Assembly: GCF_000785535.1 (NCBI RefSeq)
Contig: NZ_CP007595.1
Coordinates: 1,488,001-1,552,000 of the forward strand
DNA: 64,000 nt
Direction of reading: 5' to 3'
DNA from: Arthrobacter sp. PAMC 25486
Lineage (GTDB): Bacteria; Actinomycetota; Actinomycetes; Actinomycetales; Micrococcaceae
Shown here in pieces: positions 1 to 64,000 of this stretch; positions within the stretch are counted from its first letter, which is position 1; each line of letters starts with the position of its first letter. Made by a program: the position numbers and the translations under genes. The notes under the pieces were generated by a model. That model had not been told where the DNA came from. It made no database searches and was given only the letters and a program-made list of their open reading frames with translations.

Positions 1-406
1 TGGCGTAATCGCGGCCGCGGAAGTCGAAGTACGCCTGAGCCTTGCGGCCGACCAAATAGGTCGAGACGTCCTTGCCTTCCCCGTGCAGCAATTCGATGAG
101 GTGCTCTGCCTGCTTCAACACGCTGGCGGAGTAGGAACCGGCAAGACCACGGTCTGAAGTCATGACCAATACTGCAGCCCGGCGGATCTGTTCGGGCTCG
201 GTGGTCAGCGGGTGGTCGACCTCGGACTGGGACGCTACGGCAGAAACGGCACGGGTGATCGCATTGGAATACGGCAATGACGCCGTGACACGCACGCGTG
301 CCTTTCCAATGCGGGACGCGGCGATAAGTTCCATCGCCTTGAAGATCTTTTGCATCGACGTGGTCGATGAGATCTTCTGGCGGTAAACCCGTATCTGGGC
401 TCCCAT
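1..406 (-). CDS. atpG: ATP synthase F1 subunit gamma (5' part, runs off window)
   Basis: This is the N-terminal part of the central rotor stalk of F1, which couples ring rotation to catalysis in the alpha3beta3 head at the inner face of the membrane. About 135 residues are visible, starting [18 protein letters not shown], the usual opening of gamma subunits with the long N-terminal coiled coil. The frame stays open to the window edge, so the rest of the gene, and presumably atpD and atpC, lies outside. The ATG at 404-406 is preceded by a purine-rich AAGGAAAGGA ribosome site. It follows atpA by 71 nt, a gap that holds a perfect hairpin. Confidence 0.95.
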
Positions 407-429
407 GTTTGTCCTTTCCTTATCCTTTA

Positions 430-465
430 CTTAGCTTGCCGGTCCTCGCGGACCGGCAAGCTAAG
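430..465 (-). repeat. 16-bp intercistronic hairpin between atpA and atpG
   Basis: Arms 430-445 and 450-465 are perfectly complementary over 16 bp around a 4-nt loop (TCGC on the plus strand). The hairpin begins 12 nt after the atpA stop codon and no T-run follows it, so it looks less like a strong terminator than like an mRNA stability or processing element. A function in setting alpha:gamma expression is inference. Confidence 0.8.
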
Positions 466-477
466 TAGGAGATGGTG

Positions 478-2115
478 TCAGCGTTTCTGCTTGACGATCT
501 TTTCCTGGTCGACGTCTTCTGCGGCAAGCGCATCGAACTCTTCGTGGCCGGCGCCAACCAACTGGTTGTCGCCCTCCGCGAAGAAGCCCTTCTTGAAGGA
601 GTCAATATTGGACTTGAGCGCGTCTACCGTCGAAGGCTCCAGCAGGTTGGTTTCAGCCAGCGTGGTCAGGATCGACGTGTTGTGACGCAGGTGCTCGAGG
701 AACTCGGTCTCAAAGCGGAGAACATCCTCGACCGGGACGTTGTCCAGGTAGCCGTTGGTGCCCATCCAGATTGAAACAACCTGGTTCTCAACCGGGAACG
801 GTGCGTACTGGCCCTGCTTGAGCAGTTCCATCAAACGCGCACCACGGGTCAGCTGCTGCTTGGTGGCAGCATCCAAGTCCGATGCGAACATGGCGAACGC
901 CTGCATGTCGCGGTACTGAGCCAGTTCCAGCTTCAACGTACCGGCAACCTTCTTCATGGCCTTGACCTGTGCTGCACCACCAACGCGGGAGACAGAGACA
1001 CCTACATCCACTGCGGGACGCTGGTTGGCGTTGAAGAGATCCGACTGCAAGAAGATCTGACCATCGGTGATGGAGATGACGTTGGTCGGGATGTACGCCG
1101 AAACGTCGTTTGCCTTGGTCTCAATGATCGGCAAGCCGGTCATGGAACCTGCACCGAGCTCGTCAGAGAGCTTGGCACAACGTTCGAGCAGACGGGAGTG
1201 CAGGTAGAAGACGTCACCGGGGTATGCTTCGCGGCCCGGCGGGCGGCGCAGCAGCAGTGACACGGCGCGGTAGGCTTCAGCCTGCTTGGACAGGTCATCA
1301 AACACGATCAGAACGTGCTTGCCGCCGTACATCCAGTGCTGGCCAATGGCCGAACCGGCGTAAGGTGCCAAGTACTTGAAACCGGCCGGGTCAGATGCCG
1401 GAGACGCCACGATGGTGGTGTACTCCAGGGCACCGTTGTCAGCCAGGGTCTGGCGAACAGCAGCAATGGTCGATGCCTTCTGGCCGATTGCCACGTAAAC
1501 GCAGCGAACCTGCTTCTTGACATCGTTCGAAGCCCAGTTGGCCTTCTGGTTGATGATGGCGTCAACGGCCAGGGCCGTCTTGCCTGTCTGGCGGTCACCA
1601 ATGATCAGCTGGCGCTGGCCACGGCCGATCGGGATCATCGCGTCGATTGCCTTCATACCGGTCTGCAGCGGTTCGTGAACCGACTTGCGCTCGGTAACAC
1701 CGGGGGCCTGGAGTTCCAGGGCACGGCGGGTTTCGGGTTCAATCTCGCCCAGGTCGTCAATCGGCTGACCCAAGGGGTCAACGACACGGCCAAGGAAGTT
1801 GTCGCCAACCGGCACGGAGAGGATCTCCCCGGTGCGGTGGACTTGCTGGCCTTCGGCAATGCCGGTGAAGTCGCCAAGGACAACCACACCGATCTCGCGT
1901 GTATCCAGGTTCTGGGCCAAGCCCAGTGTGCCGTCTTCGAAACGAAGAAGCTCGTTGGCCATGACAGAGGGAAGACCCTCTACCTTGGCAATGCCGTCAC
2001 TTGCCGTGGTGACGCGGCCAACCTCGACGCGCTCTGCGTTGCCCGGTTCATAGGACGCTGCGAACTCATTCAAGGCATTGCGGACGTCGTCGGCATTGAT
2101 GGTCAAGTCGGCCAT
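478..2115 (-). CDS. atpA: ATP synthase F1 subunit alpha
   Basis: Alpha is the non-catalytic nucleotide-binding subunit of the F1 head. The protein is 545 residues, the normal family length, when started at [18 protein letters not shown]. The Walker A motif GDRQTGKTA lies near residue 172. The frame is open 57 nt further upstream, but those residues are not typical of the family, and AGGAG lies about 14 nt before the chosen ATG. It sits between atpH and atpG in the usual actinobacterial order. The C-terminal tail is acidic and then basic, ending in QEKIVKQKR. Confidence 0.97.
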
Positions 2116-2141
2116 CTGCAGTCCCTGCTCTCCTAAGTTGT

Positions 2142-2174
2142 GGTTGCCGCCTAAATCAGTGTGTGGCGGCAACC
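2142..2174 (-). repeat. Intercistronic hairpin between atpH and atpA
   Basis: Arms GGTTGCCGCC (2142-2151) and GGCGGCAACC (2165-2174) form a perfect 10-bp stem in the leader of atpA. A second small stem, AGGAAACG-AAG-CGTTTCCT at 2212-2230, closes the end of atpH. There is no T-run after either, so both are more likely processing or stability structures than full terminators. Confidence 0.65.
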
Positions 2175-2228
2175 TAAATGTTTGATTCAGTCTGTTGTGG
2201 ACTGGCTGTCAAGGAAACGAAGCGTTTC

Positions 2229-3044
2229 CTACACTGCCAACCGGCGGCGAAGATCGTTCAATCGTGTGGCTGCGGTTGCGTCAACAACCTCATCCCCCAC
2301 GACAACCTTGATCCCGCCGACTAATGTCGGGTCGATGTTGACATTGATCTTCAAATCGCGACCATAGAGATTGTTCAAGCCGGCCGCCAGACGAGTGGTC
2401 TGCTCTGCGCTCAGGTCACGGGTGACACTGACGTAGGCAATCCAACGCTGCTGGCGTTTGGCAACCAATTCCACGAAACGTTGCACCAAGGCCGTAGGCT
2501 TGAGCCCGCGAGGGGCTGCCACGGCCTGGCGGATCAACAGCGCAGCGACCTCACCTGCCTGGGGAACAACCTTGAGCGCCAAAGCGCCCTTGGCTGACGC
2601 CGAGGCCTGTGGATCGTCCAATGCGCGCTGCAGTTCATGACTGGACCCAACAACTCGGATGAACGCGAAGAGTTCCTCTTCAAGCTTGTCCAGGTTGGCA
2701 GAACCGTCGCCTTGACCTTCAGCAACTGCGATCGCCGATGTTGCTGCCGAGACTTCCAGTGCATCGCCCAGGTCACGTGCCGAGCTCCATCGTGCGGCAA
2801 CCAATTCCAGGAAAAGCTCCTGCGCCGGGGCGCTGACCTTTCCGGAAACAAGCTTGGTGGCCAGGGCAACCTTGGCCGCACTCTCGCGAGTGGGATCGGT
2901 CAAGGCGCGGCGCAGGCCGGCGTTGCTGTCAAGCAGCCCCAAGATGGCAAAGAGGTCCTGCGCCAATGCGATCGACGCAGTGGCGAGCTTGGGTTCCAAC
3001 GACTCCAGAGCCGCTGCCAATGACTTGCTCGATACACCTGCCAT
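2229..3044 (-). CDS. atpH: ATP synthase subunit delta
   Basis: Delta forms part of the peripheral stalk and tethers the b subunits to the top of F1. At 271 residues it is longer than the roughly 177 residues of proteobacterial delta; long delta subunits are usual in actinobacteria. The C-terminal half (INVNIDPTLVGGIKVVVGDE) carries the conserved OSCP/delta signature. Its ATG shares one base with the TAA stop of atpF, so the two genes are translationally linked. Confidence 0.95.
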   Translation of the reverse strand: MAGVSSKSLAAALESLEPKLATASIALAQDLFAILGLLDSNAGLRRALTDPTRESAAKVALATKLVSGKVSAPAQELFLELVAARWSSARDLGDALEVSAATSAIAVAEGQGDGSANLDKLEEELFAFIRVVGSSHELQRALDDPQASASAKGALALKVVPQAGEVAALLIRQAVAAPRGLKPTALVQRFVELVAKRQQRWIAYVSVTRDLSAEQTTRLAAGLNNLYGRDLKINVNIDPTLVGGIKVVVGDEVVDATAATRLNDLRRRLAV

Positions 3045-3598
3045 TATTTCGATACACCCGCGTTCGACTGGTTTTCCAGATCGGCCAGGAAGCGCTCAAC
3101 CACGCGGTTGGAACGCGCATCGTCATCGAGGGCTTCGCCAACGATTTTGCTTGCCAGCGATGTAGCCAACGTGCCAACCTCGGTACGGAGGGAGTTCACT
3201 GCGGCAACACGCTCGGATTCGATCTGAACCTGTGCCTGAGCGGTGATGCGTGCAGATTCCTCTGCAGCCTTCGCCTTCAGGTCTGCCAGGATCTGGGCGC
3301 CTTCTGCACGGGCGGTCTCACGGATGCCATTGGCTTCCGTGCGAGCGTCCATAAGCTGGGCCTTGTACTGCTCCAAGAGGGCGTTAGCTTCGGCCTGGGC
3401 CTCTTCCGCCTTCTCAATCCCACCCTCGATGGCTTCTACACGATCCGTGTATGACTTCTCAAAGATGGGTGCGATGAACTTTGTCACCACGAAGAGCAGG
3501 ACAGCGAAAGCTACAGCGGTTACTAGAATTTCCCACCAGTTTGGCAGGAGCGGGTTGGCACCCTCACTAGCAGCGAGGATTACTTCTGCGGTAATCAT
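3044..3598 (-). CDS. atpF: ATP synthase Fo subunit b
   Basis: Subunit b is the membrane-anchored peripheral stalk. The 184-residue protein has one N-terminal membrane helix (about residues 20-42, EILVTAVAFAVLLFVVTKF). A long charged Ala/Glu/Lys-rich helical stretch follows, suited to the coiled-coil dimer. It lies between atpE and atpH and overlaps atpH by one base (TAATG). Confidence 0.96.
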   Translation of the reverse strand: MITAEVILAASEGANPLLPNWWEILVTAVAFAVLLFVVTKFIAPIFEKSYTDRVEAIEGGIEKAEEAQAEANALLEQYKAQLMDARTEANGIRETARAEGAQILADLKAKAAEESARITAQAQVQIESERVAAVNSLRTEVGTLATSLASKIVGEALDDDARSNRVVERFLADLENQSNAGVSK

Positions 3599-3673
3599 TT
3601 CTCACTTATCCTTATCTGATATTTGTCCGTGAACATTTCGTACCCCGATTACTCGGGACGAGACGTCTTTGGA

Positions 3674-3889
3674 CTAGACGCCAACGACGAAGGCGAAGAC
3701 CAGGCCAAGGATAGCCAATGCTTCTGCAAGGGCGAAGCCAAGCAGGGCGATGGGCTGCAGGATGCGCTGAGCTTCAGGCTGGCGTGCTACACCGTTGATG
3801 TATGCGGCGAAGATCATGCCCACACCAATTGCCGAGCCGATAGCGGCCAGGCCGTAGCCAATCATGTTGAGCGAGCCGTGGAGTTCCAT
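3674..3889 (-). CDS. atpE: ATP synthase Fo subunit c
   Basis: This is the proton-carrying ring subunit: 71 residues in two membrane helices joined by the polar loop ARQPEAQ at 35-41. The ion-binding carboxylate is Glu56 in [13 protein letters not shown]. The usual RQPE loop and an ordinary helix-2 motif suggest proton rather than sodium coupling. Its position between atpB and atpF is standard. Confidence 0.97.
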
Positions 3890-3978
3890 TTCGTTCCTTT
3901 CAAGATACCGGCGTTGTGCCGGCAGGTTGTGAGGTGATTCTTTTATTCGAGAAAAATTGTGGTGATGCTTAGGTGTTG

Positions 3979-4791
3979 CTAGTGCGCGTCAGCGTCAAGG
4001 CTGCCCTGGATGTAGATCGCGGTCAGCAGCGTGAAAACAAACGCCTGCAGAATCATGATCAGCAATTCCAGGAAGTACATGGCCACGGAACCGGCAATTA
4101 CTGCAACACCAGTGGCGTTGAGCAGGATGTTGTCCTGTTCCATGATCAGGTACTGCGCACCACTACCTGCCAAAACCACAATCATGTGGCCGGCCAGCAT
4201 TGTTGCCATCAAACGCAGCGAGTGCGTCAGCGGGCGGACAATGAAGTTTGAGATGATTTCCAACGGCACCAGCAGCGGCAGGATCCAGCCGGGAACACCG
4301 GTGGGAACAACTGCCAGCTTGAAGTACTTGATGCCGTGCTTCTGAACGCCAACCCCAATCCACGTGAAGTAGATGATCAAGGCAATTGCATAAGCACTGC
4401 CTGCGTGGGAGAAGGAGGGCAGCTGCAGGAACGGAATAGCTCCAAAGATATTGTTCAGCAGCACAAACAAGAACACTGAGAACAGCAGCGGAACCCAGGG
4501 GCGGAAGTTCTTCTCACCCATGATGTCGCGGCCAACAGTGTTGCGCGCGAAGCTGTAGAAGCCTTCGGCGAAGAATTGGGCCTTGCCCGGAACCAGTTTC
4601 GGGTTTCGGATCGCAGCTTTGAAGAACCAAATAATCAAGATCACCGAGAGGATGATCATGATCATTTGCTTGCCCAGACCGGTGCCGTATTCGGTCATCC
4701 AGGGAAGGATGTCTGGGAGGTGGGTGTCACTAATCGTCGGTGGTACAAAGCCACCGTCATTCGAGGCCATCGGAAGCGCAAACGCGGTCAA
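3979..4791 (-). CDS. atpB: ATP synthase Fo subunit a
   Basis: Subunit a is the stator channel that carries protons to and from the c ring. It is a polytopic protein with the conserved helix segment [17 protein letters not shown], whose arginine faces Glu56 of subunit c. I start it at the TTG at 4789-4791 (270 residues, [14 protein letters not shown]) because AGAGAGGA lies 8-9 nt upstream and the length fits actinobacterial homologues. The frame is also open from a TTG at 4827, and the next in-frame ATG (at the second Met) would be 7 codons later. Confidence 0.93.
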
Positions 4792-4882
4792 CGCGCTGTC
4801 CTCTCTGCAGTTTCGGTCATAGGGCAAATGTGGTGGCCCATCGCAAGATGGTCAGCACCGTGAAAAAGTCTGATGGTGGGAT

Positions 4883-5137
4883 TCATTGCGATTGTCCATC
4901 ATCATTAGCGGCCATGCTTTGATGATGCCTGGCCAGATAATATCCACAGACCGCCCCTACGGGGAGGGCAGCGAACACAATCCAAGCAGTGTCGAATAAA
5001 AAGTCCAGTCCCCACCCTATCAAACCCCAGAGCAGGATTCCGCCAATAATGTACGTATAGTCCAGCTTGTTGTCTTTCGACTTTGGCGGCACCACCACGT
5101 GGTCAGGCTCATTTGGTCCGGGGTTCTTTTTGCTCAT
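4883..5137 (-). CDS. AtpZ/AtpI-type small membrane protein of the ATP synthase operon
   Basis: This 84-residue protein has a polar N terminus and two predicted membrane helices (about residues 29-50 and 51-70). It matches the pattern of the small AtpZ-type proteins encoded at the 5' end of many atp operons and implicated in Fo assembly or Mg2+ supply. It begins 2 nt after the stop of the upstream AtpI-like gene and precedes atpB. The family assignment rests on position and topology. Confidence 0.7.
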   Translation of the reverse strand: MSKKNPGPNEPDHVVVPPKSKDNKLDYTYIIGGILLWGLIGWGLDFLFDTAWIVFAALPVGAVCGYYLARHHQSMAANDDGQSQ

Positions 5138-5139
5138 GG

Positions 5140-5640
5140 TCAGGATCCCTCAGCATCAGGTTCGGGTGTGGAATCGCCGGCCGCCTTGGCAGGTGCCGCC
5201 GCTTCGTCAAAGAACAAGAAGCGTTGTTTGGAGAAGATAACCACTTCCGTGGCCTGCCAAATCAAGACACAGGCAACGGCCGCGCCGGCAAACCAGGGCT
5301 TGTTCAACCACCCAGGGGTGCCCATCGCAAAAAGCACCGCGGCAAAGCCCACGACCTTGACGAAGTACGTCATGACAAAGATGCCCATGACGGCTTCCGG
5401 CATTTTCTTGGAGAACAGGTGGCCCACCAGCAAGCTCAAGCCAAAGAAGGCGATCACCAAAAGGGAGCCAAAGAGTACGCTGAGCACCCCGTCCATGTCG
5501 GTGAAGATGAAGGCCAGCACCACCATGACAATGACGGCCAGGCCGTCAACCGCCACACATTTTTTCAGAATGTTCCAGCTGGGGCTCTCAGTGGGACCCG
5601 AGGCCGCCAAAGGGCCGCGCGCAGCGCTGTTGTCCTTCAT
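5140..5640 (-). CDS. AtpI-like membrane protein, first gene of the ATP synthase operon
   Basis: The 166-residue protein has four predicted membrane helices (roughly residues 32-48, 53-72, 88-107 and 117-135) between a polar N terminus and an acidic C-terminal tail (PEPDAEGS). Topology and position fit AtpI, which assists c-ring assembly. Sequence similarity to characterised AtpI cannot be judged by eye, so the call relies on context. Confidence 0.65.
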   Translation of the reverse strand: MKDNSAARGPLAASGPTESPSWNILKKCVAVDGLAVIVMVVLAFIFTDMDGVLSVLFGSLLVIAFFGLSLLVGHLFSKKMPEAVMGIFVMTYFVKVVGFAAVLFAMGTPGWLNKPWFAGAAVACVLIWQATEVVIFSKQRFLFFDEAAAPAKAAGDSTPEPDAEGS

Positions 5641-5706
5641 GGGAGCTCCATCGTTGGGGAGGGTTGCCAGCCAACGAGGTCCGTGAAGTACGGTGCGGGC
5701 AAAGCT

Positions 5707-5734
5707 GCGGTGAATGTCACCGCAGTAAATTCTA
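5707..5734 (-). promoter_or_regulatory. Candidate atp operon promoter and 5' hairpin
   Basis: On the minus strand a TAGAAT -10 element lies at 5734-5729. Immediately downstream is a perfect 7-bp hairpin, GCGGTGA-N3-TCACCGC (5707-5723). No convincing -35 is seen. The site lies about 90 nt before the first gene of the operon, so the hairpin would sit at the 5' end of the transcript. Confidence 0.4.
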
Positions 5735-5772
5735 CACGAGATAGAACTTGTTGCTGACCCATTGTCACGCCT

Positions 5773-6867
5773 CTATAGCCCCGCCCCGTTTTTGTCCGCG
5801 GTCCCGTCCGGCGCACCGCCCGCCACCCCGTCACCGGCACGCAGCGCACGCCGTCGGAAGTAGCTTTGGAACAGCGTGGGGGTGCGCAGGTAGCCGAGCA
5901 CCACGGCGAATCCGGCGGCTGTTGCCACAACCTGCACCACTTCGCTGCCTTGGGCGGCGATGACACCCAAGACGCTCACGATGATGGTGGCAGCACAGAC
6001 AACGGCGGTGGCCTGGAGGTGGCTCAGCCCAACGATGTTCAAGCGCTGGTACACGTGCTGGCGGTGCGCCACATACCAGCGCTCCCCCGCAAGCAGCCGG
6101 CGCAGGAACGTCACGAACGTGTCAACCAGGTAAATGAGCACGGGCGAGAAAATGTACTCCACCGGCACCCCGGCCAGGAACGCGCACATGGCGGTCACGG
6201 CAATCGAAGCCCCCAGCAGGTAGCTGCCAACATCACCAAGGAACACCTTGTTGCGGCTCAGGTTCCAGGGCAGGAACCCGGCGAAGGCCAGGGCGATCGC
6301 GATGCCAGCATAGACCAGCCAGGAATGCCCGCTCAGGACACCGGCGTAAGCATAAAAGCCGCCCACCAGCAGGCCATGGGTGCCGGAAATGCCGTTGATG
6401 CCGTCCATAAAGTTGGCGACATTAATGTAGGCGGCCACGGCCAGGGCGCCGACGGGAATGAGCCAGAGCTGCTGCTGGCCCGGATCAATCAGGGCAACGA
6501 TGGCCGTGGCAACGGCGCCAACACCCAGTTGCAGGCTTGCCCGCAGCTTCACGGAAAGCCCGCGGATGTCTTCCAGCCAGCCGATGGTGGCCGCGGCCAG
6601 CACGACGCCGAGAATCACCACCAGGGTCAGCGAACTTTTGAGCGCGTACCCCGTCTGGGGCAGGAACACGGAGGCCAGGATAGCGGCAGCCAGGGCGGCC
6701 GCCGTCGTAATTCCCATGCCGCGAATGGTGGGTGTGCTGTGGGAGGAGCGCGCGTTGGGGACGTCAAGCACTCCGGCGCGGGCCAGCAGCGGGCGCACGA
6801 ACAGCGGAAGGATCAAGGCCAGGCCCAACGCAATGGCGCCTGTGGTGATTTGTGCCCAAAGTTCCAT
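5773..6867 (-). CDS. WecA/MraY-family undecaprenyl-phosphate sugar-1-phosphate transferase
   Basis: This enzyme transfers a UDP-activated amino-sugar phosphate to polyprenyl phosphate and so starts assembly of a lipid-linked polymer. The 364-residue polytopic protein has the family signatures DVPNARSSHSTPTIRGMG near residue 35, NFMDGINGISG (catalytic Asp) and FLGDVGSYLLG. The N-terminal signature is more like WecA/TagO than MraY. In actinobacteria a wecA (rfe) gene commonly stands between sua5 and the atp operon, as here. Its start shares a base with the stop of the upstream dehydratase gene. The exact sugar is not visible. Confidence 0.85.
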   Translation of the reverse strand: MELWAQITTGAIALGLALILPLFVRPLLARAGVLDVPNARSSHSTPTIRGMGITTAAALAAAILASVFLPQTGYALKSSLTLVVILGVVLAAATIGWLEDIRGLSVKLRASLQLGVGAVATAIVALIDPGQQQLWLIPVGALAVAAYINVANFMDGINGISGTHGLLVGGFYAYAGVLSGHSWLVYAGIAIALAFAGFLPWNLSRNKVFLGDVGSYLLGASIAVTAMCAFLAGVPVEYIFSPVLIYLVDTFVTFLRRLLAGERWYVAHRQHVYQRLNIVGLSHLQATAVVCAATIIVSVLGVIAAQGSEVVQVVATAAGFAVVLGYLRTPTLFQSYFRRRALRAGDGVAGGAPDGTADKNGAGL

Positions 6868-8825
6868 CAGGCACCTGCCGCGACGTCGCCGTCGGACTCG
6901 TCAATGCTGGGACCCTCCGGCCCGGCCTCGTCCCTGCAGCGTTGCAGCCACAGCTCAAGGTCCAGCTCGGCGGGGCTGAGCGGGCGCGCGTGCGTGTGGG
7001 AAATCTTGGCATGGCCGTCGGGGTCTTGGATTTCGTCGTCGCCGGTGAGTTGTTCGTGCAGCTTTTCCGAGGGCCGCAGGCCGGTGATCTTGATCTTGAT
7101 GTCGCGGCCGGACATGGCGATCATGCGTTCGGCCACGTCCATGATGCGCACGGGTTCGCCCATGTCCAGGATCAGCACGTCGCCGCCGTGGCCGATGGCG
7201 CCGGCCTGGATGACGAGCTGGCAGGCCTCCGGGATGGTCATGAAGAACCGGGTCACGTCGGGGTGGGTGACGGTGACTGGCCCGCCCTTGTTGATCTGGT
7301 CGGTGAACAGCGGGAGCATGGAGCCGCGGCTGCCGATGACGTTGCCGAAGCGGACCGAGACGTAGCGCATGCCGGTCTCCCCCGCCATCCAGGACGTGAG
7401 CTTTTCGGCTGCCCGCTTGGAGTGGCCCAGGGCGGTGGTGGGGCTGGCCGCCTTGTCGGTGGAGACGTTCACATACGTTTCAACATCGACGCTGCGGGCT
7501 GCTTGGAGCACGTTGAGGGAGCCGATGACGTTGGTCTTCCAGCCCTCTTCCGGGTACATCTGCAGCAGCGGTGCGTGCTTGAGCGCGGCGGCGTGGAAGA
7601 CAACTTCGGGGCGGCGCTTGGCGAAGATCAGGTTCAGCGCGTCGGCATCGCGGATGTCGGCCAGCAAGATGTTCTTGTTATCGAGCAGGCCGTGGCCCTC
7701 GATGGAGAGCTGGGTGTGCTGCAGCCCGGATTCGTCACGGTCCAGCATCATGAGCTCGGCGGGCTCAAAACCGCTGAGCTGGCGGCACAGTTCGGAACCG
7801 ATGGAACCGCCCGCACCCGTCACGAGGACACGCTTGCCCTTGATATAACCGGCGATTTGTTCCACCTGGGTTTCCACCGGGGTGCGGCCGATGAGGTCCG
7901 CAACGTCAATCTCGCGGAAGTCGGTGAGCCCGCCGCGCTTGTCCGTGTTGGTGTCGGGGCTGAGCATGTCTTGCAGGGGCGGCAGCACCAGCACCTTCAC
8001 TCCCAGTCCGGAGACGCCGTCGGAAATTTCACGAATCTGGCGGGCACTGAGGTGGGCCATGGCAAGCACGATCACCGTTGACTTGGTGCGCTTGATGATT
8101 TCCGGCAGCTCGTGGCCGCCACCAAGGACGCCCACCGAGCTCAGGCGCAGGTGCTTTTTGGAACTGTCGTCGTCGATCAGGCCCACGGGAACGTAAGGCG
8201 ACTCGGGGTCCTGGACCATGCGGGTGACCAGCGAATTACCCAGGAATCCGGCACCGTAAATCAAGGTGCGCTGGGCCTCCTCACCAAAGGTCGGTTTGCC
8301 CTCAACATAGAGGCGCTTGGCGTACCGCACCGCGGCCATGGACAGCGCCGCGAACGGGAAGGCGATGACGGCCACCGAGCGGGCGATGTGAAGTTCGTTG
8401 ATGAAGATCGAGAGCACAATGCTGACAACCACACCCACAATCAGCGTGACGGCGATGAGCACGCGGGCTTCGCTGATGCTGCCGAACGTGTACCGGCCCC
8501 TGTACAGGGCCATGTACCAGCCCACGATCAGCTGGGTGGCCACCGCCAGGGTGATGAGGATGATGAGGCCGGGAAAATTGATGAGATGGACATCGAGCTC
8601 GTAACGCAGCAGCACCGCCAGACACAACGCCACCGCCCAGGCCAGTGAATCGAGGGCGGCCTGTGACCAAAGCCACAGTCGTGGTTTACGATCGCCGTCC
8701 CCGGAAGAAATTGCGGGATTCCCGCCTGCCTGTGCACTGGAGATATTCAACGTAATTCGTATTTTCCGTATTCGTCCGGGGTTATTGCTTCTCTGAGCCG
8801 CCTGAGCCATGGCGCAACAACGCAC
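6867..8825 (-). CDS. Membrane-bound NDP-sugar 4,6-dehydratase (CapD/WbpM/PglF type)
   Basis: Four N-terminal membrane helices (about residues 50-175) precede a first Rossmann-like region and then the SDR catalytic domain with the NAD motif VTGAGGSIGSELCRQL. The active-site segment reads NVSTDKAASPTTALGHSK. As in WbpM/PglF, the usual catalytic Tyr is replaced by a hydrophobic residue while the Lys is kept. Such enzymes convert UDP-GlcNAc to a 4-keto-6-deoxy sugar for surface polysaccharide. The longest frame starts at a GTG at 8825; an ATG at 8810 is an alternative. Translationally coupled to the WecA-like gene. Confidence 0.85.
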   Translation of the reverse strand: MRCCAMAQAAQRSNNPGRIRKIRITLNISSAQAGGNPAISSGDGDRKPRLWLWSQAALDSLAWAVALCLAVLLRYELDVHLINFPGLIILITLAVATQLIVGWYMALYRGRYTFGSISEARVLIAVTLIVGVVVSIVLSIFINELHIARSVAVIAFPFAALSMAAVRYAKRLYVEGKPTFGEEAQRTLIYGAGFLGNSLVTRMVQDPESPYVPVGLIDDDSSKKHLRLSSVGVLGGGHELPEIIKRTKSTVIVLAMAHLSARQIREISDGVSGLGVKVLVLPPLQDMLSPDTNTDKRGGLTDFREIDVADLIGRTPVETQVEQIAGYIKGKRVLVTGAGGSIGSELCRQLSGFEPAELMMLDRDESGLQHTQLSIEGHGLLDNKNILLADIRDADALNLIFAKRRPEVVFHAAALKHAPLLQMYPEEGWKTNVIGSLNVLQAARSVDVETYVNVSTDKAASPTTALGHSKRAAEKLTSWMAGETGMRYVSVRFGNVIGSRGSMLPLFTDQINKGGPVTVTHPDVTRFFMTIPEACQLVIQAGAIGHGGDVLILDMGEPVRIMDVAERMIAMSGRDIKIKITGLRPSEKLHEQLTGDDEIQDPDGHAKISHTHARPLSPAELDLELWLQRCRDEAGPEGPSIDESDGDVAAGA

Positions 8826-8858
8826 CCATGGATGGCTGTACTAAACTGGAGGCTACAC

Positions 8859-8897
8859 ATGAATAGTAATCCCTTTACGTGGTTACTCACTGTTTAG
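8859..8897 (+). CDS. Possible 12-residue leader peptide upstream of glycosyltransferase
   Basis: An ATG at 8859 preceded by GGAGG (8848-8852) opens a 12-codon frame (MNSNPFTWLLTV) that ends 50 nt before the glycosyltransferase start. The ribosome site is better than that of many real genes nearby and the stretch is unusually AT-rich for the window. It contains two leucines and one tryptophan but no run suggestive of a classic attenuator. It could equally be chance. Confidence 0.25.
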   Translation: MNSNPFTWLLTV

Positions 8898-8947
8898 CCG
8901 TGCCGGATGCCGCGGAACACCGCAGGCACCACCCGAGAGGAACCTCC

Positions 8948-9847
8948 TTGACCGATTCCGTTGCCGTTGCCGCCGTGACCTTTGACAGGCCCGACGACGT
9001 ACGCACCTTGTTGGGAGCCCTTTCGCAGCAAAGCCACACGCCGCACGCCATTGCCTTGGTTGATTCCGGCACGCAATCCGTTGAGGCCATTGCCGCCGAG
9101 GCGCCTGCCGAGGTCACCTACGTCCGTTCGCTGGCGAACCTGGGCGGTGCCGGCGGTTTCTCCCTGGCCATCCTCAACGCCATCGCCTCCGGTGCCGAGT
9201 GGGTCTGGATCATGGACGACGACGCCCACCCGGAAGACCCTGCCTGCCTGGCCACGCTGCTGGCAGCTGCCAAGGCCCGCCAGCTTGACGTTGTTGTGCC
9301 GCTCATTGTGGCACCCGGGGAACCCACCAAGCTGTCGTTCCCGTTCCGTATTGACGGCCACCTGACCCATGAGCGTTCCGTGGTTGAACCTCTGGGTTTC
9401 ATTGAGAATGTGGGCCAGTTCTTCAACGGGGCACTCATCCGCACGGACGTGTTCTTCAAGGTGGGCCTGCCGGACCTGCGCTTGTTCATCCGCGGCGATG
9501 AGACCGACTTCATGCTCCGCCTGCGCCAGGCCAAGGTGAAATTCGGCACCGTCACCTCCGTTGCCCTGACCCACCCCGCCGGCTGGGGCGAGGTGCAGGA
9601 AGTGCTGGGTGACCGCCTGCACGTGTTGGTCCCGGAAACCGCCTTCAAGCGTTTTTACTACTACCGCAACCGCGGCTTTTTGACCCGCAAACACCGCCGC
9701 GTGCGCTCTTTCGTGGCGGACGCCGTGGGCTACCCCTTGTTCTTCCTGAAGAAGGGCGACATCAGGGGCCTGGCCAAATGGGTCTCCACCTACTCTGCCG
9801 GCATGCGAGGGGCTAAATTTGGCCCCATGAAGGACCAAAAGTTTTGA
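8948..9847 (+). CDS. Family 2 glycosyltransferase
   Basis: This is a 299-residue GT-A fold transferase with the nucleotide-sugar/metal motif WVWIMDDDAHP near residue 90 and the glycine-rich LANLGGAGGFS segment typical of rhamnosyl- and galactofuranosyl-type GT2 enzymes. I choose the TTG at 8948 because GAGAGGA lies 6 nt upstream; the frame is open to 8879 without a ribosome site there. Its stop overlaps the TTG start of the next glycosyltransferase (TTGA). With the divergent dehydratase and WecA-like genes it points to one cell-surface glycan. Donor and acceptor are unknown. Confidence 0.85.
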   Translation: MTDSVAVAAVTFDRPDDVRTLLGALSQQSHTPHAIALVDSGTQSVEAIAAEAPAEVTYVRSLANLGGAGGFSLAILNAIASGAEWVWIMDDDAHPEDPACLATLLAAAKARQLDVVVPLIVAPGEPTKLSFPFRIDGHLTHERSVVEPLGFIENVGQFFNGALIRTDVFFKVGLPDLRLFIRGDETDFMLRLRQAKVKFGTVTSVALTHPAGWGEVQEVLGDRLHVLVPETAFKRFYYYRNRGFLTRKHRRVRSFVADAVGYPLFFLKKGDIRGLAKWVSTYSAGMRGAKFGPMKDQKF

Positions 9848-10815
9848 GTTCGCAGCGGCGCAGCCAATTCTTCATTGTCATCACCACGTTCAACCGTGCT
9901 GATTACCTGTCCGAGCTTCTTTCCTCCGTAGCTGCGCTGGATCCGGCCCCGGACGGGGTGATTGTGGTCAACAACGCCAGCACGGATTCAACCGTGGCTG
10001 CCATTGAATCGGTGCGCGAGACGTTTGCGCAGCTCCCCACCCCCATCCCCGTGATTCACCATGAGCTGGCCGTCAATTCCGGCGGTGCCGGCGGCTTCTC
10101 GGCCGGCGTGGAGCGTGCCCTGGCCGAAGGCGCCCAGTGGATGTGGCTGATGGACGACGACGTCACCGTGGTTCCCGGGGCCGTCGGCGCCTTTGGTCCG
10201 TGGATGGATAAATACGATGCACTCGTGGGACGCCGTTACGATGCCGCCGGCGAACCGTTCTTTTGGCAAAACAGCTTCAACACCTTCCTGGGCCTGCCAC
10301 TGCCCGTGCGTGGGGACATCTTTGAGCAGACCAACGAATTTCCCACCAACGTTGGCTGCTTCGAGGGCATGCTCCTGCACGTTGACGCCGTCGAGGGCGT
10401 TGGCCTTCCGGACTCCCGGTTCTTCCTGACCTGGGATGACACCATTTACGGCTGGCTCATCTCCCTGCAGCGTCCGGTTGTGTATGTCAACGAGTTTGTC
10501 CTGCACAAGGTGCGCCCCCAGCGCAGCCTGAACCTGGGCATCCGCCACCTGAACGACGCCTCAGACCTGAGCCGCTACTACGTCATGCGCAACCGGGGCC
10601 TGGTTGCCCAGTACCTGCGCGTGCACAACCGGTACAACCGCTTCGGCTTTGCCCTGGGCACGGCACTGACCATGTCCAAAGAGCTGTTGCGCCTGGTCGG
10701 AGTTGAAAAGACGCTCCGCGGCACCAGCAGGCTGTTTGCCGGCTGGCGGGATTCCCGCCAGATAATGGCAGCCGACGACTTTGTGCCCATGCAACCACTG
10801 GAAAGCTCCCACTGA
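9844..10815 (+). CDS. Family 2 glycosyltransferase, paralogue of the preceding gene
   Basis: The 323-residue protein shares the layout of its neighbour: an FNRADYLSELLSS opening, VNSGGAGGFSAGVERA, and the MWLMDDDVTVVPG DxD-type motif near residue 105. The TTG start overlaps the upstream stop by 4 nt. Two consecutive paralogous GT2 enzymes of this class often build alternating linkages of a repeating polymer, but that is inference. Confidence 0.85.
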   Translation: MSSQRRSQFFIVITTFNRADYLSELLSSVAALDPAPDGVIVVNNASTDSTVAAIESVRETFAQLPTPIPVIHHELAVNSGGAGGFSAGVERALAEGAQWMWLMDDDVTVVPGAVGAFGPWMDKYDALVGRRYDAAGEPFFWQNSFNTFLGLPLPVRGDIFEQTNEFPTNVGCFEGMLLHVDAVEGVGLPDSRFFLTWDDTIYGWLISLQRPVVYVNEFVLHKVRPQRSLNLGIRHLNDASDLSRYYVMRNRGLVAQYLRVHNRYNRFGFALGTALTMSKELLRLVGVEKTLRGTSRLFAGWRDSRQIMAADDFVPMQPLESSH

Positions 10816-10816
10816 C

Positions 10817-11785
10817 ATGACTTCACCCCTCCGCTGGTTGGTCCTTGGCGCTACAGGATTTGTTGGTTCCGCAGTGGTTGCAGAGCTGCGCGGGCGCGGC
10901 CTGTCCGTCATTGCCCTTGCTGCACCGCGGCTGGCGTCCGCAGCAGTGTCCGCCCCTGAGCTGGTGGCCGAGGCACGTGCGTCCGGGGCCATTGCCACCT
11001 TAACGTCCGCCTTTGCCGGCGTTGACATTGTGGTGAATGCGGCCGGGCTGGCCACACCGGGCGATGGCGAATCACCGGCGCTGACCGGAGCCAACGCGCT
11101 GCTGCCCGCCGTCATCAGCCTGGCCGCACGCGAGGCCGGTGTCACACGGTTTGTGCACCTGAGCAGCGCCTCGGTGCAGGGACACCGCAGGGTCATTGAT
11201 GAATCCAGCGACCGCGCACCTTTCTCCGCCTACTCGCGGTCCAAGGCACTGGGCGAGGAAGTCCTTGAGCTTCTTGCACTCGATTCAGGCGATGCTGCCT
11301 CTGCCTCTGCCAGCATTGTCACGGTCCGGGCCACCTCGGTGCAAGGTCCCAGTCGACCCACCACCACCTCGTTCGTGAAGGTGGCACGCTCCCCGTTGGC
11401 TTCTGTTGCCTCCCCCGGGACGGCGCCCACACCCGTCAGTTCCATCAATGCACTGGCGTGGTTTGTTGTTGAAACAGGGTCTTGCCCCACCGCCGTGCCC
11501 TCTCTGGTACTGCAGCCATGGGAGGGCCTGAGCGTCAGTGACGTGCTCAGCGCGGCCGGTGGGCGCAAGCCGCGCAGCCTTCCGCAATGGCTGTGCCGCA
11601 CGGTCCTGAAGAGCGGCTATGTTGTGTCCAGACTTCTGGGCGAACGCCTGCACGGGCCCATCCGCAGGGTGGAGCTCATGTGGTTTGGCCAGGAGCAAAC
11701 TCCCGGCTGGGCGCAAACTGCAGGGCTGCTCCCCGAGCCTGCCGTGACGTCAGTGCTGCAAGCCGCACGCGGCCAACGCCCCTAA
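10817..11785 (+). CDS. NAD-dependent epimerase/dehydratase (extended SDR)
   Basis: The 322-residue protein opens with a Rossmann motif, WLVLGATGFVGSAVV, and has the SDR catalytic Tyr-Lys pair in AYSRSKALGEE, with FVHLSSASV before it. It probably modifies a nucleotide sugar for the two upstream glycosyltransferases. Its ATG follows the upstream stop (TGA at 10813-10815) by a single base. The frame could be read 36 nt further upstream inside the glycosyltransferase gene, which is unlikely. Substrate not determinable. Confidence 0.8.
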   Translation: MTSPLRWLVLGATGFVGSAVVAELRGRGLSVIALAAPRLASAAVSAPELVAEARASGAIATLTSAFAGVDIVVNAAGLATPGDGESPALTGANALLPAVISLAAREAGVTRFVHLSSASVQGHRRVIDESSDRAPFSAYSRSKALGEEVLELLALDSGDAASASASIVTVRATSVQGPSRPTTTSFVKVARSPLASVASPGTAPTPVSSINALAWFVVETGSCPTAVPSLVLQPWEGLSVSDVLSAAGGRKPRSLPQWLCRTVLKSGYVVSRLLGERLHGPIRRVELMWFGQEQTPGWAQTAGLLPEPAVTSVLQAARGQRP

Positions 11786-12065
11786 TTCTGTCAAACGCTG
11801 CAGGTGCTTCCGCACGCAGTTTTGGCGGCAGTAGTTGTGATTCGCTGCCTGTGGACAAGCGGCGAATCACATTACATGCCCCGGACCCCGATCCTGCGTG
11901 CCAAACTGGGCTTGGACGGCGCGATCCTGAATTCCAAACTGCAGATACGGCGGTCCCGCCCAGCAACCACCGGCCGAACCGGCGTGTTTCTCACGAACTC
12001 GCAGTTAATGCCCTCAATTTGAATTTTGAGGGCATTAACTGCGAGTTCACGGTGCAGGGTGCGGG
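11786..12065. other. Repeat-rich gap between convergent genes
   Basis: No gene is seen here. The gap holds an imperfect 12-bp dyad (11837-11870, GTGATTCGC...GCGAATCAC), two 19-nt direct repeats with 4 mismatches (11890-11908 and 11923-11941, GATCCTG...CCAAACTG), and a long perfect inverted repeat listed separately. Confidence 0.7.
11995..12048. repeat. 23-bp perfect inverted repeat, 8-nt loop
   Basis: Arms 11995-12017 (begins GAACTCGCAG, ends CCCTCAA) and 12026-12048 are exactly complementary. The element lies 210 nt after the SDR gene and 17 nt after the end of sua5 on the other strand. No T-run follows on either side, so it is not a classic intrinsic terminator, though a bidirectional transcription barrier or a mobile palindromic element is possible. 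Confidence 0.85.
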
Positions 12066-13100
12066 CTAAGAACCTGTAGTGGGTGAATCTTCCTTGGCCG
12101 GAGAAGCTGGCTCGACCGTTTCATCGACGGACACGCCTTCAGCAGGTGCATCTTTGGCAGGAGTCGCTGCGTCCACGGCTGTATCCGACTCTGTGGAATC
12201 GGCTGTTTCTGCTTCCGGCACGGCATCAGCCTCGACAGACGAATCATTGACCAAACCGGTGTCATGTGCGGCGTCTGCAGCCACTTCAGCGGCAGACTCG
12301 GATGCGGCAGCGTCAGTTTCTACAGGCACTTCGGCCTTCGCCAGATTGAGCACCGGCGCTACAACCGCAGCGTCCGAAGCAGCATCAGTTGCGGGGTCGT
12401 GTTTTGTCAGATTTGCCGGTTCCCACATTGCAGGCTCGGCTTCGGGACCGAGTGCGCTGGGAATGATGGCCTTGATCTCGGCCAGGGAAATGGCGCCTTC
12501 ACGCACTACGCGAAGGCGCAGGCCGGTGGCATCGACGATAGTTGACGGCGTGGGGTCGGTCCCTTCCAAGGGTCGGAATCCGCCCTCCAGGTACACCTCA
12601 ACGGATTCCGCCAATTGCGACCGGGCGTCCGACGCCGTCTGGGCGGCGGGCGCTCCGGTGCGGTTAGCGCTGGAGACTGCCAGCGGGCCGGTGGCAGTAA
12701 GCAGGTCCAGGGCCAGCTGGTCATCGGGCACGCGCAGGGCAACAGTGCCCACGGTGTCGCCAAGGTCCCAGCTCAGGGACGGCTGCGCATGGAAGATCAG
12801 GGTCAACGGGCCGGGCCAGTACTTCTCGGCCAGCTTGCGGGCGTCGTCGGGAATCTCGACGGCCAGCCCCTCCATGGTGCCAATGCGTGGGATCAACACG
12901 GGCGGCGGCATGTTGCGGCCACGTCCCTTGGCGGCAAGCAGGATGGCGACGGCCTGCGGTGAGAAGGCGTCTGCGGCAAGGCCGTAGACGGTGTCGGTGG
13001 GCATGACGATCAGTTGTTTGGCCGTGATGGCCTTCTGGGCGTGGGCCAAGCCTGCAACGCGCTGGTCATCATTGGTGCAGTTATAAGAAGTGGTACTCAC
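12066..13100 (-). CDS. L-threonylcarbamoyladenylate synthase (Sua5/YrdC/TsaC) with acidic C-terminal extension
   Basis: The enzyme makes threonylcarbamoyl-AMP from threonine, bicarbonate and ATP for t6A37 in ANN-decoding tRNAs. The YrdC domain (residues about 15-205) shows LIVMPTDTVYGLAADAFS, KGRGRNMPPPVLI and AVSSANRTGAPA. Residues about 215-344 form an Ala/Asp/Glu/Ser/Val-rich, strongly acidic tail with no recognisable fold, in place of the small Sua5 C-terminal domain. The position next to prmC, prfA and rho is conserved in actinobacteria. Confidence 0.92.
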   Translation of the reverse strand: MSTTSYNCTNDDQRVAGLAHAQKAITAKQLIVMPTDTVYGLAADAFSPQAVAILLAAKGRGRNMPPPVLIPRIGTMEGLAVEIPDDARKLAEKYWPGPLTLIFHAQPSLSWDLGDTVGTVALRVPDDQLALDLLTATGPLAVSSANRTGAPAAQTASDARSQLAESVEVYLEGGFRPLEGTDPTPSTIVDATGLRLRVVREGAISLAEIKAIIPSALGPEAEPAMWEPANLTKHDPATDAASDAAVVAPVLNLAKAEVPVETDAAASESAAEVAADAAHDTGLVNDSSVEADAVPEAETADSTESDTAVDAATPAKDAPAEGVSVDETVEPASPAKEDSPTTGS

Positions 13101-13173
13101 GTTTTACATTCTTTCATCATGGCGCCTCCACAGTTGAATGCGCCTGGCCAAACACCGTCTCCATGCGACTTCT

Positions 13174-14214
13174 TTAGCGGCGCCAGCCGCTGGTGGCCCT
13201 GTCTCGTCCGGTCAGGTCCACGTGGCTGCGAACATTCTCCCATGCGCCGCTACCCTCAAGGAGCGCTGCCATTTGTGCTGCCTGCACTTCGGCATGCTCC
13301 ATGACAAAGTATCCGCCCGGGCGCAGCAGCCTGGCCGCGGTCGCCGCGGCAGCTGTTGGCATTTCCATGCCGTCCGCTCCCCCGCCGTACAGCGCCATGT
13401 GGGGATCGTGCAGGCGTACTTCAAGGTCACGCGGGATGGCATCGGCCGGAATGTACGGCGGGTTTGAAACCACCACGTCCACCGTTCCATCCAGTTCGAG
13501 AAAGGCATCGCGCATGTCGCCGTGGACAAGCGTGGCACCGGTGCCCGCCAGGTTCCGCTGCGCCCAGGGATACGCATCATCGCTAAGCTCCACGGCATAC
13601 ACACGGGAACCGGCAACTTCGGTGGCCAGGGCAGCGGCTATGGCGCCTGATCCCGTACCAAGGTCGACGGCGAGCAGCTCACCACCGTCTTCCTGACGCA
13701 TCTGTGTTAATACATCAATAGCCAGCTGGACGACGGATTCCGTCTCCGGCCGCGGCACAAAGACACCCTTGCCAACTGCCAGTTCCAGGTACCTAAAGTA
13801 GGCAGTCCCGGTAATGTGCTGCAGCGGTTCGCGTGCGGCACGCCGCTCGATTAAGGCACCATAGCCCGCAGGTGCCACAGCTGTGCCAAATAGCATGGCT
13901 GCCAATTCGCCGCGGTTCACACCCATCAGATGGGCGGCCAAAAGCTGCGCATCAACCGCCGGTGAGGGCACGCCAGCGGTCGCAAGGACCGCCGTCGCAC
14001 TTTCAACTGCGTCAGCCAGCAAGCTCTCGGCCGGCGAGTGGGTGGGGCCACGCTCACCAGGTTCCGGGGAAATCGCGCCAGCGGTTTCTTCGGCCGGCGA
14101 GTGGGTGGGGCCACGCTCACCAGGTTCCGGGGAAATCGCGCCAGCGGTTTCTTCGGCCGGCGAGTGGGGACTAGTCGCCAATGGCGTCCAATCGTGCCTG
14201 CTCATCCATCTCAA
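13174..14214 (-). CDS. prmC: Peptide chain release factor glutamine methyltransferase
   Basis: PrmC methylates the Gln of the GGQ motif in release factors. The SAM motif [11 protein letters not shown] and the catalytic VVSNPPYIP segment are intact. The family core starts at about [14 protein letters not shown], near residue 49. Ahead of it are two tandem copies of a 21-residue unit ([21 protein letters not shown]) encoded by a 63-bp DNA repeat, which makes the protein about 50 residues longer than usual. The start is uncertain: ATGs at 14214 and 14205 overlap the end of prfA, and a TTG at 14181 or a TTG just inside the core are alternatives. If the start is inside the core, the repeats are untranslated. 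Confidence 0.88.
14028..14168. repeat. 63-bp tandem repeat, 2.2 copies, at the prmC 5' end
   Basis: Copies run 14028-14090 and 14091-14153 with no differences, and a 15-bp third partial copy ends at 14168, three bases before the prfA stop. Each full copy carries an imperfect palindrome with arms GAAATCGC and GCGGTTTC around GCCA (14069-14088 and 14132-14151). The unit length is a multiple of three, so copy number does not alter the prmC frame. Confidence 0.95.
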
Positions 14215-15244
14215 TGGCTGATTGCACTACGGGCTCCAGATCGCCGTTCATAACAGCATCAAGGTTGTAGGCCTTGTATCCGGTGCGGTGGTCGGCGATG
14301 CGGTTCTCGGGATAGTTGTACGTGCGGATGCGCTCCGAGCGGTCCATGGTGCGGATCTGCGACTTGCGCGTGGCCGAGTTTTCAGCGTCGATGATGGCCT
14401 GCCGGTGCGCCAGGATGCGTGCCCGGAGCACGCGCATGCCGGCTTCACGGTTCTGCAGCTGCGACTTCTCGTTCTGCATCGCGACGACGATGCCTGTGGG
14501 AAGGTGCGTGATGCGCACGGCGGAGTCGGTGGTGTTAACTGACTGGCCGCCCGGACCGGATGACCGGTAGACGTCGATCTTGAGTTCGTTCTGGTGGATG
14601 TCGACTTCTTCGGGCTCATCCACTTCCGGCAGTACCAGCACGCCGGCGGCGGACGTGTGGATGCGTCCCTGGCTTTCCGTGGCGGGCACGCGCTGTACAC
14701 GGTGCACGCCGCCTTCAAACTTCAGACGGGCAAACACACCTTCGGCCGGATCGTTGGAACGGCCCTTGACGGCGATGGAGATGTCCTTGTACCCGCCCAG
14801 GTCCGATTCCGTGGCGGAGATGATCTCGGTCTTCCAGCCTCGTGAATCCGCGTATCGGGTGTACATGCGCACCAGGTCCGCGGCAAAGAGGGCCGCCTCG
14901 TCGCCGCCTTCACCAGCCTTGACTTCCAGGATCACATCGCGTGCGTCGTCAGGATCGCGCGGGATCAGCAGACGGCGCAGCTTCTCCTGGGCCGCTGCCA
15001 GCTGCTCTTCCAGGACGGGCACTTCGGCCGCAAAGTCAGCATCCTCGGCCGCCATTTCACGGGCCGCTTCCAGATCGTCGCCGATCGTTTCAACCTGGTG
15101 GTAGCCCTCAACCACGTTGCTCAGTTCCGCATACCGGCGGCCCAGCTTGCGCGCCAGTGCCTGGTCGGCGTGCACCTCGGGCTCGCTCAACCGCATCTGC
15201 AGCTCGGCGTGCTCATCAAGCAAGCCATGGATGGATTCAAACAT
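14171..15244 (-). CDS. prfA: Peptide chain release factor 1
   Basis: RF1 reads UAA and UAG and triggers hydrolysis of peptidyl-tRNA. The 357-residue protein has the catalytic GGQ in [21 protein letters not shown] start it at [12 protein letters not shown] (15244) because GAGAGG lies 9 nt upstream and this matches the family N terminus; the frame is open 9 codons more. Its neighbour prmC methylates this GGQ. Confidence 0.95.
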
Positions 15245-15345
15245 TTCAAAACCTCTCTCGACGTACGTCAAGTCTAATAACGAATTCAGCTCCAGGGGGC
15301 TTACCCGGGTTTCTACAAGTCCGGCAGCGGCCCCACGTTTAACGC

Positions 15346-15427
15346 ACTAATCCGCCAGGCAGTGAAAGGGGCCGTCGCGGCATTGACTGCCGCGGTGGGG
15401 CCCCCTTCACTACGAAGGCGGATTAGT
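15346..15427. terminator. Long inverted repeat downstream of rho
   Basis: Outer arms ACTAATCCGCC (15346-15356) and GGCGGATTAGT (15417-15427) are perfect. Further pairs continue inside (AGTGAAAGGGGCC against GGGGCCCCCTTCACT, and GCGGCA against TGCCGC), giving a nearly continuous 82-nt hairpin. It begins 9 nt after the rho stop codon. There is no T-run, so it may act as a processing barrier or mRNA end rather than a textbook intrinsic terminator. Confidence 0.75.
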
Positions 15428-15435
15428 TTGTGTAG

Positions 15436-17670
<2,235 letters not shown>

Positions 17671-17781
17671 GAAGGATCCTTCCCCCTCGATGGCGGGCCC
17701 AGTTATTGGGGCCGCGATGAATTAGTGTCGGAGACTCCCCTTTGCTGCCGCACTGGCCTGCAAGGGGATGTTTCTGAGGTT

Positions 17782-17819
17782 CCATTGTTTATCCCGCAAG
17801 CGGCGGGTCCAAACAATGG
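17782..17819 (-). promoter_or_regulatory. Stem-loop in the rho leader
   Basis: Arms CCATTGTTT (17782-17790) and AAACAATGG (17811-17819) are perfect, with an inner CCCGC/GCGGG stem. The hairpin lies 112 nt before the rho start. No T-run follows on the minus strand. Location suggests a role in leader-based control of rho, which is inference. Confidence 0.55.
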
Positions 17820-17867
17820 TGTAGTTCACTCTTTGAATCAAATCTCAAATGGGAGCGATTCTGTGAA

Positions 17868-17951
17868 TCACACTGGCGGCTGCCCTGTGTTGATCCGCCG
17901 GTCCTTGCACAAGAAAAGCACAGGCCGTAAGAGCGGCATCATGAGTTCCAT
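17868..17951 (-). CDS. Possible 27-residue leader peptide upstream of rho
   Basis: An ATG at 17951 opens a 27-codon frame (begins MELMMPLLRPVLFLCKDR) ending in TGA at 17868. A GGAG lies about 12 nt before the ATG. The hydrophobic N-terminal half would fit a small membrane-interacting peptide. Enteric rho genes have a leader peptide (rhoL), so an upstream frame here is plausible but unproven. Confidence 0.3.
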   Translation of the reverse strand: MELMMPLLRPVLFLCKDRRINTGQPPV

Positions 17952-18025
17952 AAACAACGACCGACTCCACACGGGCCAAGAAGAACGAGACCAGTGAAAT
18001 CAAAGTTCGGGAAAGTGTTTACAAG

Positions 18026-19009
18026 CTATGGATGCACTTCCACTTTAGCACCTTCAAGGTCAACCTGAAGCCGTAAAACGCGCCAAGACACGCCGTGTTT
18101 GTGCTCGCTGCGGGCAATGGCGCCAATTTCGGTGATGCGGGCCACAGCCGAGTCGGCCTGTGCCGGGCCATTGGCCAGGGTCATGACCGTGGGTCCGGCA
18201 CCTGAAATGAAGGCGGCGAATCCCTCGGCCCGCAATTGCGCCACGAGTCCGGCACTGCCGGGCATGGCCGCGGCGCGGTAGTTCTGGTGCAGGTAGTCGC
18301 GCGTGCCGGCCAGCAGCAACTCGGGCTGCGCCGTCAGGGCGTGCATGAGCAGCGCCGCGCGGCCGGAATTGGCTGCTGCGTCGGCATGCGGGACCGTTGC
18401 AGGCAACATGCCGCGGGCCCGCTCGGTCTTAAGCTCGACGTCGGGAATGGCAACAACGGGAATGACCATGGCCGCCGGTGTGAGCCTGGCACTGGCGTAG
18501 TCCGGCCCTTCCTGCCACGAGATGGCAACGGCACCGTAAATGGCCGGGGCAACGTTGTCGGGATGGCCTTCCAGCTCGGATGCGAGCTGCAAAATCCAGG
18601 CCTTGTCTTGCTGGTCCTCGGGTGCCACCAGGGCGTTGGCGGCCATGACGGCCGCCACGATGGCCGATGCCGAGGATCCCAGGCCACGGCCGTGTGGGAG
18701 CACATTGGCTGCGGTGATCCGCAATCCCACACGGCTGTAGCCCAGGCGTGCCCAGGCTGTGTCCATGGTCTTGACCACCAGGTGGCGGCCGTCCCGGGGA
18801 AGCTCCGCCACCCCTTCACCGCTGAGCTCAAACTCCAGCTCCGGCACGGCCAGCGCTGTGACGCTCAGTGTGTCGTAGAGCGAAACTGCCAGCCCCAGCG
18901 AGTCGAAGCCGGGGCCCAGGTTGGCGCTGGTGCCGGGCACCTGCACGGTGGCAGTTATCCCGCTGAGCGGTGTTTTCAAAAGCGGTGTCACCATGGTTGC
19001 CCCTGTCAT
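18026..19009 (-). CDS. thrB: Homoserine kinase
   Basis: ThrB phosphorylates homoserine for threonine synthesis. The 327-residue GHMP kinase has PGTSANLGPGFDSLGLAVS near residue 25 and the ATP-binding loop PHGRGLGSSASAIVAAV near residue 110. It follows thrC by 12 nt in the operon argS-lysA-hom-thrC-thrB. The ATG at 19009 is the first of two in-frame starts (the other at 18994). Confidence 0.95.
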   Translation of the reverse strand: MTGATMVTPLLKTPLSGITATVQVPGTSANLGPGFDSLGLAVSLYDTLSVTALAVPELEFELSGEGVAELPRDGRHLVVKTMDTAWARLGYSRVGLRITAANVLPHGRGLGSSASAIVAAVMAANALVAPEDQQDKAWILQLASELEGHPDNVAPAIYGAVAISWQEGPDYASARLTPAAMVIPVVAIPDVELKTERARGMLPATVPHADAAANSGRAALLMHALTAQPELLLAGTRDYLHQNYRAAAMPGSAGLVAQLRAEGFAAFISGAGPTVMTLANGPAQADSAVARITEIGAIARSEHKHGVSWRVLRLQVDLEGAKVEVHP

Positions 19010-19021
19010 GAACGTGTGGCG

Positions 19022-20125
19022 CTAGTCCGTCAGACCCAGTGCATTGGCAACTGTCACCACGTCAAAAGGCACTGACTTGGGCTGTGCTGCACTGCCGTCT
19101 GCATTCTTCAGGGCCCAGTCGGGATCCTTCAGGCCGTGGCCGGTGACGGTGATGACGAACGTCTTGCCGGAGGGAACCTCGCCGGCGGCGTGCTTCTTGA
19201 TCAGGCCGGCAACGCCTGCTGCGGAACCCGGTTCAACGAACACGCCTTCCTTGGCTGAGAGCCAGCGGTGCGCGGCCAGGATTTCCTCATCCGTGACAGC
19301 TTCGATGAGCCCGCCGGACTCGTCGCGGGCGGCAATGGCCAGGTCCCAGGACGCCGGGTTGCCGATGCGGATGGCCGTGGCAATCGTGTCGGGCTCCGTG
19401 ATGGGGTGCCCTGCCACGAACGGTGCCGCACCGGCGGCCTGGAAGCCCCACATGATGGGCGTGTGGGTGGACACGGCCGCAAGCGTGCCGTTTTCAGCGG
19501 ATTCATACGGTGCGCAGTATTCCTTGTACCCGCGCCAATAGGCACTGATGTTGCCTGCGTTGCCCACGGGCAGCACATGGTAATCGGGGGCATCGCCCAG
19601 GGCGTCAACGACTTCGAAGGCGCCGGTCTTCTGGCCCTCGATGCGGGCTGGGTTGACCGAGTTCACTAAGAACACCGGGTAGGAGTCGGCCAGCTTGCGG
19701 GCCACGTCCAGGCAGTTGTCAAAGTTGCCGTCAACCTGCAGGATTGTTGCGCCGTGGGCCACGGCCTGGCTCAGCTTGCCCATGGAGATCTTGCCTTCCG
19801 GCACCAACACGGCGCACGTCAGGCCGGCGGCCTTGGCGTAGGCGGCTGCCGACGCCGAGGTGTTGCCGGTGGAGGCGCACACTACGGCCTTGGCGCCCGA
19901 CGCAACGGCAGCCGTCATGGCCATGGTCATGCCACGGTCCTTGAAGGATCCGGTGGGGTTCATGCCCTCCACCTTCAGGTACACCTTTGAGCCGGTCAGG
20001 GCCGAGAGCTGCTGTGCGTACACCAACGGTGTGCCGCCTTCACCCAGGGTGATGATTTTTGTGTCAGCCGTTACCGGCAAACGCTCTGCATATTCGCGGA
20101 CAACCCCGCGCCACTGGTGAGCCAT
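19022..20125 (-). CDS. thrC: Threonine synthase
   Basis: This PLP enzyme converts O-phosphohomoserine to threonine. It has 367 residues, with the PLP lysine in [18 protein letters not shown] near residue 60 and the phosphate-binding [11 protein letters not shown] near residue 90. It is of the short threonine synthase class. The ATG overlaps the hom stop codon by one base (TGATG), indicating translational coupling. Confidence 0.95.
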
Positions 20126-21492
20126 CAGACTCCCTCCACCCTCAAGACACTTGTAATTGAATTAATGCTGTCAAGGCCGTTGATGGCCTTAACCGTTGCA
20201 GCCAGCGCAGCCTCGCCGGCACGGTGCGTGACAATGCGCAGCTCGGCGGAACCTGGTCCGTCCGTCTCGCCCGGTTCGCGGTACACCGTCTGGCGCATCG
20301 TCTCAATCGAGACGCCGTTCTCCGCAAAGAGCGCTGCAATCTTGGACAGCACCCCGGGTTGGTCTGCCGCATCCATGCCAATGTAGTAGCGCGTTGCCAC
20401 AGCCTCGATGGGCAGCACCGGCAGTACCTCAATGGTGGAATCGGTGCGGCCGGGGCCGCCCAGGACCAGGCGGCGGGCCGCCGAGACAACATCGCCCATG
20501 ACGGCTGATGCGGTGGGTGAACCACCGGCACCACGGCCATAGAACATGAGCTCGCCGGCCGATTCCGCCTCAACAAACACGGCGTTGAACGCACCGCGCA
20601 CGGCACCCAGCGGGTGTTCGCGGGGAATCAGGGTGGGATGCACGCGCACGCTCACGCCTGAGGTGAGGTGTCCGCCGTCGTCCTTGTCTTGAATCTTTTC
20701 GGCAATCGCCAGCAGCTTGATGACGTAGCCGGCCTCCTTGGCGGAGGCGATGTCCGTGGCGGTGACCTTTGTAATGCCCTCGCAGTGGACGTCCTCCAGC
20801 GCAAAGCGCGTGTGGAAGGCGAGCGAGGCGAGGATGGCGCCCTTGGCTGCGGCGTCGTGGCCCTCGATGTCCGCGGTGGGATCGGCCTCGGCATAGCCCA
20901 GGCGGGTGGCCTCGGCCAGCGCGTCGGCGAAATCGGCGCCGGTGGAATCCATGGCGTCAAGGATGAAGTTCGTGGTGCCGTTGACGATGCCCATGACGCG
21001 GGTGATCTTGTCCCCTGCCAGCGAATCCGTGATGGGGCGCAGGATGGGGATGGCACCGGCCACGGCGGCCTCGTAGGAGAGCTGGACGCCGGCGGCATCG
21101 GCCTTCTCATAGAGCGCCGGACCGTCAACTGCCAGCAGCGCCTTGTTGCCGGTGACGACCGTGGCGCCATGCTCGATGGCCTCCAGGATCAGCGTCTTGG
21201 CCGGCTCCAGCCCGCCTATCAGCTCAATCACAATGTCGGCACCGCGCACCAGCGCCGAGGCGTCGGTGGTGAACAGCTCACGGGGCAGCGCCACTTCACG
21301 CGGGGCGTCAACATTGCGCACGGCAATGCCAACAAGCTCCAGCCGGGCACCCGTGCGGGCGGCCAGCGCGTCGGCGTCGTCCAGCAAAATACGGGCAACC
21401 TGCGAGCCCACATTTCCGGCGCCAAGGAGCGCCACTTTCAGGGTCTTGATGGTGGCGGACACATCGGTGTCCACGGTGTTGCGCTCTGTCAA
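20125..21492 (-). CDS. hom: Homoserine dehydrogenase
   Basis: Hom reduces aspartate semialdehyde to homoserine, the branch point to threonine and methionine. The 455-residue monofunctional enzyme has an N-terminal NAD(P)-binding [17 protein letters not shown], the catalytic domain with [14 protein letters not shown], and a C-terminal ACT domain (about 365-455, [18 protein letters not shown]) that usually gives feedback inhibition by threonine. Six nt separate it from lysA. Confidence 0.96.
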
Positions 21493-21498
21493 AGGTCT

Positions 21499-22962
21499 CT
21501 AGGCCCCTAAATCGCGTGCCAGCAAATCGTCTTCTGTTTCGCCCCGCACAATCAAGCGTGCGGCGCCGTTCTTCACGGCGACAACGGGCGGGCGGGGCAC
21601 ATAGTTGTAGTTGCTGGCCAATGCCCAGCAGTACGCGCCCGTTCCGGGAACTGCAAGCAAGTCCCCGGCCGCCACGTCATTGGGCAGATATACATCTCTA
21701 ACAACAATGTCACCACTCTCGCAATGTTTGCCCACCACTCGGGACAATGCGGGAGCCGCGGTGGCGTTGCGGCTGGCCAGAACCGCCGAATAATCCGCCT
21801 CGTAGAGCACGGGACGGGCATTGTCGCTCATGCCGCCGTCCACCGACACATAACGGCGCGGCGCCGTCACATCTTCCTGGCCGTCCACCTCGACCTGCAC
21901 CGTTTTCAGTGTGCCGGTCTCGTACAGCGTGAATGTGGTGCTGCCGACGATGGCACGGCCCGGCTCAATGGAGATCCGCGGGACGGCCATGTCCAGTTCC
22001 TTGCAGGTTTCGCGGACGACGGCGGCCATCGCCTGTGCGACTTCGGCCGCCGGGCGCGGGGTGTCCACCGCGGTGTAGGCAATACCGTAGCCGCCGCCCA
22101 GGTCAAGTTCCGGCAAGGTGATGCCGTACTTGTTCTGGATTTCATGGGTGAATCGCAGCAGCTTGCGGGCGGCGATTTCGAAGCCTTCGGCCTCAAAGAT
22201 CTGCGAGCCGATGTGGGCGTGGAAGCCCAGGAAGTTGATGCTTTCCGACTCCACGGCCAGCTTTGAGGCGGCCTCGGCGGCGCTCATGCCGGGGGCCTGC
22301 GGGTCCTCGGCAAGCATCGAGAGCCCGAACTTCTGGTCCTCGTGGGCCGTGGCGATGGACTCGTGGGTGTGGGCGTGCACGCCGGGGGTCAGGCGCAGCA
22401 TGACGTTGGCCTTTTCCCCGCGGGCTGCGGCGATGTCCGCCACGCGGGCCAGCTCGTGCAGGCTGTCCACCACAATGCGGCCCAGCCCCATGTCCAGTGC
22501 ACGGTTAATCTCGGCGGTGGACTTGTTGTTGCCGTGCAGGCCCAGGTTTTCACCCTTCAGGCCGGCACGTTTGGCCACGGCCAATTCGCCGCCGGAGCAG
22601 GTATCCAGGCGCAGCCCCTCCGAATCAACCCAGCGGGCCACCTCCACGGACAGGAACGCCTTGCCGGCGTAGTAGACGTCCACGCCACCGCAAATGTCCG
22701 CAAACGCCGCATCGAAGGCGTCCTTGAAGGTGCGGGCACGGGCGCGGAAGTCGTCCTCGCTCATGACAAACAGCGGCGTGCCGAACTGTGCCTTTAATTC
22801 GCTAACCGGGATGCCGCTGATGGTGAGCTCGCCGCTGTGGCCGCGTTCGACGTCGTGCGCCCACATGGCGGGCACCAGCTCATTGAGGTTTCCGGCGGCG
22901 GGCAGCCATTCGGGAGCCAGCTGTGCGCCGGCAATCGTGTTGGCCATGGTTTCTTCGGTCAT
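21499..22962 (-). CDS. lysA: Diaminopimelate decarboxylase
   Basis: LysA makes lysine from meso-diaminopimelate. The PLP lysine lies in DVYYAGKAFLSVEV, with the HIGSQ motif, DLGGGYGIAY and the C-terminal substrate loop containing CESGD. The ATG at 22962 (MTEETMANT, 487 residues) lies 2 nt after the argS stop and is preferred; an upstream start at 23043 would overlap argS by 80 bp. The argS-lysA pair followed by hom is conserved in corynebacteria and relatives. Confidence 0.95.
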   Translation of the reverse strand: MTEETMANTIAGAQLAPEWLPAAGNLNELVPAMWAHDVERGHSGELTISGIPVSELKAQFGTPLFVMSEDDFRARARTFKDAFDAAFADICGGVDVYYAGKAFLSVEVARWVDSEGLRLDTCSGGELAVAKRAGLKGENLGLHGNNKSTAEINRALDMGLGRIVVDSLHELARVADIAAARGEKANVMLRLTPGVHAHTHESIATAHEDQKFGLSMLAEDPQAPGMSAAEAASKLAVESESINFLGFHAHIGSQIFEAEGFEIAARKLLRFTHEIQNKYGITLPELDLGGGYGIAYTAVDTPRPAAEVAQAMAAVVRETCKELDMAVPRISIEPGRAIVGSTTFTLYETGTLKTVQVEVDGQEDVTAPRRYVSVDGGMSDNARPVLYEADYSAVLASRNATAAPALSRVVGKHCESGDIVVRDVYLPNDVAAGDLLAVPGTGAYCWALASNYNYVPRPPVVAVKNGAARLIVRGETEDDLLARDLGA

Positions 22963-22964
22963 GG

Positions 22965-24617
22965 TTACATCCGCTCCGGGGCGGAGACGCCCAGCAGCGA
23001 CAGGCCGTTGGCGAGGACCTGGCCCACGGCGTCGTTGAGCCACAAGCGGGTGCGGTTCGTGTCCGTGACGGGCTCCTCGCCCATGGGGGTGACGCGGCAG
23101 GCGTCGTACCAGCGGTGGTAGGCGCCGGCGATGACTTCCAGGTGGCGGGCCACGCGGTGCGGTTCACGGAATCCGGCAGCGTGGGAGAGCACACCGGGGT
23201 ACTGGCCGAGGACTGCGAGGAGCTCGGATTCGGTGGCGTGGCGCAGCAGTGCAGCATCAAAGACCGTGCGCTCCACGTTGGCGGCGGCGGCGTTGCGGCC
23301 CACTGCGCAGGTGCGGGCGTGGGCGTACTGCACGTAGAACACGGGATTCTCGTTGGACTTCTTCGTCAAAACGTCCAAATCGATGTCGATGTTGGAGTCG
23401 GAAGAGAAACGGGCCAGCTGGTAGCGGGCGGCGTCGGTGCCGACAATCTCCACGAGGTCTTCCATGGTGACCACCGTGCCGGCGCGCTTGGACATGCGCA
23501 CGGGCGTCCCGTCCTGAACCAGGTTCACCATTTGGCCGATGAGGACCTCGACGCGGTTGGCGTCGTCGCCCATGGCTGCCGCGGCGGCCTTCAGGCGGGC
23601 CACATAGCCGTGGTGGTCGGCGCCGAGCATGTAGATGCACAGGTCAAAGCCGCGGTCACGCTTGTTCTTGAAGTAGGCGATGTCCCCGGCGATGTAGGCG
23701 GCGTTGCCGTCACTCTTGATGACAACGCGGTCCTTGTCGTCGCCGTAGTCGGTGGAGTTCAGCCACCAGGCACCGTCCTTGAGGTACATGTTCCCGGAGC
23801 CCTTGAGCTGTTCGAGCAGCTTCTCCACGGCGCCGTCCTCAAAGAGGGAGTTCTCGTGGAAGTAGACGTCAAAGTCGACGCCGAACTCGTGCAGTGACTT
23901 CCGGATCGCCGCGAACATGAGCTCGACGCCCTGGGCGCGGAACTCTTCCTGCGGGTCTTCTTTGCTGAGGATGTCCGGGTTGTTCGCCATGACTTCCTTG
24001 GCGATGTCCTCGATGTACGCTCCGCCGTAGCCGTCTTCCGGTGCAGGCTCGCCCTTGGCGCTGGCCAGGAGGGAGCGGGCAAACTTGTCGATCTGGTTGC
24101 CGTGGTCGTTGAAGTAATATTCGCGGGTCACGTCCGCGCCCTGGGACAAGAAGATGCGGGCCAGGGAATCACCCACGGCTGCCCAGCGGGTGCCGCCGAG
24201 GTGGATGGGGCCCGTGGGGTTGGCAGAGACGAACTCCAGGTTGATCTTGGTGCCGGCCATCTGGGTGTTGCTGCCGTAGGCTTCGCCTGCTTCGACGATG
24301 GCCTTCGCCAGCTCGCCTGCGGCTGCCGCGTCAACAGTGATGTTCAAGAAGCCGGGGCCGGCAATGTCCACCTTGGAAACACCGGGAATATCGCCGAGGC
24401 GGCTCTGCAGGATCTCGGCGATCTTGCGCGGCGGCACGCCGGCCGGCTTGGCCAGCTGCAGTGCGATGTTGGTGGCCCAGTCGCCGTGGTCGCGGCTCTT
24501 GGGCCGGTCCACCTTGACTTCCGTGGGCAGCGCCTCGGCGGGAACGGTGATATCACCGGCGTCGACGGCTTCTTTTAGGCAGGAGGTAATGGCGGCAGAA
24601 AGTTCTTCAGGAGTCAC
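22965..24617 (-). CDS. argS: Arginyl-tRNA synthetase
   Basis: ArgS charges tRNA-Arg. The 550-residue class I enzyme has the HIGH-type motif in [19 protein letters not shown], the KMSKS-type motif RMSKRAGTV, and a C-terminal DALR anticodon-binding domain ending GVSAPERM. It starts with GTG at 24617 and a TACACT element lies at 24630-24625, so the mRNA may be leaderless. It heads the lysine/threonine operon. Confidence 0.96.
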
Positions 24618-24624
24618 GCTTCTA

Positions 24625-24630
24625 AGTGTA
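24625..24630 (-). promoter_or_regulatory. Candidate -10 element of a leaderless argS transcript
   Basis: TACACT on the minus strand ends 7 nt before the first base of the argS GTG, the spacing expected if transcription starts at the start codon. No ribosome site is seen between. A -35 is not clear. Leaderless mRNAs are common in actinobacteria. Confidence 0.35.
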
Positions 24631-24697
24631 CGGTTCCGGCCGCACCCTCCCCCAATCCGCGCATGAATCTGGACTCGTCCCAGTACCCCTCCCGGAT

Positions 24698-24764
24698 CGA
24701 GTACGCAGATAATGGACCGATAACGCTGAGGAATGCGCTATCCGGTCCAATAAGTGCGTACTCG
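24698..24764. repeat. Imperfect 30-bp hairpin with first copy of a 39-bp repeat
   Basis: Outer arms CGAGTACGCA (from 24698) and TGCGTACTCG (to 24764) pair perfectly, and the inner arms pair through TGGACCG and CGGTCCA and on to a short loop, with a few mismatches and bulges. The core 24714-24752 is repeated in diverged form at 24786-24824. Confidence 0.8.
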
Positions 24765-24785
24765 AATTTCTATGTAGCAGCTGAT

Positions 24786-24824
24786 GGACGGATTACGCCG
24801 GGAAAAGCCCTATCAAGTCCAATA
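24786..24824. repeat. Second, diverged copy of the 39-bp repeat
   Basis: It matches 24714-24752 at 30 of 39 positions without gaps, including GGAC at the left and GTCCAATA at the right, and starts 72 bp further on. It lacks the outer CGAGTACGCA arms. Confidence 0.75.
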
Positions 24825-24850
24825 TCAGCCACACAGCTGCTTAGTGAGGA

Positions 24851-24955
24851 CGGGGAGGGCGTCATCGCACATCTCGGCGGGGCGGGGAGGGCGTCATCGC
24901 ACATCTCGGCGGGGCGCGCGTGGCGGGGAGGGCGTCATCGCACATCTCGGCGGGA
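24851..24955. repeat. 32-bp repeat, three copies
   Basis: Copies lie at 24851-24882, 24883-24914 and 24924-24955. The first two are directly abutting and identical; the third follows a 9-nt spacer and differs only in its last base. Each contains GGCGTCATCGCACATCTC. The array ends 8 nt before the MFS gene's stop codon. Confidence 0.95.
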
Positions 24956-24963
24956 CGGACCGG

Positions 24964-26253
24964 TCAGGTGGCCGGGACCGGGGCTGGTGCGAAGTCGTCT
25001 TCGAGCATTTTGGGCCGGCAGATGATCCATGCCCCGACGCCCAGCAGCACCAACGTGGCGAACAGGAATACAAACGGCACCGTCCACGATCCCGTCCACT
25101 GTCGCAGCAGGCCAAAGAACAGCGGGCCGGTGCAGGCGAACGTGTAGCCCATCCCCTGGCTGAAGCCGGACAGCGCCCCGGCACCCAGCTGGGTCCGGGT
25201 GCGGTGGTTGATCAACAGCAGCGACAGCGGGAAGGTGCCCGGGCCAAGCCCGGCAAACGCAACCCACAACCAGGTGCCGTTGGCCGGGGACAACAGCAGG
25301 CCCAGATAGCCGACAACAAAGCAGCCAAGCATGACCAGCACGGCAGGGAACGGGTTGCGCATCTTGGCGGCGATCAAGGGAATGAGCAGGCTCAGGGGCA
25401 GGCCGAACGCGGCAAACAGGGCCAACATTGACCCGGCATGGGCCCGGTCGAGTCCGGCCTGGGTCAGGATTTCCGGCAACCACGCAAAAAGTGCGTAGGT
25501 GTTCAGCGAGGTGCAGCCAAACATGAAGGTCAGTCCCCAGGCGGTCGGCGACTTCCACAGGTTCATCTTCGGCGGCGCGGCCGTTTCCGCGGGCGCCGCA
25601 TGCACCGTCAGTTGATCCTGGGGTACGACGGCGGCGGGCGGGGCGGCAGCGTCGGTGGCGGCCGCCGCCGTGCGCGGGGAAGAGGTCCGTTGCGAAAAGA
25701 GGGCCACAAGCCACGGAATGAGCGCGATGGTGCTGATTCCAGCCCAGGACGCGAGGGAGAATTGCCAGCTGGTGGCGTCGGCGACGGGCACCGAGAGCTG
25801 CGCGGGAAGGGCGGTGCCGACCGAAATGGCGGTGACGTACAGGGCCGTCATGAGGCCGATTTTGGTGGGAAAATATTTCTTCACCAACGGCGGCAGGAGC
25901 ACGTTTCCTGCGCCGAGACCGCCAAAGGCAATCACCGAAAAGATCAGGAACAGGGGCGTGTTGGGCACCAAGACCCGGGCGACCTGGCCCACAATGCCCA
26001 CAATGATGGCAATGACAATGAGCCGTTCAAGGGAGGCCCAACGGATGACGTAGGGCGTCAAAAAGCCGAACAGTCCGAAGGCCGCGGTGGGAAGCATGCC
26101 GAGTATGCCGATGGTGGCGGGCGTGAGCGGGAGGTCGTGGTTGATGGTTGAGATCAACGGCGGAACCACCGTCACGGCGGCGCGCAGGGTCAACGCTGTC
26201 AGAATGATGGCGGCGGCGAAAAGCCACGCCTTTTGATGCATTTTCATGCCCAT
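24964..26253 (-). CDS. MFS transporter, CynX/NimT type
   Basis: The 429-residue protein has about 12 predicted membrane helices. Its N terminus (KAWLFAAAIILTALTLRAAV, then PPLISTINHDLPLTPATIGI) matches the CynX/NimT group of MFS proteins, known for cyanate and 2-nitroimidazole transport. No neighbouring gene identifies the substrate. A Pro/Ala-rich cytoplasmic loop lies near residues 195-225. The start is ATG at 26253. Confidence 0.8.
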   Translation of the reverse strand: MGMKMHQKAWLFAAAIILTALTLRAAVTVVPPLISTINHDLPLTPATIGILGMLPTAAFGLFGFLTPYVIRWASLERLIVIAIIVGIVGQVARVLVPNTPLFLIFSVIAFGGLGAGNVLLPPLVKKYFPTKIGLMTALYVTAISVGTALPAQLSVPVADATSWQFSLASWAGISTIALIPWLVALFSQRTSSPRTAAAATDAAAPPAAVVPQDQLTVHAAPAETAAPPKMNLWKSPTAWGLTFMFGCTSLNTYALFAWLPEILTQAGLDRAHAGSMLALFAAFGLPLSLLIPLIAAKMRNPFPAVLVMLGCFVVGYLGLLLSPANGTWLWVAFAGLGPGTFPLSLLLINHRTRTQLGAGALSGFSQGMGYTFACTGPLFFGLLRQWTGSWTVPFVFLFATLVLLGVGAWIICRPKMLEDDFAPAPVPAT

Positions 26254-26427
26254 GTGTTCACCATTGCCCCAACATTACCCGGGCGGTGCAGGGCGGCGGG
26301 GCATGAATCGATGGCGAGTTTGATGATTCCTGCCACGCCGGCAGCCCCCGCCGGTCACCGGTTTTACAACTCGCGCCCCGCACCTGCTAAGCTCTTTCTC
26401 GTTCCCTTTGGCAGCCACGGTTGCCAC

Positions 26428-26500
26428 GCCTTCGTAGCTCAGGGGATAGAGCGTCGGTTTCCGGTACCGTAGGTCGGGGGTTCGAATCCCTCCGAGGGCA
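26428..26500 (+). tRNA. tRNA-Arg (anticodon CCG)
   Basis: The cloverleaf folds fully. The acceptor is GCCTTCG/CGAGGGC with A73, the D-stem GCTC/GAGC, the anticodon loop TTCCGGT with anticodon CCG at 26461-26463, and the T-arm GGGGG-TTCGAAT-CCCTC. One T-T mismatch sits at the base of the anticodon stem. It reads the abundant codon CGG. The CCA end is not encoded. A TTTACA-N19-TAAGCT pair at 26363-26393 could be its promoter. Confidence 0.97.
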
Positions 26501-26510
26501 CATTATGACG

Positions 26511-26553
26511 GTGGCCGGTTGTGCGAATTAGTTCGCACAACCGGCCACTTTTT
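26511..26553 (+). terminator. Intrinsic terminator of tRNA-Arg
   Basis: A perfect 17-bp stem (26511-26527 with 26532-26548) with a 4-nt loop is followed by TTTTT. It begins 10 nt after the tRNA, and is the clearest intrinsic terminator in the window. Confidence 0.95.
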
Positions 26554-26582
26554 GTTTAGGGTCCTGGCCGCTAACCCGCTAA

Positions 26583-27119
26583 CCCCTAACCCCCTTGTTG
26601 CTGGCGTTCACGATCAGCGGCTGTTCCTCACAGCCCCGGCATCGCGACACAGGGCCCGCTGGCTGCCGAGAAGCAACCGGACACGAACCCAGACGCGCCT
26701 GAGAAGACGAAGGATAAACCAGTCGCCCAGAAGAAGGACCGCGAACCGCTGCCTGAAGTTGAGCTGCCAGCCGACTTTCCTGCCGAAATCCCGCTGCACG
26801 ATGGGCCTCTCAGTAGCGTCTCGGTAGCGTCTCAGTAACGTCTCGGTAGCGTCTCAGTAGCGTCATGACGGTGCCAGGCAAGGACGATGCGGCCACCGCG
26901 TGCTGGAGCCTGCCCATCCGCACGGACGATGCCACAGCTGCCATGCAAGACGTTCGCCAGACCATGGCCGATGCCGGGCTGACCGAAACCACGTGGGCGG
27001 AATCCGGCAGATTGGTCTCCGGCAGGTTTGAGACCAATAGATACCAGGCAGGTGTCCCGTCCGCCGGTGGCCTCGACGGGGACATGTTGCTCTACACCGT
27101 CATGGTCAAGAAGGAATAG
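26583..27119 (+). pseudogene. Broken lipoprotein gene (three reading-frame fragments)
   Basis: Three fragments in successive frames read as one secreted lipoprotein. First, LLLAFTISGCSSQP (from 26595) ends a signal peptide with lipobox ISGC (26613-26624); it lacks a start, being preceded by a TAA and CTAACCC repeats. Second, in the next frame, a Pro/Lys/Glu-rich linker runs from 26641 through LPEVELPADFPAEIPL to TAA at 26836. Third, from 26865, an 84-codon frame reads MTVPGKDDAATACWSLPIR and ends MLLYTVMVKKE. One surplus C in the CCCC at 26634-26637 would explain the first shift, and four surplus 11-bp repeat units the second. Removing 1 and 44 bases restores one frame. The function of the intact protein is unknown. 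Confidence 0.8.
26813..26864 (+). repeat. 11-bp tandem repeat, 4.7 copies, breaking the lipoprotein frame
   Basis: The unit is GTAGCGTCTC(A/G); copies start at 26813, 26824, 26835 (with one change, GTAAC), 26846 and 26857 (8 bases). Because 11 is not a multiple of three, each unit gained or lost shifts the frame. The current array puts TAA in frame in the third copy. Confidence 0.95.
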
Positions 27120-27164
27120 TGCCCGCCCCGCGTCTGTACCGCACAAAAAGGCGGGCATCCGGTA

Positions 27165-30116
27165 CTAGTCGATGGTCCTGCGCACGAACTTCCTCGGTGG
27201 GCCGCCAATGATGAACGCCGTCAGCAGTCCGGTAGCAATGACTGAAACAATTAGGACGCCCTGCACCTGCCACAGCGGCACCGTCTCAAGCCATGGGCTA
27301 TTACCCATCCCCCTGGCGGCGCGGCGCTGCCAGGCGATGAGGTACCAGCCCAGCCCCAGCCCAGCCAGCGCCCCGAGCGGCACACCTGCGCCGAGCACCA
27401 CACAGGCCTGGACCAGGGTGAAGCGGCGCAGGAACTTTGGAGTGGCTCCGACCGCGTGCATGGTCGCGGCATCCCGGACTGTCTGGGTGCGGGCCAGCAG
27501 GATCGATATGGCAGCAGCAGCAACGGCCAAGGCCGCCAACAGTGCGATGGGCAGCAGCATGGCCTGTTCGCCCCAGGGATAGGGGAGCTGCGGCAGCCCC
27601 ACCATGAGCAGGTTGTTGTCCGCCATCATCAGCTCCCGGGCCCGGGCCAGTTCGGCCGGCCCGGTTCCCTCGGCAGCAACGACGTACTCCCCCACATATT
27701 CGGGGCTTTCTATGCCCAGCCGTGCCGCCGTTTCCGGCGAAACGGTCAGGTAGGACGCGAAGCCCTTCATGAAGGCGCCGGGAACCACCACGGTGTCCTT
27801 CGCATTCGAGTCATCAGGCAAGGGATCTGTTGATCTGGCGACCCGCACCGTGCCTTCCGGCGAGAGCATCGCTGCATTATTGACGACGGCGCCCCCTGCC
27901 TCGAGCACGGCAGCGGCGGCCTCCGCGCCGGGCCGGCCTGAGGAACGCAGCGCACCGGCGTTCATGATGTAGGTGCTGGTGCCGCCCCACCAGGCCAAAC
28001 TCATGCCCGGATGGTATGACCCCTCCCAAGCAACGCAGTGCAACGGGGCGCCGACCTCGACGGATGATGCGGCGTCCGGCCATTGATCGTCTGGACATGT
28101 TCGGTTCTCCGGCATCACTGCGGCAAGGTGCAGCGGGCCGGTGCCGGGCGTCGTGAAGATGGGGTGGTGCCCGGCCACCGGGAAATCCGCGCGCAGTTTC
28201 TCGATGGCATCGTCAATGACCAGGCGGTCAAAGGTGGCGGAGACAGGAACGTTTGGCCCCACCACAAACACGTGGTTGGCGGTCATGGATCCGTTCATGT
28301 CCTTTGCGTTGGCCACCATGGAACCCATGGCCACGGCCAGGAAGGACGCGGCCAGCACCGACACCAGGATGCCGGCTGCGGCCGGCAGGAACCGGGAGCT
28401 GTGGTCTGCCGCATCGCGCAGCGCCAGGCGTGGCAGCATGGGCAGCCGCCCTGACAGCCTGGCACCGAGCCCCACCAGCGATTTTAAGCTCTGGACCAGG
28501 CCCGCGACCACCAGCAGCAGCCCCAGGACCATGAACAGTGCCAGCAGTCCCGGCGCCCCGGATCCGCCTGACGCCATGGCCTGCCCGGAAACGTCAGGCA
28601 GCGGCAGGGTCAGCGACAGCGCCGCACAAGCCAGCCCCGCGAGTAACAGCAGCGGCCCGGCCAGGCCGGCCATCCGGCGTCGAACATTGGCATTGGGCTG
28701 CGGGGGTTCGGTGGGCCGGTCCTTGAGGGCATCCACCGGCGCCAGGCGTGCGGCCGTCCGCGCCGGGAGCCATGTTGCGATCATCCCCAGGACACCGGCA
28801 ACAACCACCCCCACGGGCAGGATCCACCATGGGAACTGGGTGGGACCCGATGGGCCCGCATCCCTGGCAATAATCCCCGCGATGGAACCGAGCGCCGCAC
28901 CCAGGATGCCGCCAGCCAGGCCGACCACCAGGCCCTGGGCCGTGACGATCCGTTTCAAGTCCGACGGCGTGGCCCCCGTCGCCGCTGCCAGGCCGAGCAT
29001 GCGCCGGGACTGTTCCGTGGACACGGCGAAGGCGGGGGTGACCAGGAACAGGACGAGCAGGCCGCCCACCAGACCGGTCACGGCCACCGCCGCAATACGG
29101 CCGAGGAGCGCCACCGGGTCCACCGGGACGGGATACAGCTCGCCGGCGGCCGGGTAGTTCTCCAGAACGTGCCGGGAGACCGCGAACGACTGCAGCCTGT
29201 TGAGTTCCTTGGCCTGCTCCCACGTCACGGACTCGTCGCCCACCACGAGCCAATGGCCGTCCACGCCGGCGGGGCTCGCGGCGGCCATGGTGGAAATCCA
29301 GCCGTCAAGGGCCCAAGCCTGCGATTCCTCGCTGTCGACAATGCCTGCGACACGGTAGCCGCGCTGGGAGTCCTGCACGGCGTCGCCGATGCGGCCGCTG
29401 GTGCCCATCATGCCGTTGAACGGCGGGGCCACCAGCACCAGTGAGTCACCTGCTGCCACACCCAGCTGGCTGGCCAGGGCGGAGGTGAGGACCGTGCCGG
29501 AGCTGTCCGCCGGGAACGACCCCGACGACAGCCGGGGCAGCAACAGTCCGAGCGTTTCCGCGTCCGCTTCCTGCAGCGTGGAAACACTGATCTTCCTGCG
29601 GTCCACGGATTCAATGACACCGGCGCCGGCAACTGCCTGTTCGCCGGGTTTCAGGTCAAGCCCGGTGGTGGCCAGCAGCTGCGGTGAATTCCAGTACTGT
29701 CGCAGTGAGTTTCCGGCGGGGAGGATGCCGGATAGTTCCTTGAAGCCGGCGGGGACCTGGCTGACATCGTCAATCCACGGCCCCGGCGCGCCCTCGGGAA
29801 TTTGAGGAAAGGGGACGCTTGTTGGGGTGACCGCCGTGGCTGTCACCGTGGCGTGCACACCGTCGGGAATTCCAGCCAAGGCCAGATCCCGGCTGGGCAC
29901 GGCAGACTGGGTCAGCACCGTCCCGCCAACCAGTGCCGCGATGGGCAGGGCGACCAGCAGCGTGGCGAGGACGGTCCGCGCGCGGTGACGGACGGCGTCG
30001 TGTGCGGCAAGTCGCAACACGGCAAGCCATGGGCGCCACCACCGCTCAACCATGCCCGCGGCAGGGTGCGGCACGGGAGCCGCGGCGGTCCGTTCCATGG
30101 TGTCCGCCGCGCTCAT
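27165..30116 (-). CDS. ABC transporter permease of FtsX/MacB type
   Basis: The 983-residue membrane protein has an N-terminal helix (about 45-65), a large outer domain, and a first FtsX core of three helices (about 335-450) with LAAATGATPSDLKRIVTAQG. A second outer domain follows helices near 480-580, and the last FtsX core (about 855-975) has MHAVGATPKFLRRFTLVQA. This double-FtsX layout is typical of actinobacterial exporters of peptides, lipids or antibiotics. It overlaps the ATPase gene by 4 nt (ATGA). Substrate unknown; the PadR gene in the operon suggests drug or stress response. Confidence 0.9.
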   Translation of the reverse strand: MSAADTMERTAAAPVPHPAAGMVERWWRPWLAVLRLAAHDAVRHRARTVLATLLVALPIAALVGGTVLTQSAVPSRDLALAGIPDGVHATVTATAVTPTSVPFPQIPEGAPGPWIDDVSQVPAGFKELSGILPAGNSLRQYWNSPQLLATTGLDLKPGEQAVAGAGVIESVDRRKISVSTLQEADAETLGLLLPRLSSGSFPADSSGTVLTSALASQLGVAAGDSLVLVAPPFNGMMGTSGRIGDAVQDSQRGYRVAGIVDSEESQAWALDGWISTMAAASPAGVDGHWLVVGDESVTWEQAKELNRLQSFAVSRHVLENYPAAGELYPVPVDPVALLGRIAAVAVTGLVGGLLVLFLVTPAFAVSTEQSRRMLGLAAATGATPSDLKRIVTAQGLVVGLAGGILGAALGSIAGIIARDAGPSGPTQFPWWILPVGVVVAGVLGMIATWLPARTAARLAPVDALKDRPTEPPQPNANVRRRMAGLAGPLLLLAGLACAALSLTLPLPDVSGQAMASGGSGAPGLLALFMVLGLLLVVAGLVQSLKSLVGLGARLSGRLPMLPRLALRDAADHSSRFLPAAAGILVSVLAASFLAVAMGSMVANAKDMNGSMTANHVFVVGPNVPVSATFDRLVIDDAIEKLRADFPVAGHHPIFTTPGTGPLHLAAVMPENRTCPDDQWPDAASSVEVGAPLHCVAWEGSYHPGMSLAWWGGTSTYIMNAGALRSSGRPGAEAAAAVLEAGGAVVNNAAMLSPEGTVRVARSTDPLPDDSNAKDTVVVPGAFMKGFASYLTVSPETAARLGIESPEYVGEYVVAAEGTGPAELARARELMMADNNLLMVGLPQLPYPWGEQAMLLPIALLAALAVAAAAISILLARTQTVRDAATMHAVGATPKFLRRFTLVQACVVLGAGVPLGALAGLGLGWYLIAWQRRAARGMGNSPWLETVPLWQVQGVLIVSVIATGLLTAFIIGGPPRKFVRRTID

Positions 30117-30844
30117 GCGGTCCCCTGGCTCAAGAGTTCGGACGCGTCCGACGGGCCCGACTGGTCGATGATCCGCCCGTCCCGCAGGAACAATGTCCTG
30201 TCGGTCCAGGCCGCATAACGCGCCTCATGGGTGACCATCAGCACGGCGGCGCCGTTGTCTGCCTTCTCCCGCAGCAGGCGCAGAACGGCTGTGCCGTTGG
30301 TGGAGTCCAGGGCTCCGGTGGGCTCGTCAGCGAGCAGCAGGCGCCGCGGCCCCACTAATGCGCGGGCGATGGCAACCCGCTGTGCTTGTCCGCCGGACAT
30401 GTCCTCGGGGCGCCGGTCCGCCAGCTCGGCCACCCCCGTGTCGTCCAGGCTCGCAAGGGCCGCCTGCCGGGCTTTCTTCTTGGACCAGCCGTCGAGCTCC
30501 AACGGAAACGCCACGTTCTCCGCGGCAGTCAGCGCCGGGAGCAGGTTGAAGTCCTGAAAGACGTAACCCGCGGACCGTCGTCGGATCACGGCACGCTGGG
30601 CGATGCTGAGCGTGGCCAGGTCAGTACCCTCCACCAGAACCTGCCCCGCGGTCGGCACGTCCAGCCCGCCTGCCAGGTGCAGCAGCGTTGACTTGCCGGA
30701 ACCGGAAGGGCCCATGACGGCTACAAATTCGCCCGGCTGGATCGCAATGGTGGCATCGGCGAGGGCCTGGACAGCCAGCTCCCGCTCACCATGAACGCGG
30801 CAGGCGTTGCGGATTTCCAGGACGGGGCTGGTGTTGGCGGTCAT
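30113..30844 (-). CDS. ABC transporter ATP-binding protein
   Basis: The 243-residue ATPase is of the LolD/MacB class that pairs with FtsX-type permeases. It shows Walker A GPSGSGKST near residue 46, the signature DMSGGQAQRVAIARAL near 148, and Walker B LLLADEPTGALDS. Its end overlaps the permease start, and its ATG overlaps the PadR stop by 4 nt, so all three are one operon. Confidence 0.95.
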   Translation of the reverse strand: MTANTSPVLEIRNACRVHGERELAVQALADATIAIQPGEFVAVMGPSGSGKSTLLHLAGGLDVPTAGQVLVEGTDLATLSIAQRAVIRRRSAGYVFQDFNLLPALTAAENVAFPLELDGWSKKKARQAALASLDDTGVAELADRRPEDMSGGQAQRVAIARALVGPRRLLLADEPTGALDSTNGTAVLRLLREKADNGAAVLMVTHEARYAAWTDRTLFLRDGRIIDQSGPSDASELLSQGTA

Positions 30845-31452
30845 CGCTTGCTCCGGATCTTGGCGGGCCTGGCGTTGGCTGCGACTGGCACCTGGGTGGC
30901 CGAGGCTTTTGCCCCAACTTGGGCTGATGCCAGCGCCGCGGCCTGCGCCCGCACCAGGGTTTCTTCCACGTCGTCGAGCCAGCGCAGCTCGGCTTCCGTG
31001 GTGAAGATGTGATTGTCCAGGACCAGCCGAACAGCGATGTCGCCCTGCTCCACGGTGCGCCGCGCCTTCGTGATGTCATGGAGCACCCGCAGTGTGGCTG
31101 AGCGTTGGCGCTGGACCAGTGCGGCAACATCCACACCGGGCACTGTGACGGCGAGCGCCAGCTTGATGACCAGTTCGTCCCGCCCCGGCGTTTCTCGCGG
31201 AACGGGGCTGTGCCACCAGCTTTCCACCTCCGCCAGCCCGCTGGCCGTCAGCCGCCACGGCTCCGGCTCCCCCGCCTCCGCAGCATCCTGCACCACCAGC
31301 CCGTCGCGCTCAAGGCGCTGCAAGGTGGTGGAAACCTGCCCGATGTTTAGCGGCCAGGTTTCCCCCGTTGAGGCGTCAAAATCCTTCCGCAGCTGGTACA
31401 TGGTGGATGGCTTCCACGAGAGCAGTGCAAGCAGGGCATGCTTTACGGACAT
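30841..31452 (-). CDS. PadR-family transcriptional regulator
   Basis: The winged-helix N terminus reads MSVKHALLALLSWKPSTMYQL, the PadR signature, with NIGQVSTTLQRLERDGLV for wing and recognition helix, then a helical C-terminal dimerisation domain ending in an Ala/Lys-rich tail. I start it at 31452 (203 residues) because GAGGAG lies 7 nt upstream; the frame is open 13 codons more. It is the first gene of the ABC operon and is probably autoregulated through the dyad at 31494-31528. Confidence 0.9.
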   Translation of the reverse strand: MSVKHALLALLSWKPSTMYQLRKDFDASTGETWPLNIGQVSTTLQRLERDGLVVQDAAEAGEPEPWRLTASGLAEVESWWHSPVPRETPGRDELVIKLALAVTVPGVDVAALVQRQRSATLRVLHDITKARRTVEQGDIAVRLVLDNHIFTTEAELRWLDDVEETLVRAQAAALASAQVGAKASATQVPVAANARPAKIRSKR

Positions 31453-31493
31453 GGCAATTCTCCTCAACGGGCCGGCTTCGCGAAGCCGCAACC

Positions 31494-31528
31494 AATAGTT
31501 ACTCGGTAATGGTTACAGGGTAACTATT
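31494..31528. promoter_or_regulatory. Nested dyad operator upstream of the padR-ABC operon
   Basis: AATAGTTAC (31494-31502) and GTAACTATT (31520-31528) are perfect inverted repeats. A second palindrome GTAA-TGG-TTAC (31506-31516) shares the same centre at 31511. The site lies about 40-75 nt before the PadR start. On the minus strand TTGCGA-17-TACCCT could place a promoter over it. Binding by PadR is inference. Confidence 0.7.
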
Positions 31529-31629
31529 ATTTAGCCTGCTCGCAAGGCTGCCCCGCGCGCAGCACGGAACCCAACCCGCCCCGTCACGCCGGGCAGACAT
31601 CAATCAACCAGAGGTCAGCACCCAAGGTA

Positions 31630-31658
31630 TTGACAGGTGACGGCGCTCACCCTAGGCT
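31630..31658 (+). promoter_or_regulatory. Strong promoter of the NCS1 permease operon with operator in the spacer
   Basis: TTGACA (31630-31635), a 17-nt spacer and TAGGCT (31653-31658) form a near-consensus housekeeping promoter. The spacer contains the dyad GGTGA-N6-TCACC (31636-31651), the classic position for a repressor. Transcription would start near 31665, leaving a leader of about 145 nt. Confidence 0.7.
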
Positions 31659-31664
31659 CGTGAA

Positions 31665-31809
31665 GTGGTTTAGGTGCCCGGGAGAAATCAATTGTTTACT
31701 ATTGGTATCCAAGAGGGCATGCTTTTCTTCCGTTAGTGGATGAACCAAAGGCCCAGGCAGCTCGTTTCCCTGCTGGCCCCATGTCGGCGTGGCAATTGAA
31801 AGGACAGCG
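31665..31809 (+). other. Long 5' leader of the NCS1 permease operon
   Basis: The 145-nt leader contains possible stems: GTGCCC (about 31673) with GGGCAT (about 31715), CAAT with ATTG inside it, and GGCC-rich arms near 31760-31788 just before the AAAGGACAGCG ribosome site. No known riboswitch consensus was recognised. It may be a regulatory leader or simply a long 5' end. Confidence 0.35.
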
Positions 31810-33252
31810 ATGTCTGTTGAGGAAGTGGCAACAAAGCGCGAAAGCGTCATAGAACAGCGGTCCATCGACTACGTGCCTCGGTCGGAGCGGCACGGCAAGG
31901 TCTGGCATCAGGGACCGTTCTGGTTCTCGGGAAACTTTGTGCTTCCCACGATGGTGACGGGATTCATTGGTCCGGTCATGGGACTCAGCGTTGGCTGGAG
32001 CATCCTGGCGGTTGTCCTGGGAGCCTGTTTCGGCACCTTCTTCATGGCTTTCCACGCCAACCAAGGACCCCGCATGGGGCTGCCGCAGATGATCCAGTCC
32101 CGCGCCCAGTTCGGCAGCCGGGGCGTCATCGTTCCGTTTACCGCCACGGTTTTCGTATACATCGGCTTCATGGTCTTTGACACGATTCTTGCCACACAGG
32201 GTTTGCAAATTCTTTTGCCCGGCGGAAAGCTCGTCTGGTTCCCCATCATCATCGCCGTCTCCATTGTCATTGCGGTGGTGGGACACGACCTGTTGCACTT
32301 CATCCAACGCTGGCTGACCTACATCCTGGTGCTGGTCTTTGCCATCATCACCGTCACGGCCATCATCAACTTTGGCGGCGGCACCGAGGCTGCCGTGGAG
32401 TCCGCAGCAGGCTGGAACTTCACGGCTTTCATCGTCCAGCTGTCCCTCGCCGCCGGCTACAACATCAGCTATTCCGTGTACGTCTCCGACTACACCCGCT
32501 ACCTGCCGGACCATGTTTCCTCGAAGAAGCTCATCTCCTGGGTCTACGCCGGCGCCGCCGGTTCAGCGGTCTGGCTCATGTCCCTTGGCGCACTGATCGC
32601 CAGCAACATCCCCAACGCCGATGCGATCGGCGCCATCCACCACGTCGGCGACATGGTGTTCCCCGGCTTTGGCACTTTCGCCGTCCTCATCTCCACCGTG
32701 GCCTTGATTTCCATCATGGGCGTCAACGCCTACGGCGCCATGCTGACCGGAACAAGCGCCGTAGATGGCTTCCGAAAGGTCAAGGCCACCGTGCGGCTGC
32801 GCATCGTGGGCCTGACCCTCGTGGGGCTTGCCACCTTGGTGATCGCGCTGCTCATCCCCGACGACTACCTGGGCAGCTTCAACGACTTCGTCATCATGAT
32901 GCTGTACTTCCTGGTTCCGTGGACGGCGGTCAACCTGGTTGATTTCTATTTTGTCCGCCGCGGCAAGTACGCCATTGCAGAAATTTTCAAGCCCGAAGGA
33001 ATCTACGGCCGCTGGGCCTGGCGGGGCATCGCGGCCTACCTCATCGGTTTTGCCGCCATGATTCCCTTCTTCTCAACCACCTTCTTCTCCGGTCCCGTGG
33101 CAATCGCACTCGACGGCGCCGATTTCTCCTTCGTGGTGGGATTGCTAGTGGCCGGCGGCATGTACCTGCTGTTCTCACGCAGTTTTGACCAGTCTGCGGA
33201 AGCCAAGGCCCGCACGGCCAGCCAGCTTCTCCTCGAAGGGACCGACGACTGA
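31810..33252 (+). CDS. NCS1-family nucleobase/hydantoin-type permease
   Basis: The 480-residue protein has about 12 predicted membrane helices and the NCS1 look: an N-terminal RHGKVWHQGPFWFSGNFVLPT segment shortened here to its ends, then GPRMGLPQMIQSRAQFG after helix 2 and YNISYSVYVSDYTRYLP in the middle. NCS1 carriers import cytosine, purines, allantoin or hydantoins with H+ or Na+. The ATG at 31810 has AAAGGACAGCG before it. The stop overlaps the next start (TGATG). Partnership with an amidase suggests uptake of an amide- or carbamoyl-containing nitrogen source. Confidence 0.88.
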   Translation: MSVEEVATKRESVIEQRSIDYVPRSERHGKVWHQGPFWFSGNFVLPTMVTGFIGPVMGLSVGWSILAVVLGACFGTFFMAFHANQGPRMGLPQMIQSRAQFGSRGVIVPFTATVFVYIGFMVFDTILATQGLQILLPGGKLVWFPIIIAVSIVIAVVGHDLLHFIQRWLTYILVLVFAIITVTAIINFGGGTEAAVESAAGWNFTAFIVQLSLAAGYNISYSVYVSDYTRYLPDHVSSKKLISWVYAGAAGSAVWLMSLGALIASNIPNADAIGAIHHVGDMVFPGFGTFAVLISTVALISIMGVNAYGAMLTGTSAVDGFRKVKATVRLRIVGLTLVGLATLVIALLIPDDYLGSFNDFVIMMLYFLVPWTAVNLVDFYFVRRGKYAIAEIFKPEGIYGRWAWRGIAAYLIGFAAMIPFFSTTFFSGPVAIALDGADFSFVVGLLVAGGMYLLFSRSFDQSAEAKARTASQLLLEGTDD

Positions 33253-34097
33253 TGTACTCCCCTTCAACAATCGTGGCCTGCTGCCAGGTTTCACTGTCAG
33301 TGGACAACCTCCATGGCAACCACACCCGCCTCACCGAGGCAATCGTCAGCGCCGCGGGCCAGGGTGCACAGGTCATTGTGCTGCCGGAACTTGCCAACAG
33401 CGGGTACATGTTCAACAGCCTTGAAGAACTTCAGGCCGCGGCCGAACCGTTGGACGGCCCCACCATCCAGGGCTGGAGCAGACTTGCGGCCGAACACAAT
33501 GTCATCATTGTTGGCGGATTTGCGGAGGCCGGGGTCGACGGGCTCGTCTACAACTCGGCGGCCCTGGTTGACCCTTCCGGCTTGCGCGCCAGCTACCGCA
33601 AGGCCCACCTCTGGAACCATGAAAAGGACGGCCTGTTCACCCCCGGCTCAGGCCTGCCGCCGGTTGTTGAGACAACAGCGGGCCGCATCGGCGTCATGAT
33701 TTGCTACGACCTGGAATTCCCCGAATGGGTGCGGTCGGTGGCCCTCAGGGGTGCCGATATTCTGTGCGCCCCCGTCAATTGGCCGCTGTATCCGCGTCCG
33801 GCTGGCGAGCGCTCCTCGGAAGTGTTCCGGGTGCAGGCGAGCGCCAGCGTCAACCGCATGTTCATTGCCGCCTGCGACCGGGTGGGCATGGAGCGCGGCC
33901 AGGACTGGCTGGGCGGCAGCGTTATTGTTGATGCAGATGGCTTCCCGCAGGCCTCGGCACCAGTGGGCCGGGACGGCATTGCCCTGGCTTCATTGGATCT
34001 CTCCCAGGCCCAGTCCAAGTCCATCAGCGAACGTAATGATGTGCACCGGGACCGCCGCACGGACCTGTACCGGTTGGAGTATCCGGGACAGCACTAA
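33252..34097 (+). CDS. Carbon-nitrogen hydrolase (nitrilase superfamily amidase)
   Basis: The 281-residue enzyme has the superfamily triad: Glu46 in VIVLPELANS, Lys117 in SYRKAHLWNHEK, and the nucleophile Cys151 in VMICYDLEFPEW. These proteins hydrolyse amides or N-carbamoyl groups, and the overall look is of the N-carbamoyl-amidase or aliphatic amidase branches. It is coupled to the NCS1 permease by a one-base overlap, so it likely acts on the imported compound. Exact substrate not determinable. Confidence 0.88.
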   Translation: MYSPSTIVACCQVSLSVDNLHGNHTRLTEAIVSAAGQGAQVIVLPELANSGYMFNSLEELQAAAEPLDGPTIQGWSRLAAEHNVIIVGGFAEAGVDGLVYNSAALVDPSGLRASYRKAHLWNHEKDGLFTPGSGLPPVVETTAGRIGVMICYDLEFPEWVRSVALRGADILCAPVNWPLYPRPAGERSSEVFRVQASASVNRMFIAACDRVGMERGQDWLGGSVIVDADGFPQASAPVGRDGIALASLDLSQAQSKSISERNDVHRDRRTDLYRLEYPGQH

Positions 34098-34158
34098 TCC
34101 AGCCCCCTCCCCGGACCCTGCCAGCATTCACCCAATCTTCCGTGACAGCGTAGTTCCG

Positions 34159-35121
34159 ATGGCATTGCTCGAGGAACAACACACCACACTCCCGGCGCCC
34201 AGGGCCCGCACCCGGGCGGGGATGTTCGTTGTCGTCAGTTCCCTTGCCATCACCTTCATCCTGCTGGCACACTCATGGCTCCCCGACATTGCGGGTTTGG
34301 GACTCCTCCTTGACTCCGGGCTCATCTGGCTGGGCGCCCTGATCCCCCTTGTGGGCCTGGCCGCCATCGCAGCCCGGCGAAAGTATCTGGCCGCGGCGGT
34401 CATGGTGCCGGCCGTCGTCTGGTCCCTGCTGTTCGTCCCGGGCATGATTCCGCTGGCCTGGTCGGCACCGGCACAGTCGCCAGATTCCCTGACGGTGGTC
34501 AGCCAAAACTTGCAGGCCGAATCCGGAACGGCGGCAGAGTCGGCGGGCGCCCTGGCCGCCACCGGCGCGCAGGTGGTTGCGCTGCAGGAGATCGACGGTG
34601 CGTCCCAGACCTCGGTCGATGCCGAGTTCGACGCGCACTACGAGTATTCCTACCGCATCGGCACGGTTGGCCTGTGGAGCACTTATCCGATCAGCAACGC
34701 CCAGCCCCAGGATCTGGGCCTGGGCTGGAACCGGGCGCTCTCGGCAGATTTGGACACCCCCGCCGGCCCGGTCCGCATCTATGTGGTCCATGCAGCCTCG
34801 GCGCGCCCAACAGAGCACGCCGAGCGGGACACGATGCTGGCGAATCTTGCCGAGACCATCGCCGCCGATGCCAGCGAACGGATCATCGCCGTGGGTGACT
34901 TTAACGCGGCCTCGAGCGACAGGCATTTTTCGCAGCTGACTGCCCTCCTGCGTAAGCCCAAGAACGACGGCGGATTGGCCGGCTTTACCTGGCCTGCCTC
35001 GCCTTTTCCTGTGGCCCGGGTGGACCATCTCCTGCAGCGCGGCATGACCGTCACCTCCAATGCCGTAATGGAGGCTGGAGCCAGCGACCACCTGGCCATC
35101 CGCACCAGCCTGAACCTGTAG
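34159..35121 (+). CDS. Membrane-anchored endonuclease/exonuclease/phosphatase family protein
   Basis: Three predicted N-terminal membrane helices (about residues 22-42, 45-70 and 74-98) precede an extracytoplasmic EEP domain with VVSQNLQ, VVALQEID, IAVGDFNAASSD and the terminal SDHLAIRT motif that carries the catalytic His. The family includes phosphodiesterases and nucleases; a secreted domain of this kind may act on phosphodiesters outside the cell. The ATG at 34159 gives 320 residues; the frame is open much further upstream, over the end of the amidase gene, which is unlikely to be coding. Confidence 0.85.
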   Translation: MALLEEQHTTLPAPRARTRAGMFVVVSSLAITFILLAHSWLPDIAGLGLLLDSGLIWLGALIPLVGLAAIAARRKYLAAAVMVPAVVWSLLFVPGMIPLAWSAPAQSPDSLTVVSQNLQAESGTAAESAGALAATGAQVVALQEIDGASQTSVDAEFDAHYEYSYRIGTVGLWSTYPISNAQPQDLGLGWNRALSADLDTPAGPVRIYVVHAASARPTEHAERDTMLANLAETIAADASERIIAVGDFNAASSDRHFSQLTALLRKPKNDGGLAGFTWPASPFPVARVDHLLQRGMTVTSNAVMEAGASDHLAIRTSLNL

Positions 35122-35241
35122 GCAGGGCTTGAGCCTGTAGGCAGAGGCCCTGACATATTGGCCTGATCCCTTGACTTCTCCAGCGGCATCCGAAAGGCTC
35201 AGGCCACATAGGTCAGCGCAGTGCTGCGATGAAAGGTCTTC

Positions 35242-36618
35242 ATGGACAAGCCAGAATTTCCCGCGTTTCCCGCCGACTTTGTCTGGGGAGTTTCCACCGC
35301 CTCCTACCAAATTGAGGGCGCCGTCAACGAAGACGGCCGTGGCGCTTCCAGCTGGGATGACTTTGTGGCCCAGCCCGGACGGATCGTCAACGGCGACACC
35401 GGAAATATCGCCTGCGACCATTACCACCGCTACCCCGAAGACATCGCGCTGATGAAGGAATTGGGCCTTGACGCCTACCGTTTCAGTTTCTCGTGGTCGC
35501 GCATCCAACCGGGAGGCAAGGGTGCGGTGAACCCCGCGGGCCTTGGTTTTTACGACAAGCTGGTTGACGGGCTGCTCGAGGCGGGCATCACCCCCAGCCC
35601 CACTCTGTTCCACTGGGACACTCCGCTGGAACTGGAACAGGCTGGTGGCTGGCTCAACCGTGACACGGCGACACGCTTTGCCGATTACGCCCAGATTGTA
35701 GGCGACCATTTTGCGGACAGGATTCCGCGCTGGATCACCATCAACGAACCAGTCGTGCTGACCATGCTCGGCTACGGCGCCGGCATCCAGGCCCCCGGAC
35801 TGACCCTCGGCTTTGACGCGCTGCCCGCCGCGCACCATCTGCTGCTGGCCCACGGCCTTGGCGTCCAGGCGCTGCGCGCTGCCGGGGCCTCCAACATTGG
35901 CATCGCCAACAACCACGCCGTCACCTGGCCCGCCAGCGAGCACGAGGAGGATCTGCAGGCGGCCGGACTGTACGACAACGTTGCGAACTGGATCTTTGCC
36001 GATCCAATCCTCACCGGAGCCTACCCGGAGGAGTTGGCCCCGTTCCTGCCGCCCATCCCCGACGGCGACCTGGACATCATCTCCACACCGATCGACTGGT
36101 ACGGCATCAACAGCTACAACCCCACACTGGTCGGTGCCCCCACCGCGGGGGAGGCAGCATTGGTTGACGGGCATGAGCTTGACGATTCGCTGCCGTTCTC
36201 ACTGCGGGAGCTTGAAGGATATCCCCGCACGGACTTCGACTGGCCGGTGGTCCCCGAGGCGTTCACCGAATTGCTGGTGGGATTCAAGGAACGTTATGGC
36301 GAGAAGCTGCCACCCATCTACATCACCGAGAACGGTGCCGCGATCAATGACGGACCGGACAGCGAAGGCCGGGTGCGGGATGCGCGCAGGATTGAGTACA
36401 CAGCTGCCCACCTGCACGCCTTGAAAGCTGCCATGGACGCCGGGGTGGACGTCCGCGGCTACTTCCATTGGTCCCTCATGGACAACTTTGAATGGGCGGT
36501 GGGTTTCTCCCAGCGTTTTGGGCTCATCCACATTGACTATGAAACCCAGAAGCGCACGCCGAAGGACTCCTACTACTGGTACCAGGAGCTGATCCGCCGG
36601 AACAAGGGCGGCGTGTAA
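35242..36618 (+). CDS. GH1 beta-glucosidase
   Basis: The 458-residue glycoside hydrolase opens with FPADFVWGVSTASYQIEGA, the GH1 N-terminal signature. The acid/base is Glu169 in TINEPVV and the nucleophile is Glu363 in YITENGAA. There is no signal peptide, so it should act on imported disaccharides or aryl glucosides in the cytoplasm. It stands alone and ends 3 nt before the stop of a convergent sulfatase gene. Confidence 0.95.
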   Translation: MDKPEFPAFPADFVWGVSTASYQIEGAVNEDGRGASSWDDFVAQPGRIVNGDTGNIACDHYHRYPEDIALMKELGLDAYRFSFSWSRIQPGGKGAVNPAGLGFYDKLVDGLLEAGITPSPTLFHWDTPLELEQAGGWLNRDTATRFADYAQIVGDHFADRIPRWITINEPVVLTMLGYGAGIQAPGLTLGFDALPAAHHLLLAHGLGVQALRAAGASNIGIANNHAVTWPASEHEEDLQAAGLYDNVANWIFADPILTGAYPEELAPFLPPIPDGDLDIISTPIDWYGINSYNPTLVGAPTAGEAALVDGHELDDSLPFSLRELEGYPRTDFDWPVVPEAFTELLVGFKERYGEKLPPIYITENGAAINDGPDSEGRVRDARRIEYTAAHLHALKAAMDAGVDVRGYFHWSLMDNFEWAVGFSQRFGLIHIDYETQKRTPKDSYYWYQELIRRNKGGV

Positions 36619-36621
36619 CCC

Positions 36622-38421
36622 CTACCGCACCGGGTCCTGTTGGTGTGCCGACAGTGCCGCAAAGTCGCCGTCAATGGCCCGCAGTGCCTCGTGCGGGATG
36701 ATGCCGAACGCCAGGTTGGTGATCTCCACCAGTGTCATGCCCATCGCCTCATCCGGCAGCGGACTGTCCACGAGTGCACCCAGTCGCATTCGCAGGACCG
36801 CGAGCGCGGCCGGGTCAGCCAACAATTCCCGTAACGTGCGGTTGACGCTAATCCGCCCGCCGGAAAACTCCCGCGCTTCAACCGGCCCGCTGCGCGAGGA
36901 CAGCACCTGCTCCCATTGCTCACGCACCAGCAAGTGCGCCTCCGTCACGGCCCCTGATTCGGGCAGCCCCAGGCGTTCATATTGTTCCGGCGGCGCCGCG
37001 TTCTGGCGCATCAACTCAACGAGCATCGTGGCCATGCGCAGCTCCAACTCATCGTCCTGCAGCGGCTGTTGCTGGTCCGGGTCGCTGTTCAGGTCAAAGA
37101 GCAGCGTGCCGAAACTGTGCGGGTCCGTGTAGCTGTAGGCCGGCACGCGCAGCACCGGCATGTCCTTGGTGAACGGCAGCGGGTCAACCAACACGGCCTG
37201 GCTCAGGATTTCCGAGGGGAAGCGGCCACGCATATTCGTCGGCATCAGTGTGTAATCAACCAGCGGCTGGTTGCCGGCGCGGGCACAGGCCCGCATGTAG
37301 ACGTAACGTCCGTCGGTGACGCTGACATGCCCGCCGTGGATGCCAAACAAGCCCGCTTCCCTCACGGGGGTGTCCCGGGCCACCGTGTCCTGCAGCGAGC
37401 GGCCTTGCATGTCCGGAGTTGCTTCGACACCGAAGAAGTCCAACAGGGTTGGCCCCAAATCAATGGTCTGCACCAGGGAGTCCCGGCGTTCCCCGCGGAC
37501 CCCGGCGCGCGGATCCCAAATGAACAGTGGAGTGTGGATGGTTTCGTCGTAGAACGGCGGCGCATTTTTGCCCAGCCAGTCATGTTCACCCAACAGCAGG
37601 CCATGGTCGGTGCAGACAATCAGCATGGTGTCGTCCCACAAGTCATGTTCATCCATGGCGTCCAGCACGCGGCCCAGCGAGTTGTCGCACATGGACAGCA
37701 GTGCCGCATACTCGTACCGGAGATGCTCCAATTCCTCGGCGGATTCCGTGACCTGCTTGTAGTCGGGCCAGTCAAACTCCGGCCCGTCATAGTTGTGCGG
37801 GTACAGCGCCTTGTACTGTTCATAGCTGAAAAAGGGTTCATGCGGGTCAAAGGTCTCGATCTGCACCATCCAATTGTCTGCCCCGTGGTTGCTCTCAATG
37901 AAGTGCAGCCCCGCGTCAAAGGTGCCCGTCTGCGGATGGTCGGCCTCGTCCCGCAGGTATTCGCGGTTGATCCGGTCCTGCCGACGCAACACCTGGTTGC
38001 TGGAAAACGGCAGCACATCCGATAAATCCGGATCCCCCACACGCCCCTTCCACTCGTCCCCTTCCTGGCCGCGAATCAGCTCGAAGGTGTTGAACCGCGG
38101 ATGGTACGTTGCTCCGCCGTCGAGCCAGTAGTGCTGGTGATCGGTGGCCAGATGCGTGTAAACACCCGCCTGCTTGAGCATCTCGGGGGCGGAATCATCG
38201 AAGGGTTCCAGCGGCCCCCAGCCGCGGTGCAGAAAGTTGTGCCGGCCGGTGTGCAGCTCCCGCCGCGCCGGCATGCACGGCATGCTGCCGCCATAACAAT
38301 TGTCGAAGGTAGCTGTGCGCCCGGCCAGCCGCTCAAAGTTTGGCGCCTTCACCCAGTCATTGCCATAGGGCGGCAGGAAACGGCGGTTGAGTGTGTCAAA
38401 CAGGACCACGATGGCTTTCAT
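36622..38421 (-). CDS. Sulfatase (Cys-type, formylglycine-dependent)
   Basis: The 599-residue protein has the sulfatase modification motif CMPAR with Cys49 in SMPCMPARRELHTGR, where the cysteine becomes formylglycine. Early acidic metal ligands (LFDTLNRRFL) and the late CTDHGLLLGEHDWLGKN segment with Asp-His complete the active site. No signal peptide is seen, so it is probably cytoplasmic and acts on an imported sulfated substrate. The next gene on the same strand upstream is an MFS transporter, a likely partner. No maturase is present in the window. Confidence 0.9.
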   Translation of the reverse strand: MKAIVVLFDTLNRRFLPPYGNDWVKAPNFERLAGRTATFDNCYGGSMPCMPARRELHTGRHNFLHRGWGPLEPFDDSAPEMLKQAGVYTHLATDHQHYWLDGGATYHPRFNTFELIRGQEGDEWKGRVGDPDLSDVLPFSSNQVLRRQDRINREYLRDEADHPQTGTFDAGLHFIESNHGADNWMVQIETFDPHEPFFSYEQYKALYPHNYDGPEFDWPDYKQVTESAEELEHLRYEYAALLSMCDNSLGRVLDAMDEHDLWDDTMLIVCTDHGLLLGEHDWLGKNAPPFYDETIHTPLFIWDPRAGVRGERRDSLVQTIDLGPTLLDFFGVEATPDMQGRSLQDTVARDTPVREAGLFGIHGGHVSVTDGRYVYMRACARAGNQPLVDYTLMPTNMRGRFPSEILSQAVLVDPLPFTKDMPVLRVPAYSYTDPHSFGTLLFDLNSDPDQQQPLQDDELELRMATMLVELMRQNAAPPEQYERLGLPESGAVTEAHLLVREQWEQVLSSRSGPVEAREFSGGRISVNRTLRELLADPAALAVLRMRLGALVDSPLPDEAMGMTLVEITNLAFGIIPHEALRAIDGDFAALSAHQQDPVR

Positions 38422-38516
38422 GGGCGGCTTTTCTCCTTAAAGTACGACGGCGTTCGGGTGCGGTCTGCGGGTGGTTTGGGAACGTCCGCCTTCGGGTGCG
38501 GCAGGTGGGTAGGCCG

Positions 38517-39791
38517 CTACCGCACATTCCGGATGCGGTACACGGCAAATCCGCCGGCAATCATGATGAGCGCAGCCACTACGTACAGGCTGCGGTAGCC
38601 GGCAAAGCTCAACACCATCCAACCCACGATTGGTGCGATGGGGATGTGCTGGGCGGTGTTGATCAGGCCCAGGTCACGGCCCCGGGTTTCTGCGTTGGGC
38701 AGCAGGTCGGTTACGAGCGCCTGGTCCACCGACAGGAACATGCCAAAGCCAAGCCCCAGCAGTACAGCGGCCACCATGGACGCTTCCCAGGTGGGCAGGA
38801 TCGCCAGCAACAGTGCCGCGGTGCCCTGCAATCCTGCGGCCATGCCGATGAAGATCCGGCGTTTGCCCCATTTGTCGGAGAGTACCCCGCCCAGCCAGCT
38901 GGTGAACCCACAGGCCACGAGGTATATCAGGATCAGCACCAGCAGGGAATCGTCGGGGCTCTTGACCTCAAGGACATCGGCAAGGAAGAACAGCAGGTAA
39001 GTGGTGCCCACCAGATTGCCTGAGTAAATCAGTACACGTGAGGCCATGGCCCAGTAATACCCAGGGTAGGCCTTGGGCCGTGGCAGCGTAATGGCGTGGC
39101 GCAGAGTGGCCCTGCCAGCCACCCTTTCGGGCGCGGCGGGTTCGGTGAAACGCAGCAGAAACGGCAAGGAACACAGCAGACCCAGCGCCCCGATGAGTGC
39201 CCAGCTGCCCGGCACGGAAGTGACCAGCATCGTCACCAGCACCATCCCGATGGCCAGGGCCAAAACTTGGGGAACACCCATGGCTGCGGAGGCGCGGCCC
39301 CGCTGGTTGATCGGGACCTGATCGGCGATCATGGCCGAGAGCGCCACCAAAATGGCGGCCTCACCCAGGGCGACGACCGCAACCAGCAAGGCAATGACCA
39401 CCCAGTTGCTCTGCAGGCCGATGATGGAGAACGGGACGGCCGCTACGGCAAAGCCCAGCAGCGCCCAGGTACGGCGCCGGCCAAAGCGGGAGGTGGTCCT
39501 ATCGCACAGCACACCGATGACCGGGACGGATAACAGGATCACGATGGCCGTCTCCGCTATGAGAAACGAGGTCACGCTGACTTTGTCGGCAGGGGCCACG
39601 GTGGCGCTGATCTTGGCGATCATGAACTGGCCAGGCAGCATGACCAGAAGCCAAAAACCAAACCAGGCCAGGGAAAAATGCCACAACCATGAGGGGCTTA
39701 CGGGTGACGGCTGGGAGTTCTCGGCCAATGCGGCAGCGGAATCGGCTGGAGCCATCCCCGATCTGGCATTGGCCGGTTCAAGTGTGGCCAT
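38517..39791 (-). CDS. MFS transporter, likely partner of the sulfatase
   Basis: The 424-residue protein has about 12 predicted membrane helices and the MFS motif CDRTTSRFGRRRTWAL between helices 2 and 3. It resembles the MFS/GPH carriers that import glycosides. It lies 95 nt upstream of the sulfatase on the same strand and probably brings in a sulfated compound, which is inference. An N-terminal polar stretch of about 30 residues precedes the first helix. Confidence 0.8.
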   Translation of the reverse strand: MATLEPANARSGMAPADSAAALAENSQPSPVSPSWLWHFSLAWFGFWLLVMLPGQFMIAKISATVAPADKVSVTSFLIAETAIVILLSVPVIGVLCDRTTSRFGRRRTWALLGFAVAAVPFSIIGLQSNWVVIALLVAVVALGEAAILVALSAMIADQVPINQRGRASAAMGVPQVLALAIGMVLVTMLVTSVPGSWALIGALGLLCSLPFLLRFTEPAAPERVAGRATLRHAITLPRPKAYPGYYWAMASRVLIYSGNLVGTTYLLFFLADVLEVKSPDDSLLVLILIYLVACGFTSWLGGVLSDKWGKRRIFIGMAAGLQGTAALLLAILPTWEASMVAAVLLGLGFGMFLSVDQALVTDLLPNAETRGRDLGLINTAQHIPIAPIVGWMVLSFAGYRSLYVVAALIMIAGGFAVYRIRNVR

Positions 39792-39978
39792 GCCTTGAAG
39801 TATGCGTGGCGCGGATCACTTGGTCAATGGGTGCCGGCTCCACCGCTCGCCGCACCATGCCCGCGACTGTCTCGCCGACGGCGCATCGCACCCGCATCTG
39901 CCCTTGCCAAGTGGGCTATCGAGGAGTTAGCTGAAAATGTCCCTCAGGAAATCTTTCACAAGGAAAGAAGCATCCAGC

Positions 39979-40440
39979 ATGGCTGCCGAACGTCTGAACA
40001 TCAACGAGATCGACCCGCAAGCCTTCCAACCCATGTACGCCATGGAAAAGTACATCCACGGCGGTACGCTGGGCGAAGATCTACTGGCGCTGGTAAAGAT
40101 CCGTGCATCCCAAATCAACGGCTGCGCCTACTGCCTGGACATGCACGGCAGGGAAGCCCGCGAGGCCGGCGTGGACAACCGCCGCCTCGACGTGTTGGCC
40201 GGCTGGCGGGAGGCCACCGCACTATTCAGCCCCCGTGAGCTGGCTGCCTTGGCGCTCACCGAAGCAGTAACCATGATCAGTGCCGGCGGCGTCCCCGACG
40301 ACGTGTGGAACGATGCCGCCGCCCAGTTCCCCGGCACGGAAATGCCCTTACTGCTCATGGCGATTTCAGCCATCAACGTCTGGAACCGTTTGGCCGTCAC
40401 CACCCATCAGACACTGCCGAACATGCCAGCTGCGGTGTAG
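39979..40440 (+). CDS. AhpD-like / carboxymuconolactone decarboxylase family protein
   Basis: The 153-residue protein has the peroxidase-type redox motif in QINGCAYCLDMH (CxxC and following His), typical of AhpD-like alkylhydroperoxidase proteins. Homologues start just before the RLN of MAAERLNINEIDP, so I use the ATG at 39979, with AGGAAAG 11 nt upstream. An ATG at 39937 with GAGGAG before it is an alternative that adds 14 residues. A probable role is peroxide or organic hydroperoxide defence. Divergent from the MFS gene. Confidence 0.82.
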   Translation: MAAERLNINEIDPQAFQPMYAMEKYIHGGTLGEDLLALVKIRASQINGCAYCLDMHGREAREAGVDNRRLDVLAGWREATALFSPRELAALALTEAVTMISAGGVPDDVWNDAAAQFPGTEMPLLLMAISAINVWNRLAVTTHQTLPNMPAAV

Positions 40441-40498
40441 CTTCCACGGCTCCCGTAAGCTGTGGGAATTACGCCGCAACCAGCCAACGGAGCTCTCC

Positions 40499-41968
40499 AT
40501 GTCCCAGCACGACGCCGGTCCCTCCCTGGGCGCAACCGCCACCACCTCCTGCGGCGAGGTTCGGGGAGAGGTGCGTGACGGCGTCGAACATTATTGGGGC
40601 ATCCCCTACGCCGCCGCTCCGGTTGGAGAGTTGCGTTTTGCCCTCCCACACCCTGCCCCGGCGTGGGAGGGTGTGCGTGATTCAACCGAACCAGGCCCCA
40701 CCGCACCACAGAATCCGTACACCGGCGCCATTGCCCGGATCCTTCCCACCGTGATCATTGCCGGCGACGGCTTCCTGAACCTGAACATTGCGGCACCGGC
40801 GGTCCGGGGGCCGGAGCTGCTGCCGGTCATGGTGTGGTTCCACGGCGGTTCCCTGCAGCATGGCTCCAATGCGCTGGTTGGGTACCGGGGCCGCTCCTTT
40901 GCCCGTGACGGCATTGTGTATGTTGCGGTCAACTACCGTTTGGGCGCAGAGGGCTTCTCCGTTCTGGATGGCGCTCCGCGCAACCTTGGCCTGGCCGACC
41001 AGATGGCCGCGCTTCGCTGGGTGCAGCAGGAGATCGCCTCCTTTGGCGGGGACCCCCAGCGTGTAACGGTGTTTGGGCAGTCGGCCGGCGGCAACACGGT
41101 TGCCGCCTTGCTGGCACATCCGGACGCTTCGACGCTGTTCAGTCGAGCCATCATCCAAAGCGGGCCGTTGACTGCTGACCCGGCAAAGCAGGCCGGGAAG
41201 ATCACCCAACGGATGGCCAAGGACTTAAAGATTCCAGCCACCCGTGACGCCTTTTCACGATTCTCCCCTGATGAACTGTTGGCGTCGCAGGCACGTGTCA
41301 CCGCCGGGTCAACGCCCATCACGGGCGGGCTGAGTTTTGCCCTCGCCGTTGACCCGGTCTTTGTCCCGGTGAGCCCGGCCGCGGCGTTTGCCTCAGGTGC
41401 CGGATCCGGCACCCCGCTGCTCATCGGCACCACCACGGACGAGGCCCGGCTCTGGCTGGTACCGTCCGGCCTTGTGATGAAACTCAAGGCCCTGCATTTG
41501 GCCGTTGCCCGCCGCAAGGTGGGCATTTCTGCTGCCGCTGTCAAGCTGTTCCAGCGCAACAGGCCGTATTCGGTCATGGGCGAAATCCTTGGTGCGCTGG
41601 CCACCGACAAGCTGCTGCGCGTACCCATGAACCAGCTGGCGGATGCCCGTCTGGCGGGTCCCGCCCCCACCTATGTTTACGAATTCGCGTGGGAGAGCCC
41701 GGTGGAGCACTTGCGGGCCGCGCACGCCGTCGAACTTGGCTTTGTCTTTGACGACCTGCTCTCCCCTGATTCGCTTGGACTGGCCGGCAGCACCGCCCCG
41801 CAGCCGCTGGCGACCGAAATGCACCGGGCCTGGGTGGATTTTGCTGTGTCGGGCAGCCCGGGGTGGGAGGCCTGGAACTCACAGCGCCCGGTCAAGACTT
41901 TCGACGGCGGCACCAACCCTGTGATTTACGCTCCCCGGGACGAGGAGCGGGTCACGCTCACGCCGTAG
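40499..41968 (+). CDS. Type B carboxylesterase
   Basis: The 489-residue alpha/beta hydrolase has the GQSAGG nucleophile elbow with Ser195, the oxyanion segment VMVWFHGGSLQHGS and YRLGAEGFSVLDGAP. The early DGVEHYWGIPYA is the usual N-terminal signature (typically F-x-GIPYA). There is no signal peptide. The ATG at 40499 has GGAG 7 nt upstream and follows the AhpD-like gene by 58 nt, so the two may be co-transcribed. Substrate is an unspecified ester. Confidence 0.9.
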   Translation: MSQHDAGPSLGATATTSCGEVRGEVRDGVEHYWGIPYAAAPVGELRFALPHPAPAWEGVRDSTEPGPTAPQNPYTGAIARILPTVIIAGDGFLNLNIAAPAVRGPELLPVMVWFHGGSLQHGSNALVGYRGRSFARDGIVYVAVNYRLGAEGFSVLDGAPRNLGLADQMAALRWVQQEIASFGGDPQRVTVFGQSAGGNTVAALLAHPDASTLFSRAIIQSGPLTADPAKQAGKITQRMAKDLKIPATRDAFSRFSPDELLASQARVTAGSTPITGGLSFALAVDPVFVPVSPAAAFASGAGSGTPLLIGTTTDEARLWLVPSGLVMKLKALHLAVARRKVGISAAAVKLFQRNRPYSVMGEILGALATDKLLRVPMNQLADARLAGPAPTYVYEFAWESPVEHLRAAHAVELGFVFDDLLSPDSLGLAGSTAPQPLATEMHRAWVDFAVSGSPGWEAWNSQRPVKTFDGGTNPVIYAPRDEERVTLTP

Positions 41969-42025
41969 TTGGTTGGGCGGCGCAGTTGGGTGGGCGGCGC
42001 AGTCGGGTGGGCGGGCGGCAGCAAC
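41969..42025. repeat. G-rich short tandem repeat between convergent genes
   Basis: GGTGGGCGGCGCAGT-type units occur about 2.5 times with a 17-nt period between 41971 and 42015, after the esterase stop and before the regulator's stop. It is strand-asymmetric (G-rich on the plus strand). No hairpin terminator is seen. Confidence 0.55.
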
Positions 42026-45000
42026 TCAGTTCCGGAAGGCTCTGGCTTCCTGCTCCCAGCGGCCCAGCCCACTTGCCACCGCCTGCGCCTGCCCGTGCGC
42101 GCCCATGGCGGTCAAGGCTACAACCAACCCGCGGCCCGCTTCCTGGTTGCCCGGCTCCATGTCCAGCACCGAACGGTACAGCTGGCTCGCGGACAGCGGC
42201 TTGCCAGCGGCTGCATCCTGTTCTGCCAGCGTCACTGCCAGCTGGCAGTACGTCAGCTGTGCCTCGTGGCGCAGGGTGGTGGCCCAATCGGCATAGGGCT
42301 CTTCCGCGAAGACATCCCCCAAGTACAGGTTTGCTGCTGAGCGAAGGTCCTGGAGTGTGGTGCCTCGGGCGAGCCTGAAGAACTCCTCAACATCAATGGA
42401 CACATGCTCCAGCTGCAGCCGCACCGACTCCGCATCCACCATGACAAAATACTGGGGCGGAAAGTTCCGGTTCGGGTCCATGGCGCGCCTGATGGTGTTG
42501 ATGGCAACAGCAAAACGGTTGGCCAGCCGCTCTGGATGCAACCCCGGCCACAGAACATCCATGAACACCTCCCTCGAGGTGGGAACCCCCCGCGTGCTCA
42601 CCAACAGCTTCAGCAGTTCCCGGGCTTTCCTGGAGGTCCAGCGGGCGCGCTGCCCGTGGTGGGAAACGACGTCGAACGCCCCCATGACCCGCACCCGGAC
42701 GCGGCCGTCCTGCCCACAGTTCTGCAAGGACGTTCCAGCCGTGGGGCCAGTGGTGGGCGGCTCTGCAGCCGGCACGAGATTCTGTGCAGCCTTTGCCCGG
42801 GCAGCAAGCAGGGGAAAGTCCCGTCTGCGTGCCGACGCCGCCGCTTGCTCCAGCAATCGCGCCGCCTCGGCCAGGGAAGACCCAGAGCGGTCCAAATGGC
42901 GCAGCATGAACTCGGCCAGCTCAATCTGGGCCTCCGCCAACCATGCCTGTGCACCGGACCGGGCACTGACATCGACCGCGGCCCGGAGATGCTCCTGCGC
43001 CTCGTCCACGAAGCCAAGCCGTTCCGTGAGCAGGCCAAGGCTCCTGGCCACAGTGCCCCAGAAGGCCATGCCAACACCCAGCGGGATCACTTGGCGGGCA
43101 TAGGGCAGCAACGCATAGCGGATTTCGGCACCAAATTCCTCCGTGCCCAGCTCACTGGCAATCTCGGCCAGCGCGGTCATGGTGGAGAGCCACATGCGGT
43201 TCCGGGGAATGGCGGACACATCCTGCAGTGTGTCCAGAAGCTGTTCCGCAGCATCCGTGCGGCCCTGCTTGTGCCAAAGCCACACAAGTGATGCCGCCCA
43301 GATTCGTTCCTCCGGGCGCTCGCGCCGGGCATGCAGAAAACTGGACTCCGCGTCATCAATCTTGCCCTGCATCCAACGGATGACACCCATCTGGCCGGTG
43401 AATACAGCATCGGCGCTGGATTCATCGGCGGCCATTGCCGCAGCGTGGGCTTCCAGAACCAGCCGCTCCGCCAGCACGGTGTCCCCGTCAAGAATTGCAC
43501 GCAGGCAGCGGAACCAATGCGCCTGCCTGCTTTGATGGAGCTCCGGAAATTGACTCACAATGTCGCTGCGGTGGGTCAGCTGCAAGTCCAATTCCTGAAT
43601 GTCACCCTTTTCCAGCAGCGCAATCAACAGCAGAAAGTAACCGACCGAGGCCAGCCGGAACTCGTTGTGCTGCTCCACCACTGCCAGAATCCGCCGGGCG
43701 GCACCGTGGCGGGCCGCCACGGTGCCGGGCGACAGATCTGACATGGCGCTAGCCGCCAGGGCATAGGCCTCGGCTACCGGGCAGGCCAATTCAGCGGCGA
43801 TCCGCAGGGCACCCTCGGCGGCGGCAACGGCCGCGTCCGGATGTCTCGGGTATTGCGCCAGCGCAAGCGTAGCAAGGACCTTGACCCGTTCCAGCCCCGT
43901 GAAGGCGTGGCTGTTGTCCAGCGCTTCCTGGCAAGCCTTGATCCGGCGCCGGGCCACCCCATCGGCAAGGTCGAAGTCAAGATGAGGGCCCAAGGCAAGC
44001 TGTGCCGTCACCTCGGGGCAGTCTGTCTGGCCCAGCAACTGCCCGGCCCTCAGATAGCTCGCCTCCGCCAAGGCGTGGTTGCCGACACGCCAGTGCGCCT
44101 GCCCCACCACCAGGGCGAGCCTGACCGCCGTCGTGCCTTCACATTGATCGAGGGAAGGGATCGTGCCCAGGCCCAACTCCCCCAGTTCCACTGCCTCCTC
44201 AAAGGCGAAAGTCTCCAGTGATTCCTGGGCTGCCGCAAGAACCGCGCTCAGCCGTTCCGAAGCCGGTCCCTCCAACAACAACAGGTGGCGCGCCCGTTCC
44301 ACGGGGTTGGCAGAAAGGTCGGCCACGCGCCGCTGCCGCACCGCCTGAACCTGCGCTGGTGACGCCGACGCCAGAACAACCGTCCGCATCAAGCCATGTG
44401 CCATTTCGAAGTGGCCGGCGAAGGGCCCCCGGGCAATGCGTGTTGCCACGCCTCCTGCGAGGGCTTTTTCCACAAGCTCCGTCATGTCAGCAGTGGACAT
44501 GTCGGAGATGTCAGCAAGTTCCGACAGCGCGGGCGGGCGTTCAAACACTGCCAACGTGACGAGCAGCCACCCGACGTCGGGCTCTTGCGATTCGATGCGG
44601 ACCTGGGTCAGGGCCAGCAGGTCACCCTGCGCCTCGATCGACATGCCCTCTTGCAGGGCGCCACCCAGTGCCAATAATTCGCCGATGAGGAGCGGATTCC
44701 CGTCGCTGATGTCGTGAAAAAAGCTCACAGCCTGGGTCCGGCTCACCAGTTCGTCGACTTCCTCGTAACTCAGCCCCATCAGTTCGATCCGATGGGATGC
44801 GAGGAGAAGTTTTTGCAATTGCTCCGAGGCCTGGCCAGTGGAATTTTCCGAGCTGCTGCCAGTGGCACCAACAAAGATGCAATGCTCGTCGGCCAGCTCG
44901 GCCGCAAGGTAGCGCAGCATGAGCACGGATTCGGCGTCGGCGTGCTCCAAGTCATCAAGGAGCACCACCAGTGGAATCTTGCGGGCGCAGTCGCGAAGGT

Positions 45001-45361
45001 GTGCTGCGGCTTCGGCAAAGAATTCGGCCCGGTCCACGGAATGTGATTCCGTCATCAACGACGAATCCAGATCACCAAATTCGAGCCCTGTCAATGGTTC
45101 GGAGGCCAGTTCATCAATGATCTGCTCCCACATGCCATAAGCCCGCCCCTGCACTGCGCGGATGGCCGAGCCATACACACCGACGGCTTTGTTGCGGCCT
45201 GCAGTCTGGGCAATTTCCTGCAGCAGCCGCGTCTTGCCAACCCCGCTGCCGCCGCTGACCACCACGAGCGCAGTCCCGGCCCCAGGGGTTGCCGCCAGGA
45301 GATTTTCGAAAAACAACATTTCTTTTTCGCGCCCGACAAATGAATTTAACGCATCACCCAT
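42026..45361 (-). CDS. Large ATPase regulator with C-terminal SARP-type (wHTH-BTAD) output domain
   Basis: The 1,111-residue protein begins with an AAA/STAND ATPase: FVGREKEMLFFENLL then Walker A GGSGVGKT at 37-44, and Walker B in PLVVLLDDLEHAD near 135. The middle (about 330-850) is helical and TPR-like. The C terminus (about 885-985) is an OmpR-like winged helix, VRVMGAFDVVSHHGQRARW then SRKARELLKLLV and REVFMDVLWPGLHPE, followed by a BTAD domain to the end. In LAL regulators the output is a C-terminal LuxR HTH, and SARPs carry the wHTH-BTAD first, so this is a LAL-like body with a SARP output. Targets unknown. Confidence 0.88.
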   Translation of the reverse strand: MGDALNSFVGREKEMLFFENLLAATPGAGTALVVVSGGSGVGKTRLLQEIAQTAGRNKAVGVYGSAIRAVQGRAYGMWEQIIDELASEPLTGLEFGDLDSSLMTESHSVDRAEFFAEAAAHLRDCARKIPLVVLLDDLEHADAESVLMLRYLAAELADEHCIFVGATGSSSENSTGQASEQLQKLLLASHRIELMGLSYEEVDELVSRTQAVSFFHDISDGNPLLIGELLALGGALQEGMSIEAQGDLLALTQVRIESQEPDVGWLLVTLAVFERPPALSELADISDMSTADMTELVEKALAGGVATRIARGPFAGHFEMAHGLMRTVVLASASPAQVQAVRQRRVADLSANPVERARHLLLLEGPASERLSAVLAAAQESLETFAFEEAVELGELGLGTIPSLDQCEGTTAVRLALVVGQAHWRVGNHALAEASYLRAGQLLGQTDCPEVTAQLALGPHLDFDLADGVARRRIKACQEALDNSHAFTGLERVKVLATLALAQYPRHPDAAVAAAEGALRIAAELACPVAEAYALAASAMSDLSPGTVAARHGAARRILAVVEQHNEFRLASVGYFLLLIALLEKGDIQELDLQLTHRSDIVSQFPELHQSRQAHWFRCLRAILDGDTVLAERLVLEAHAAAMAADESSADAVFTGQMGVIRWMQGKIDDAESSFLHARRERPEERIWAASLVWLWHKQGRTDAAEQLLDTLQDVSAIPRNRMWLSTMTALAEIASELGTEEFGAEIRYALLPYARQVIPLGVGMAFWGTVARSLGLLTERLGFVDEAQEHLRAAVDVSARSGAQAWLAEAQIELAEFMLRHLDRSGSSLAEAARLLEQAAASARRRDFPLLAARAKAAQNLVPAAEPPTTGPTAGTSLQNCGQDGRVRVRVMGAFDVVSHHGQRARWTSRKARELLKLLVSTRGVPTSREVFMDVLWPGLHPERLANRFAVAINTIRRAMDPNRNFPPQYFVMVDAESVRLQLEHVSIDVEEFFRLARGTTLQDLRSAANLYLGDVFAEEPYADWATTLRHEAQLTYCQLAVTLAEQDAAAGKPLSASQLYRSVLDMEPGNQEAGRGLVVALTAMGAHGQAQAVASGLGRWEQEARAFRN

Positions 45362-45630
45362 GGAAATAGTCTTTCACCGAGACCCATTGAATTATGCAAC
45401 TTCCCACCATGGCCTCATGATAGCCAATGGTCCGTGAAAAAGCGTCAATTCCAGAATGTATCATTTTTTGTCGATAACGAAAATAATACTTTATGCTTCT
45501 TGTCGTTCCCTGGGGATCAGGAATGGCTGTTCACCCCCGGGGCGCAGGCCGTGGTCTTGGCCTATGAAGGCGGCCTTCGCCGCGCGCGTTCCGACGGACT
45601 ATGAACAGGGGGCCGGTATAGCCTGTTCAC
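45362..45630. other. AT-rich divergent promoter region
   Basis: No gene is seen. The region separates the regulator and the methyltransferase, which are divergently transcribed. It is unusually AT-rich around 45440-45500. A weak TTGTCG-17-TTATGC pair lies near 45470-45498 on the plus strand. No confident operator was found. Confidence 0.4.
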
Positions 45631-46287
45631 ATGGCGACCTTGTTTGATGAGACCTTCTGGGATGAGCGGTACAGCGGCAGCGGCGCCGTATGGAGTGGCA
45701 ACCCGAACCCGCAATTGGTGGCCGAGGCTGCCGGGCTCGCCCCCGGCCGGGCGTTGGACGTTGGATGCGGTGAAGGCGCCGATTCGCTCTGGTTGGCAGA
45801 ACGCGGCTGGCAGGTGAGTGCCGTTGACATTTCAAACGTGGCATTGCAAAAAGCAGCCCACCATGCTTCCGCGAAGGCCGCATCCGGCACGGCCGTACCG
45901 GCATTGTCCGGCACTATTGCCTGGGATCACCACGACCTGCTCGCGTGGACTCCCCCAGCCGCTTCCTTCGACCTGGTCACCGCCCAGTTCATGCACTTGC
46001 CGAAGGTTGACCGGGACCCCTTGTACGCCCGGCTTGCCGCGGCAGTCGCCACCGGAGGCTCGCTGCTCATTGTGGGGCATGCGGCGTCGGACATTCATGC
46101 AGGTGCCCGCAGGCCAGACGTGCCAGATCTTTTCTTCACAGCTGCCGACATTGCCGGTGCCCTGGACGAGAATATGTGGCGGATCGAGGCCTCAGAATCC
46201 AGGCCGCGATCCGCTGAGGATTCCGACGGCCATTCGATCACCATCCACGACGAGGTTCTGCGGGCCGTGCGGTTGGCCCTGCGTTAG
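45631..46287 (+). CDS. Class I SAM-dependent methyltransferase
   Basis: The 218-residue protein opens FDETFWDERYSGSGAVWSG and has the SAM motif I RALDVGCGEGADSLWLAERG, with the acidic VSAVDISNVAL as motif II. The layout resembles TehB/UbiE-like or thiopurine-type small-molecule methyltransferases. Substrate unknown. It stands alone and is followed by a hairpin. Confidence 0.85.
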   Translation: MATLFDETFWDERYSGSGAVWSGNPNPQLVAEAAGLAPGRALDVGCGEGADSLWLAERGWQVSAVDISNVALQKAAHHASAKAASGTAVPALSGTIAWDHHDLLAWTPPAASFDLVTAQFMHLPKVDRDPLYARLAAAVATGGSLLIVGHAASDIHAGARRPDVPDLFFTAADIAGALDENMWRIEASESRPRSAEDSDGHSITIHDEVLRAVRLALR

Positions 46288-46339
46288 CGCTTTTGTCGGC
46301 TCGGCGCCACTTTTCGCTCCGCTCCCCGCGAAGCCCCGT

Positions 46340-46376
46340 GATGCGACAACAATGGCGGCTTTGCCGCCTTCGCATC
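46340..46376. terminator. Hairpin after the methyltransferase gene
   Basis: GATGCGA (46340-46346) pairs with TCGCATC (46370-46376), and an inner GGCGGC-TTT-GCCGCC (46354-46368) forms a second stem. It lies 53 nt after the stop codon. No T-run follows. The remaining sequence to 46526 shows no supportable gene. Confidence 0.5.
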
Positions 46377-46526
46377 CATTTGATTGTGATCGTGCAGTTG
46401 GGGAACGTGTCGGTTCAGGTCGGCTTGTTGAGTGACGGCGTTGCGTTTACAGCCCCGGTGCTCCTGGCAGTGCAATGCACCGTTGCCGCGATGCCCTGCC
46501 CAAACGTCAAGGCCGGGGCTGCTGAG

Positions 46527-47327
46527 TCAGGCGCCACCCAGCCGCTTGGTGATCAATCGTGCCGTTTGCGCACACGCCTCACCCAGGGTCTGCAAGCGTT
46601 CCGGGGACACCCGGAACCGTGGTGCCGGGATCAGTACGGCAGCCACCGGGTTGCCGCGGTGGTCGTACACGGGTGCGGCCACACCCACCTCATCCAGCGA
46701 TGATTCTCCGTAGTTCGTGGCATAGCCGCGCTTGGCAGAGTCGGCGAGCCGCAGCAGGTACGCTTCAAGCCCTGCCTCGTCGATACCGGCAAAGGCGATG
46801 GTGCCACTGAGGATGAGCTCACGCACCCGCGCTTCCGGTTCCAGGCCCAGAAAAACCTGCACAGAGGCACTCATGGCGTCGCGGTACAGGGCACCGAGGG
46901 GTGTGGTGTGCTTGACCTGCTGGGGGCTGGCAATTTGTTCCACACACATGGCTTCGCTGCCGTTCCACACCATCAGGGCACTGGTCTCGGCCGTCCGCTC
47001 CGTCAGCTGGCACAGCAAGGGGTAGGCCACCCGCCGCTCCTCCAATTCGGCCAGCAGGGGTCCGGCCACTGCGATCAGGCCCAGCCCCAGCTTGTAACGG
47101 CGAGAGCTTGAATCACGCGCCACGAGGTCTTCTTGTTCCAGGGTGGCCAGGATCCGCGACACTGTGCTTTTGTGCATGCCCACGCGCAGGGCGATCTCCG
47201 TGACTCCCAACAACGGCTCTTCGGCGGAAAAACAGCGTAGGACGGCGATGGCATTCACGATCACCGAGGTGCCGCGGGCGTCAGGGGCTGTGTTGGCGCC
47301 GTCGGGCGTGTTCGCTGTAGTCGTCAT
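46527..47327 (-). CDS. IclR-family transcriptional regulator of the creatine cluster
   Basis: The winged helix (about residues 20-80, AIAVLRCFSAEEPLLGVTEI and VGMHKSTVSRILATLEQEDL) is followed by the IclR effector domain (about 90-266) with ALMVWNGSEAMCVEQI and DEVGVAAPVYDHRGNPVAAV. I start at the ATG at 47327, with GGAAAG 10 nt upstream; another ATG lies 9 nt earlier. It lies just downstream of creatinase on the same strand and is the best candidate to bind the paired operators at 50126-50150 and 50280-50304. The effector could be creatine or sarcosine, which is inference. Confidence 0.9.
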   Translation of the reverse strand: MTTTANTPDGANTAPDARGTSVIVNAIAVLRCFSAEEPLLGVTEIALRVGMHKSTVSRILATLEQEDLVARDSSSRRYKLGLGLIAVAGPLLAELEERRVAYPLLCQLTERTAETSALMVWNGSEAMCVEQIASPQQVKHTTPLGALYRDAMSASVQVFLGLEPEARVRELILSGTIAFAGIDEAGLEAYLLRLADSAKRGYATNYGESSLDEVGVAAPVYDHRGNPVAAVLIPAPRFRVSPERLQTLGEACAQTARLITKRLGGA

Positions 47328-47370
47328 GATCACCATCTTTCCCTATTGCGCTCACGTTGTGGACAAAGGC

Positions 47371-47398
47371 GGCTGCGGCGGCACGGGCCGCCGCAGCC
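47371..47398. terminator. GC-rich hairpin between creatinase and iclR
   Basis: GGCTGCGGCGGC (47371-47382) pairs perfectly with GCCGCCGCAGCC (47387-47398) around ACGG. It begins 8 nt after the creatinase stop on the minus strand and is followed there by GCCTTTG, a weak T-tract. It may reduce read-through from the transporter-creatinase mRNA into iclR. Confidence 0.65.
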
Positions 47399-47405
47399 TG
47401 TGGGC

Positions 47406-48662
47406 TTACGCGCCGATGATGTTGTGTTCCGGGCCGAACGGGAACTTCGTGATGTTCTCAGCACCGTCTTCACCGACCACCAGGATGTCGTGCTCGCGGT
47501 AGCCGCCCGCGCCCGGCTGGCCATCCAGAACGGTGATCATCGGCTCCATCGAGACGACCATGCCCGGTTCCAGCACGGTGTCGATGTCCTCACGCAGTTC
47601 CAGCCCGGCTTCGCGGCCGTAGTAGTGCGAAAGGACGCCGAAGGAGTGTCCGTAGCCGAAGGTGCGGTTCGCGAGCAGCCCGCGGTCCACGTAGATCTCA
47701 TTGAGCTCGGCGGCGATATCCTTGCAGACGGCGCCGGGTTTGATCAGTTCCAGCCCGCGGCGGTGGACCTCAACGTTGACGTTCCACAATTCCAGCGAGC
47801 GGGCATCGGGCTCGCCCAGGAACAAGGTGCGTTCCAGTGCCGTGTAGTAGCCGCTGGTCATGGGGAAGCAGTTCAGCGACAGAATATCGTGTTCCTGCAG
47901 CTTGCGCGTGGTGGCCCAGTTGTGGGCGCCGTCGGTGTTGATGCCGGACTGGAACCACACCCAGGTATCGCGGATTTCCGAGTTGGGGAAGGTGCGGGCA
48001 ATCTCGTGCACCATCGCCTCGGTGCCGATCAGGGCCACCTCGTATTCGGTGATGCCGGGACGAATCGCGTTGCGGATGGCTTCGCCGCCGAGGTCGCCGA
48101 TGCGGGCGCCGTGCTTGATGACAGCGATTTCCTCCGCCGACTTGATCATGCGCTGGCGCATGGCGTCCTGCGCCACGTCAACTAAGGTCACGCCGTCGAA
48201 AGCTGCCTGGATCTTGTTGCGGTTGTCCAGCGGCAGGGAGTCGTCCTCCACGCCGAGGCGGCGGACCTTGACCCCGCGGGTGCGCAGGGATTCCTGGATG
48301 GCGAAGATGTAGTTGTCCCGGCGCCAGTCCGTGTAGACGATGTTGTCGCCGTACCCGCGGCGCCACGGCATGCCGGCGTCGATGTTCGCGGTGACGGTGA
48401 CGGTGTCGTCCTTCGTCACCACCATGGCGTAGGAACGGCCAAAGGAGGTGAACAGGAAGTCGGAGTAGTACTTGATGCCGTGGTAGCTGGTCAGGACGAC
48501 GGCGTCCAGGTCCTTGGCTGCCATGATCGTGCGCAGGCCGGCCAGGCGGCGTTCCATTTCTGCGTCGGAGAACGTCAACTGCACCTTTTGGCCGTTATGC
48601 AGGACCTTCAAGCGCTCCAGCTCGGCGACGGAGGTGGCGGTTTCGGGGGTGGTGATGGTCAT
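47406..48662 (-). CDS. Creatinase (creatine amidinohydrolase)
   Basis: Creatinase hydrolyses creatine to sarcosine and urea in the cytoplasm. The 418-residue pita-bread-fold protein has FQSGINTDGAHN with His247, corresponding to the catalytic His232 of Pseudomonas putida creatinase, and the conserved FGYGHSFGVLSHYYGREAGL and EPMITVLDGQPGAGGYREHD segments of that enzyme. It lacks the full set of metal ligands of M24 aminopeptidases, as expected for creatinase. AAGGAG precedes the ATG. It lies 64 nt after the MHS transporter, and the sarcosine oxidase genes are divergent, which supports the assignment. Confidence 0.93.
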   Translation of the reverse strand: MTITTPETATSVAELERLKVLHNGQKVQLTFSDAEMERRLAGLRTIMAAKDLDAVVLTSYHGIKYYSDFLFTSFGRSYAMVVTKDDTVTVTANIDAGMPWRRGYGDNIVYTDWRRDNYIFAIQESLRTRGVKVRRLGVEDDSLPLDNRNKIQAAFDGVTLVDVAQDAMRQRMIKSAEEIAVIKHGARIGDLGGEAIRNAIRPGITEYEVALIGTEAMVHEIARTFPNSEIRDTWVWFQSGINTDGAHNWATTRKLQEHDILSLNCFPMTSGYYTALERTLFLGEPDARSLELWNVNVEVHRRGLELIKPGAVCKDIAAELNEIYVDRGLLANRTFGYGHSFGVLSHYYGREAGLELREDIDTVLEPGMVVSMEPMITVLDGQPGAGGYREHDILVVGEDGAENITKFPFGPEHNIIGA

Positions 48663-48726
48663 GGTGACTCCTTGTTGATAGTGCTTGTCTTGATATGGGG
48701 GAAGGATTGGGGTTCGCCTGAGCCGC

Positions 48727-50103
48727 TCAGTGTTTCAGGGGGGCCTTGGACGTTTCCTTGGCGAGGGACACGGCAACCAGTGATACGACGGCGGCTGCCA
48801 TCAAGTACCAGCCAGGGGCCAGGTTGGAGCCGCTGACGTTGATCAGCAGTGTCGAGACGAATAGTGCGGTGCCACCAAAGAGGGCATTGGTGAGATTGAA
48901 GCTCACGGCAAATCCGCTGTACCGGACCTTGGTGGGGAACAGTTCGGCGAGGAAGCTGGGCAGCGTTCCGTCGTTGAGGGTCAACATGGCGCCCAGCAGG
49001 ATCTGGACCAGGATGATCACCACGAAATTTCCTGTGCCCAGGAGCATGAACGCAGGCACGGTCAGCACCACGAACAGGATCGAGGCTGTAATGAGGACCC
49101 GTTTGCGGCCAAACCTGTCCGAGGCCATGCCCGTCAGGAAGATGAAGCCAATATAGGTGGCGAGGGCCACGGTGGTGGCGATGAATGACAGGGAGGCATC
49201 CAGTCCAACAACCTCGCTGAGGTAGGTGGGCATGTAGCTGAGCACCACATAGAAGCCCACTGCGTTCAGGACCACGGCACCGACGGCGATCAACAGTGGG
49301 CGCCATTGTTCGCGGAACATGGCCATGACGGGCGCCTTGATGGCTTCGTCTTCCTTTTCCAGGGCCAGGAATGCCGGGGTGTCCTCAAGCTTCACCCGGA
49401 TGTAGCGGCCAATCAGGCCCATCGGGGCTGCAAGCAGGAACGGCAGGCGCCAGCCCCAGGAGTTCAGCTGGTCCGGGGCCAGTGACACTGATAGCAGCAA
49501 CGCGATCAAGGAACCCAGGAGCAGCCCGGTGGCGGTGCTGGCCGGCACCACGGCAGCGTAGAGTCCTCGCCGGTTCGCGGGGGCGTACTCGACCAGGAAG
49601 GCTGAGGCGCCGGCGTATTCACCGGCTGCCGAGAAGCCCTGAACAACCCGGATAATCAGCAGCAGGATCGGCGCCCAAATGCCAATGGTGTTGTAGCCGG
49701 GTATCAATGCTATTGCGAAGGTTGCCGCGGACATGATCAGGATCGAGAGGGACAGGGCGTTCTTGCGCCCCACCCTGTCCCCGATGTGCCCCCAGATGAA
49801 GCCGCCGATGGGACGGACAAAGAAGGAGATGGCGAACAGGCCGAACGTCAACAGCAGCGCGGTCTGCTTGTCTGCTTCGGGGAAGAACACGTGGGAAATG
49901 GTGACTGCCAGATAGCCGTACACGGCGTAGTCGAACCACTCAACAAAATTGCCGATGAAGCTGGCGCCAACTACGCGGCGCAAGGTGCTTTTGGATACCT
50001 GATTGCAATTCTCGGGGTAGGGCTGTCCACTCAGGCTCGTCGGCTCGGGACGTTGCGGCATCGTTGCCGCCCTGCCGGAGCTTGTGGGTTGCTGATTTGT
50101 CAT
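48727..50103 (-). CDS. MHS-family MFS transporter, probable creatine importer
   Basis: The 458-residue protein has 12 predicted membrane helices and the metabolite:H+ symporter signatures [19 protein letters not shown] and [23 protein letters not shown] members such as ProP and ShiA carry zwitterions and small acids, which suits creatine or sarcosine. I start at the ATG at 50103 (GGTGGA 4 nt upstream) rather than a TTG 11 codons earlier that would overlap the operator. It forms an operon with creatinase, and its promoter shares an operator motif with the divergent sox operon. Confidence 0.88.
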
Positions 50104-50125
50104 TTGATCCACCAAAGAGTTTGGG

Positions 50126-50150
50126 GTTGCGTTCAACGCAACACTGTTGC
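50126..50150. promoter_or_regulatory. Operator of the transporter-creatinase operon
   Basis: The sequence is GTTGC-N7-GCAAC-N3-GTTGC. The first 17 bp (50126-50142) form a perfect palindrome, GTTGCGTT-C-AACGCAAC. It covers about +1 to +20 of the predicted minus-strand transcript. The same arrangement recurs at 50280-50304. Confidence 0.75.
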
Positions 50151-50153
50151 ACC

Positions 50154-50182
50154 AGATTATGTGTGGCGCGCATCACCGTCAA
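50154..50182 (-). promoter_or_regulatory. Promoter of the transporter-creatinase operon
   Basis: On the minus strand TTGACG (50182-50177), a 17-nt spacer and TAATCT (50159-50154) form a near-consensus housekeeping promoter. Start would be near 50147, just before the operator at 50150-50126. Confidence 0.7.
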
Positions 50183-50252
50183 GACCTTTTCGGCAATAAT
50201 TCCAAAGATTTTTCCCTCGTCAGGAAAATTATCAAGTTTTTCCTACCAGCTA

Positions 50253-50281
50253 TTGACGTACGTCACATCCATCCCTAATGT
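50253..50281 (+). promoter_or_regulatory. Promoter of the glyA-sox-sdaA-purU operon
   Basis: TTGACG (50253-50258), 17-nt spacer, TAATGT (50276-50281). A perfect 12-bp palindrome TGACGTACGTCA (50254-50265) overlaps the -35. The promoter mirrors the divergent one at 50154-50182 in both elements and spacing. Confidence 0.7.
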
Positions 50282-50304
50282 TGCATTCACCGCAACTCAG
50301 TTGC
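50280..50304. promoter_or_regulatory. Operator of the glyA-sox operon
   Basis: GTTGC-N7-GCAAC-N3-GTTGC, the same three half-sites and spacings as at 50126-50150, in the same orientation on the plus strand. It overlaps the end of the -10 and the start site, as a repressor site would. The ribosome site GAAGGA of glyA follows. Confidence 0.75.
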
Positions 50305-50333
50305 ATCCAAAGCGACATTATGAAGGAATAACG

Positions 50334-51659
50334 ATGACGTTCACCCTTGACGACACCCTGGCAGGCGCCGACGCCGAAGTTGCTGCTGCCATCACGGCCG
50401 AACTTCTGCGCCAGCAATCGACGCTTGAGATGATCGCCTCCGAGAACTTTGCACCCATCGCAGTCATGGAAGCCCAGGGCTCGGTGCTGACCAACAAATA
50501 TGCTGAGGGCCTCCCGGGCAAGCGGTACTACGGCGGCTGCGAACATGTTGACGTGATTGAGCAGCTGGCCATCGACAGGGTCAAGGCCCTGTTTGGCGCC
50601 GAGGCCGCCAACGTCCAGCCACACTCCGGCGCTCAGGCCAACGCCGCCGCCATGTTCGCCCTGTTGGACCCGGGCGACACCATTATGGGACTGGACCTGG
50701 CCCATGGCGGGCACCTGACCCACGGGATGCGCATCAACTTCTCCGGCAAGCTGTACAACGTGGTCCCGTACCATGTTCGCGAATCCGACATGACGGTGGA
50801 CATGGCCGAAGTTGAGGCGCTGGCGCTGGAGCATCAGCCCAAGTTGATCGTGGCCGGCTGGTCAGCCTACACACGCCAACTCGACTTTGCCGAGTTCCGC
50901 CGCATCGCGGATCTGGTGGGCGCCTACCTGATGGTGGACATGGCCCACTTTGCCGGGCTCGTGGCCGCCGGCCTGCACCCGAACCCGGTGCCGCACGCCG
51001 ACGTCGTCACCACCACAACGCACAAGACCCTGGGCGGACCGCGTGGGGGTGTCATCCTCAGCAAGGAATCGCTGGCACGGAAGATCAACTCCGCCGTGTT
51101 CCCGGGCCAGCAGGGCGGGCCGCTGGAACATGTGATCGCTGCGAAGGCCGTGTCCTTCAAGATCGCCGCCTCCGAGACCTTCAAGAACCGCCAGGAACGC
51201 ACCCTGGAGGGCGCCAAGATCCTGGCCGATCGCCTGCTCGCCCCGGATGTTGCCGAATACGGGATCTCCGTGGTGGGCGGCGGCACCGACGTCCACCTGG
51301 TCCTGGTGGACCTGCGCAACTCCGCACTGGATGGGCAGCAGGGTGAGGACAGGCTGCACCGGATCGGCATCACCGTCAACCGCAACGCGGTCCCCTTTGA
51401 CCCCCGCCCGCCCATGGTCTCCTCCGGGCTGCGCATCGGCACCCCGGCCCTGGCCACCCGCGGCTTCGGCCCGGCCGAATTCACCGAGGTTGCCGACATC
51501 ATCGCCGAAGCCATCAAGGGCGAGCTCAGTGAAGAGTCCGCCGTGTTGCTTCGCGACCGCGTCACCATCCTGGCCGAAAAATTTCCGCTGTACCCGCACC
51601 TCTCCGGCGCGGTCCTTACCAATACCGCCGGAACCACCCCGAACGGAGTCGCACAGTGA
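50334..51659 (+). CDS. glyA: Serine hydroxymethyltransferase
   Basis: GlyA joins glycine and 5,10-methylene-THF to serine, or the reverse. The 441-residue PLP enzyme has the catalytic Lys in [23 protein letters not shown] and [15 protein letters not shown]. In this operon it would rejoin the two products of sarcosine oxidation, glycine and methylene-THF, one to one. This copy is probably pathway-specific; a housekeeping glyA is expected elsewhere. The ATG at 50334 has GAAGGA upstream; the longer open frame to 50064 runs through the promoter. The stop overlaps the soxB GTG. Confidence 0.95.
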
Positions 51660-52876
51660 GCGCCGACCACCTTCCGGAGCACCCAGAATTCCTGTGGCGC
51701 AACCCGGACCCCAAGAAATCATACGACGCCGTGATTGTTGGCGGTGGTGGCCACGGATTGGCGACAGCCTACTTCCTGGCCAAGAACCATGGCATGACCA
51801 ACATTGCCATCCTGGAAAAGGGCTGGCTGGCCGGCGGCAACATGGCCCGCAACACCACCATCATCCGTTCCAACTACCTGTGGGATGAAAGTGCGGCCAT
51901 TTACGAGCACTCCCTCAAGCTGTGGGAGATCCTGCCCGAGGAACTTGAGTACGACTTCCTGTTCAGCCAGCGCGGGGTCATGAACCTGGCCCACACGCTT
52001 GGCGACGTGCGTGAAAGCATGCGCCGGGTCGGGGCCAACCAGCTCAACGGAGTCGACGCCGAGTGGCTGGACCCCAAGCAGGTGAAGGAACTCTGCCCGA
52101 TCCTGAACATCAACGACAACATCCGCTACCCCGTCATGGGCGCCACCTACCAGCCGCGTGCCGGCATCGCCAAGCACGACCACGTGGCCTGGGCGTTTGC
52201 CCGCAAGTGCGACGAGCTCGGTGTGGACATCATCCAAAACTGCGAGGTCACCGGATTCATCAAGGACGGCAACAAGGTCACGGGTGTCAAGACCACCCGC
52301 GGCACCATCAACACCGAAAAGGTGGGGCTGTGCGCGGCCGGGCACAGCTCGGTGCTGGCCGAGATGGCAGGGTTCCGCCTCCCCATCCAGTCCCACCCGC
52401 TGCAGGCTCTCGTCTCCGAACTGCATGAACCGGTGCACCCCACGGTGGTCATGTCCAACCATGTGCATGTGTACGTCTCCCAGGCCCACAAGGGCGAACT
52501 GGTCATGGGTGCCGGCGTCGACTCCTACAACGGCTACGGCCAGCGCGGCTCCTTCCACGTCATCGAGGAACAGATGGCGGCCGCCGTCGAGCTGTTCCCC
52601 ATCTTTGGCAGGGCCCATGTGCTACGCACCTGGGGCGGGATTGTGGACACCACCATGGACGCTTCGCCCATTGTGGGGGCCACCCCGGTGGAGAACATGT
52701 TCGTGAACTGTGGCTGGGGTACCGGCGGTTTCAAGGGAACCCCCGCAGCCGGGCTGACGTTCGCCCACACGATCGCCACCGGAACCCCGCACACCCTGAA
52801 CAAGCCGTTCTCGCTGGAGCGTTTCGAAACCGGCGCCCTCATCGACGAACACGGCGCCGCAGCCGTGGCTCACTAA
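51656..52876 (+). CDS. soxB: Sarcosine oxidase subunit beta
   Basis: SoxB carries the catalytic site of heterotetrameric sarcosine oxidase, which oxidises sarcosine to glycine and a methylene group. The 406-residue flavoprotein has the FAD motif [19 protein letters not shown] (residues about 24-42). His174 in [12 protein letters not shown] is the likely covalent FMN attachment residue by analogy to Corynebacterium SoxB. It starts at a GTG overlapping the glyA stop by 4 nt. Confidence 0.95.
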
Positions 52877-52908
52877 CCGGCCCCTCACAGGAAGACCAGG
52901 AACACACA

Positions 52909-53268
52909 ATGTTGTTGTTTTCATGCCCCAACTGCGGGCCACGCAACGAAACCGAATTCCACTACGGCGGGCAGGCCCACGTGGCCTACCCCGAGAGCCC
53001 CGACCAGCTCTCCAACCGGGAATGGGCGGAATACCTCTTCTACCGCGAGAACACGAAAGGCCTGTTTGCCGAACGCTGGGTGCACGCCGCCGGCTGCCGC
53101 AAGTGGTTCAACATGGTCCGCGACACTGTCAGCTATGAAATCCAAGCCGTCTACGGGATGGGCGAACAGGCACCTGAAGGCCTGACCGCCCCGCCGGCCG
53201 CACAGGCCAAGTCCCAGCCCCTGGCACCCGCCGAGGCCGGCACCACCACAGCATCGGAAGGCGTGTAG
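52909..53268 (+). CDS. soxD: Sarcosine oxidase subunit delta
   Basis: SoxD is the small zinc-binding structural subunit. The 119-residue protein has Cys6 and Cys9 in [11 protein letters not shown] and His59 and Cys63 in [11 protein letters not shown], the four zinc ligands of the family. The C-terminal 30 residues are Ala/Pro-rich and poorly conserved. It lies between soxB and soxA, the standard sox order. Confidence 0.95.
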
Positions 53269-53270
53269 AG

Positions 53271-56219
53271 ATGACCGGGCAGAACAACCAGCCGAACAGG
53301 CTCACCCACGGCGGACGAATCGACCGCAACACCACCTTGCACTTCACCGTGGACGGCGCCGCCCTGGCGGGCCACCCCGGCGACACGGTGGCCTCGGCGC
53401 TGATTGCCAACGGCCGCCTGGCCGCCGGCAACTCCCTGTACGAGGACCGCCCCCGCGGCATCCTTTCCGCCGGCGTTGAGGAGTCTAACGCGCTCATCAA
53501 GGTCGCCGGCCGCTTCCCCGGCCACGCCGCCGAATCCATGCTGCCGGCCACGACCGTCTCCCTGGTGGAGGGTCTCGACGTCGAGCTCCTCTCCGGGCTG
53601 GGCAAGCTGGACCCCACCGAGGACGAGGCCATCTACGACAAGAAGTACGTCCACACGGACGTCCTGATTGTCGGCGGCGGCCCCGCCGGGCTCGCCGCGG
53701 CCCGCGACGCCGCCCGCACCGGCGCCCGCACCATCCTCATCGACGACCAGCCCGAACTCGGCGGGGCCCTGCTCTCGGGCCGCGACGAGCACGTGGCCGG
53801 CACCCCGGCCCTGGACTGGGTCGCCGGCATTGCCGCCGAACTGGCCGCCGCCCCGGAATGCACCGTGCTGCACCGCACCACCGCTTTCGGCTCCTACGAC
53901 AGCAACTTCCTGCTCGCTGTGGAAAACCGCACCGACCACCTCGCCGAGGCCCCGGCCCCCGGCATCTCCCGCCAGCGGGTTTGGCACATCCGTGCCAACC
54001 AGGTGCTCGTGGCCACCGGCGCCCACGAACGCCCACTCGTGTTTGAAAACAACGACCGCCCCGGCATCATGCTCGCCTCGGCGGTCCGCAGCTACCTGAA
54101 CCGCTACGGCGTGGCCGCCGGCTCCCGCGTGGTCATCGCCACCACCAACGACAGCGCCTACCAGCTGGCCGCGGACCTGCTCGCCGCAGGCATCGAGGTC
54201 GCCGCCGTCGTTGACGCCCGCCCGCAGCTGTCCCCGCTCGCCGCGGCCGCCGCCACCAGCGAGGATGTGCGTGTCATCAACGGCAGCGCCGTGGTCAACA
54301 CCACCGGTGATTCATCGCTGGAGTCGGTCCTGGTTTCCGGGATCGACGCCGACGGCTCCCCCACCGGTGAGGTCGAGGAAATTTCCGCGGATCTGCTCGC
54401 CGTCTCCGGCGGCTGGAGCCCCGTGGTGCACCTGCATAGCCAGGCCCAGGGCAAGGTGCGCTGGGATGCGGATCTGGTTGGTTTTGTCCCCTCCAGCGTG
54501 GTCAAGAACCAGCAGGTGGTGGGCGCCGCCCGGGGCAGCTATACCCTGTCAGGCTGTGTTGCCGAGGGCGCCTCGGCCGGTGCGGTTGCGGCCGTCAGCG
54601 CCGGGTTTGCCACGGCCGACGCCGTTGCTGCCGCCACCGCAGCTGCAGCGCGCCCGGCCCGCCCGGCCCAGCCCACGGCCCCGACCCGCGCCTTGTGGCT
54701 GGTCGGCGGTACGGAAGGAACGGCGTCGGACTGGCATCACCACTTTGTGGACTTCCAGCGGGACCAGAGCGTGGCCGACGTTTGGCGCTCCACCGGGGCA
54801 GGGCTGCGCAGCGTGGAGCACATCAAGCGCTATACCTCCATCAGCACCGCCAACGACCAAGGCAAGACCTCCGGGGTGAATGCGATCGGAGTCATTGCGG
54901 CCGCGTTCCGCCAGCAGGGCACCGTCGTGGACCCGGACATCGGCGCCATCGGCACCACCACCTACCGCGCCCCGTTCACCCCCGTGTCCTTCGTTGCCCT
55001 GGCCGGACGGCAGCGCGGGGATCTCTTTGACGCGGCACGACGCACCTCCATCCACCCGTGGCACGAAGACCGCGGAGCACTTTTTGAGGACGTCGGTCAG
55101 TGGAAGCGCCCCTGGTTCTACCCGCGGCCGGGCGAAGACATGGATGCTGCCGTGCTGCGCGAGTGCGCCGCAACCCGCGACTCCGTCGGCTACATGGATG
55201 CCAGCACGCTGGGCAAGATTGAAATCCGCGGCAAGGACGCCGGGGAGTTCCTGAACCGGATCTACACCAACGCTTTCAAGAAGCTTGCCCCCGGTCTGGC
55301 CCGCTACGGTGTCATGTGCACCCAGGACGGAATGATCTTTGACGATGGCGTGACCCTGCGCCTGGATGAGGACCGCTTCTTCATGACCACCACCACCGGC
55401 GGCGCGGCCAAGGTGCTGGACTGGCTGGAGGAATGGCTGCAGACCGAGTGGCCCGAGTTGGACGTCACCTGCACCTCGGTGACGGAGCAGTGGAGCACCA
55501 TTGCCGTCGTCGGCCCCAAGTCACGGGCTGTGCTGGCGAAGCTGGCACCGGAGCTGGACCTGTCCGCCGAGGCGTTCGGGTTCATGGCGTTCCGCGAAAC
55601 AACGCTCGCCTCGGGCGTGCCGGCCCGGATCTGCCGGATCTCCTTCTCCGGCGAGCTCGCCTACGAGATCAACGTCCCGTCCTGGTACGGGCTGGACACG
55701 TGGGAGGACGTGACCGCTGCCGGGGAGGAATTCAACATCACCCCGTACGGCACCGAAACCATGCACGTGCTGCGTGCCGAAAAGGGCTACCCGATTGTGG
55801 GCCAGGACACCGACGGCACGGTTACACCGCACGACGCCGGCATGGAATGGGTGGTATCCAAGGCCAAGGACTTCATCGGCAAACGCTCCTATCAACGCCC
55901 CGATGCCAACAGTGAAAGCCGCAAGCACATGGTCACCGTGCTGCCCGTGGACGGTTCCATCCGGCTGCCGGAAGGCACCCAGCTGGTGGAGGCCGGGATC
56001 ACCGTCAACCCCGCATACGGGCCCGTGCCCATGCAGGGCTTCGTCAGTTCCAGCTACCACAGCGCCGCCCTGGGCCGGTCCTTCGGCCTGGCCCTGATCA
56101 AGAACGGCCGCAACCGGATCGGTGAACGGCTTGTGGCAAGTGTCGGCTCCCAACTGGTGGACGTCGTCGTAGGGGAAACAGTACTTTTTGATGCAGAAGG
56201 GAAGCGCCGAGATGGGTAA
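53271..56219 (+). CDS. soxA: Sarcosine oxidase subunit alpha
   Basis: SoxA binds NAD+ and THF and completes the oxidase. Domains of the 982-residue protein are: a 2Fe-2S-like fold at the N terminus (about 15-105), an FAD/NAD-binding module (about 125-440, [20 protein letters not shown]), a linker, and a C-terminal GcvT-like aminomethyltransferase module (about 590-980, [17 protein letters not shown]) that transfers the methylene group to THF. It starts 3 nt after soxD and overlaps soxG by 8 nt. Confidence 0.95.
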
Positions 56220-56859
56220 CACAATCGACAACACCAAGGTAATGGCACGCCGCCACAGCCCCGCGGAACACCTCTGGACCGATTTCGAGGTGGGGACCGT
56301 TGCCGGGGAGCGCGGGGTTTCCCTGCGCGAGGTCCCCTTCCAGAGCATGGTCGGAATCCGTGTCGATCCGCTTTCCGAGGCCGGCCGGCGGATAGGTTCC
56401 CTCACCGGCGGGCTGCCCTCCACGGCCGGCCAGGTCACGTACGGGAAGGTCGCAACAGCGGCTGCCACAACAACAACGCTCTGGCTGGGACCGGACGAGT
56501 TCCTGGTGGTTGGTCCGGAAGAATCCGCCGCGGGGACCCTGGCCGCCGCCCTGGTGGCCGCCCTGGGCGACGGGGCAGGGCAGGCCATCGACCTCTCCAG
56601 CAACCGCACCACCTTTGAACTGGCCGGGCCAAGCGCCCGGGCCGTGCTGGAAAAGAGCTGCGCGGCGGACCTGCACCCACGATCCTTCGCAACCGGAACC
56701 GCCATCACCACGGAAATCACCAAGATCCCCACCATCTTGTGGAAGGCCGGGGACGAGTCATTCCAGATCTTCCCCAGAGCGTCCTTTGCCGACTACCTGG
56801 GCCGCTGGTTCCTGGACGGCATGCGGGAATTCGCGTCCGGGAGCGCACCGTGGCACTAA
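56212..56859 (+). CDS. soxG: Sarcosine oxidase subunit gamma
   Basis: The 215-residue subunit has a GcvT/YgfZ-like fold ([43 protein letters not shown]) and contacts the alpha subunit's folate module. I choose the ATG at 56212 with GAAGG upstream; it overlaps the end of soxA. A GTG of the next gene lies inside its last codons. Confidence 0.93.
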
Positions 56860-58223
56860 GTGTCCTGGACCTGTTTTCCGTGGGCATCGGGCCCTCGTCC
56901 TCCCATACTGTGGGCCCGATGCGTGCGGCCAAGCGCTTTTCCGAAGGCCTTGAGCGCGACGGCGAGCTGTCCGCCGTCGTCCGCGTTGAGGCCGAGCTGT
57001 TCGGCTCCCTCGGCGCCACGGGCCGCGGCCACGGATCGGACAAGGCTGTGGTGCTGGGGCTGCAGGGGCAGGACCCGGAGACAGTGGACACCGCCACGGC
57101 CGACGACCAGGTGGCCGCGGCCGCCCTGGATGCCGAGCTGCTGCTCGCCGGGCTGCACCGCGTCGACTTCAACTATGAAAAGGACGTGGTGCTGCACCGG
57201 CGCAAGTCGCTGCCGGCCCACCCCAACGGCATGACGTTCCGGGCCATGGACCATGCTGGGGAGGTGGTGCGCGAGCGCACCTACTACTCCGTGGGCGGCG
57301 GCTTTGTGGTGGATGAGCAGGCCGTCGGGGCGGACCGGGTGGTCATGGACGAAACTGTCCTGCCCCACCCGTTCAGCACCGCCGACGAGCTGCTGGCCAT
57401 CTGTGCAAGGGAGCGCCTGAACATCTCCGAGGTCATGCTCGCCAACGAACTGGTGTGGCACACGGAGGAGCACCTGAGGGCCAAGCTGCTGAACATTTGG
57501 TCCGTCATGCAGGAGTGCGTGGACAATGGCTGCGCCGCCGAGGGGATCCTGCCCGGCGGGCTGAAGGTCACGCGCCGGGCGCCGGGGCTGTTCCGAACCC
57601 TGCAGGCGCCGGAGGATGCCGCCGACCCGCTGCGGGCCATGGAATGGGTGAACCTCTTCGCACTGGCCGTGAACGAGGAGAACGCCGCGGGCGGGCGCAT
57701 TGTCACAGCCCCCACCAACGGGGCGGCCGGCATCATCCCGGCCGTGCTGCACTACTACATGAAGTTTGTCCCCGGAGCCAACGACGACGGTGTTGTGCGG
57801 TTCCTGCTGACGGCTGCGGCGATCGGCATGCTGTTCAAGCTCAACGCCTCCATCTCCGGTGCCGAGGTTGGCTGCCAGGGCGAGGTCGGATCGGCGTGTT
57901 CCATGGCCGCAGGCGCCTTGTGCGAGCTGCTGGGCGGCACGCCCGTCCAGGCTGAGAATGCCGCAGAAATTGGCATAGAACACAACCTTGGCCTGACCTG
58001 TGATCCCGTGGGCGGCCTGGTGCAGATTCCCTGCATCGAACGCAACGCGATCGCCAGCGTCAAGGCGATCAACGCCGCACGGCTGGCCCTGCACGGGGAC
58101 GGCAGCCAGAAGGTGTCGCTGGACAAAGCCATCAAGACCATGAGGGAAACGGGTGCCGACATGATGAGCAAGTATAAGGAAACCTCCCGCGGAGGCCTCG
58201 CCGTGAATGTGATCGAGTGCTGA
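56850..58223 (+). CDS. sdaA: L-serine ammonia-lyase, iron-sulfur type
   Basis: SdaA converts serine to pyruvate and ammonia, draining the product of GlyA into central metabolism. The 457-residue single-chain enzyme has [18 protein letters not shown] at the N terminus and the 4Fe-4S cysteines in [15 protein letters not shown] (about 341 and 348) and [19 protein letters not shown] (about 383 and 394). The GTG start at 56850 has GGGAG upstream and overlaps soxG by 10 nt. The frame is open further upstream inside soxG but lacks family residues there. Confidence 0.94.
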
Positions 58224-58224
58224 G

Positions 58225-59136
58225 ATGAGCACCCTTTCCGCACCGGCCGGGACCGCCCAATACGTGCTGACCCTGGACTGTCCCGACAGTCCGGGGCTGG
58301 TCCACCAGGTCTCGGGAGTCCTGCTCAAGCACGGCGCCGACATCATCGACAACCGCCAGTTCAGCGACCGCCTGCACCTCCAGGGGGCCCTCGGGCGGGA
58401 CGAACCGGACGGGCGGTTCTTCATGCGCCTGCACTTCAGCGCCCCGGCCGGGGAGGAATCCTTGGCCCGCCTGCGGGCAGACTTTGAGCCGTTGGCTGCC
58501 CGGCACGCCATGCGGTGGGAGTTGCGCCCGCACGGCGAAAAGCGCCGCGTGCTGATCATGGTGTCCAAGTTTGAGCACTGCCTGAACGACTTGTTGTTCA
58601 GGACACGGACCGGCGAGCTGCCCGTGGAGGTGGTTGCGGTGGTCTCCAACCATCCGGACCACCAGCGGTTGGCACAATGGCACGGCATTCCGTTCTTCCA
58701 TGTCCCCGTCACCGCTGCCACAAAACCTGCAGCGGAGGCCAGGCTGCTGGAGCTGGTGGAGGAGTTCGACGTCGAACTGGTGGTGTTGGCACGCTACATG
58801 CAGGTGCTCAGCGATAGCCTCACCCGCCGGCTGGACGGGCGGGCCATCAACATCCACCATTCATTCCTGCCCTCCTTCAAGGGTGCCAAGCCGTACCACC
58901 AGGCGTATGCGCGCGGGGTGAAGACGGTCGGGGCCACGGCCCACTACGTCAACAGCGAACTGGACGAGGGGCCCATCATCTCCCAACAGGTTGTCGAGGT
59001 GGACCACACCTTTGGCCCGGAGGACCTGGTCGCTGCGGGCCGGGACACCGAGTGCAAGGCCTTGAGCAACGCCGTGCGCTGGCATTGCGAAGGGCGCGTG
59101 ATCCTCCAGGGGAACCGGACCATCGTGCTGCGTTGA
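58225..59136 (+). CDS. purU: Formyltetrahydrofolate deformylase
   Basis: PurU hydrolyses 10-formyl-THF to formate and THF, recycling THF when one-carbon units are in excess, as expected during sarcosine use. The 303-residue protein has an N-terminal ACT domain (about 12-85, YVLTLDCPDSPGLVHQVSG) and a formyltransferase-type domain (about 105-300) with the catalytic set in INIHHSFLPSFKG and SELDEGPIISQQ. Its ATG follows the sdaA stop by one base. PurU genes commonly accompany sox operons. Confidence 0.95.
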   Translation: MSTLSAPAGTAQYVLTLDCPDSPGLVHQVSGVLLKHGADIIDNRQFSDRLHLQGALGRDEPDGRFFMRLHFSAPAGEESLARLRADFEPLAARHAMRWELRPHGEKRRVLIMVSKFEHCLNDLLFRTRTGELPVEVVAVVSNHPDHQRLAQWHGIPFFHVPVTAATKPAAEARLLELVEEFDVELVVLARYMQVLSDSLTRRLDGRAINIHHSFLPSFKGAKPYHQAYARGVKTVGATAHYVNSELDEGPIISQQVVEVDHTFGPEDLVAAGRDTECKALSNAVRWHCEGRVILQGNRTIVLR

Positions 59137-59141
59137 CCTCA

Positions 59142-59178
59142 CGTTCCCGTCACGGCGCCGGGCGCCGTGACGGGAACG
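59142..59178. terminator. 18-bp perfect inverted repeat after purU
   Basis: Arms 59142-59159 (CGTTCCCGTCACGGCGCC) and 59161-59178 are perfectly complementary around a single G at 59160. It begins 5 nt after the purU stop, and a convergent gene ends at 59243, so it probably serves both. No T-run is present. Confidence 0.75.
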
Positions 59179-59242
59179 GCGCACTGAGGTGCTCCGAGAC
59201 GGGCCATGCGGCCGAGTGGGCCGAGGGCGCGGGTCTGCCAGG

Positions 59243-59764
59243 TCAAGGCAGTGTCAGCTTGAACCCTGCATGCGACTGCGCAAACCCCAGCCGCTCATAA
59301 AATCGGTGGGCATCGAGCCGGGTGTTGTCGCTGGTGAGCTGCACCAGCACCGCGCCCCTCCGGCCAGCCTCGGCAACAGCCCAGCGGATCATGGCTGAGC
59401 CAAGCCCGTTGCCCCGCAGCGCCTCATCCACCCGAACAGCCTCGAGCTGCATCCGCTGGGCTCCCCGGCGGGCCAGTCCCGGCAGAAACGTCAGCTGCAT
59501 GGTCGCCACCACCGCACCATCAGGAGAGTCAACCACGCACAGCAGGTGAGCCGGGTCGGCATCGATGGCGTGGAATGCGGCGAGGTAGGGAGCCCGGTCC
59601 TGAAGGGCTGCGGACTCGACGGACGAACGCAGCTGGTCGCGCGCAATCAGCTCAACGAGGCGCCCGACGTCGGACTCCTCCGCCCTGCGCAGCGCAAAGT
59701 TCCGGTCTGCGAGCGCAAGGGACGCCAACGCCGTCGAGCTTGGGAGCTTGTTTGCCTGTGTCAT
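59243..59764 (-). CDS. GNAT-family N-acetyltransferase
   Basis: The 173-residue protein has the GNAT acetyl-CoA motif EALRGNGLGSAMIRWAVAEA and the C-terminal RFYERLGFAQSHAGFK. Such enzymes acetylate small molecules or proteins; the target is unknown. Its start lies 113 nt inside the 3' end of the EamA gene on the same strand. A later in-frame start such as the TTG before ASLALADRNFAL would shorten the overlap. Confidence 0.85.
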   Translation of the reverse strand: MTQANKLPSSTALASLALADRNFALRRAEESDVGRLVELIARDQLRSSVESAALQDRAPYLAAFHAIDADPAHLLCVVDSPDGAVVATMQLTFLPGLARRGAQRMQLEAVRVDEALRGNGLGSAMIRWAVAEAGRRGAVLVQLTSDNTRLDAHRFYERLGFAQSHAGFKLTLP

Positions 59765-60644
59765 TGCCCCAGCCTTTCATGCCCACCCCGGTAACGACTG
59801 ATGCCAGGACCACGGCCACGCCCGCCAGCTGCCACGGTCCCAGCGCCTGGCCCATCACCACCCAGCCGAGGACAATGGCCACGACCGGGCTCAGCAATCC
59901 CAGGAATGCGGCGGCGCCCGCCGGCAGGCGGGCCAGCCCCCGAAACCAGCAATAGTAGGCAAATGCTGTTCCTGCGATGGACAGATACAGGTACCCAAGA
60001 ATGTTGGAACCGGTCAGCGGGGAGGTCGGCAGACCCTCAACGAGCAGCAGCACAATGACCAGCGACGCCCCGCCGGCAATCAACTGCCACGCGGTGGTTG
60101 CCAAGGCCGAGACCGGCTGGCCGGAAGTTCCAAGAGGCTGGCCCCACTTCTTGGCCAGCACCGTGCCAACGGCCATGGACAGGGTGCCGCCGGCCGCTGC
60201 CGCAATCCCGATGGGATCCAGTCGCGCCTGTGACTGCAGGACGATGAGCGCCACTCCCAGCACCCCCGCGGAACCGGCCAGCAGCCGCGCCATCGTCAGC
60301 TTTTCGTGGAGCACCCGGCTTGCCAGCAGTGCAACCAGCAGCGGCTGGGCGCCGCCGACTATTGCTGCGACTCCCCCGGGCAGGCGGTATGCAGCGACAA
60401 ACAGCAGGGCGAAGAACACGCCAATGTTCAGCATTCCCAGAACCCACGACTTCCACCACCAGGACCCCTGCGGCAGTCGCCTGGACAGCACCAGGAGCAG
60501 CAGACCTGCTGGCAGGGCACGCAGAACGGCGGCCAAAAGCGGCCGGCCTTCGGGCAGGAACATGGTGGTGGTCAGGTAGGTGGATCCCCACAGGACCGGG
60601 GCCAGGGCCGTCACAATTACAAGCATCAATTTTTTACTAAGCAC
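59652..60644 (-). CDS. EamA-family (DMT) metabolite exporter
   Basis: The 330-residue protein has ten predicted membrane helices in two EamA repeats, with PVLWGSTYLTTTMFLP at the start and YLYLSIAGTAFAYYCWFRGL in the second half. DMT exporters remove amino acids or other metabolites. The membrane domain ends near VVLASVVTGVGMKGWG; the last 35 or so residues are polar, lie within the GNAT gene and may be an extension by stop-codon loss. The GTG at 60644 lies inside the MarR-type operator; the ATG at 60626 is a shorter alternative. Confidence 0.8.
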   Translation of the reverse strand: MLSKKLMLVIVTALAPVLWGSTYLTTTMFLPEGRPLLAAVLRALPAGLLLLVLSRRLPQGSWWWKSWVLGMLNIGVFFALLFVAAYRLPGGVAAIVGGAQPLLVALLASRVLHEKLTMARLLAGSAGVLGVALIVLQSQARLDPIGIAAAAGGTLSMAVGTVLAKKWGQPLGTSGQPVSALATTAWQLIAGGASLVIVLLLVEGLPTSPLTGSNILGYLYLSIAGTAFAYYCWFRGLARLPAGAAAFLGLLSPVVAIVLGWVVMGQALGPWQLAGVAVVLASVVTGVGMKGWGNDTGKQAPKLDGVGVPCARRPELCAAQGGGVRRRAPR

Positions 60645-60670
60645 TTAGCTAATATAGCTTAGTGCTTAGC
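60636..60670. promoter_or_regulatory. MarR-type dyad operator between eamA-like and marR-like genes
   Basis: ACTAAGCACTTAGCTA (60636-60651) and TAGCTTAGTGCTTAGC (60655-60670) are inverted repeats with two mismatches in 16, centred at 60653. A TATATT on the minus strand lies in the centre and may be the -10 of the exporter gene, placing its start close to the GTG at 60644. The site is 20 nt before the MarR start, fitting control of both genes. Confidence 0.75.
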
Positions 60671-60689
60671 AAATTGCTACAGTGATCCA

Positions 60690-61175
60690 ATGGTCGAACA
60701 ACTAGATCGCATCCTTGCCCAGTGGCACGCCGAAAAGCCCGGGCTGGATGTGTCACCCATGGCCGTGATCGGCCGCCTCAGCCGCGCCGCATCAGCCGTG
60801 GACACCCGGCTCGCCGCTACCTTCGCACGGCACGGGCTGGATGCGTCCACTTTTGACGTCCTGGCCACCCTCCTGCGCAGCGGCCGCCCGTACAGCCTCA
60901 CTCCCGCGGCACTGGCGCGCGACGCCATGATCTCCACCAGCGCCGTGGCCCAGCGCCTGAACAAGCTGGAGCGCCGCGACCTGGTGGCCCGAAGCGCCAA
61001 CCCCGACGACGGACGCGGCACCCTGGTCTCCCTGACCCCCTCCGGTCTGGACCTCATCGAGGCCGCCTTGCCGGACCACCTCGGCACCGAACACGCCATC
61101 ACCAGCACCCTGACCCAGGCGGAGCAATCCCAGCTGGCGGCCCTGCTGCAAAAACTCACCGACGCGGCGCTCTAA
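60690..61175 (+). CDS. MarR-family transcriptional regulator
   Basis: The 161-residue protein has a MarR winged helix (about 55-125: STFDVLATLLRSGRPYSLTP, MISTSAVAQRLNKLERRDLV, and the wing DDGRGTLVSLTPSG) between dimerisation helices. It is divergent from the EamA exporter and likely represses it until a ligand binds. No ribosome site precedes the ATG, so the mRNA may be leaderless or nearly so. Confidence 0.9.
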   Translation: MVEQLDRILAQWHAEKPGLDVSPMAVIGRLSRAASAVDTRLAATFARHGLDASTFDVLATLLRSGRPYSLTPAALARDAMISTSAVAQRLNKLERRDLVARSANPDDGRGTLVSLTPSGLDLIEAALPDHLGTEHAITSTLTQAEQSQLAALLQKLTDAAL

Positions 61176-61282
61176 CCCTGCTGCGCTCCACTCCGCAGCG
61201 CAGCAGGGCCCTGCCCGGGACGGAGGGTTTGGACTCCGCCGTGCGGGCTGGCGCCATCTGGATCCATGAAAGACTTTCACCC

Positions 61283-62143
61283 ATGACCAAATTGATTGCC
61301 GCGCTTGCCATTCTTGCGGCCCTGGCCTGGGCCGTCACGGCCGCAGCGTCATGGATTGCCAAAAAGAAGGCACCGCTGGCGCTCGCCGCAGGCAAGGGCT
61401 CAAGCCATGCCACGGCCGCCGAGCAGGACAAGTCCATGCTGCGGGCCCAATGGCGCACCGTGGCAGCCATCGTCTTTGCCGCCATCATGTTCGCTGCCCT
61501 GTTCAGGATCTCCATCGGCCTGTCCGGCCAAGCAGGTCTGCCGATCGCCATGACCACCGGCCTCTCCGCCAGTGGCGGCCTGCTCCTGTTCTCGGCCCTG
61601 CCCGCCGCGCAGCTCACCAACGCCAATCCAGCCGCCAAGACCCCGCTGCTGCCACGGCGCGCGTTCATCCTCCCGGCGGCAACCCTTGCAATCTTCACCG
61701 CCTTCGTCATTGCCACTGAACTGGCCCCGGACTTCACCGCAGTGAAGACCGACGGCGTGCCCCTCCTCCTCGTGGCTGTGGCCTTCGCCGGTTCGGCCCT
61801 TCTTGTCCTGCACCGACTGGCCACCACGGCCATGCTCGCGGATCCCCGCATGGCTGCGCTGGACCTTCGATGGCGTGAAATCTCGGCCCGGAACGTGCTG
61901 AACTTCGCCAGCGGCGCACTCCTGGCCGGTCTGGGGACGGCGGCCATCCTGGCAGCCCTGGCCCTGAACGCCGTGCCGGCAGGCGCCGCGGCAGCGCCGT
62001 CCCCCCACTGGGCCACCGCCTGCGCCGGCGGAGGTGTGGCAGTGGCCCTGGCCGGCGTCGTGCTTCTGGCATTGGCCGCAAAGGGAGCGCTCACAATCCG
62101 CACGCGCGCCCGCGAAGGGGCCCTTGCGCCAGTAACGGCATAA
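61283..62143 (+). CDS. Membrane protein of unknown function
   Basis: I do not recognise the family. The 287-residue protein has an N-terminal helix (MTKLIAALAILAALAWAVTA), a short basic cytoplasmic stretch, and about six to seven more predicted helices, with Ala/Leu-rich composition throughout and a basic C-terminal tail. The ATG at 61283 is chosen because it places the first helix at the N terminus; 18 upstream codons are open but polar. It lies 14 nt before hrpA. Confidence 0.6.
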   Translation: MTKLIAALAILAALAWAVTAAASWIAKKKAPLALAAGKGSSHATAAEQDKSMLRAQWRTVAAIVFAAIMFAALFRISIGLSGQAGLPIAMTTGLSASGGLLLFSALPAAQLTNANPAAKTPLLPRRAFILPAATLAIFTAFVIATELAPDFTAVKTDGVPLLLVAVAFAGSALLVLHRLATTAMLADPRMAALDLRWREISARNVLNFASGALLAGLGTAAILAALALNAVPAGAAAAPSPHWATACAGGGVAVALAGVVLLALAAKGALTIRTRAREGALAPVTA

Positions 62144-62156
62144 ACTGGGTGGCACC

Positions 62157-64000
62157 ATGACTTTCACTATCTCCTACCCCGCCGCGCTGCCCGTCTCGGA
62201 ACGCCGCGAGGACATCATGGCTGCCATCGCCGCCAACCAGGTCACCATCATCGCCGGTGAAACCGGTTCCGGAAAGACCACCCAGATCCCGAAAATGTGT
62301 GTGGAACTGGGTCTGGCTGAGAAGGGCCTGATCGGCCACACGCAGCCGCGCCGCCTCGCCGCCCGCACCGTGGCCGAGCGCATCGCCAGCGAACTGGGCG
62401 TGGAAATCGGTGAAGAGGTGGGCTTCCAGGTCCGTTTCACCGGCCATGTGGGCCCGAAAACCAAGATCAAACTGATGACCGACGGCATCCTGCTCGCGGA
62501 AATCCAGCGCGACCGCCTGCTGCGCAAATACTCCGTCATCATCATCGACGAGGCCCACGAACGCTCGCTGAACATCGACTTCATTCTCGGTTATCTGCGC
62601 CAGATCCTGCCCCAGCGCCCGGACCTGAAAATCGTCATCACCTCGGCCACGATCGATCCCGAGCGTTTCGCCACGCACTTCGCCGCCTCCGAGGGCCCGG
62701 CCCCGATCATCGAGGTCTCCGGACGCACCTTCCCCGTGGACATCCGCTACCGCCCGCTTTCCGGCCCTGCCAATGGCGAAAATTCCGATGGGATGGACGA
62801 CGACGAACCCGGCTCGGGCGCGGACCGTCGCGGATCCGCTCGGGACAAGTTCGTGGGAGACCGGGAAGACGGCGGCAACAGTGAAGAGGACCGGGACCCC
62901 CTCGATGCCGTATGCGACGCCGTGGACGAACTCGCCAAGGAAGCGCCCGGGGACATCCTCATCTTCTTCTCCGGCGAGCGGGAAATCCGCGACGCCGCCG
63001 ATGCACTGCACGGCCGTGCCAAAACAAATCCGCGGCTGCGCGACGTGCAAATCCTGCCGCTCTTCGCCCGGCTGTCGCTGGCCGAGCAGCACGCCGTGTT
63101 CACCACGGGCAGCCGCAAGCGCATCGTGCTGGCCACGAACGTTGCCGAAACCTCGCTGACGGTGCCGGGCATCAAATACGTGATCGACACCGGCACGGCC
63201 CGCATCTCGCGGTATTCGCACCGCACCAAGGTCCAGCGCCTGCCCATTGAACGCGTCTCACAGGCCTCCGCCAACCAGCGTTCGGGCCGTTGCGGGCGTG
63301 TCTCCGACGGCATCTGCATCCGGCTGTATTCCGAGGAGGATTACAACGCCCGGAGCGAGTTCACGGACCCGGAAATCCTGCGCACCAACTTGGCCGCCGT
63401 CATCCTGCAAATGACGGCCATGGGTGTGGCCAAGGGGCCCAAGGACGTGGAGAAGTTCCCGTTCGTCCAGCCGCCGGACTCGCGGGCCATCACCGACGGC
63501 GTGACCCTGCTGCGCGAGCTGGGCGCGGTGAACACCCAAGGTGGGATTACCGCCGTCGGGCGTCAACTCTCACAGCTCCCGGTGGACCCGAGGCTGGGAC
63601 GCATGATCGTGGAAGCTGCCAAGCGCGGTGTGGCGGCCGAGGTCATGGTGCTCGCCGCGGCGCTCACCATCCAGGACCCGCGCGAGCGCCCCACGGACAA
63701 GCAGCAGCTGGCGCAGGAAAAGCACAAGCGCTTTGTTGACGAGCATTCGGACTTCACCGGCTTCCTGAATTTGTGGCGGTATATCAAGGAGAAGCAGAAC
63801 GAGCTGTCCTCGAGCGCGTTCCGGCGCCTGTGCAAGGCCGAGTTCATCAACTACCTGCGCGTGCGTGAGTGGCAAGACCTGTTCAGCCAGCTCAAGGCGA
63901 TGGCGAAGTCGCTGGACATCAAGGTCTCCGGCAACGACATCGACCCCGTGGGCAACCACGACGCCATCCACATGTCGCTGCTGACCGGGCTGCTGAGCCA
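62157..64000 (+). CDS. hrpA: ATP-dependent RNA helicase HrpA (5' part, runs off window)
   Basis: This is a DEAH-box helicase for RNA remodelling. At least 614 residues are visible. Motifs in order are: GETGSGKTTQ (motif I, near residue 34), TQPRRLAARTVAER (Ia), DEAH in IIIDEAHERSLN (II), SATID (III), FFSGEREI (IV), TNVAETSLTVPGI (V) and QRSGRCGR (VI, with the usual QRAGRCGR Ala replaced by Ser). A DEAH-specific C-terminal region follows to the edge. A charged linker of about 45 residues (SGPANGENSDGMDDDEP onward) sits between the RecA folds. The gene continues past the window end. Confidence 0.95.
   Translation, partial: MTFTISYPAALPVSERREDIMAAIAANQVTIIAGETGSGKTTQIPKMCVELGLAEKGLIGHTQPRRLAARTVAERIASELGVEIGEEVGFQVRFTGHVGPKTKIKLMTDGILLAEIQRDRLLRKYSVIIIDEAHERSLNIDFILGYLRQILPQRPDLKIVITSATIDPERFATHFAASEGPAPIIEVSGRTFPVDIRYRPLSGPANGENSDGMDDDEPGSGADRRGSARDKFVGDREDGGNSEEDRDPLDAVCDAVDELAKEAPGDILIFFSGEREIRDAADALHGRAKTNPRLRDVQILPLFARLSLAEQHAVFTTGSRKRIVLATNVAETSLTVPGIKYVIDTGTARISRYSHRTKVQRLPIERVSQASANQRSGRCGRVSDGICIRLYSEEDYNARSEFTDPEILRTNLAAVILQMTAMGVAKGPKDVEKFPFVQPPDSRAITDGVTLLRELGAVNTQGGITAVGRQLSQLPVDPRLGRMIVEAAKRGVAAEVMVLAAALTIQDPRERPTDKQQLAQEKHKRFVDEHSDFTGFLNLWRYIKEKQNELSSSAFRRLCKAEFINYLRVREWQDLFSQLKAMAKSLDIKVSGNDIDPVGNHDAIHMSLLTGLLS

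Follow-up and report, generated by a model that had tools for sequence, protein, structure and literature searches.

The divergent region between the transporter and glyA genes in the creatine cluster of Arthrobacter sp. PAMC 25486 raises the question of which protein might read the repeats lying over its back-to-back promoters, and how the genes on both sides would respond to it. A sequence-only reading of the window (the whole stretch of 64,000 nucleotides that was analysed) had described two copies of GTTGC-N7-GCAAC-N3-GTTGC in this region. Both 25-bp copies, designated operators A and B, are exact, with half-sites alternating in direction and gaps of N7 and N3 (Table 1). The exact pattern matched twice in the genome (4,593,579 bp), both times within the divergent region of 230 bp. 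Assuming the base composition of the window and independent bases, 0.011 exact sites per genome are expected, and the chance of finding at least two of them in 230 bp is approximately 1.5e-13. When up to three mismatches were allowed, the window yielded six matches against 4.7 expected, and thus the exact matches alone stand out. The genome contains four copies of the palindrome GTTGCRNNNNNYGCAAC, in A, in B and at positions 23316 and 2693811; the exact third half-site is absent at the latter two.

Table 1. Positions of genes and predicted regulatory elements in the window
Feature	Position	Strand	Details
IclR-family regulator, proposed A/B-binding repressor	46527..47336	-	Pfam HTH_IclR and IclR_C
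Creatinase (creatine amidinohydrolase)	47406..48662	-	PDB 1chm, E 6.6e-170; Pfam Creatinase_N, Peptidase_M24
MFS transporter	48727..50103	-	Start ATG at 50103; NCBIfam metabolite/H+ symporter, ProP below cut-off
Operator A (creT side)	50126..50150	+	Half-sites GTTGC 50126-50130, GCAAC 50138-50142, GTTGC 50146-50150
Promoter-like hexamers, creT-creatinase-iclR	50154..50182	-	TTGACG 50182-50177, 17 bp, TAATCT 50159-50154
Promoter-like hexamers, glyA-sox	50253..50281	+	TTGACG 50253-50258, 17 bp, TAATGT 50276-50281
Operator B (glyA side)	50280..50304	+	Half-sites GTTGC 50280-50284, GCAAC 50292-50296, GTTGC 50300-50304
Fourth half-site of operator B, GCGAC	50312..50316	+	One-mismatch match 50292-50316 on the minus strand
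glyA, serine hydroxymethyltransferase, gene 1 of the sox cluster	50334..51659	+	NCBIfam PRK00011 and Pfam SHMT above cut-off
soxB	51656-52876	+	NCBIfam above cut-off
soxA	53271-56219	+	NCBIfam above cut-off
soxG	56188-56859	+	NCBIfam, below its cut-off
sdaA	56811-58223	+	NCBIfam above cut-off
purU	58225-59136	+	NCBIfam PurU above cut-off

Both domains of the IclR protein clearly exceeded their Pfam cut-offs (HTH_IclR, 55.7 bits against 22; IclR_C, 74 bits against 24), and its residues 98-268 were matched by PDB 3obf (E 1.7e-71). The MFS transporter is possibly a CreT-like creatine importer, a role known for CreT of C. glutamicum (PMC8864220), and its gene is referred to as creT below. Growth on creatine and sarcosine has been reported for Arthrobacter sp. 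Rue61a, which also possesses the glyA-sox cluster (PMC3534580), and in Bacillus thuringiensis sox is controlled by Sigma54 and SoxR (PMC4941409).

The near-identical diverging promoter-like hexamers were present as described, TTGACG and TAATCT on the minus strand and TTGACG and TAATGT on the plus strand, each pair separated by 17 bp. Operator A begins 3 bp past the minus-strand -10 region, and operator B shares two bases with the plus-strand -10, which lie within its first half-site. Putative transcription start sites were placed from the hexamers alone. Since A and B run in the same direction on the plus strand, they have opposite orientations relative to their own promoters. When the complete intergenic region was aligned (five rows from four distinct genomes, two rows apparently representing one genome), both operators and both promoter regions were conserved, including the hexamers on the creT side and the promoter region on the glyA side. 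The first half-site of B reads GTTTC in two of the four genomes. The perfect palindrome TGACGTACGTCA at 50254-50265 overlaps the -35 region of the glyA promoter, and a TGAC...GTCA pair is kept in the aligned relatives, possibly as the target of another regulator.

Half-sites 1 and 2 of operator A form a perfect 8-1-8 palindrome, GTTGCGTT-C-AACGCAAC. The description of three half-sites per operator held for A, and it did not hold for B, where a fourth half-site, GCGAC, completes a second palindrome, centred 20 bp from the middle of the first. Operator B is therefore composed of the tandem palindromes GTTGC-N7-GCAAC and GTTGC-N7-GCGAC, the latter half-site being identical in all four distinct genomes of the alignment, and at A only half of the second palindrome is present. 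Another part of the sequence-only reading, that the N7 spacer bases differ freely, has to be abandoned. The spacers of A and B (GTTCAAC and ATTCACC) are identical at five of seven positions, and several N7 columns were biased across the 58 non-redundant sites introduced below. A fourth half-site is not a general property, as these 58 sites exhibited no GCAAC consensus beyond the third half-site. Looping between A and B at a fixed phase was also considered; however, the distances of paired sites ranged from approximately 135 to 155 bp among relatives and thus do not maintain a fixed helical phase.

Recurrence of the motif in relatives, which the sequence-only reading had made the measure of its proposal, was found within Micrococcaceae: 154 of 395 family genomes contained an exact copy, compared with five of 395 for the reversed-pattern control (counted by eye). 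Within the genus, ten of 23 genomes including that of the window had an exact site, and the reversed control had none in the same 23. Eleven genus sites were found outside the own genome, nine adjoining an MFS gene, one glyA and one (L012) another gene. Relatives have conserved operator A next to creT. Near glyA the site persists in some relatives only, and two loci (L034 and L035) contained the creT site and none near glyA. In rearranged clusters (L113, L114, L119, L120 and L126) the sites precede creT or creatinase; L120 harbors two MFS genes, one of them without a site. An IclR search gave 24 named loci with at least 52% identity, comprising 18 with an exact site, two with one mismatch (L040 of Streptomyces and L043 of Brevibacterium) and four without a site. 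Exact sites were also present in two other Streptomyces loci, L039 and L041. Three of the four loci without a site are on contigs that stop short of the region, and in L042 the iclR and creatinase matches are truncated. No site was detected at any of the nine loci of IclR relatives with at most 34% identity (L044-L052). The observation made on A and B is confirmed; the two sites are strongly conserved and, judging from their sequences, are predicted to be real operators.

The anatomy of the motif was examined on 89 distinct exact sites. Seven of the GTTGCT type were separated out on the basis of the bases following half-sites 1 and 2, and the remaining 82 were reduced to 58 non-redundant sites for statistics. 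A purine followed half-sites 1, 2 and 3 in 55, 53 and 52 of the 58 sites, respectively, and therefore the unit is mostly GTTGCR. We also scored promoter pairs, that is, TTGACA/TATAAT-like hexamers whose -10 lies three to five bases away from the operator. On the side of the third half-site such a pair was present at 21 of the 58 sites, the other 37 falling below the score, against a mean of 0.4 and a maximum of three in 200 shuffles. A promoter on the side of the first half-site can be dismissed as a general rule, because it was found at one of 58 sites compared with 0.6 in the shuffles. Operator B, with the -10 over its first half-site and two palindromes 20 bp apart, has a different layout, which is the minority one.

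The iclR gene of the cluster had been named as the obvious candidate for the regulator, and the distribution of the motif bears this out. Orthologs of IclR (E <= 1e-30) were called in 178 and orthologs of creatinase (E <= 1e-150) in 177 of the 395 genomes. The exact motif was present in 151 of 178 genomes with IclR and in three of 217 genomes without it, and it also tracked creatinase (148 of 177 against six of 218). These counts come from one family-wide draw, uncorrected for shared ancestry, and joint inheritance accounts for some of the co-occurrence, since motif and iclR sit together with creT. As iclR and creatinase are linked, the informative cases are the genomes that separate them, of which there were 11 only. 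Among the five possessing creatinase and no IclR, none contained the exact motif, nor did the 10-18 kb around their creatinase genes contain sites with up to two mismatches, although the contig of G356 includes no more than 0.9 kb upstream of the gene. Among the six with IclR and no creatinase, three contained the motif. The sites follow iclR, not creatinase alone. Exact motifs in genomes without IclR at this threshold were those of G040, G097 and G353, the last being 83% complete. Furthermore, 24 genomes had IclR and creatinase and no exact motif. In 13 of the 14 such loci that were fetched a site with one mismatch was identified, mostly next to creT, the third half-site reading GTTGT or GTTGA; its placement was less clear in L146 and L147 than in the other loci. 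The exception, L150, lies on a contig that stops 2.7 kb upstream of creatinase and gave no creT match.

We consider it highly probable from this sequence evidence that A and B are the operators of the IclR protein, which would repress creT-creatinase-iclR and glyA-sox-sdaA-purU until released by a metabolite. IclR dimers would read the GTTGCR half-sites, with two dimers bound next to each other on palindromes spaced 20 bp from centre to centre. At A, the promoter -10 would occupy the far half-site of the second palindrome, while at B both palindromes are available. Without inducer, IclR would cover each promoter from its -10 to about +25, and both gene sets would be repressed; release would be caused by a pathway metabolite, most likely creatine or sarcosine. 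Binding, oligomer, repression, inducer and the single-operon nature of the gene runs are what we infer here. The dimer-of-dimers arrangement suggested in the sequence-only reading agrees well with the 20-bp spacing of the palindrome centres and with published tandem IclR sites that are 18-22 nt apart (PMC8222616).

It is decidedly unlikely that another factor binds A and B and that iclR is only a passenger; such a factor could be a GntR or PucR protein encoded in the cluster, or AmtR, GlnR or a similar global regulator of nitrogen metabolism. Genes for GntR(FCD) and PucR do reside near glyA or creatinase in some relatives, and AmtR controls creT in C. glutamicum, but the published AmtR site, CTAT-N6-ATAG, is a different sequence (PMC8864220). 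Moreover, none of the five genomes with creatinase and without IclR had the motif, GntR and PucR genes being located there in one of the five, and in the sister site class described below a paralogous IclR gene lies within about 3 kb at 15 of 19 amidase loci.

A further reading takes the IclR protein as an activator, or as a repressor of one promoter and an activator of the other, as proposed for BhcR, an activator for which a dual role has been suggested (PMC11323563). The differences of B from A in half-site number and in orientation to its promoter would suit this reading. Both operators, however, overlap or directly follow a -10 region, and a protein bound over or just past the -10 normally blocks RNA polymerase. 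Given also the -10-adjacent layout of 21 of the 58 non-redundant sites against 0.4 in shuffles, activation appears unlikely. Finally, inverted repeats around the inferred start sites could form hairpins in the 5'-leader of the transcript instead of serving as operators. This is hardly conceivable: the inferred start at A falls inside the third half-site, so that the transcript would lack a part of the repeat, the distances between site and gene start vary from -24 to 93 bp among the estimates listed, and the half-site letters track the gene type, not pairing.

With IclR as the preferred regulator, the system was compared with known ones. A creatine-responsive IclR operator of this form had not been recognised in the sequence-only reading; the three-box form itself has been described, since IclR operators of this type were reported for PcaU, PobR and HmgR and predicted for 32 orthologous groups (Suvorova and Gelfand 2021, PMC8222616), the third box being required in the case of PcaU. 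The gaps of the published operators, 7 nt in group 1 and 3 nt in group 2, are the same as those of A and B, and operator B with palindrome centres 20 nt apart falls into the range of 18-22 nt published for tandem palindromes (PMC8222616). In contrast, the nearest published subgroup is GTTYC(R), unlike GTTGC(R) at A and B, the fourth half-site letter G being fixed by the search pattern at all searched sites. The genes also differ, which here are those for creatine and sarcosine. The terms 'creatin', 'sarcosine' and 'Arthrobacter' are absent from the main text of PMC8222616, whose supplementary tables may list the group.

The best NCBIfam match of the IclR protein was BhcR of Paracoccus denitrificans, with 106.9 bits far below the cut-off of 350 bits of the BhcR equivalog NF045644. 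BhcR is likewise an IclR-family protein associated with a divergent promoter region, but belongs to another pathway and is a reported activator (PMC11323563). AmtR of C. glutamicum targets the same metabolism (creatine transport, creatininase, N-carbamoylsarcosine amidase and hydantoinase); it is, however, a TetR-family nitrogen regulator, and there one regulator serves both routes, whereas two IclR paralogue groups are present here (PMC8864220). The TtgV-DNA complex (PDB 2xro), which matched the IclR protein with E 4e-9, provides an IclR-family protein on DNA, although TtgV is an efflux regulator (PMC8222616). In open-licence PMC no paper was found that joins IclR with a creatinase operator, N-carbamoylsarcosine or creatininase. 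Hence, A, B and the IclR protein are most likely an unreported case of a described operator type. As a predicted pair of regulator and operator governing the catabolism of creatine and sarcosine in Arthrobacter and its relatives, to which loci in Streptomyces and Brevibacterium can be matched, they may be useful for creatine biosensors.

A sister class of sites carries T after the half-sites. In the genus hit L012/L131, GTTGCT half-sites precede a gene matching N-carbamoylsarcosine amidohydrolase (PDB 1nba, E 1.6e-171 over nearly the whole length). The corresponding pattern, GTTGCTNNNNNAGCAACNNNGTTGC, gave 19 sites in 17 of 395 genomes (control: none, by eye), 18 of which are located directly 5' of an N-carbamoylsarcosine amidase gene; the base after the third half-site, which is outside the pattern, was T in 18 of 19. 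The nineteenth site (L219 7893-7930), with overlapping matches on both strands, is located directly 5' of a fused hydantoinase A/B gene, and no IclR match was found within the 16 kb fetched. This position fits a hydantoinase step just before that of N-carbamoylsarcosine amidase in the same route, in line with PMC8864220.

A protein search for the amidase, independent of the letters, revealed 43 matches in 37 of 395 genomes. We examined 30 amidase loci, nearly all with at least 93% identity, leaving out 13 matches (11 of them at 60-67%). Twenty-one had a site within one mismatch of the 18 letters, eight had one with three mismatches and one had none nearby, so that nine of 30 possessed a poor site or none; shuffled controls gave no site with up to three mismatches in 3000. 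At the 16 exact-core sites, which are largely the same as the GTTGCTNNNNNAGCAACNNNGTTGC pattern sites and thus an overlapping sample, T followed half-sites 1 and 2 in all cases and half-site 3 in 15. Of 76 sites matched to creT, creatinase or glyA, by comparison, three, three and five had T after half-sites 1, 2 and 3, respectively; seven sites without a matched gene and one before iclR were left out of this test.

The 15 loci with a nearby paralogous IclR gene belong to the 19 of 10-19 kb that were inspected (L205-L224 less L219), and some of these paralogues are 45-49% identical to the IclR protein of the window. When 90 IclR proteins were placed in a tree, one side of a branch (99/94) consisted of the 53 creatinase-type rows, and 33 paralogue rows formed a separate group with weaker support (93/76); the tree carries a long-branch warning. 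The residue counts exclude L125_8412, which has an end branch of 2.38, and four further rows with 32-33% identity. Both types have almost the same recognition helix, HKSTVSRIL. Within residues 22-100 there were 17 separating columns, among them residues 24-25, which read S/V in the creatinase type versus A/S in the paralogues, and wing residue 79, which is R or K in 52 of 52 creatinase-type proteins versus G in 33 of 33 paralogues. Judging from the numbering, residues 24-25 probably sit at the start of alpha-1, a part of IclR proteins that has been tied to site letters (PMC8222616).

We slightly favor the view that the two paralogous IclR groups share one architecture and are told apart by the sixth half-site base, GTTGCR standing for creatine and GTTGCT for N-methylhydantoin and N-carbamoylsarcosine. 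The GTTGCR set would comprise creT, creatinase, glyA-sox and probably BCCT-creatininase, and the GTTGCT set N-carbamoylsarcosine amidase and, in one genome, the fused hydantoinase. The sixth base would be read by the start of alpha-1 (residues 24-25) or the wing (residue 79), not by the recognition helix. A single base may thus act as a code that keeps the two routes to sarcosine apart. Several loci run counter to it: L208 and L211 have the paralogue-amidase pair and yet a three-mismatch site only; L221, L223 and L224 have the amidase without a site, the paralogue being about 6 kb off at the edge of two; and L219 combines the hydantoinase site with the lack of an IclR match. If the code is true, the sister class would be a natural case of paralogous regulators avoiding crosstalk by one repeated base.

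Second sites were also observed in front of other genes, namely a BCCT transporter and creatininase pair in L038 (5465-8237) and a BCCT gene in L115 (11161-13170), the neighbours being identified by gene order. The BCCT transporter, in L038 together with creatininase, is a probable further member of the regulon. A reading of the longest frames from 19 places with second sites about 2.9 kb away yielded mostly uninformative frames. In G373 (L133 4299-8147), the interval from glyA to creatinase is occupied by genes for GntR(FCD), PucR and an NCS1-type permease instead of iclR and creT, and a creatininase-like frame, read by eye from the letters, is located 3' of creatinase. The creatinase clusters of G058, G122, G218 and G243 harbor two iclR copies about 2.4 kb apart, and the genus members G002, G006, G009, G015 and G022 gave two creatinase matches each. 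One internal TAA was present in the creatinase match of G239 and of G260.
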